Shown here piece after piece: positions 1-27,109 of a DNA stretch of 27,109 nucleotides. The DNA lies in IMG/VR virus record IMGVR_UViG_3300017727_000123, positions 1 through 27,109 of that record, one strand, 5' to 3'. The translations under genes were made by a program, and so were the position numbers. Under the pieces are notes generated by a model. It was not told the DNA's origin and did no database searches. It was given only the letters and a program-made list of their open reading frames with translations. The stretch is from a virus. The stretch's first letter is position 1. The number at the start of each line of letters is the position of its first letter.

Positions 1-1
1 A

Positions 2-160
2 TTTGAAGAAGCACTCAAACACTTTGGTACAAGAGTTGAATATACTATTGCCATGGAAATGTCAAGACGTATCACTCCTGAAGATGCTTATCAAATGATC
101 AAGGATGAACTCAAAGAAGTAAAGAAGTGTAGAAAACTCTTCAAAAAGGAAACCTCATAA
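2..160 (+). CDS. C-terminal end of an unrecognised phage protein (partial)
   Basis: An open frame runs in from the left edge and stops at TAA 158-160, giving the last 52 residues of a protein. The fragment is charged and probably helical, with a Lys/Glu-rich tail (KKCRKLFKKETS). I do not recognise a family. It is followed at once by a TATAAATA late-promoter-like site and a promoter region, so it is probably the last gene of its transcription unit. The start lies outside the window. Confidence 0.6.
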   Translation, partial: FEEALKHFGTRVEYTIAMEMSRRITPEDAYQMIKDELKEVKKCRKLFKKETS

Positions 161-164
161 CTTT

Positions 165-172
165 TATAAATA
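165..172 (+). promoter_or_regulatory. T4-type late promoter motif TATAAATA
   Basis: This is an exact match to the T4 late promoter core, TATAAATA, in the gap between the partial gene and the beta-barrel-like gene. In T4 this site is read by host RNA polymerase with gp55, gp33 and the sliding clamp. A gp33 gene lies at 5138-5398 in this window. Its use here is inferred. Confidence 0.55.
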
Positions 173-209
173 AACGACGTAACGACATACTCGTTACAAA
201 CCGAAACAC

Positions 210-238
210 TTGCCAAACCTGGCAAAACGTGTTATACT
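210..238 (+). promoter_or_regulatory. sigma70-like promoter overlapping a palindrome
   Basis: TTGCCA (210-215), a 17-base spacer and TATACT (233-238) form a plausible host-type promoter. The -35 box is also the left arm of a perfect 6-bp inverted repeat, TTGCCA-AACC-TGGCAA (210-225), which could be an operator or a hairpin. The expected start near 245 gives a leader of about 70 bases before the ATG at 318. Confidence 0.55.
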
Positions 239-246
239 TAATCCAA

Positions 247-292
247 CGAGAGACACGTCGATCTCTCTTCCATCCGTGGGTTAAACTCCACG
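247..292 (+). other. Structured 5' leader with two hairpins
   Basis: Two inverted repeats lie between the predicted transcription start and the gene at 318. The first is GAGAGA (248-253) with TCTCTC (262-267), around an 8-base loop. The second is CGTGG (275-279) with CCACG (288-292). They could stabilise the message or control its translation. No known riboswitch class was recognised. Confidence 0.4.
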
Positions 293-317
293 AGTCATAC
301 TTAAAGGTAAATTTTCA

Positions 318-689
318 ATGATCAAATCTGTATTCGCAGCAACCGCTGCTCTGTCCGTATCTGCTGGTGCCGCTTTTGCTGGTCCCTACGTTAACGTCGA
401 AGCAAACTCAGGATTCACAGGATCCAGCTACAACGGAACCGCAACGGACCTTCATCTGGGTTACGAAGGCGCACTCGGTGAGAGTGGTTCGTACTATGTC
501 CAGGGCGGCGCTACTGTTGTCTCCCCCGATGGCGGTGAGAGCGACACCGTTCCTTCTGGCAAGGCAGGCGTAGGTCTGAGTCTGACCGAGGCACTTGGTG
601 CATACGGCGAAGTCTCATTCGTTGGCAGTGGCGATGACAACATCGATCGCGGTTATGGAACCAAGTTGGGTCTGAAGTATTCCTTCTGA
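318..689 (+). CDS. Secreted small outer-membrane beta-barrel-like protein
   Basis: The 123-residue product starts with a clear signal peptide: a Lys near the N-terminus, an Ala/Ser-rich core, and AFA before Gly at about residue 22. The mature part is rich in Gly, Ser and Tyr, with alternating polar and nonpolar stretches typical of short beta strands. It ends in LKYSF; a C-terminal Phe is the usual outer-membrane assembly signal. Cyanobacterial porin-like or opacity-like small barrels are the best comparison. The gene looks clearly richer in G+C than its neighbours, which suggests host-like codon use or recent transfer. It has its own promoter region and terminator, so it is probably transcribed alone. 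A role in altering the infected cell's surface or in superinfection exclusion is inference. It could instead be a virion protein. Confidence 0.65.
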   Translation: MIKSVFAATAALSVSAGAAFAGPYVNVEANSGFTGSSYNGTATDLHLGYEGALGESGSYYVQGGATVVSPDGGESDTVPSGKAGVGLSLTEALGAYGEVSFVGSGDDNIDRGYGTKLGLKYSF

Positions 690-702
690 TCTACTAAATA
701 AT

Positions 703-728
703 GTGGAGACCTTTCGTGCGGTCTCTAC
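703..728 (+). other. Long hairpin downstream of the beta-barrel gene
   Basis: GTGGAGACC (703-711) pairs with GGTCTCTAC (720-728) around an 8-base loop, giving 9 pairs with one G-U. It has no T-run after it and sits 20 bases before a classical terminator. It may protect the 3' end of the message. Confidence 0.5.
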
Positions 729-747
729 AAAAGTCGGAACAACCCAT

Positions 748-771
748 GGGACTCTTAGGAGTCCCTTTTTT
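748..771 (+). terminator. Rho-independent terminator
   Basis: A perfect 7-bp stem, GGGACTC (748-754) with GAGTCCC (759-765), encloses a TTAG loop and is followed directly by six T's. This is a textbook intrinsic terminator for the gene ending at 689. Confidence 0.85.
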
Positions 772-790
772 ATTCTAATAACGAGGTATT

Positions 791-1027
791 GTGAAATTCA
801 CAGTCTATAGTCGTCCTGGATGTCCCTACTGCACAAAAATAAAATCTATCTTGAGTGCTAAAGGATTTGAATATAAGGAAGCAGTGCTTGGGAATCATTT
901 TAACCGAGATCAATTCTATGCTGAGTTTGGAAAAGGTTCTACATTTCCTCAAGTCCTGATGGACGGCAAAAAACTTGGTGGGTGTACAGAATCCGTACAA
1001 TATCTGAGAGAAAACAAACTAATTTGA
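791..1027 (+). CDS. nrdC: Glutaredoxin
   Basis: A 78-residue glutaredoxin, full length for the family. The N-terminal strand is followed by the active-site motif C-P-Y-C (residues 11-14). The cis-Pro motif TFPQV and the GG-C-T-E glutathione-binding segment come later, in the usual order. It reduces disulfides at the expense of glutathione. In T4-like phages nrdC supplies electrons to ribonucleotide reductase for phage DNA synthesis. The start is a GTG at 791 with GAGG a few bases upstream; no earlier start fits the family. It lies just after a terminator, so it must have its own promoter, which I could not identify with confidence. Confidence 0.9.
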   Translation: MKFTVYSRPGCPYCTKIKSILSAKGFEYKEAVLGNHFNRDQFYAEFGKGSTFPQVLMDGKKLGGCTESVQYLRENKLI

Positions 1028-1100
1028 GCACTAAATATCTAAGAGTTCTTAACATAGGAGGTTGGGTTCCAGATTATTTAAAACCTTATACGGGGGAACC

Positions 1101-1334
1101 ATGTTAGTAGCACTAGTAGTCTTGGTTGTTATCGGAGCGTTTATCCTAGGAATATCTGTTTCTTGGTTGGCGAAAGGATACGTCGAAGACTTTATTGAAA
1201 ACGCAGCATATGCTAAATCTGTTACACATCCAGAAATGTTTGATGCAGATGGTAATATGATACAAGATGAACTTATTTACCTCAGGACAGAAAATCCTTT
1301 TTGGACTTTTGAAACTGAGGATGACGACGACTGA
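1101..1334 (+). CDS. Small single-span membrane protein, unknown function
   Basis: A 77-residue protein with one strongly hydrophobic segment (about residues 2-22, Leu/Val/Ile-rich), then a charged tail ending in four Asp. I chose the ATG at 1101, which has GGGGGAA a few bases upstream. A TTG at 1062 would add 13 residues (MGSRLFKTLYGGT), but its AGGAGG abuts the start codon with no spacing. A CTAAATA motif lies at 1031-1037. The protein is probably anchored in the inner membrane with an acidic cytoplasmic tail. No family was recognised beyond its resemblance to small cyanophage membrane proteins. Confidence 0.65.
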   Translation: MLVALVVLVVIGAFILGISVSWLAKGYVEDFIENAAYAKSVTHPEMFDADGNMIQDELIYLRTENPFWTFETEDDDD

Positions 1335-1349
1335 TTAAAGGAGTTAATT

Positions 1350-1814
1350 ATGCCTACACGATCTATTGACAACAGCAACTCTAGGTTGCTTATTAGTGAG
1401 ATTTTGAGAAAAGTCTCCAACGCGAAAACGAAGCAAGAAAAAGTTTCTCTACTTCGCAAACACAATACTAATGCACTTCGCCAGTTGATGATTATCAATT
1501 TCGATGATAGTGTAGTCTGTGAATTGCCCGAAGGAGATGTTCCATACACTCCTAATGACGCACCACCAGGTACAGACCATACTCGACTTGAGTCTGAGTA
1601 TCGTGGTCTGTATCGTTTTTTCAAAGGAGGTGCTAAACTGCCAGGACTAAAAAGAGAATCAATGTTTGTTCAACTTTTGGAAGGTCTGTCTGAAGAAGAA
1701 GCAGAACTTCTAGTACTAATCAAAGATGGTAGAATGAACGACAAGTATAAGCGTATCACCAAGGCAGTAGTATCAGAAGCATTCCCATCTATTGAATGGG
1801 GAGGACGATCTTAA
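1350..1814 (+). CDS. Conserved T4-like phage protein of unknown function
   Basis: The 154-residue soluble protein starts at ATG 1350 with AAAGGAG upstream. The N-terminal half is helical and basic (ISEILRKVSNAKTKQEKVSLLRKH). A Pro-rich linker follows (about residues 58-75, PEGDVPYTPNDAPPG), then a second helical part ending FPSIEWGG. This layout matches a hypothetical protein common in T4-like phages, but I cannot give a function. The TAA overlaps the next ATG (TAATG), so the two are probably translationally coupled. Confidence 0.65.
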   Translation: MPTRSIDNSNSRLLISEILRKVSNAKTKQEKVSLLRKHNTNALRQLMIINFDDSVVCELPEGDVPYTPNDAPPGTDHTRLESEYRGLYRFFKGGAKLPGLKRESMFVQLLEGLSEEEAELLVLIKDGRMNDKYKRITKAVVSEAFPSIEWGGRS

Positions 1815-2068
1815 TGAAAATGATCCTACAGGATTGTGATCCATCTGCTTCTGCAGATAAGTCATTACCCTACACCACTTACTTAGTTGAATATCTACAA
1901 GATGGTATTACTAAGTTTGACATAGTATCATCATCAAAAAAAGTAGATATCTTTGATCATTATTACGATAACTATCGTGGTGATTTCATAAACATGACAC
2001 AAACTGAAGGTAGAATTAATCCTAGATTATGGGTAGATCCAAACTCAAAAGAGAAAAAAACAAAATGA
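1814..2068 (+). CDS. Small hypothetical protein
   Basis: An 84-residue protein starting at ATG 1814 inside the preceding TAA. A longer frame upstream would begin within the previous gene and is less likely. The product has alternating strand-like segments (TTYLVEYLQDGITKFDIV) followed by a Tyr/Asp-rich stretch (DHYYDNYRGDF). It reads like a small structured phage protein. I recognise no function. Its stop overlaps the next start (ATGA). Confidence 0.6.
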   Translation: MKMILQDCDPSASADKSLPYTTYLVEYLQDGITKFDIVSSSKKVDIFDHYYDNYRGDFINMTQTEGRINPRLWVDPNSKEKKTK

Positions 2069-2319
2069 CTATCTACTTCGATAAACGTGCGACCGAGGAA
2101 ACTAGGGATACCGAAGCAGAAGAAAGTCAACTAGAGCAGCAGAAAAAAGAGGAAGCAATAGCAGCAGTGACTGGATTGGTCTGGACTCTTGCTAAACCTC
2201 TGTTGCTTATGGTATTATGGAATCTATTAATGCCAGGTCTATTTGGTCTTGCTACAATAGGTTACCTTAAGGCATTTGGTCTCTGGTTCCTCGCTCGTAT
2301 TATTTTTGATAAAGAATGA
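2065..2319 (+). CDS. Small membrane protein, two hydrophobic helices
   Basis: An 84-residue protein with a charged Glu/Gln-rich N-terminal third, then two hydrophobic segments at about residues 42-58 and 61-78, ending in FDKE. The start at ATG 2065 overlaps the upstream stop by 4 bases, and its own stop overlaps the thyX start (ATGA). It is therefore embedded in a translationally coupled run. It is probably an inner-membrane protein of unknown function. Confidence 0.6.
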   Translation: MTIYFDKRATEETRDTEAEESQLEQQKKEEAIAAVTGLVWTLAKPLLLMVLWNLLMPGLFGLATIGYLKAFGLWFLARIIFDKE

Positions 2320-3026
2320 CTAAAGTATGTTTAATCTCTGTTACTCCTGATGCAGAGAAAACAATTGGATACATTGCTCGTGTAAGTAATCCAGCAAATC
2401 AGGAGAATCCTAAAATTTCTGGACTGCTAAAGTATTGTATCAAGCATGGTCATTGGTCTGTATTTGAGCAGGCATCAATGACTCTGGAGATTCACACGAC
2501 AAGGGCAATCGCAGCTCAAGTGTTGCGTCATAGAAGTTTTACATTTCAAGAGTTTTCACAACGCTATGCTGATTCCTCCTTACTCTCATCGTCGATCCCC
2601 CTACCAGAACTACGCAGACAAGACACCAAGAATCGTCAGAATAGTATTGATGATATTGACCCGTTTCAGAAGCAGAAGTTTGAAATGTTGATGCAACAAC
2701 ATTTTATACAATCAATGGATCTCTATCAGAGAATGCTTGATGAGGGTATTGCAAAGGAATGTGCAAGAAATGTGCTTCCTTTATGCGTACCAACCAAAAT
2801 GTACATGAGTGGCAATCTCAGAAATTGGATCCATTATATCCAACTGAGATCTGCTAATGGCACCCAGAAGGAGCACCAAGACATTGCACTGCTCGTCAAG
2901 CAGCATTTCATCTGTCAGTTCCCAGTCATCTCACAGGCGCTTGAGTGGTGCTCTGAGGGAGACTGCGGATGCTCTGAGCATCTTGACGAGTGTGACTGCA
3001 TCCAATCAGCATTGAGGATCGACTAA
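2316..3026 (+). CDS. thyX: Flavin-dependent thymidylate synthase ThyX
   Basis: A 236-residue protein carrying the ThyX signature RHRx7S at residues 71-81, continuing QRY to residue 84, which binds FAD and dUMP. ThyX makes dTMP from dUMP with methylene-tetrahydrofolate and a reduced flavin, and feeds phage DNA synthesis. Upstream HWSVFEQASMTLEI and later ECARNVLP and GNLRNWIHYIQLR are in the expected order, so the domain is complete. The C-terminus is odd: after residue 210 there is a tail with five cysteines (C212, C217, C219, C226, C228). The start ATG overlaps the previous stop, and the TAA overlaps the next ATG. Confidence 0.93.
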   Translation: MTKVCLISVTPDAEKTIGYIARVSNPANQENPKISGLLKYCIKHGHWSVFEQASMTLEIHTTRAIAAQVLRHRSFTFQEFSQRYADSSLLSSSIPLPELRRQDTKNRQNSIDDIDPFQKQKFEMLMQQHFIQSMDLYQRMLDEGIAKECARNVLPLCVPTKMYMSGNLRNWIHYIQLRSANGTQKEHQDIALLVKQHFICQFPVISQALEWCSEGDCGCSEHLDECDCIQSALRID

Positions 3027-3475
3027 TGGAATTAATTGACAACTATCTTTCCAAACCTTTGTTTGATGAATTGAAACTTTCATTCTCTAGTGCTCAATGC
3101 CAATGGTATTGGGACGAAGAGTCTGGAACCTATACTCATCGGATTTATTTTGATAATAGTCCGACTAGTGATATGTTTCAAACCCTAGATCAGATTTTCA
3201 AACGACGTTTGAATGCCAAATCGTGGGTTCATATGAAAATTCAAGCATATAATGCAGGGCAGATTCCTCCTTCAATGGAACTAGATGGTAAGTATACTTG
3301 CTTCTTTTACTTCGATACTAACGATGGAGTGACTAGTGTTACTACAGAAGAAGGTCATGAGAGTATTGATATGGTAGAAAATAGAGTAGTTGAAGTCGAA
3401 ACTGATGAATATACTCACACTACATATGATAGTGGTCCTTCTAGAACCCTACTTTTAACTCTAAGTTACTTTTAA
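3026..3475 (+). CDS. Oxygenase-fold protein with degenerate 2OG-Fe(II) motif
   Basis: A 149-residue protein whose second half resembles the core of cyanophage 2-oxoglutarate/Fe(II) oxygenases: YTCFFYFDTNDG, then a VENR-x-VEVE strand and a closing RTLLLTLSYF strand. In active relatives a His-x-Asp/His motif comes before the first of these and a distal His precedes an Arg. Here the region before GKYTCFFYF reads PPSMELD, with no His-x-Asp, so two iron ligands appear to be missing. It is either an inactive family member or binds something else. It is coupled to thyX by TAATG. Confidence 0.55.
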   Translation: MELIDNYLSKPLFDELKLSFSSAQCQWYWDEESGTYTHRIYFDNSPTSDMFQTLDQIFKRRLNAKSWVHMKIQAYNAGQIPPSMELDGKYTCFFYFDTNDGVTSVTTEEGHESIDMVENRVVEVETDEYTHTTYDSGPSRTLLLTLSYF

Positions 3476-3477
3476 TT

Positions 3478-3708
3478 ATGCCGTTATACAATGTACTAAA
3501 TAAGGTCACTGGCGAAAAACAAGAGTTTCGCTGCACCGTTGCTGAGTATCAGCAATGGCGTGAAGATAACCCTGATTGGGATAAGGATTGGCACGCTGGT
3601 GTTGCAGGTACAACATACGGCAACCCCAAACAATCTGATGGATTTAAGGAAGTAATGTCCAAAGTCCAAGCAGCACATCCCCGCTCAAACCTAAGTCGCT
3701 TTACTTGA
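3478..3708 (+). CDS. Small conserved phage protein (MPLYNV type)
   Basis: A 76-residue protein. The N-terminal strand MPLYNVLNKVTGE is followed by VAEYQQWREDNPDWDKDW, then a C-terminal stretch with SDGFKEVMSKVQAAHP. This layout resembles small phage proteins similar to FmdB-type zinc ribbons, but the zinc-binding cysteine pairs are absent; only one Cys is present. Function unknown. It starts two bases after the preceding stop and ends just before phoH, so it shares their transcript. Confidence 0.55.
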   Translation: MPLYNVLNKVTGEKQEFRCTVAEYQQWREDNPDWDKDWHAGVAGTTYGNPKQSDGFKEVMSKVQAAHPRSNLSRFT

Positions 3709-3709
3709 T

Positions 3710-4468
3710 ATGCCAAGAGCACGTAAAAGGAATACTACTAGTAATCCTGTTTCTAACATGACCGCAAAACAGATTAGAAGAAAGAAACCGATTGATAAGT
3801 CTTACATGGTAGACATCAATCCTCTTACTCCAAATCAAGAGACTGTGTTTGAGCAGTATGCTGAAGGACAGAACATTCTTTTGCATGGTGCTGCTGGTAC
3901 AGGTAAAACATTTATTACTTTGTATCTTGCTTTGAAAGAGGTACTTGACGAATACACACCTTATGATAAGATATACATTGTAAGGTCTCTTGTGCCTACT
4001 CGTGAGATTGGTTTCCTTCCTGGAGATCATGAAGATAAGTCGGCACTTTATCAAATTCCATACAAGAACATGGTAAGGTACATGTTCAGTATGCCTGACG
4101 ACAATTCGTTTGAGATGCTCTATGATAATCTAAGAGCCCAAGAAACTATTTCTTTCTGGTCTACTTCTTTTATCCGTGGAGTTACTCTTGACAATGCTAT
4201 TGTTATTGTCGATGAATTCTCAAACTTGAACTTCCATGAACTAGATTCTATGGTCACTCGCATCGGTGAGGACTCTAAGATTATGTTCTGTGGTGACATT
4301 ACTCAATCTGATTTAGTTAAGAGTAATGAAAAGAACGGAGTGTCTGATTTCATTCGTATTCTTCAAGCGATGCGTGAGTTTACTTGCGTTGAGTTTGGTA
4401 TCGATGATATCGTTCGTTCTGGTTTAGTTAAATCATACCTTCTTACTAAGTACAATCTGGGTTTTTAA
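3710..4468 (+). CDS. phoH: PhoH-like P-loop ATPase
   Basis: A 252-residue PhoH-family protein. After a basic tail it has NPLTPNQ (a Q-motif-like segment), Walker A GAAGTGKT at residues 60-67, a conserved VRSLVPTREIGFLPG segment, and Walker B IVIVDE (164-169). MFCGDITQSDL follows, as in PhoH and related helicases. Host phoH belongs to the phosphate regulon. In cyanophages phoH is near-universal, but its role is unsettled; RNA-related ATPase activity is a common suggestion. The length fits the phage form. The stop overlaps the next ATG (TAATG). Confidence 0.92.
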   Translation: MPRARKRNTTSNPVSNMTAKQIRRKKPIDKSYMVDINPLTPNQETVFEQYAEGQNILLHGAAGTGKTFITLYLALKEVLDEYTPYDKIYIVRSLVPTREIGFLPGDHEDKSALYQIPYKNMVRYMFSMPDDNSFEMLYDNLRAQETISFWSTSFIRGVTLDNAIVIVDEFSNLNFHELDSMVTRIGEDSKIMFCGDITQSDLVKSNEKNGVSDFIRILQAMREFTCVEFGIDDIVRSGLVKSYLLTKYNLGF

Positions 4469-5157
4469 TGTTTAATTTTATTGATGTCAACCTTAGCAAT
4501 CATGTTGAGGTTGAACCTGTGAATCATAATGGAACCAGGTTTTACCCCATTCCTGGTGCGGATAAATACTATCCGAGTGTAACCTCTGTCACATCGTTTA
4601 AGAACGCTCACGTCTTTACAAAATGGCGTAAGAGAATTGGTGAAAATGAGGCGAATCGAATTACTGCTAGAGCAACACAAAGAGGTACTGCATTCCATGC
4701 ATTATCTGAAGATTATTTCAAAGGTCAACTAGATATCGATAGGTACTTGGAAAATAACCCATTATCTGTTAGAATGTTTCAGTCGGCAAAGTCTACCCTA
4801 AACAGAATCAATAACATTCATTGTTTAGAGACTTTCTTATACTCTCACTATCTTGGTCTTGCTGGTCGTGTTGATTGCATTGCTGAGTTTGATGGCGAGT
4901 TGGCAGTAATCGATTTTAAAACTTCAACTAAAGAAAAAAAAGAGGAATACATCGAGAACTATTTTGTTCAAGAGACTGCATACGCAGCAATGTTCCTCGA
5001 ACGCTCAGGTTTAGAGGTAAAGAAAATTGTCACACTTATCGCCACTGAAGAGGGATCTGTTCAAATATTTCAGAAGTACAATCTTGATGACTATCTACAA
5101 CTACTTAAGTCCTATATTGAGGAATTCGTCTCCTATCATGACCAACAAAAGCGATGA
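4468..5157 (+). CDS. PD-(D/E)XK exonuclease (MGME1/RecB-like)
   Basis: A 229-residue nuclease-fold protein. GTAFHALSEDYF (around residue 73) is the early helix of the RecB/MGME1-like fold. The catalytic core is GRVD (Asp136), then VIDFKTS with Asp149 and Lys151, and FVQETAYAAMF is the usual Gln-containing helix. These are the expected PD-(D/E)XK positions. T4-like cyanophages carry this gene beside phoH. It probably degrades or processes DNA ends, perhaps host DNA recycling or recombination. The 3' end overlaps the gp33 gene by 20 bases in another frame. Confidence 0.75.
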   Translation: MFNFIDVNLSNHVEVEPVNHNGTRFYPIPGADKYYPSVTSVTSFKNAHVFTKWRKRIGENEANRITARATQRGTAFHALSEDYFKGQLDIDRYLENNPLSVRMFQSAKSTLNRINNIHCLETFLYSHYLGLAGRVDCIAEFDGELAVIDFKTSTKEKKEEYIENYFVQETAYAAMFLERSGLEVKKIVTLIATEEGSVQIFQKYNLDDYLQLLKSYIEEFVSYHDQQKR

Positions 5158-5398
5158 TAAGGCAGGGGAAAATTTTCTCACACCAATAAAATTCTCTCAG
5201 GAGATTGAACGATTGGTAAAGAGGAGCAATGGTTTGATCACATACATCGAAGCAGTAGTAACTTATTGCCAAGAGAATGAGGTTGAATTAGAAACTGTTC
5301 CTAAACTAATTTCCAAACCACTCAAAGAACGCTTGCGTCATGAGGCAGAGCGTCTAAATTACATGAAGAAAAGATCTAAAGGAGTTCTACCGCTGTGA
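5138..5398 (+). CDS. 33: Late promoter transcription accessory protein gp33
   Basis: An 86-residue protein that matches the cyanophage gp33 pattern: a helical YIEAVVTYCQENEVELE segment, then LISKPLKERL, and a C-terminal MKKRSKGVLPL. The tail is the part that touches RNA polymerase. In T4, gp33 bridges polymerase and the gp45 sliding clamp at late promoters. I chose ATG 5138; the open frame extends upstream, but only as overlap with the exonuclease gene. It sits directly upstream of gp59 and gp32, the usual T4-like order. It explains why NATAAATA-like promoters occur in this window. Confidence 0.8.
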   Translation: MTNKSDDKAGENFLTPIKFSQEIERLVKRSNGLITYIEAVVTYCQENEVELETVPKLISKPLKERLRHEAERLNYMKKRSKGVLPL

Positions 5399-5994
5399 CA
5401 GGATTTGAAGTGTACCAGATGTATCTTGCACTAAAACAACACTTCACTAGAGATTCCTACGATTACGTAAAATACAGAGGCAAAGTATCTGCCTCTGAAA
5501 AATCATTTGAAGAGAGACTAGATCGTTATTTCTTCAAGAAATTAGCGACAAAGTATGACAGGACTAAAATCCTAGATTACTTTGTCGCTAATTTTATTTC
5601 CAATCCTAAAGGATATATCAAATCCTTTTCCGATAAAATTTACGAATCTTGGAAAGCAAAACGAGAGTCGTTCTCTTATAAATTTAGAGAGGATGTTAAT
5701 TTACTCCTTAATAATTACGAATCTCCCTACCAAGATAAATTTGACAAACTATTTGAAGTAAGATCTGGAGAGCATCCCATACTCTTAAAACATTATTTTT
5801 CAGGAGAGATTCACCTAGAAACCCTTGTTGTATTTGAAATTTGTTTAGGATTTATTGATCGATTTGATAAAGTATTGACAGATCCCATTTGGAAAGATAC
5901 TAAACGACAAGTTATAAAGTACAAACCTTTTGTGAAAGCTGATTGCACAAGATACAGGGCAGAAATATTAACAGTAATACGGACGAAACTATGA
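5395..5994 (+). CDS. 59: Loader of DNA helicase gp59
   Basis: A 199-residue, mostly helical and basic protein starting MTGFEVYQMYLALKQHF, with YDYVKYRGK soon after. Both are typical of gp59, the protein that loads the gp41 helicase onto gp32-coated DNA. The length is close to T4 gp59 (217 residues). The GTG start at 5395 overlaps the gp33 stop (GTGA), so the two are translationally coupled. The call rests on the N-terminal pattern, the length and its place between gp33 and gp32. Confidence 0.8.
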   Translation: MTGFEVYQMYLALKQHFTRDSYDYVKYRGKVSASEKSFEERLDRYFFKKLATKYDRTKILDYFVANFISNPKGYIKSFSDKIYESWKAKRESFSYKFREDVNLLLNNYESPYQDKFDKLFEVRSGEHPILLKHYFSGEIHLETLVVFEICLGFIDRFDKVLTDPIWKDTKRQVIKYKPFVKADCTRYRAEILTVIRTKL

Positions 5995-6326
5995 GTAACT
6001 TTTTTAAGTCAGAACAAGTACAGGCAAACCTACAGGACATTTTTGAGACTTATCAAGAACTTGCATCGATGACCTCCCAACTAGGTAGAATGAATATGGA
6101 TGAAAAGTTGGAACATATTGAGGATTGTAAGGTTCTTATCGACAAACAGAAGACTTTTTATGGTAGACTATGCCTTGCTGCATCACAAGACGCTGAAGCA
6201 GCAGATATGAAGACAAGGATTAATGCCTTGTCGCAGGCGTTTGGGTATCGCGACCTTGCTGAGTGCATGGATGCCATGGTGGATACACTTGAAGAAGCGG
6301 CACAACGCGAGGTTGACGGCGACTAA
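5991..6326 (+). CDS. DUF1825-like protein of cyanobacterial type
   Basis: A 111-residue helical protein starting MSNFFKSEQVQ at ATG 5991, which overlaps the gp59 stop (ATGA). The pattern F-F-x-S-x-x-V-Q, then IFETYQEL, KLEHIEDCKVLIDKQKTFY and a late helix DAMVDTLEEA follows the layout of the DUF1825 family. That family is found mainly in cyanobacteria and has no known function. A host origin is inferred. Its place between gp59 and gp32 suggests a link to the replication complex, but nothing in the sequence proves this. An upstream ATG at 5943 in the same frame lies deep within gp59 and was not used. Confidence 0.65.
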   Translation: MSNFFKSEQVQANLQDIFETYQELASMTSQLGRMNMDEKLEHIEDCKVLIDKQKTFYGRLCLAASQDAEAADMKTRINALSQAFGYRDLAECMDAMVDTLEEAAQREVDGD

Positions 6327-6341
6327 ATAGTATGCTACGAT
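6313..6341 (+). promoter_or_regulatory. Extended -10 sigma70-like promoter for gp32
   Basis: TTGACG (6313-6318), a 17-base spacer and TACGAT (6336-6341) preceded by TGC (6333-6335) give a good sigma70 promoter with an extended -10. Transcription would start near 6348, about 35 bases before the gp32 ATG. The -35 box lies inside the end of the upstream gene. Confidence 0.6.
6323..6329 (+). promoter_or_regulatory. CTAAATA late-promoter-like motif upstream of gp32
   Basis: CTAAATA overlaps the stop codon of the DUF1825-like gene and sits inside the spacer of the sigma70-like promoter. The same 7-mer lies before gp4 (9920) and before the gp26-like gene (11163), so I read it as a variant of the NATAAATA late box. 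That role is inferred. Confidence 0.4.
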
Positions 6342-6382
6342 AACCTAGTAGCAAACACACACTCAATACGGAGAATACAAAC

Positions 6383-7303
6383 ATGTCTTTTGCCTCTCTT
6401 AAGAAGGCGTCCTCTGGTGGCGACACATTCGCAAAACTCACCCGAGAGATTGACAAACTGAATCAGCCTGCTGCTGGTTCTTCTGCCGACGAACGTTTCT
6501 GGAAACCTGAACTTGATAAGTCTGGTAACGGATATGCCGTCATTCGATTCCTACCTGCTCCTGATGGCGAAGAGATGCCATGGGCAAAGATCTGGTCCCA
6601 CGCATTCAAGGGTCCAGCAGGGCAGTGGTACATCGAGAACTCTCTCACCACATTGGGCAAAGATGATCCCGTGGGTGAACTCAATCGCTCTCTATGGAAC
6701 AGCGGTAACGATAGCGATAAGGAGATCGCTCGTGCTCAGAAGCGTAAACTCTCCTACTATAGCAACATCTACGTGGTCAGCGATCCTGCTCACCCCGAGA
6801 ATGAAGGTCGTGTCTTCCTTTACAAGTTTGGTAAGAAGATCTTTGACAAACTGACTGAAGCAATGCAACCTGCATTTGCTGACGAATCACCTATCGATCC
6901 TTTCAACTTCTGGAAAGGTGCTGACTTCAAACTGAAGATTCGTAAGGTTGAAGGTTACTGGAACTACGACAAGTCCGAGTTTGCTGCACCTGGCACTCTT
7001 GGTAACTTTGAGGATGATAAACTGGAAAGCATCTGGAATAAAGGATACTCTCTTGCAGAGTTTGAAGATGCTAAGAACTTCAAGTCATACGAGCAACTTT
7101 CAGCACGTATGAATCTGGTCCTTGGTAAGTCATCGACTGCATCTGCTCCTGCTATCCGTGAGGATGAAGAGGAAGTCTTTGCTGCTCCCGTTGGTGGTTT
7201 CAATGATGCTGATATCACAGGTTTTCGTGAGAGTGCAGTCGCTGCTTCTCCTGTAGAAGATGATGAAGACACTCTGTCCTACTTTGCAAAACTCGCTGAA
7301 TAA
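6383..7303 (+). CDS. 32: Single-stranded DNA-binding protein gp32
   Basis: A 306-residue gp32. It has the N-terminal cooperativity region; the core FWKPELDKSGNGYAVIRFLP, which lines up with T4 WKLKLDNAGNGQAVIRFLP; then GQWYIE, RKLSYYSNIYVV and ENEGRVFLYKFGKKIFDK; and an acidic C-terminal tail (DDEDTL near the end) that contacts partner proteins. It coats ssDNA during replication and recombination. The T4 zinc site needs one His and three Cys. Here the His is kept (residue 73), but the whole protein has no cysteine, so the zinc site is lost. A GGAG sequence lies 8 bases before the ATG. The gene has its own early-like promoter and an overlapping late-like motif. Confidence 0.95.
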   Translation: MSFASLKKASSGGDTFAKLTREIDKLNQPAAGSSADERFWKPELDKSGNGYAVIRFLPAPDGEEMPWAKIWSHAFKGPAGQWYIENSLTTLGKDDPVGELNRSLWNSGNDSDKEIARAQKRKLSYYSNIYVVSDPAHPENEGRVFLYKFGKKIFDKLTEAMQPAFADESPIDPFNFWKGADFKLKIRKVEGYWNYDKSEFAAPGTLGNFEDDKLESIWNKGYSLAEFEDAKNFKSYEQLSARMNLVLGKSSTASAPAIREDEEEVFAAPVGGFNDADITGFRESAVAASPVEDDEDTLSYFAKLAE

Positions 7304-7308
7304 GACTG

Positions 7309-7725
7309 ATGAAAATCGCACTTGCCACTCTGATGTTACTCTCTGCTCTGCCTGCTAATGCAGGTAACATTGGGGAACATAGTAATCGTAGAGCATATCA
7401 ATCTCAAAGAGGATATGCTTCGGAAAACAAATGCTATCGTAAAGAATATCGCGAAGAGTATATCCCTGGCACATCTAACTCTCCTGGATATGTTTCATCA
7501 TATAGAGAGCGAGTAGAAGTTCCTTGTAACTATACTCATTCGCGACGACGAACCTATAACAAACCTAATGTTGATGACAACTCTTGCATCGAAGGTTCGA
7601 TCTTAGGTGGCATTGCTGGAGGTGGTGCAGGTGCTGCATTATCACGAGGTGATGGTCGTTTCTGGGCAATCCCTCTCGGCATTGTCGGTGGTGCGATGGC
7701 AGGATGCCAAATTGATGGAGGTTAA
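7309..7725 (+). CDS. Secreted glycine-zipper protein
   Basis: A 138-residue protein with a signal peptide (MKIALATLMLLSALPANAG, cleavage around ANA). The middle part is Arg/Tyr-rich with two Cys. The C-terminal glycine zipper (SILGGIAGGGAGAAL, then GIVGGAMAGC) resembles two-helix Gly-zipper domains of outer-membrane or periplasmic proteins. It probably sits in the host envelope. Its function is unknown; helping lysis or changing the cell surface are guesses. It begins 5 bases after the gp32 stop, so it is co-transcribed with gp32, and an intrinsic terminator follows it. Confidence 0.65.
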   Translation: MKIALATLMLLSALPANAGNIGEHSNRRAYQSQRGYASENKCYRKEYREEYIPGTSNSPGYVSSYRERVEVPCNYTHSRRRTYNKPNVDDNSCIEGSILGGIAGGGAGAALSRGDGRFWAIPLGIVGGAMAGCQIDGG

Positions 7726-7755
7726 AACGAAATCCATCTTTTAATTCCCTGAAAC

Positions 7756-7781
7756 GGCGGAAAAAATCTCCGCCAATTTTT
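7756..7781 (+). terminator. Rho-independent terminator at the convergent junction
   Basis: GGCGGA (7756-7761) pairs with TCCGCC (7769-7774) around a 7-base loop, followed by AATTTTT. It ends the plus-strand run of phoH to gp32 before the minus-strand baseplate genes. The reverse strand lacks a T-run after the stem, so it probably acts one way only. Confidence 0.75.
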
Positions 7782-7787
7782 AAGTCT

Positions 7788-7976
7788 CTAGGGTTTTCTG
7801 AATTGTTGCTCTAAGAGAATCCTAAGTAGATTCTCTTTTAGTGATATTAATGCTTGTTGCTCGAAGGAATCACCACCAGGCCATTTATCTAAATGAACAC
7901 AGACGGATTTGTACATTAGTACGAGTCCGTCTTTTGATATGTCTATGTTTATATAATCCTCAGAATTAGTATCCAC
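7788..7976 (-). CDS. Small overlapping hypothetical protein downstream of gp53
   Basis: A 62-residue protein read from GTG at 7976 (minus strand), overlapping the end of gp53 by 11 bases in another frame. The sequence is protein-like: DYINIDISKDGLVLMYKSV, then HLDKWPGGD, and a helical C-terminus. The long frame running further upstream is only the shadow of the gp53 Ser-Pro repeat (Leu/Gln/His-rich) and is not coding. There is no clear Shine-Dalgarno sequence, so coupling to gp53 translation is likely. I associate the KWPGGD pattern with small cyanophage proteins near gp53; function unknown. Confidence 0.6.
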   Translation of the reverse strand: MDTNSEDYINIDISKDGLVLMYKSVCVHLDKWPGGDSFEQQALISLKENLLRILLEQQFRKP

Positions 7977-8940
7977 CGTAAGGAGAAGGTGAAGGACTAG
8001 GAGATGGAGATGGACTTGGAGATGGACTTGGCGAAGGTGATGGTGAGGGTGATGGACTTGGAGAAGGACTGGGACTTGGAGAAGGACTCGGAGAGGGACT
8101 AGGACTCGGAGAAGAGGCGCTAGTTGCAGCAGTTGTGCTTGTAGTAGAACTAACGGCACTACCGCCGCTTCCTGACACCCCTGCACTGCTTGAAGTGCCA
8201 GAACTGGTAGGACCATAATCAAACGATTCTGACGATACTCCATTAGCAGTAATTGCTGTTACTGAAACACTACCCTGAGCACTTGCAATATTATCCAAGA
8301 ACTTAGCAGCAATATTAAGAGGAGTCTTTTTATTACCTCTTCTATCAATTTCTACATGAGGCAAGTATCGAACCAAAGTCTCAAACTCTTCAATAATCTT
8401 GTCCAACATTGTAGAAGTTGGGATCAAAATTTGACGTTTCTTTTCATTTTCAAATTGCTCATGCTCATAATTTGTAATAGGAACTCTTGAGTCCTCAGGA
8501 CTAAGAACACTATCATCAGGCATTGTTGTTCTATAGTCTATATTAACTTCAATGCCTTCTGGTACATAGACAAGTCCATTATAAAAAACTTCTTGAGTTT
8601 CGTAATGGTGAATGGCGTCTGTATCACCATATTTCTCTAGTATAAATTCAAAGAGATCTGCTTCTCTTCTGGGCCAATCATCATATGGATCAATAACATT
8701 ATTGATTAACAGAACAATCCAATCTAAGAATGGATCGCCAAAAAACTTACTAGCAATAAACTCTGGAGACTCACCATCTTTGACCGAGTATGCTTCAAAT
8801 AATGTACTATATTGTGCTAAGTCTTCTCTAGACTTGACACGTCTAAAGATGTTTTTTACCAAACGATACTCAAATGGTTCATCGGTGGATACACCTTCAC
8901 CAACGTAAACATTTGGAAAATAAGAAAAATATCCTGCCAT
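7966..8940 (-). CDS. 53: Baseplate wedge subunit gp53 with a Ser-Pro repeat tail
   Basis: A 324-residue protein. Residues 1-200 fit gp53 of T4-like phages: SYFPNV near the start, SPEFIASKFFGDPFLDWIVLL (gp53 and LysM-like core), VIDPYDDWP, and the later ENEKKRQILI segment seen in T4 as ENEKLRQIKI. T4 gp53 is 196 residues. This one adds a Ser/Thr/Gly-rich linker and 22 consecutive Ser-Pro dipeptides, ending YGGY. gp53 joins the wedges around the hub in the baseplate. The repeat is probably a stiff extended spike on the virion surface (inference). The ATG at 8940 sits directly at the end of gp48. Confidence 0.85.
   Translation of the reverse strand: MAGYFSYFPNVYVGEGVSTDEPFEYRLVKNIFRRVKSREDLAQYSTLFEAYSVKDGESPEFIASKFFGDPFLDWIVLLINNVIDPYDDWPRREADLFEFILEKYGDTDAIHHYETQEVFYNGLVYVPEGIEVNIDYRTTMPDDSVLSPEDSRVPITNYEHEQFENEKKRQILIPTSTMLDKIIEEFETLVRYLPHVEIDRRGNKKTPLNIAAKFLDNIASAQGSVSVTAITANGVSSESFDYGPTSSGTSSSAGVSGSGGSAVSSTTSTTAATSASSPSPSPSPSPSPSPSPSPSPSPSPSPSPSPSPSPSPSPSPSPSPYGGY
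7981..8112 (-). repeat. (Ser-Pro)22 hexanucleotide-coded repeat in gp53
   Basis: Twenty-two tandem Ser-Pro codon pairs. The codons vary (CCT, CCA, CCC and CCG for Pro; TCT, AGT, TCA and TCG for Ser), so the repeat is kept at the protein level rather than as a simple recent DNA expansion. Short higher-order units recur. Confidence 0.9.
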
Positions 8941-9911
8941 CAGAAACCTCTGTTAATATCTCCTTGAGTGATCATTCGAGTCTCAGTAAATGACAGAGAC
9001 ATCTGTAAAGCAGGAACTTGAACCATATTCCCTTCAATATTTTTAAATGATGAATATTGACCATCTGGTGTATAGTTCACTTGAACACCAGTACAAACTG
9101 AAGTGTGAATTTTGAAATGCATACTACCAAGTCCGTCAGCACCCTCAGAAAGAGTTCCTTCTGGGGACATTCTGACAAACTTAAGTTCAAATTTATCAGG
9201 AACTTCCATAAATCTATTTCTAGATGCTACACCAGAACCGCCACCAAGAGTAAGTCCATCACCTAATGCATCACCACTGGCATTTCCGCCCAAGATTGGG
9301 ACAGCACCCATTTTAATGTAATTGATAATATTGTTAATTTCTCTCGCTTCTTCCATACTGCGAGACATTAGTTTGAATGAGAACTGGTGGGTCCTAAATG
9401 CCATGTTACTAAAGATCTGCTCACTAAATGGATTGAAGACCTTTCCTTTTGCCAATGCTAGAAGTGAATTAGCATCGAGATTACCTTGAAGACCTAAAGC
9501 ACTATTAGCAGCATTTGCAGCAGATGCAATTGCCGATACAGCAACTTCTGGTAGTGCTGCTTGCGCGGCAGATTGAAGTTGCGTTGCCATATCATTCAAG
9601 TCATTTCCAGCACCACCTACTTGTTGTGCTGCAAAAATGCCTGCTACACCAACATCAACTTGTCTATATGCAGGACTATATGAAGTCTGCAGTTGATTTG
9701 GCATTGCAAGATAAACAGCATCTGAATTCAGATTTCGTTCAACATTATTGTCTGGTAGGTTTTCTCCATAATATTTGGATTCATTGTCATTATAAACAAT
9801 CCTACTTCTACGTAGCATTAAATAATCCGTTGCTTCCGTTGGAGCATTGGCGTCATAGTCCCCCTGACTAGTTGGAACAGGAGGTCTTAGTGGGTAACGA
9901 TAAACAGACAA
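8940..9911 (-). CDS. 48: Baseplate tail tube cap gp48
   Basis: A 323-residue protein with the pattern expected of gp48: a Pro-rich N-terminus (YRYPLRPPVPT), an Ala-rich helical middle, then FNPFSEQIFSNMAFRTHQF and SRSMEEAREINNIINYIKMG, and a strand-rich C-terminus ending in tube-like beta elements (FSFTETRMIT). gp48 sits on the hub, and with gp54 it starts and caps the tail tube. The first codon is TTG at 9911, with AGGTAG upstream on the minus strand; no ATG or GTG gives the full N-terminus. It is co-transcribed with gp53 on the minus strand. Confidence 0.8.
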   Translation of the reverse strand: MSVYRYPLRPPVPTSQGDYDANAPTEATDYLMLRRSRIVYNDNESKYYGENLPDNNVERNLNSDAVYLAMPNQLQTSYSPAYRQVDVGVAGIFAAQQVGGAGNDLNDMATQLQSAAQAALPEVAVSAIASAANAANSALGLQGNLDANSLLALAKGKVFNPFSEQIFSNMAFRTHQFSFKLMSRSMEEAREINNIINYIKMGAVPILGGNASGDALGDGLTLGGGSGVASRNRFMEVPDKFELKFVRMSPEGTLSEGADGLGSMHFKIHTSVCTGVQVNYTPDGQYSSFKNIEGNMVQVPALQMSLSFTETRMITQGDINRGF

Positions 9912-9919
9912 TTTACTAC

Positions 9920-9926
9920 CTAAATA
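9920..9926 (+). promoter_or_regulatory. CTAAATA late-promoter-like motif for gp4
   Basis: CTAAATA lies 21 bases before the gp4 ATG in a 36-base divergent gap. A start about 7-12 bases downstream would give a very short leader. Confidence 0.4.
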
Positions 9927-9942
9927 CTATGTGACCTTTATG

Positions 9943-9950
9943 TATTTATG
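9943..9950 (-). promoter_or_regulatory. CATAAATA late-promoter motif for gp48
   Basis: On the minus strand 9950-9943 reads CATAAATA, matching the NATAAATA late box. It would start transcription of gp48-gp53 about 25 bases before the TTG start. Its first three bases cover the gp4 start codon on the other strand. Confidence 0.55.
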
Positions 9951-10367
9951 AGATATCAAGGCAAGTACCGAGTATCATTTCCTAGGAAGTACAAAGGTGA
10001 CCCAAGAAACGTTGTTTATAGGTCATCTTGGGAATATAAATTCATGAAATGGTGTGATATTACTAGTTCTGTTGAAGAATGGGGTAGTGAGGAAATTATT
10101 GTTCCTTACACATCTCCAGTTGATGGAAGAAGACATCGTTACTTTCCTGACTTCTATGTCAAAATTGGCAGTAAGAAGTATTTGGTAGAGGTAAAACCAT
10201 ATAAACAAACTAAGGAACCCAAGACTCAAAAAAGAAATACAAAACGATATATTAATGAAGTTGTGACATATGCTGTGAACCAAGCAAAGTGGAAAGCAGC
10301 AACTGAATTTTGTATGGATCAAGGTTGGGAGTTTATGCTAATCACAGAAAAGGAACTTAAGATCTAA
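9948..10367 (+). CDS. 4: Head completion nuclease gp4
   Basis: A 139-residue protein with the gp4 pattern: MRYQGKYRVSFPRKYKGD, then VYRSSWEYKFMKWCD, and the nuclease-like core YFPDFYV followed by YLVEVKP (Asp, then Glu-x-Lys of the PD-(D/E)XK fold). In T4, gp4 (also called 50/65) finishes DNA-filled heads before tail joining. A C-terminal segment, NQAKWKAATEFC, matches the family's closing helix. It starts at ATG 9948 in the divergent gap and ends one base into the next gene (TAATGG). Confidence 0.82.
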   Translation: MRYQGKYRVSFPRKYKGDPRNVVYRSSWEYKFMKWCDITSSVEEWGSEEIIVPYTSPVDGRRHRYFPDFYVKIGSKKYLVEVKPYKQTKEPKTQKRNTKRYINEVVTYAVNQAKWKAATEFCMDQGWEFMLITEKELKI

Positions 10368-11155
10368 TGGGTATTCCACATCCACAGGCAGCCGCTTATA
10401 ATTCACTTCAAAGATTCATTTCTGTTTTCAAGAATGATAATACATTTGTTGCGACTACCAACTTATATTCGATCCACTTTTCTCCCCCAAGAATTCTATT
10501 GCCATCTACTCAGTTTGGTGGTGGTACACAAGGTAATACGTTCAACCCAAACTCAGGGGAACTTAGAGACCTTTTAGATTATTATGCAAAGAGTGTCAAT
10601 CTTCCCAGTAAACAGATAACAACGGGACAAGTGACAGATGTTGGTTCTCCTATGAAGTATGCAACAAATGCTGCTTTTAGTCAAATCAATATGACTTTCC
10701 AAGTTCCTAGATCTCAATATACTAGGAATTTCTTTGAACGCTGGATGTCAAAGATGTCAAACGATGCTAATCAATATACTGACTATTATAATGACTACTG
10801 CTGTCCCAAGTTGATGATTTATAAATGGGAACGTGGTGGTGGAGAACGAGCAGCATTAGATCCAGACACCGCAAGAGCACGACGAGATGGAAAGAATTCT
10901 ATATTTGCCAGAAAAAATAAATTGACCGCAGCATGGGAGATTAGAAATGTATTCCCATATAATATCGGATCAATTCAACTCAGCAGTGATGAAGCAAGAG
11001 TGATGGAGTTAACTGTTGGATTCTATTACGAGAGATATAGATTCTTTACCGAAGATGCTTATGATGATCCTGGTGTCAATCAAGACATCACAGTATCCTC
11101 TGCTGGTCTCGATAATAATACTGATCCATCAACGGATAGAAATATAACTGTCTAA
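10367..11155 (+). CDS. 54: Baseplate tail tube initiator, gp54-like
   Basis: A 262-residue strand-rich protein. It has YSIHFSPP near the start, KSVNLPSKQITTG, a FQVPRSQYTRNFFERWM segment and a late YPYNIGSIQLSS-like strand (here FPYNIGSIQLSS), followed by LTVGFYYERYRF. This matches the tail-tube fold shared by gp19, gp48 and gp54. Its place next to gp4 and the hub genes favours gp54, which starts tube polymerisation on gp48. It is somewhat shorter than T4 gp54 (320 residues), so the exact assignment is less sure than the fold. Confidence 0.68.
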   Translation: MGIPHPQAAAYNSLQRFISVFKNDNTFVATTNLYSIHFSPPRILLPSTQFGGGTQGNTFNPNSGELRDLLDYYAKSVNLPSKQITTGQVTDVGSPMKYATNAAFSQINMTFQVPRSQYTRNFFERWMSKMSNDANQYTDYYNDYCCPKLMIYKWERGGGERAALDPDTARARRDGKNSIFARKNKLTAAWEIRNVFPYNIGSIQLSSDEARVMELTVGFYYERYRFFTEDAYDDPGVNQDITVSSAGLDNNTDPSTDRNITV

Positions 11156-11162
11156 TACTGAC

Positions 11163-11169
11163 CTAAATA
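11163..11169 (+). promoter_or_regulatory. CTAAATA late-promoter-like motif for the gp26-like gene
   Basis: CTAAATA lies 22 bases before the ATG at 11192, in the short gap after gp54. The spacing matches the other candidate late sites at 19078 and 21159. No clear Shine-Dalgarno sequence precedes the ATG. Confidence 0.4.
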
Positions 11170-11191
11170 AAATTACTGAATTGAATATTTT

Positions 11192-11905
11192 ATGGCATTA
11201 CCTAAATTAAACGCCCCCAAATATAAATTGAAATTGCCTTCTGATGGCAGAACAGTCAATTTCAGACCATTTCTCGTTAAAGAAGAAAAACTTCTACTAA
11301 TTGCTACTGAAACTGGGGAACAATCGGATATCATTGAAGCAATCAAAAATATTATTGTTGCTTGTACCGATTTGAAAGATGTTGATAAATTAGCAACATT
11401 TGATATTGAATTTTTGTTTTTGCAGATTCGCACAAAGTCTGTAGGTGAGAATGTTGAAGTGGTAGTGACTTGTAATGATGATAATGAAACTGAGGTTCCT
11501 GTTGCTATTCCTCTTGACGAAATTAAAGTAATCAAGAATAAGGAACATAAGAAGGAACTGAAACTTTCTGAAGAGATTATGATCACGATGGGATATCCGA
11601 GTCTGGATATGTTTGTCAAAATGAATTTTGCTGAGGAAAATGTTAATCAGGTAGATCAAATCTTTGAGATGGCAACTAGTTGTATCCAAACAATTGCAGA
11701 TCCTAATCAGATTTATGATTGTGCAGATGTTCCTAAGGAAGAACTGAGTGACTTTTTTGATCAATTGAATAGCAAGCAGTTTCAAATGATCCAAGGTTTC
11801 TTTGAAACCATGCCTAAGTTATCTCATACAGTTGAGGTAACAAATCCAAACACAAAGAAAAAGACTAAGGTTGTACTTGAGGGATTGGCGAGTTTTTTCG
11901 CATAG
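11192..11905 (+). CDS. 26: Baseplate hub assembly protein, gp26/gp51 family
   Basis: A 237-residue protein of the T4 gp26/gp51 baseplate family: LPKLNAPKYKLKLPSDG, FRPFLVKEEKLLL, later MITMGYPS and a closing LEGLASFFA. Members help build the central hub. The gene stops at TAG 11903-11905, just after a T TTT TTC heptamer (11893-11899). A -1 slip there would replace the last residue with a 64-residue extension, giving about 300 residues. Its position directly before the tape-measure-like gene is that of the lambda G and G-T tail assembly chaperones. The family call is firm; the frameshift is inferred. Confidence 0.8.
   Translation: MALPKLNAPKYKLKLPSDGRTVNFRPFLVKEEKLLLIATETGEQSDIIEAIKNIIVACTDLKDVDKLATFDIEFLFLQIRTKSVGENVEVVVTCNDDNETEVPVAIPLDEIKVIKNKEHKKELKLSEEIMITMGYPSLDMFVKMNFAEENVNQVDQIFEMATSCIQTIADPNQIYDCADVPKEELSDFFDQLNSKQFQMIQGFFETMPKLSHTVEVTNPNTKKKTKVVLEGLASFFA
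11893..11899 (+). promoter_or_regulatory. Candidate -1 ribosomal frameshift site T TTT TTC
   Basis: Six T's and a C are in the exact phase needed: the zero frame reads AGT TTT TTC GCA TAG. Slipping back one base keeps Phe in both sites (TTT TTT) and continues with CGC. The zero-frame stop is only 4 bases beyond. A possible stimulator is the stem CTTCGT (11923-11928) with ACGAGG (11936-11941), but at 23 bases from the slip site it is further away than usual. Confidence 0.65.
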
Positions 11906-12093
11906 CACTCCTTCATAATAATCTTCGTGCTTACTACGAGGGCAACTTTGCTCTTATGCATCATCATAAATGGAATATTGAACATATTGACAATCTCATG
12001 CCTTGGGAGAAAGAAATTTACGTCAATATGCTAATCCATTTCTTGAAAGAAGAGGAAAAACGAATGAAGGAGCAGCAATCAGCAGGTGGCTAA
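11899..12093 (+). CDS. Minus-one frame extension of the gp26-like protein (tail-chaperone-like)
   Basis: In the -1 frame 64 codons run from CGC 11899 to TAA 12091-12093. The product is clearly protein-like: LRAYYEGNFALMHHHKW, then DNLMPWEKEIYVNML, and a charged helix FLKEEEKRMKEQQ. The only ATG that leaves much of it (11956) lies in the middle of the best-looking part and has no Shine-Dalgarno sequence. The in-frame codons before it include only ATT or ATA as weak starts. The frame first opens at 11881, just before the slippery site. I therefore read it as the C-terminal part of a frameshift product. The alternative is a separate small gene with a rare start codon. Confidence 0.65.
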   Translation, partial: RIALLHNNLRAYYEGNFALMHHHKWNIEHIDNLMPWEKEIYVNMLIHFLKEEEKRMKEQQSAGG

Positions 12094-14623
12094 ATTACAA
12101 ACCTATAAGTTCGTAAATCCTGGAGTCGCGGGGTCAAAGTCTCCAGCAGTTGGTGCTGTCAGAAAACAAACATTAGCAATTAATCGCTTAGGGCAATCGG
12201 TTAGTAGTGTTCAGAAAACAATTGTTAATTTAGGTGCAATTGCTGCTGCTAGTCAAAAATTAGAAGACGCTGAAGCAATAGCAGCACGTAAACAGAAACG
12301 TAGAGAAGCAGATGCTGCTGCCGAGGAAGCAGCAGAAACAGGTAAGTTAGAAAATAAACAGAAAAAGAAGCAAAAACCAGATTCAAAGTTAAAGAAGAAA
12401 GGTAAACTTGGATTTGGCAATCTATTATCAAGTTTTCTTGGTCCTATTGGCGGATTACTTCTAAAGATTGCTTCATTAGCACTTATTACTGAGACATTGA
12501 AATGGATTGGAGATCCTGAGAATAAAGAAAAACTAGTTACATTCCTTGAGAAGACAAAGTTTGTCTTTGAAAAGTTATTTGGATATGCATCACTATTAGT
12601 TGGAACGTTCTTAGACGGATTCTCAGCATTAATGGATCCTAATGGGGACTTCATTAGTAAGATTACAGGTCTTGGTAAACTCTTAGTAGGTATCATTGGA
12701 TTAAGATATCTGATGAATCCGTTTGCATTGATTGGGGATATCCTCGGTCTAATGGACATGATGGATAGTGGGGATGATGTTATACCTGATGAAGACCCAA
12801 GAATAAAACCCAAGCAACCTAAACCACCCAGTGATCTTAAACTTAAGAAGATGGGTCTTAACCCTGATCAAATTAAGGAGTATAAAAGATTAAGAGCTGC
12901 TGGTCAAGGTGCAACAGAAGCTCTAGGTAACGCAAGAAACTTCAAACCAAAGAAAGGTTTATTTGGAAGGTTAGCAGATAGTGCAAGATCTACCTTTGAT
13001 TCTGGTGTTGATTTTACGCGAACTCAGGGAACTAGATTAAAAGATTTTCTCATAGCTCAAGGAAAACAAAAATATAAGCAACTTAGTGAAGCTGCTGTCA
13101 ATGCTTATGCGAACCTAAGTGAGAAAGCTCGTAAAAGATGGGAGCAAATGGTTGACTTCACCAAGATGGCGAAAAGGAAGGGTGGTCAATTTGCAAGTGG
13201 ATTAAAAGATAAAGCATCAAAAGCAGGTGATTGGGTTGGCGGAAAATTAAGTAAAGCAGGTAATGCACTTAAAGATCTTGCAATCAGTAAAGTTATTTCA
13301 CCTGTTAGAAAATTTATCGACCCTATAATGACTACTGTCAAGGGGATTGGCGATAAAGTTGTACAAACAATCCTTAAGAGTCCTGCTGGTGCAGCAGTAG
13401 AAACTGCGCTGCAGAAAAAAGGTCTTTCTATCACAAAACCTGGTCCTCTTACAAAGTACATTGGTGGTAAAGCATTGCCTGTTATTGGTGGTCTTCTGAA
13501 TGCAATATTTGCATACGACAGATTCCAAAGTGGAGATGTAATAGGCGGCATGATCGAAGCACTATCTGGTGCATTTGATATTTCTGGTCTGTTTGGTTTT
13601 GCTCCTGGTCCTGGAATCTCGCTGGGCATTGATGCTTACATGTTTGCTCGTGACTTAGTTCCTGGTATTCAGGAAATGGAAACTGGTATTGTAGATGCAA
13701 TTCCAGGAATGAAGCAACTCCGACCAAAAATTGAAGGATTTGCTAAAGGTTTACCTCCACTTGGAAGTCTATTTAATATTTTTGGAGGTGAAGGAGACCT
13801 TGACAAACAACCAGTAAGTGATTATGATGGCACTGCAGAGGGTGATAGAGATGGTAATGATGAAATGCCTGGTCAAGAGATTGAAAGTAACCAGGAGATG
13901 TTCTTAGGTGGTGTTGTTAAAGGTATTACTAAGGCAGTTAGTGGTGTAGGTAATGCAGTTAGTGGTGCATTAAACTCACCTATAGGTCAGATTGCACAAA
14001 GCGTTGCATCGTTTATTCCTGGTGCTGCACCTATCATGGCAGGTATCAATACACTTGCTTCGGGTAATCCTATGTCAATGTTAGGAATGATTCCTGGTGT
14101 AGGTGGAATGATGAGTCAAGTTGGCAACTTTATGAATAGTCCTATAGGTCAAATTGGCAGTTCATTACTAAGTGGCAACTTTGGTGCTGCTGCTAATTCT
14201 GCAGTTGGTATGATCCCTGGTGCATCTAATCTTGGTGGAGCAATTTCTGGATTCCTTAGTAGTAGTTCAATAAATCCTGTTGCTGGTATTAGTTCTCTTG
14301 CTGATAATTTTGGTATAGGTAATCTCATGAAGAGTGTTACAGGAGCAGTTGCTAGTCCTGAGTCTGGAATGTCACAGATTGCTAGTGAACTTGGAGTAAA
14401 TCCTGCATCTCTTGGAGTAACTCCAAAATCATCTCAATCATCAAAGGTATTAGGTCAAGATGGAATGTCTGCACAGATGATGATGCAAGAAACAATGGAA
14501 TTTATTCCAATTCCTGTTATCATTGAAAAGTTGATGCCAATACCTCAGGCAGTACCTATAAATACTCCAGTGGCATCACCTACAGTTACTGCTGCGCCAG
14601 GACTCAGCTCTAGAATGAACTAA
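12086..14623 (+). CDS. Tape-measure-like tail/hub protein A
   Basis: An 845-residue protein from GTG 12086, overlapping the upstream frame by 8 bases. It starts MAKLQTYKFVNPG, then a coiled-coil-like stretch and a Lys/Glu/Ala-rich charged linker (about residues 55-105). Hydrophobic helices follow (110-225), with LKWIGDP and GLRYLMNPF motifs shared with the next gene. A basic helical region (250-430) and a Gly/Ala/Ile/Pro-rich C-terminal half complete it; SPIGQI occurs twice and IPG motifs recur. Length, hydrophobic segments and place after a tail-chaperone-like gene suggest a tape-measure or hub role (gp29 position in T4). No sequence match to gp29 could be shown by eye. Confidence 0.6.
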   Translation: MAKLQTYKFVNPGVAGSKSPAVGAVRKQTLAINRLGQSVSSVQKTIVNLGAIAAASQKLEDAEAIAARKQKRREADAAAEEAAETGKLENKQKKKQKPDSKLKKKGKLGFGNLLSSFLGPIGGLLLKIASLALITETLKWIGDPENKEKLVTFLEKTKFVFEKLFGYASLLVGTFLDGFSALMDPNGDFISKITGLGKLLVGIIGLRYLMNPFALIGDILGLMDMMDSGDDVIPDEDPRIKPKQPKPPSDLKLKKMGLNPDQIKEYKRLRAAGQGATEALGNARNFKPKKGLFGRLADSARSTFDSGVDFTRTQGTRLKDFLIAQGKQKYKQLSEAAVNAYANLSEKARKRWEQMVDFTKMAKRKGGQFASGLKDKASKAGDWVGGKLSKAGNALKDLAISKVISPVRKFIDPIMTTVKGIGDKVVQTILKSPAGAAVETALQKKGLSITKPGPLTKYIGGKALPVIGGLLNAIFAYDRFQSGDVIGGMIEALSGAFDISGLFGFAPGPGISLGIDAYMFARDLVPGIQEMETGIVDAIPGMKQLRPKIEGFAKGLPPLGSLFNIFGGEGDLDKQPVSDYDGTAEGDRDGNDEMPGQEIESNQEMFLGGVVKGITKAVSGVGNAVSGALNSPIGQIAQSVASFIPGAAPIMAGINTLASGNPMSMLGMIPGVGGMMSQVGNFMNSPIGQIGSSLLSGNFGAAANSAVGMIPGASNLGGAISGFLSSSSINPVAGISSLADNFGIGNLMKSVTGAVASPESGMSQIASELGVNPASLGVTPKSSQSSKVLGQDGMSAQMMMQETMEFIPIPVIIEKLMPIPQAVPINTPVASPTVTAAPGLSSRMN
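13970..14275 (+). repeat. Diverged internal repeats in tail protein A
   Basis: Within about 100 codons the product repeats N-S-P-I-G-Q-I twice and has three IPG-x-type turns (FIPGAAP, MIPGVGG, MIPGASN), each within a hydrophobic Gly/Ala/Met-rich stretch. This looks like a duplicated glycine-zipper or membrane-active module of about 50-60 residues. Confidence 0.5.
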
Positions 14624-17600
14624 TGGCACAAGTACAAAAGTCAACAAAATTAAATTTCTACAAATTTGTAGCAATAAGAGAACCCTCTGACGCTGGTGGT
14701 CAGGCGGGTATTGAATCTAAGCAGGTTGCACTTGCTACAAATAAAAATACAGAAGCAATTAATAATATTGGTGGTGTCTTAAACGGATTTGTTAAGGCAA
14801 TTGGCAATCTTAATAAGATTGAATTTGAGAATCTAAAAGAGCAGAAGAAAAATAGAACCAAGTTCAAAGCAGAGTACAATACAAAAAAGAAAGGTAAGAA
14901 GATATTTGGTGTTTTAGGTGGCATTGCTAAGGGTGTTGGTAGTTTTTGGGATGGTATTCTTGGTCTGTTAGGTAGTCTGTTTAAATTTTTTATTATAATT
15001 CCTGCACTCAAATGGTTAGGAGATCCTAAAAATCAAAAGAAAGTTGTTGCTATCCTTGAGGGTATTGCAAAGGTTGCTAAGTTTATCTTTGACTGGGCAA
15101 AGTTTGGTGTCGTCAATACGATTGAAGGTTTATATGCACTTCTATCTGATGATACTAGTTGGTGGGATAAGTTAATAGGATTTGGAAAGGCATTTGTTGG
15201 TCTAGGTGCAATTTTCCTAGGACTTCGTTGGTTGAAGAATCCATTTAGGATTATCACTGACCTCTTCAATGTCCTGAATAGTTTTAGAAAGAATCTACTG
15301 AGGTCTAAATCTGCACTTCGCAGAAGAAGAGGTGGAGGACTTGGTAGAGGTGGTCGTGGTGGTGGACGTGGTAGAGGTCTGCTAAAGGGTGCTGCATTGC
15401 TTGGCACTGGCGTTGCAATTGGTGCTACTGCTAATGCGCTAGCGAATGGTGGTAAAGACGGACAGGATGGAAAGGATGGCGAGGATGCCAATCCTGAAGA
15501 CATGAAGTCCATGATTGACCAAAAGTTTTCAGAGTATGATGTAGAGAAGAAATCTCAAGGAGGTTCAGTAAAGAATCTCCCAAGTAGATCACAAGGAGGA
15601 TTTATTAATGGACCACAATCGGGATACAAGGTATCATTGGATGGGGGGAGATCCACCTCGTTTATCGGACATGGAAGTGAATATGTTGCTAGAAAGGCAA
15701 ATGGGGGAGCATTCGTCGTTCCTCTTAATACTCCTGGAACAAAAACGCAACCTCACCTAACTCAAAAAAGAGTTTCTGAAGCAAAAAGTCAGGGGTATAA
15801 TGTACCTGGATTTGCAAAGGGTGGTCTTGTAGGTGGCACCGCAGGTAAACCTGCTGATGCAAAGAACAGAAAGATATTTTTCCACTGGAGTGGTGGGATG
15901 CATAATTCTACTGGTGGATTACCTTATCACCAGGCATTCAGTGGTGCTGGTAAACCAGGAAATAAAAATGTAAACTATGGAGTAGATAAGAACGAACATA
16001 CAGCAGGAGGTAACACGAATTCTGTGGGACTTGCTGCTGCTGCCATGGGTCATGCTGGCATGACAAAGAATTATTATGATGATAAGAGGGGTTGGAAAGA
16101 AAATCCATTAACAAATGCTCAGACGACTGCCATGGCAAAAGAGGCAGCAGGTCTGATGAAAGCATATGGTCAAACTTCTGCCGACGTAAAAAGAAATGTT
16201 TGGACACATGGAGAATGGGAAAGATATGCTGTAAAGACGGGCAAACTTCCATCGCCAGTGCAAAGATGGGACTTAGACTCTCTTAAACCTGGTCCTTATA
16301 ATCATCCTGGTGGATTCTGGGCAGCGAAGCAAGTTCGTTCAACTGGTGGCGATCAAATGAGGTCAAAAGTTAGATCCTTTTTGAGTGGTGCTGGTGGAGA
16401 TGAAGATACTCCTAATGCTGATGAGACTGGTAAAACTACACCGAAACCTAGAGGTTTCATGAGCAATGCGTTGGGATTAGTTGATGCTATAACTGGCGGT
16501 AGAACTGACTTTGATGGTATGTCAGGTCCTCAGCGCACTCTCACTAATCCAGATCAGAAAGGTGAAAGAGAAGCAAATAAAAGAGACGAAAAAGATAAGA
16601 AAGGAAAGGCAAAAACAACTGGTATGGTATTCCCATTGCCTAATGGTAGATTTGCTGCTGGTGCAAGACAAGTTTATGGTGCAGGTAGAAGTTATGGAGG
16701 ACACGCTGGTGTTGACTTAACAGAGTTACCACCATTTGGTGCTGATCCTAAGATTCCTGTTGTTGCTGCTATCTCTGGTACAGTTCTCAAAGAAAGATAT
16801 AAAGCGGGTCAGACATATATGTCTGGTATGATGATTCGAGGTGAGGATGGATACGACCAAAGATACTTGCATATGGAACCTAAGGTTAAACCTGGAGATA
16901 AGATCAATGCAGGTGATCAGATCGGTGTTTTGTATGATGATGCCGATAATACACATTTACACTTTGAGGTATATAAGAATGGTAAAGGTGGGCACTTAAA
17001 TCCATCTCAGATTTATCCTGATCTATTCAAACCTGGTGCTAAAGGTGGTGGAGAAATTCAAGGAAGAGTAACAGCACCAGGTGCTGTAGATCCTCCAGGT
17101 GCTGTTGGTTCTGATAGTTCATCAAATCCATCTGATGCAACAAATACTGGTGGTGCTGCTAAACCAAGTATAATGAGTGATTTGCTTCCTAAATCATCTT
17201 CTGGATTCTCTTTTGAAGAAAGATATGGTAGCACTCGTAGCACCAAAGATAACTTTGAACTTGCAACCGATAAAGAGAATAAACGTAGAGGACAAATTGC
17301 ATCAATGATGCCTAGCATGAATAATGCGTTTGGTCCTAAACCAGCAGCATCGCAGCAACAAGGTGCATCTACTAAGGAACTACAAAAGATAACTAGAGAT
17401 AGAAATACTGCAAGACAGCAAGTTCAAACAAGAACACAAGAGATGATTCAACAGGTCATGCAACAAGTGGCATCACAAAATGGTATGAATCAACAGGTTG
17501 CACAAGATGCAGCAATGAAAATCAGTCAAATAGTATCTCAAAGTACAGCACAAATGAATGCAGCAAAAAATCAAACACCCCAAGTTGTTGGTGGTGGTGG

Positions 17601-17700
17601 AGGAGGTGGTGGTCGCGGTACTGAAATGTCCGATGGCATCTTAAAAACTACTGCTGCTATGCTTAATTCCAATCTTAATCCCCTCAAAGGTCTATTCTAA
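14623..17700 (+). CDS. Tape-measure-like tail protein B with amidase-like and M23 peptidase domains
   Basis: A 1025-residue protein, paralogous in its N-terminal part to the preceding gene (LKWLGDPKN at about 130, then GLRWLKNPF before 210). A basic RG-rich segment (about 230-250) and a short collagen-like GKDGQDGKDGED follow. Residues about 418-545 look like an N-acetylmuramoyl-L-alanine amidase: FFHWSGG (His421), YHQAF, NTNSVGLA and WTHGEWE (His529). Residues about 667-800 are an M23/LytM endopeptidase with HAGVD (His694, Asp698) and HLHFE (His778, His780), the zinc ligands and active site. The C-terminus is Gln-rich and helical. It probably sits in the tail and opens peptidoglycan at infection. 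The ATG overlaps the previous stop (TAATG). Confidence 0.75.
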   Translation: MAQVQKSTKLNFYKFVAIREPSDAGGQAGIESKQVALATNKNTEAINNIGGVLNGFVKAIGNLNKIEFENLKEQKKNRTKFKAEYNTKKKGKKIFGVLGGIAKGVGSFWDGILGLLGSLFKFFIIIPALKWLGDPKNQKKVVAILEGIAKVAKFIFDWAKFGVVNTIEGLYALLSDDTSWWDKLIGFGKAFVGLGAIFLGLRWLKNPFRIITDLFNVLNSFRKNLLRSKSALRRRRGGGLGRGGRGGGRGRGLLKGAALLGTGVAIGATANALANGGKDGQDGKDGEDANPEDMKSMIDQKFSEYDVEKKSQGGSVKNLPSRSQGGFINGPQSGYKVSLDGGRSTSFIGHGSEYVARKANGGAFVVPLNTPGTKTQPHLTQKRVSEAKSQGYNVPGFAKGGLVGGTAGKPADAKNRKIFFHWSGGMHNSTGGLPYHQAFSGAGKPGNKNVNYGVDKNEHTAGGNTNSVGLAAAAMGHAGMTKNYYDDKRGWKENPLTNAQTTAMAKEAAGLMKAYGQTSADVKRNVWTHGEWERYAVKTGKLPSPVQRWDLDSLKPGPYNHPGGFWAAKQVRSTGGDQMRSKVRSFLSGAGGDEDTPNADETGKTTPKPRGFMSNALGLVDAITGGRTDFDGMSGPQRTLTNPDQKGEREANKRDEKDKKGKAKTTGMVFPLPNGRFAAGARQVYGAGRSYGGHAGVDLTELPPFGADPKIPVVAAISGTVLKERYKAGQTYMSGMMIRGEDGYDQRYLHMEPKVKPGDKINAGDQIGVLYDDADNTHLHFEVYKNGKGGHLNPSQIYPDLFKPGAKGGGEIQGRVTAPGAVDPPGAVGSDSSSNPSDATNTGGAAKPSIMSDLLPKSSSGFSFEERYGSTRSTKDNFELATDKENKRRGQIASMMPSMNNAFGPKPAASQQQGASTKELQKITRDRNTARQQVQTRTQEMIQQVMQQVASQNGMNQQVAQDAAMKISQIVSQSTAQMNAAKNQTPQVVGGGGGGGGRGTEMSDGILKTTAAMLNSNLNPLKGLF

Positions 17701-19082
17701 TGAGTTTTCAAAGAGAACAAGTAGGAGAAATTGAAACCTCTCTTTCTATCTACAGAAATGGTACGAGACTTGAAAACTCTCAGGGTGCATATGATCTGAA
17801 AGAATTCTTGCGTGGATTTGAGATCTATGAAAGTATGACTCAAGCAACTCTTGAGTGTATGCTTATCTTAGAAGATTCTGCTGGTTTAATTGGTGCTCTA
17901 ACTGGTTCTGAACTCTTTGTTTTGAATATTGTAAGTACAATTCAAGATAGAACTTATCAATTTAGAAGTTATGAGATCTCATCTAGATCTAGAAATAATC
18001 AAGGCAATGACATGTTCATGGTCAATTGTGCCTCTGATGAATACATCAGAAACGAAATTACTAATGTATTTGGAAACTCTGAAGTTATCTTTGAATCCAG
18101 TGGATATGAATCTAGTGAGATTGTAGAAGACCTTTTATCAAATCAATTTTATCTTGGAACGAACAAACCATTATTTTTAGAAGAATCTTTGAACTCTCAT
18201 CAGTTTGTAGCACCAAATTGGAGAGTATTTGATACGATTTATTGGGTTGCTGCTAGATCTATTCGAGCAAGACAATCTGGTGGTGCCCTTCAAAATGGAT
18301 ATGTTTTCTATGAGAATGCATTAGGATTTCATTTCAAATCGATTGATAAAATTATTGAAGATGTCAATGATCAATCGGAAAATAATGATACTGATTTGAC
18401 ATCAGGTGATGCTAAGTTATATACCTATGTGTATGCACCAAAGAAATCAGACTCTGGTGGTAGAGATCAATACAAGATTGATAGTGTAGTGTTTCCCAAT
18501 GAAAGAAACTTCCTAAATGGTTTGCGTCATGGTACTTGGTCTGGATTTAGTATAGGATTTGATCCCAATACAATTACATCATCCAAGATGGGAACATCTA
18601 CCGATATGTCAGTAGATGCTTACAGATATAGTCTTGCTGAAATGTGGCAGAATATGAATCACCTAGGTGATAGTCAGTTTGCTAATCCCTTTGAGCAAGC
18701 AGATGAGGGTATCAAGTCATATGTTGACTACCCAAAACGGGTGAGGTATACTATGTTGCCTAACCAAATCTTCGATCAACGAAATGCAGACACTCCTGGA
18801 AAAAACTATGAAGCGTTAGTTGAATTGCAAGCGTATCAGTGGATGCGATTTGAATCATTAAAAACTATCAAACTTCAAATTACAATTCCTGGTAATCTAG
18901 ATTTATATGTTGGTTCTGGTATCAACATTATAATTCCATCTACTTCCAAATCTGGAAATCGTATGAAAGAGGATAAAAAGTATAGTGGTAGATATGTCAT
19001 TGCTGCACTAACACATAAATCAGCAGGACCTACGATGGCAACTGAATTGTTTCTAGTTAAAGACTCAATTCGCAACTCATAA
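17700..19082 (+). CDS. 27: Baseplate hub protein, gp27-like
   Basis: A 460-residue strand-rich protein. It has LSIYRNGTRLEN, FLRGFEIYESMTQATLECMLILED and FRSYEISSRSR in the first 110 residues, the tube-like hub domain. A middle region with FVAPNWRVFDTIYWVAARS follows, and a C-terminal SGINIIIPS with YSGRYVIAALTHKS. These match gp27-type hub proteins, which form the ring that holds the gp5 spike. Its position before an accessory island and the gp5-like gene supports this. It follows protein B by TAATG overlap. The stop codon lies inside a CATAAATA late-type motif. Confidence 0.75.
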   Translation: MSFQREQVGEIETSLSIYRNGTRLENSQGAYDLKEFLRGFEIYESMTQATLECMLILEDSAGLIGALTGSELFVLNIVSTIQDRTYQFRSYEISSRSRNNQGNDMFMVNCASDEYIRNEITNVFGNSEVIFESSGYESSEIVEDLLSNQFYLGTNKPLFLEESLNSHQFVAPNWRVFDTIYWVAARSIRARQSGGALQNGYVFYENALGFHFKSIDKIIEDVNDQSENNDTDLTSGDAKLYTYVYAPKKSDSGGRDQYKIDSVVFPNERNFLNGLRHGTWSGFSIGFDPNTITSSKMGTSTDMSVDAYRYSLAEMWQNMNHLGDSQFANPFEQADEGIKSYVDYPKRVRYTMLPNQIFDQRNADTPGKNYEALVELQAYQWMRFESLKTIKLQITIPGNLDLYVGSGINIIIPSTSKSGNRMKEDKKYSGRYVIAALTHKSAGPTMATELFLVKDSIRNS

Positions 19083-19085
19083 ATA
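19078..19085 (+). promoter_or_regulatory. CATAAATA late-promoter motif before CP12
   Basis: CATAAATA covers the stop codon of the gp27-like gene, 18 bases before the CP12 ATG. It matches the NATAAATA late box. If used, it would place CP12 and CpeT under late control. Confidence 0.5.
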
Positions 19086-19102
19086 ACAAAAAGTAAACGA
19101 AT

Positions 19103-19330
19103 ATGGAAAGCATCGAAAAGCACATCCAACAGGACAAAGAGATTCTAGACAATCCTATGATCTCCCCTAATCAGCGTCGTCACATTGAAGGCGAACTACA
19201 TGAATTGGAAGATTATGCAGAACATCACAAGGAAGAGATTGAAGCAGGAGATCATCATGATCCCACTTACTTAGAACTCTTTTGTGATCAGAATCCATCA
19301 GAACCAGAATGTTTGGTTTATGAAGACTGA
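19103..19330 (+). CDS. cp12: CP12, Calvin cycle inhibitor
   Basis: A 75-residue acidic protein whose C-terminus matches CP12: LELFCDQNPSEPECLVYED, with Cys61 and Cys70 spaced as in the C-terminal disulfide loop and the final VYED. In cyanobacteria CP12 ties up GAPDH and phosphoribulokinase and stops carbon fixation. Cyanophage CP12 is thought to push carbon toward the pentose phosphate pathway and nucleotide synthesis. The N-terminal cysteine pair of canonical CP12 is absent; residues 1-45 are a charged helix (SPNQRRHIEGELHELEDY) instead. It lies between gp27 and CpeT, 2 bases before CpeT. Confidence 0.85.
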   Translation: MESIEKHIQQDKEILDNPMISPNQRRHIEGELHELEDYAEHHKEEIEAGDHHDPTYLELFCDQNPSEPECLVYED

Positions 19331-19332
19331 AC

Positions 19333-19788
19333 GTGGATTTTGAAAAATACATACTTGGTAATTGGTCTAACAAAGCACAAGCACAATCAGATCCTCAAAA
19401 TTTTGCTACAGTAAACATTGTATGGCAAAAGATTGAAGGTGGTTATGAATCAATGAATTATAAAAGGTGTCGGGGCGCATACGATCCATATAGGCGTAAG
19501 TATCACAAACTAGAGCAAGTTTCCGATACTGAAGTTATAATGCATAACTATCACATGGACTGGACACCTCACGATATATGTGATATGATATTCACATTCG
19601 ATGGAACCATATGGAAAGGCAGTCTTCTTGGAGATGAATGCCGAGGATATAGAGGTCATCGAGTAATATCTCACGTTCAACTATTTGGGCATAAACTCTA
19701 TAGCATGGATCAAGGATACGACGACGAAGGCAACTTTGTTTGGGGTAGCGATAAGTTTTATCGTTTCACTCGTATGAAGGGCGAATAG
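19333..19788 (+). CDS. cpeT: CpeT/CpcT-type phycobiliprotein lyase
   Basis: A 151-residue protein with the CpeT fold pattern: GNWSNKAQAQSDPQNFATVNI near the start, YDPYRRKYHKL in the middle (PYR-x-R-Y motif), then HNYHMD and FDGTIWKGSLLGDECRGYRG, and a closing strand. CpeT/CpcT attach or carry bilins on phycobiliproteins; phage forms bind bilins but may not be true lyases. It is shorter than host proteins (about 200 residues). The start is GTG 19333, two bases after CP12. Its TAG stop is formed by bases 8-10 of the overlapping tRNA-Val gene. Confidence 0.85.
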   Translation: MDFEKYILGNWSNKAQAQSDPQNFATVNIVWQKIEGGYESMNYKRCRGAYDPYRRKYHKLEQVSDTEVIMHNYHMDWTPHDICDMIFTFDGTIWKGSLLGDECRGYRGHRVISHVQLFGHKLYSMDQGYDDEGNFVWGSDKFYRFTRMKGE

Positions 19789-19850
19789 TTCAGAGGTAGA
19801 ACACTTGATTTACATTCAAGTTGTCGGGGGTTCGATCCCCTCTTCGCCCA
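19779..19850 (+). tRNA. tRNA-Val (TAC)
   Basis: A full 72-base cloverleaf. The acceptor GGGCGAA pairs with TTCGCCC, the D stem is GTTC/GAAC, the anticodon stem is CTTGA/TCAAG with loop TTTACAT, and the T stem is GGGGG/CCCTC with loop TTCGATC. Anticodon TAC (19811-19813) reads GTA. CCA is not encoded. The 5' end overlaps the last 10 bases of cpeT. Confidence 0.92.
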
Positions 19851-19862
19851 TGATAAATTATT

Positions 19863-20471
19863 ATGATGAAATCTATTCATCCGCCTAACCTTGGTTGGGT
19901 GGAGCAAAAATTAAGACCTGAAGCAATGAAATTCTTATGGGATATCATTGATATCGGTGGAACGTCTTTAAGTAGTAAACTAGCAGGTAATATACACTCT
20001 AGTTACAAACTAATCGACAAGAATGATTGGTTTTTCAAAAACGTAGTGACTCCTACGATGAAGTTTTACGTAGAGGAGTTTGACGATCCATTATATAATT
20101 TTCCAATTAAACGGGAAGTGAAGTATTGTTTGGCAGACATTTGGGTAAACTATCAAAAACAAACAGAATTCAATCCTGTTCATACACATACAGGTATATT
20201 CAGTTTTGTGATATGGATGAAAATCCCAACTAAATTTGAAGATCAGAAAAAGTTACCTATTGCTGCTGGAGTAAATTCCAAAGCAATTTCAAGTTTTGAG
20301 ATTGGATATCAAAATATTTTGGGCGAAAGTTTATCTCATACCTACAATATGGATCCAATGTATGAAGGTACAATGTTGCTATTCTCATCTAAGTTAAGTC
20401 ACACTGTGTATCCTTTTTATAAGTGTGATGAAGATCGGATTAGCATTTCTGGCAATGTTATGGTAGAATAG
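19863..20471 (+). CDS. 2OG-Fe(II) oxygenase family protein
   Basis: A 202-residue protein with the common cyanophage oxygenase pattern: WVNYQKQTEFNPVHTHTGIFSFVIW, with His107-x-His109 at the usual first iron-ligand site (His-x-His rather than His-x-Asp). A distal LSHTVYPF, then the DRISISGN strand with the 2OG-binding Arg, completes the fold. Such enzymes hydroxylate proteins or small molecules; the substrate is unknown. Two ATGs in a row (19863 and 19866) are both possible starts. The gene follows tRNA-Val in the accessory island. Confidence 0.75.
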   Translation: MMKSIHPPNLGWVEQKLRPEAMKFLWDIIDIGGTSLSSKLAGNIHSSYKLIDKNDWFFKNVVTPTMKFYVEEFDDPLYNFPIKREVKYCLADIWVNYQKQTEFNPVHTHTGIFSFVIWMKIPTKFEDQKKLPIAAGVNSKAISSFEIGYQNILGESLSHTYNMDPMYEGTMLLFSSKLSHTVYPFYKCDEDRISISGNVMVE

Positions 20472-20492
20472 AATCAAACACATCTCAAAACA

Positions 20493-21167
20493 ATGAAACT
20501 ACGTAATGTATTATTGGCAGCAGCACTGACTCTTACTCCACCAGCATTTGCTAATGAAGATAAGATCACGCAAGGTTTCAAATCATACGATGCTATGGGT
20601 TGTATGCTCTTACGTGAGTGTAAAGAGGATGTTGATGAAGTGTTCTCTCTATTGGATATCTCTGCAGAGTATCCTAACACTGAAGCATACACACCATACT
20701 CAACTGAGTTCAACATGATGTTGGCGACACTGAATCAGATTGGTGTCAAAGTATATCTTGCTGATGCTAAGTATTTCCCAATCAATCATCGTGGTGTCTA
20801 TCACACAGTCTCTAATAACTTCTATTTGAATCGTGATCACATGGGTGATCCTGGTACATTGATGATGTTGATGCGTCATGAAGGATGGCACGCTGCACAA
20901 GATTGTATGGCAGGTACGATTGATAACTCACTCATTGCTATTATTATGCCTGAAGATAGTGTCCCGATGTTGTGGCGTACACTTGCAGAGCGTACATATC
21001 CTTCTAATGCAGTACCATGGGAAGCAGAAGCACAATGGGCAGGTCGTACAGAAGGAATGACTATGGAAGCACTTCAGAGTTGTGCTGGTGGTAAGATGTG
21101 GGAAGTATACGAACCAACCCCTATGACAAGAGAATGGTTACAACTGAATGGATACCTTAATAAATAA
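20493..21167 (+). CDS. Secreted protein with HEGWH (HExxH) metalloprotease-like motif
   Basis: A 224-residue protein with a signal peptide (MKLRNVLLAAALTLTPPAFA, cleavage after AFA). The mature part has MRHEGWHAAQDC, an HExxH zinc-protease-type helix (His129, Glu130, His133), preceded by NNFYLNRDH. A later PWEAEAQW (Glu177 and Glu179) could supply the third ligand, as in gluzincins. Several Cys could form disulfides outside the cytoplasm. I do not recognise a named family. It is likely a periplasmic or exported peptidase made in the infected cell; lysis or surface change are possible roles. Confidence 0.65.
   Translation: MKLRNVLLAAALTLTPPAFANEDKITQGFKSYDAMGCMLLRECKEDVDEVFSLLDISAEYPNTEAYTPYSTEFNMMLATLNQIGVKVYLADAKYFPINHRGVYHTVSNNFYLNRDHMGDPGTLMMLMRHEGWHAAQDCMAGTIDNSLIAIIMPEDSVPMLWRTLAERTYPSNAVPWEAEAQWAGRTEGMTMEALQSCAGGKMWEVYEPTPMTREWLQLNGYLNK
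21159..21166 (+). promoter_or_regulatory. AATAAATA late-promoter motif before the gp5-like gene
   Basis: AATAAATA overlaps the stop of the preceding gene, 22 bases before the ATG at 21189, the same spacing as the other late-type sites. A TAGGAT Shine-Dalgarno-like sequence lies between. Confidence 0.5.
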
Positions 21168-21188
21168 AAACGTAGGATCTTAAACAAT

Positions 21189-23735
21189 ATGGCAACTATT
21201 GAGGGAATCACTAAGGAACCAGTAGTAAATTTCGTCGGTAAAGATGGATTTTTCTGGTGGGTTGGTGAGGTTGAAGATAATCAAGATCCCATGGAACTGG
21301 GTCGTGTAAAAGTAAGAGTCCTTGGTTATTATACCAATGTTCGTGGTGGAACTACAGCAGATCTACCCACTGAGAAGTTGCCATGGGCAACAGTCTTACA
21401 ACATACATGTCAACCAGGCAATGATGGTCAGGGTGAATCTTCTGGACAATTGCAACCTGGTGCGATTGTTATGGGATTCTTTATGGATGGTGAATCTGCA
21501 CAGATGCCCGTTGTAATTGGTGTCCTTCGTGTTCAGAAATCATCTGAAACAGCAACCGATAAAGTATTTGCCTTTACAGGTGAATTCATGGAACCTGGTG
21601 TTGCTCCTAATCCTTCAGCATTGAATCCTGGTTCTCCCAATAGTGTCACTGCAAGAACACAAGAACAAGGATATGCGAGACAAGGTGATAACAACTCGGT
21701 GTCACTTCCTGGTGCTAGAACTACAACTCCTGGTGGTTCTGGTTCTCCTAATAATCTAGGTATTCAACCTGGTATTAATGGAAGTAGTGGTAATCCTCAT
21801 AAACCTAGACAACCAGAGAAACCAATTCCTGCTGCTAATGGTGTTGGTGGACCTTGGAAAACTCTTGAATATAAACTCTCTTATTTGATTGAAGATCTTG
21901 CTGATACCGCAGGAACTCTAGTCAAAGGTGAGGATGGAGATTTTCTTGACGTTGTTAGTGGTAAAATTGTAACAGTAGAAAAACTCATGGGGAAGATTAA
22001 AAACTTCCTTGGTGCAGTTTTTAGTCAAGTGGTCTCTGCTGTTCGTCAATATGTTTCTAACCTAGCAGAAAGTCTTAATATTGCTACGTTTATTGCTGGT
22101 GCTACTGGTATTCCTCTTACTATGTTGGCAGTCGTTCAGACGGCAGTACAACAAATTTTAGCATCTCTTTGTAATATTGATAGCAATCTTGCTGGATACA
22201 TTGCAAATCCAATCGGATCATTGACAAACCTCCTTAATGGTTTTCTTGATGGTTTGTTTGATAGAGCAGCAATGATTGTTCAAGGTGTTCAGGGTGTCAT
22301 TGATAGCGTAATCTGCCAAGTTCAAGAGATCATCAATTCGGTTAAGAGTGTTATTGATACAGTAAAAAGTGCTGTTAGTGCAGTACAGCAAGCACAAGAT
22401 ATCATCAATGCATGGCAAACGGGTTCTAAAATCTTTGAAGAGGGTGCTGACTTGCTCAAGCAAGGTATTACCAGCATCACAGGTTTGATTAAGTTGTTCC
22501 TATCTTTCATTGGTAGTGGTTGTGATAGGAAACCTAAAGGTGGCGAAGATTCTGTAGGTTGGTTCCCTCTCTTTGGTGTTACACATTGCACACCTGAGGA
22601 GTTAGAAGAGATTAATCGAATCCGAGGCAGCGGCAGAGGTAGTTGCGGAAATGGTAGCAGCGGCGGAAGTATGATTGATAACATTATCAATCAAGCAGAT
22701 CCTTATATGTCTGTTGCAAAGACATTTATTAATGGTGCATACGATCATTATGTCGGTACACCTGGTCGTCAAGCAAAACTTTCTAGATCACCTAACGGCA
22801 CGATGCATACGTCCGTTAAGTTGAACAACTATGAGTATGGTAAGTATGTTGCTGAAAAAGAAATTCGCAATACTGAGAATGATTTAACTGAGGCAGAAAT
22901 TCAAGATAGAGCAGAAGCAGCAGGTAAAGGTGCTGCAGAAGGTAAGAGTGAACCAGGAAACTTAGTTGCTGATCATTCTTCTTATGCTGGTAACTACACT
23001 CAAGAGGTTCATGGTGACGATTGTAAGGCAATTGATGGCGACCATGTAGTTAATGTTGAAGGTGATTACTTCTTAAAAATTACTGGTGATTGTCACATTG
23101 AAGTTGGTGGTGGTTTCTTCTTTGGTGCTGAAGGTGCTCCCAAAACAGCAGATAAAAATGGTGAAGATAAAGACACTGAAATTCAGAAACATACCATGCG
23201 ATTTGGTTCTGACGTTGATGTTAATGTAGTTGGCGCTAAGTTTGCACTACAATCGTCTGAAATTGAATTTGGAGCACAAGCACATAAGATTGCTGGTGGT
23301 ATATATGAAAACTCTTGCGCCTCAATTACAATGGCAGCAGGTGGAGACCTTGTTCTTTCTGCTACAAATACTGTTAATATCGTAACAACAGTATTAAATG
23401 AAACCATTAATATGAAACCTCCTGTTCCACCTCCAATTAAATCTGGTATTTTCAGACAAGTAATGGGTTCTGTCGAAACGTTTATGATCGCAGGCGGTGG
23501 TATTAGTGATAATCCACCAAGATATACAATTGCAAATCCATCAGGCGCATATTCAAACACCCAAGGACTTGGGTGTGTTACGACAACAGCAGCAGGTGCT
23601 ATTACACAAACAGCAGCAGCAGGTCTTATTGCTTTAACTGCTGGTGCTGCTATTTCTTGCAAAGCAGGTGCTGCTGTCCTAATACAAGCAGAACTAAACT
23701 GCACTATTATTGGTGCTTCTATTTTCCTCAACTAA
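21189..23735 (+). CDS. 5: gp5-like baseplate hub spike without a lysozyme domain
   Basis: An 848-residue protein. Residues 1-125 look like the gp5/VgrG OB-fold: FFWWVGEVEDNQDPMELGRVKVRVLGYY, LPWATVLQ, then GAIVMGFFMDGESAQMPVVIGVL. A Pro/Gly/Asn-rich linker follows (130-225), and a long helical hydrophobic region (240-440) fills the place where T4 gp5 has its lysozyme. No lysozyme active-site pattern is visible. A Gly/Ser linker and a C-terminal strand-rich part (about 590-848: GDHVVNVEGDYFLKITGD and many short alternating strands) fit the triple beta-helix needle. It pierces the outer membrane on tail contraction. Together with gp27 it forms the spike complex. Confidence 0.78.
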   Translation: MATIEGITKEPVVNFVGKDGFFWWVGEVEDNQDPMELGRVKVRVLGYYTNVRGGTTADLPTEKLPWATVLQHTCQPGNDGQGESSGQLQPGAIVMGFFMDGESAQMPVVIGVLRVQKSSETATDKVFAFTGEFMEPGVAPNPSALNPGSPNSVTARTQEQGYARQGDNNSVSLPGARTTTPGGSGSPNNLGIQPGINGSSGNPHKPRQPEKPIPAANGVGGPWKTLEYKLSYLIEDLADTAGTLVKGEDGDFLDVVSGKIVTVEKLMGKIKNFLGAVFSQVVSAVRQYVSNLAESLNIATFIAGATGIPLTMLAVVQTAVQQILASLCNIDSNLAGYIANPIGSLTNLLNGFLDGLFDRAAMIVQGVQGVIDSVICQVQEIINSVKSVIDTVKSAVSAVQQAQDIINAWQTGSKIFEEGADLLKQGITSITGLIKLFLSFIGSGCDRKPKGGEDSVGWFPLFGVTHCTPEELEEINRIRGSGRGSCGNGSSGGSMIDNIINQADPYMSVAKTFINGAYDHYVGTPGRQAKLSRSPNGTMHTSVKLNNYEYGKYVAEKEIRNTENDLTEAEIQDRAEAAGKGAAEGKSEPGNLVADHSSYAGNYTQEVHGDDCKAIDGDHVVNVEGDYFLKITGDCHIEVGGGFFFGAEGAPKTADKNGEDKDTEIQKHTMRFGSDVDVNVVGAKFALQSSEIEFGAQAHKIAGGIYENSCASITMAAGGDLVLSATNTVNIVTTVLNETINMKPPVPPPIKSGIFRQVMGSVETFMIAGGGISDNPPRYTIANPSGAYSNTQGLGCVTTTAAGAITQTAAAGLIALTAGAAISCKAGAAVLIQAELNCTIIGASIFLN

Positions 23736-23738
23736 ATT

Positions 23739-24332
23739 ATGAAAACTTGGTCTATTGCTCCTCTATTTGTGCAACCTATTGCATCAACAGAGATTGAAGA
23801 AGAATTATCTACACAACTAAAAACAATTTCAGAGGATGCCTTTTGGTTCGCTGGCGATGGAAATGCATACATCACGTCTAAAGATATGCAAATTCTTGAT
23901 AAGCATAAAGATCTAAGATCTGCTTTTAAGGAAATTACTGAGGATCTCATTACTCAACTTGGATATGATTGTGAAATACAGATTACTACATCTTGGATTC
24001 ACAAATTACCACCAGGTGATCAAATTTATCCCAAAACTATTTACAACTCTTGGTATACTGGTGTGGTATTCTTTGATGAATATACAGAAGAATCTGGTGA
24101 TATTGAGTTCTTTGTTGACCCTCAAGGCGTCTACGTTGTTCCTGCTGAGTGGTCGCAATGGACAGCACCAAGTATTCGTTTAACACCTAATTCAAATTAC
24201 ATGATGATGTTTCCTAGTTATGTAAGACACAGAGTTTATACAAATACTTCAGACACTGATAGGTTATGTCTCATGTATAACGTCATGCCTAAGGGGCAGA
24301 CAGGAAGCAATGAATCTACATTCGTTTATTGA
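23739..24332 (+). CDS. 2OG oxygenase-fold protein, first iron ligand lost
   Basis: A 197-residue protein paralogous to the next gene: IQITTSW, NSWYTGVVFFDEYTEES and MMFPSYVRHRVY, ending MPKGQTGS. The distal His-Arg part is kept. Where the neighbour has EHTHTNSWY, this one has YPKTIYNSWY, so both His of the first iron site are missing. It is therefore probably not a working Fe(II) dioxygenase and may bind a ligand or partner. It starts 3 bases after the gp5-like gene and is coupled to the next gene by TGATG. Confidence 0.7.
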   Translation: MKTWSIAPLFVQPIASTEIEEELSTQLKTISEDAFWFAGDGNAYITSKDMQILDKHKDLRSAFKEITEDLITQLGYDCEIQITTSWIHKLPPGDQIYPKTIYNSWYTGVVFFDEYTEESGDIEFFVDPQGVYVVPAEWSQWTAPSIRLTPNSNYMMMFPSYVRHRVYTNTSDTDRLCLMYNVMPKGQTGSNESTFVY

Positions 24333-24934
24333 TGTGGAATGTAACTCCTATATTTGCTACACCACTACTTCACACTTTCGTAGATCCTAGTATTTGTGAC
24401 AATCTAAAAAAGATTTGTGCTCGAATGAAATGGAATCCAGATAGCGATGATACTGGAGATAAAGGTGCAGGAAGTAAAGAAACTTGGGTTTTGCACAGCA
24501 TGGATAAATCTGTGTTGAAATACTTTGAAGGTCTCTTCAATCAAAGCATAAAAGATGTTCTTGGGTATGATAATTCTATACAGATAACAACATCTTGGTT
24601 TACCAAAACATATCCTGATGGTAGTTGTGCAGAGCATACACATACCAACTCATGGTATAGTGCAGTATTATACTTTGATGACTATGACGATGATTCATCA
24701 CAATTAAGGTTGATGCAATTCACTGAAGGCATTAATTCTATGTCGCATGAATTAAACGTATACAATGCAAAAGACTATAAGGTTGTACCACAAAAAAATC
24801 TAATGGTCATGTTTCCTAGTAGAGTTCGCCACAAGGTAACACGAAATAATTCTGATAAAATCCGATATTCGTTTGCTATGAACATGATGCCTAGGGGTCT
24901 GTGTGGCAGTGGCGATTCTGCACACCACTATTGA
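24332..24934 (+). CDS. 2OG-Fe(II) oxygenase family protein (intact paralog)
   Basis: A 200-residue protein starting at ATG 24332 inside the previous stop. It has IQITTSWFTK, EHTHTNSWYSAVLYFDDY with His102-x-His104, and MVMFPSRVRHKV followed by KIRYSFAMNMMPRG. This is the same family as its upstream neighbour, with the metal site intact. The tandem pair is a duplication in which one copy kept the ligands. The substrate is unknown; host protein or cofactor modification is possible. Its TGA overlaps the -35 box of a sigma70-like promoter. Confidence 0.78.
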   Translation: MWNVTPIFATPLLHTFVDPSICDNLKKICARMKWNPDSDDTGDKGAGSKETWVLHSMDKSVLKYFEGLFNQSIKDVLGYDNSIQITTSWFTKTYPDGSCAEHTHTNSWYSAVLYFDDYDDDSSQLRLMQFTEGINSMSHELNVYNAKDYKVVPQKNLMVMFPSRVRHKVTRNNSDKIRYSFAMNMMPRGLCGSGDSAHHY

Positions 24935-24959
24935 CAAGCGCACCCCTCTCTGCTATACT
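24931..24959 (+). promoter_or_regulatory. Near-consensus sigma70 promoter
   Basis: TTGACA (24931-24936), a 17-base spacer and TATACT (24954-24959) with TG at 24951-24952 make an excellent host-type promoter, the best in the window. It starts the run of small genes from 24983. The -35 box overlaps the TGA of the preceding gene. Confidence 0.8.
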
Positions 24960-24982
24960 ACATAGGTACAGAAGAGACGCCC

Positions 24983-25174
24983 ATGGATTCCCTCTCACAC
25001 ATCTTTGTCAACTTCTCAAAACGAAAGGTGACCCTCGTAGATGATGAAGGTTATGAAAAGGATGTTCAATGGCACTTTAATTCTGTAGGTGCTGAAGGTT
25101 TCTCCGAAACAATTTCTCAAATACAAGAGATTGTTGATAACGACTTAATTACTTATTGCTTTGCTGTAAAATGA
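24983..25174 (+). CDS. Small hypothetical protein
   Basis: A 63-residue protein, first gene behind the sigma70-like promoter at 24931, with a leader of about 17 bases. It reads MDSLSHIFVNFSKRKVTLVDDEGY, then a helical C-terminal half (FSETISQIQEIVD). No family was recognised. The TGA overlaps the next ATG. Early expression is likely from the promoter. It may act on a host process, but nothing in the sequence shows how. Confidence 0.6.
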   Translation: MDSLSHIFVNFSKRKVTLVDDEGYEKDVQWHFNSVGAEGFSETISQIQEIVDNDLITYCFAVK

Positions 25175-25407
25175 TTGGACCTATTGGTATTACTCTAGAA
25201 GAAGCAGAAGACCATTTTGATTTTATTATTGGTCTTACAGATTCCCAACATGTCTGTTGGAAAATCACTAGGAAAGATAAAAAATCTGTAATGCTAGTTC
25301 CTGTAAATGAAATTTCTCCTATCTCTGATGATCTTCAAGATGATGTAGAAGAGTTTCGCCAATCATTTTTAGAAAAAGTTGGCGTTGGTCTTACTGAAAA
25401 CGAATGA
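25171..25407 (+). CDS. Small acidic hypothetical protein
   Basis: A 78-residue acidic protein starting at ATG 25171 (ATGA overlap). It contains ITLEEAEDHFDFIIGLTD, then strands KITRKDKKSVMLVPVNEI and a helical acidic tail. It looks like a small alpha/beta protein. Function unknown. The longer frame from 25156 would add five residues inside the previous gene and is less likely. Confidence 0.58.
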   Translation: MIGPIGITLEEAEDHFDFIIGLTDSQHVCWKITRKDKKSVMLVPVNEISPISDDLQDDVEEFRQSFLEKVGVGLTENE

Positions 25408-25616
25408 GACCTCAAACCCGTGAAGCAATGGAAAATCTTTGGTCCGCAAAGTGGAACTTGCCAAAAGCAGCAAAACATGCTAATCTTACTGAGAAAGAGA
25501 TGAAGATTACATTCAATGAGTATTGTAATTTTCACCCTCCTACCTGGAAAATTGGTAACACCAAACAAATTGGTGTACTCTTTATTGACGAGAGTGTAAA
25601 TGAATCCACTATCTAA
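25404..25616 (+). CDS. Small hypothetical protein
   Basis: A 70-residue protein starting at ATG 25404 in an ATGA overlap. It reads MRPQTREAMENLWSAKWNLPKAAKHANL, which looks like a helix-turn-helix-type N-terminus (KAAKHANLTEKEMK), followed by FHPPTWK. The resemblance to a small DNA-binding fold is only suggestive. It overlaps the next gene by 17 bases. Confidence 0.55.
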   Translation: MRPQTREAMENLWSAKWNLPKAAKHANLTEKEMKITFNEYCNFHPPTWKIGNTKQIGVLFIDESVNESTI

Positions 25617-25806
25617 ATATGAGTTTGGTGGACTTGACAGACATCCTGCTAATGTGCTAAGATTAATCAGTGAGTTAGAAGGGTCTTATCAACTATGTAA
25701 ATACATGGGGTTTGAAGAAGACATGAACACACTGAATGAAATGAAGAAACCTTATTACAAACTTTATTTCAAACTCAAAAAAGAAAATACATCTTCGCCC
25801 CCATAG
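25600..25806 (+). CDS. Small hypothetical protein ending inside tRNA-Thr
   Basis: A 68-residue helical protein (HPANVLRLISELEGSYQLCKYMG, then DMNTLNEMKKPYYKLYFKLKK). It starts within the upstream gene. Its TAG stop (25804-25806) is formed by bases 8-10 of the tRNA-Thr gene, the same arrangement as cpeT with tRNA-Val. Function unknown. Confidence 0.58.
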   Translation: MNPLSKYEFGGLDRHPANVLRLISELEGSYQLCKYMGFEEDMNTLNEMKKPYYKLYFKLKKENTSSPP

Positions 25807-25868
25807 CTCAGTGGTAGAGCAATGCTTTTGTAAAGCATAGGTCGTTGGTTCAAATCCGACTAGGGGCT
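25797..25868 (+). tRNA. tRNA-Thr (TGT)
   Basis: A 72-base cloverleaf. The acceptor GCCCCCA pairs with TAGGGGC, with one C-A mismatch at position 6-67. The D stem is GCTC/GAGC, the anticodon stem is ATGCT/AGCAT with loop TTTGTAA, and the T stem is GTTGG/CCGAC with one G-T pair. Anticodon TGT (25829-25831) reads ACA. CCA is not encoded. Confidence 0.9.
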
Positions 25869-25875
25869 CTAACAA

Positions 25876-25917
25876 AGAGGGAGTACAAAAGATCTGCAAT
25901 TAGAAGCAGCGCCCTCT
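25876..25917 (+). other. Two-stem structured spacer between tRNA genes
   Basis: AGAGGG (25876-25881) pairs with CCCTCT (25912-25917), and inside it CTGC (25894-25897) pairs with GCAG (25906-25909). The 57-base gap between tRNA-Thr and tRNA-Asn is thus mostly foldable. It may be a processing structure or the remains of a third tRNA. Confidence 0.4.
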
Positions 25918-25925
25918 ATCTCCAA

Positions 25926-25997
25926 TCCCAAGTAGCTCAGCGGCAGAGCTATCGACTGTTAATCGATTGGTCGCAGGTTCAAATCCTGCCTTGGGAG
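25926..25997 (+). tRNA. tRNA-Asn (GTT)
   Basis: A 72-base cloverleaf. The acceptor TCCCAAG pairs with CTTGGGA, the D stem is GCTC/GAGC, the anticodon stem is ATCGA/TCGAT with loop CTGTTAA, and the T stem is GCAGG/CCTGC with loop TTCAAAT. Anticodon GTT reads AAC and AAT. CCA is not encoded. Confidence 0.93.
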
Positions 25998-26014
25998 TTT
26001 ACACTATTACTAAA

Positions 26015-26614
26015 ATGGCAGACGAACAAATAGGATTTACCGAGAAAATTATGTGGGAGTGTCCTACTGAACTGCCACCAGCATTGATTATGTCAATGAG
26101 AAAATATATTCGTGGTTTGACATATGAAACTGCGAAAGTTAATAGTTCTGATCCAAATGGAAAAGAAGCAACATCAACAGCGGTTCGTAAAAATGATGTT
26201 GCATGGATCGCATGGGACGAATGGATTCCAGGCATCATACACAATATGATGGTAAGTGCAAACGATTCTTATTTTAAGTATGATCTAACTCATTTTGAAA
26301 GTCGGATTCAATCTACCATTTATAATGGCAACTCGGAAGATTTTTATACATGGCATGTAGATAACTTTACCCAAAAAGATCGTCATCCTGGAGAAGAAAG
26401 AAAATTATCATGTACTCTTGTTCTTACAGAACCTGATGAATATGAAGGAGGTGAACTACAAATATGCTATTATAAGAATAGGTTTTACAATATAAAACCT
26501 AAAGCAGGAACTTGTATTGTATTTCCATCTTGGGTTCCTCATAGAGTCAGACCAGTAAAAAGTGGACAACGTATTTCTCTGGTAGCATGGATGAAAGGTC
26601 CAATGTTCAAATGA
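26015..26614 (+). CDS. 2OG-Fe(II) oxygenase, prolyl-4-hydroxylase/PKHD type
   Basis: A 199-residue protein with a classic iron site: FYTWHVDNF (His114-x-Asp116), then YEGGELQI and PKAGTCIVFPSWVPHRVRPV (distal His), closing with GQRISLVAWMKGP (2OG-binding Arg). This is the prolyl hydroxylase/PKHD pattern, of a different subfamily from the HTHT-type neighbours. I chose ATG 26015, after tRNA-Asn; the open frame before it runs through the tRNA. The substrate is unknown. Its TGA overlaps the next ATG. Confidence 0.83.
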   Translation: MADEQIGFTEKIMWECPTELPPALIMSMRKYIRGLTYETAKVNSSDPNGKEATSTAVRKNDVAWIAWDEWIPGIIHNMMVSANDSYFKYDLTHFESRIQSTIYNGNSEDFYTWHVDNFTQKDRHPGEERKLSCTLVLTEPDEYEGGELQICYYKNRFYNIKPKAGTCIVFPSWVPHRVRPVKSGQRISLVAWMKGPMFK

Positions 26615-26838
26615 CTTATAACTATAATTATCCATTATATGCACCATGGTGGAAAGTTGAATTGGGAAAACTAACAGAACAGGAGAAACAACTCATGAAA
26701 AAAACCAAGAAAAACTCTAAAGGTGATACCTTTGAATGGGAAGAAACTACTGAAACTATTGAAGCACTTAAAAAACTTCATGCAGATAGGATCAGTAGAC
26801 TTGAAAATGAAGCACCTGATTATGGTGTAGGTAAATAA
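26611..26838 (+). CDS. Small hypothetical protein
   Basis: A 75-residue protein starting at ATG 26611 (ATGA overlap with the oxygenase stop). It has a Tyr/Trp/Pro-rich N-terminus (YNYNYPLYAPWWKVELGKLTE), a basic middle and a Glu-rich helical C-terminus. The YPLYAPWW segment could be a partner-binding or membrane-surface motif. Function unknown. It precedes another oxygenase gene. Confidence 0.55.
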   Translation: MTYNYNYPLYAPWWKVELGKLTEQEKQLMKKTKKNSKGDTFEWEETTETIEALKKLHADRISRLENEAPDYGVGK

Positions 26839-26841
26839 TCC

Positions 26842-27109
26842 ATGCCATTAAACACAACCACACAACCTAAAGACATCAAAATAATTGATGATTTTTTACC
26901 AAAGGGTGAGTTCATGCAGTTGCAACAACTCATGTGTGGTAGTGAGTTTACGTGGTACTTTATTGACATCATCAACTATGACTGGTCAGAAAAGGAAAAG
27001 AATGATCCGAGAAACTTTCAGTTTGTTCACTTACTATTAGGAAAAGACTATGAAAGTTTCAGCACTCATACTAAATTAATTCTTGACTTATTTCAAAAAA
27101 GACTGAATG
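26842..27109 (+). CDS. 2OG oxygenase-type protein, N-terminal part (partial)
   Basis: An open frame runs from ATG 26842 to the right edge (89 complete codons). The start DIKIIDDFLPKGEFMQLQQL with SEFTWYF is the usual N-terminus of a cyanophage 2OG-Fe(II) oxygenase family. The related degenerate protein at 3026 begins in a similar way (ELIDNYLSKPLFDELK). The iron-binding part lies beyond the window, so activity cannot be judged. Confidence 0.65.
   Translation, partial: MPLNTTTQPKDIKIIDDFLPKGEFMQLQQLMCGSEFTWYFIDIINYDWSEKEKNDPRNFQFVHLLLGKDYESFSTHTKLILDLFQKRLN

Follow-up and report, generated by a model that had tools for sequence, protein, structure and literature searches.

In an uncultured T4-like marine myophage, represented by an IMG/VR fragment of 27 kb (27,109 nucleotides, hereafter the window), a gp26-like gene carries, close to its 3' end, six consecutive T's on which translating ribosomes very probably shift into the −1 frame. 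The explanation as a whole, in which slippage, stimulatory elements and coating of the tape-measure protein by short (TAC-N) and long (TAC-NC) tail-assembly chaperones are combined, is one in which we place high confidence. The frameshift was proposed by an earlier, sequence-only reading, which was not aware of a description in T4-like cyanophages; that reading was right about the frameshift but not about its novelty, because Vladimirov, Gautam and Davidson had already reported the tail-assembly chaperone genes of T4-like phages (Virology 2022, 566:9–15, doi 10.1016/j.virol.2021.11.003), in work summarised in PMC10885494 and PMC12846349. These citing papers credit Vladimirov et al. with a two-gene solution in some T4-like phages (PMC10885494) and with poly-T slippery sequences in the TAC-N genes of T4-like phages (PMC12846349). 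The window locus, with its predicted short and long forms and its poly-T slip site, is thus a further member of the published family, at least as the family is portrayed there. Measured against those summaries of the 2022 paper, the fresh details are the candidate stimulatory elements and two relatives that appear to have switched over to other arrangements, Vibrio phage D506 and S-SCSM1.

The closest GenBank DNA relatives of the window are Synechococcus phages, for example S-CAM8, with 77% identity across the chaperone region. All of the genes at the locus lie on the plus strand. Directly 5' of the chaperone gene is a tail-tube-like gene (10367–11155; phrog_45 tail tube, E 1.4e-58). The gp26-like gene itself (11192–11905) has a zero-frame product of 237 aa, the predicted TAC-N, which matches phrog_150 (baseplate hub, E 1.1e-85) and, over residues 9–237, positions 2–219 of the 219 of PF12322 (T4_baseplate, E 1.8e-74), the profile terminating at the slip site. 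The final codons of the gene are GAG GGA TTG GCG AGT TTT TTC GCA TAG; here the Shine-Dalgarno-like GAGGGA (11879–11884), a candidate upstream stimulator, lies 8 bases 5' of the slippery heptamer T_TTT_TTC (11893–11899), and the zero-frame stop TAG (11903–11905) follows 3 bases 3' of the heptamer, with identical spacing in 225 of 265 related loci. The −1-frame extension (TAC-C; 11899–12090), which matches phrog_634 (‘baseplate hub assembly catalyst’, E 1.8e-30), is overlapped at its end by the GTG start of a gene for an 845-aa protein (12086–14623). This protein may be the tape measure, a candidacy resting on its position, a match to phrog_790 and the annotation of relatives, in which the large gene after the chaperone is called tape measure; a Pfam search found no enzyme domain in it. 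It is succeeded by a second giant protein (14623–17700), and the two have related N-terminal regions and both match phrog_790, 1200 and 2588. An M23 peptidase domain is present only in the second, and an ‘endolysin’ label on the first is therefore doubtful. Elsewhere in the window, a 324-aa baseplate-region protein on the minus strand (7966–8940) has a long C-terminal tail in which Ser-Pro is repeated about 20 times.

Judged only by the window's own sequence, the heptamer is no more than chance would supply. TTTTTTC is a common string in this AT-rich DNA and occurs 10 times in the window against 12.3 expected, and, given Ser-Phe-Phe and the codon use of the gp26-like gene, the heptamer would be formed with a probability of 0.64. 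As significance within the window was uninformative, 274 sequences were gathered from GenBank phages and IMG/VR. Both domains were placed by profile HMMs, giving 265 loci with both, which were reduced to 151 divergent clusters; distant relatives were sought with single proteins and closer alignment, and the hosts and lineages sampled included cyanobacteria, Pelagibacter, Methylophilales, Caulobacter, Sinorhizobium, Rhizobium, Aeromonas and Vibrio (KVP40). The heptamer and −1 frame for which the sequence-only reading proposed to test gp26-like relatives by alignment were both found: TTTTTTN is kept in slippery phase in all 265 loci and all 151 clusters, and 264 of the 265 have the extension in −1 register with gp26. 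The base after TTTTTT is C in 225 loci, T in 31, A in eight and G in one. In every cluster the first Phe codon is preceded by a T, whether the preceding residue is Ser, Asp, Asn, Ala or Thr (codons AGT, GAT, AAT, GCT, TCT or ACT), and that Phe codon is TTT (151 of 151, against a background of 0.73). The corresponding log10 P values against background, −31 for the invariant wobble T and −21 for TTT, treat the clusters as independent and are not true probabilities, since the clusters are related to one another. As judged from this comparison of loci, conservation places the heptamer beyond chance.

A second line of evidence comes from the extension, which in the window would be translated with no start codon belonging to it. 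Following a TAG at 11878–11880, the −1 frame stays open from 11881 to the stop at 12091–12093 and contains 64 codons after the slip (RIALLHNNL...SAGG). Its first possible start is an ATG at 11956, codon 20 of the extension, with no ATG, GTG or TTG in the −1 frame of the window 5' of that position. Among the 28 clusters close to the window, pN/pS over codons 1–19 is 0.14 when they are read in the −1 frame but 1.67 and 3.21 when they are read in the remaining ones; by this measure, the codons that lie 5' of any start in the window evolve as −1-frame protein under purifying selection. The heptamer in slip phase, the nearby zero-frame TAG and the 64-codon frame that lacks a good start were all described correctly by the sequence-only reading, and a programmed −1 frameshift is what the conserved slip site and the selection on startless codons together support. 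In 20 loci the extension frame opens exactly at the heptamer.

The relationship to T4 strengthens the chaperone interpretation. A profile of the predicted fusion matches the T4-type gp51 profile end to end, including the extension (hhalign probability 99.4, E 1.6e-21), and residues 147–246 of T4 gp51 match phrog_634, as does the extension. PF12322 spans residues 1–206 of the 208 in T4 gp26 and 1–201 of the 249 in T4 gp51, so that gp51 consists of a PF12322 domain followed by 48 residues homologous to the extension, while the C-terminus of T4 gp26, GLKEFFELL, falls where the slip site is. T4 gp26 is thus the counterpart of the short product, and gp51 that of the gp26-like domain with its C-terminal extension, but in T4 the two forms come from two separate, divergently placed genes, and the slippery string is absent from the junction position in both. 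It follows that T4 is a two-gene system, whereas most of the other T4-like lineages sampled are frameshifting. The 2022 study is said to have reached the same picture, with frameshifting conserved in several T4-like groups and T4 using genes 26 and 51. With the fusion matching gp51 throughout and the T4 gp26 C-terminus falling at the slip, the proposal that this gp26/gp51-family protein is a chaperone of the lambda G/G-T type is supported. The connection with hub-assembly proteins of T4 that the sequence-only reading drew is a real one. Two further observations concern these families. In one T4-type gp51 (locus L282, 1501–2246) the frame is broken within the gp26-like domain and not at the junction, probably through a sequencing error or because the gene is defective. 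T4 gp26 also has a weak match to the gp28 family phrog_1140 (E 9e-4; T4 gp28 is at 7349–7882 of locus L011), which hints that gp28 and the short chaperone could be distantly related; profile comparison did not confirm this.

Two elements flanking the slip site are candidate stimulators. At the fifth codon before TTT, GAG is used in 80 of the 115 clusters with Glu at this position, compared with 0.26 elsewhere in the gene (P 2e-22 if the clusters were independent), and this codon builds GAGGG at −14 to −10. A match of at least 4 bases to the anti-Shine-Dalgarno complement is found upstream of the slip in 139 of 151 clusters, as against about 20% of control windows. On the other side, 60-base windows that begin with the slip site are more stably folded than shuffled sequences, with a mean z of −1.21 (s.e. 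0.20, 60 clusters), compared with about −0.2 for most flanking windows of the same family-wide scan, and several relatives, L220 and L194 among them, have a hairpin of 11–12 pairs beginning about 5 bases after the heptamer. The corresponding region directly 3' of the slip site in the window (11900–11960) shows this signal weakly, its own RNA folding no better than shuffles (z −0.42), and downstream structure is therefore claimed for the family only. An upstream Shine-Dalgarno sequence and a downstream stem are the stimulators of the dnaX frameshift (PMC5009743), and we infer that GAGGG and the downstream stem act likewise at the T4-like chaperone locus.

The extension could alternatively be an independent small gene, the ‘gp51’ of current annotation, expressed either by termination-reinitiation or from an ATG inside the frame. 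All annotated relatives inspected give it a separate CDS, whose start is placed, for example, at codon 20 of the extension in WH25-B and at codon 34 in P-SSM7, and in KVP40, nt-1 and Cr30 an ATG overlaps the stop. In Vibrio phage D506 (locus L098, 3190–3400), which is without the heptamer, the extension starts at a TAATG overlap of the short and long parts, which suggests translational coupling in place of frameshifting. Relatives whose second frame has a normal ATG with a Shine-Dalgarno sequence, or that lack the heptamer with both frames kept apart, were what the sequence-only reading would have counted against itself. D506 lacks the heptamer, and an ATG is present within the first 15 extension codons of 54 of the 151 clusters, but the heptamer is invariant in the 265 loci and 161 of them have no ATG, GTG or TTG from the opening of the extension frame through 12 codons past the slip. 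In 47 of the 54 clusters the ATG is among the first five codons, often overlapping the zero-frame stop, so re-initiation may add a free extension there. S-SCSM1 (locus L100, 2480–2520) is the only relative that keeps the heptamer with the extension out of the −1 frame, after an apparent 11-base insertion and with its own ATG nearby; this phage may have escaped frameshifting, or its sequence may contain an error. As an explanation of the locus, an independent gene is nonetheless improbable: it would have no need of an invariant heptamer, it leaves unaccounted for the constraint on codons 1–19, which precede the first start in the window, and in T4 gp51 the extension and a gp26-like domain form a single protein. 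Pelagibacter phage Mosig, which lacks a zero-frame stop until at least 24 bases past the slip, is for that reason also a poor fit to simple stop-and-restart.

Two other explanations bear on the T run itself. The long form might arise by slippage of RNA polymerase, given that the conserved element is a homopolymer and that seven T's are present in 31 loci; yet most loci have only six (the 225 with TTTTTTC), while transcriptional slippage in bacteria has been described on runs of about nine (PMC5009743), and the strict codon phase, the Shine-Dalgarno-like element and the downstream folding signal would be left unexplained, which makes this a very remote prospect. That the run is a mere by-product of conserved Phe-Phe would suit the high probability of the heptamer from Ser-Phe-Phe and codon use in the window, but such an origin predicts neither the unvarying T at the end of the preceding codon nor the exclusive use of TTT for the first Phe, and in nine loci the second slippery codon encodes Leu (TTA or TTG) with the slippery string intact; we give it almost no chance of being correct.

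Our working model for the frameshifting locus is as follows. Translation of the gp26-like gene would yield the short chaperone, and a minority of ribosomes, pausing through the upstream GAGGG and RNA structure just 3', would slip by −1 at T_TTT_TTC, bypass the TAG and read 64 more codons to give a long form of about 300 aa. If lambda gpG/gpGT is a guide, the tape-measure protein encoded next would be coated by numerous short subunits and a few long ones, with the extension recruiting tail-tube subunits; both the excess of the short form and tape-measure binding are carried over from lambda. The lambda slip string is G_GGA_AAG, whereas that of the window phage is of the U_UUU_UUC type, and the T4-like short form, at 237 aa, is larger; the likeness is drawn from gene organisation. 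It comprises a short form with a predicted −1 frameshift fusion, a location between tail tube and tape measure, represented in the window by a tail-tube-like gene and a tape-measure candidate, and a slip close to the 3' end that would be infrequent, as it is in lambda (PMC5009743). Indeed, short and −1-frameshifted long forms of the tail-assembly chaperone are general in long-tailed phages (PMC5009743). Escherichia coli dnaX resembles the T4-like locus in its slippery heptamer, upstream Shine-Dalgarno stimulator and downstream stem-loop (PMC5009743), but there the slip yields a shorter product, at about 50%, whereas here it yields a longer and presumably minor one. AlphaFold gave confident models of the short form and, in place of the fusion, of a natural T4-type gp51 (pLDDT 89.4 and 86.6, respectively), and the gp51 extension is helical in its model. 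A search of the PDB found no sequence relative of the fusion; the structure matches include the HK97 tail-assembly chaperone 2ob9, weakly (E 1.8, probability 0.57, rmsd 3.7 over 62 columns).

We regard the chances as evenly balanced that a three-part cassette, consisting of the upstream Shine-Dalgarno-like GAGGG, U_UUU_UUN and a downstream stem, is conserved in most non-T4 lineages, and that T4 (with its genes 26 and 51), D506 (with its TAATG overlap) and S-SCSM1 (whose extension is re-framed) each escaped from it independently. If this is so, the ratio of short to long form could be compared among recoded, re-initiated and two-gene systems. For annotation, the frameshift would mean that ‘baseplate hub subunit gp26’ and ‘hub assembly catalyst gp51’ are one recoded chaperone gene in hundreds of cyanophage and pelagiphage genomes. 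Among the GenBank records inspected there is no joined CDS, and in relatives L001, L002, L003, L094 and L099 the extension is a separate ‘gp51’ or hypothetical CDS whose internal start varies; with a single recoded gene, current annotations with such arbitrary starts are very probably wrong. T4 gp26 and gp51 themselves have long been known only as hub-assembly factors, and their likely role is chaperoning of the tape measure.
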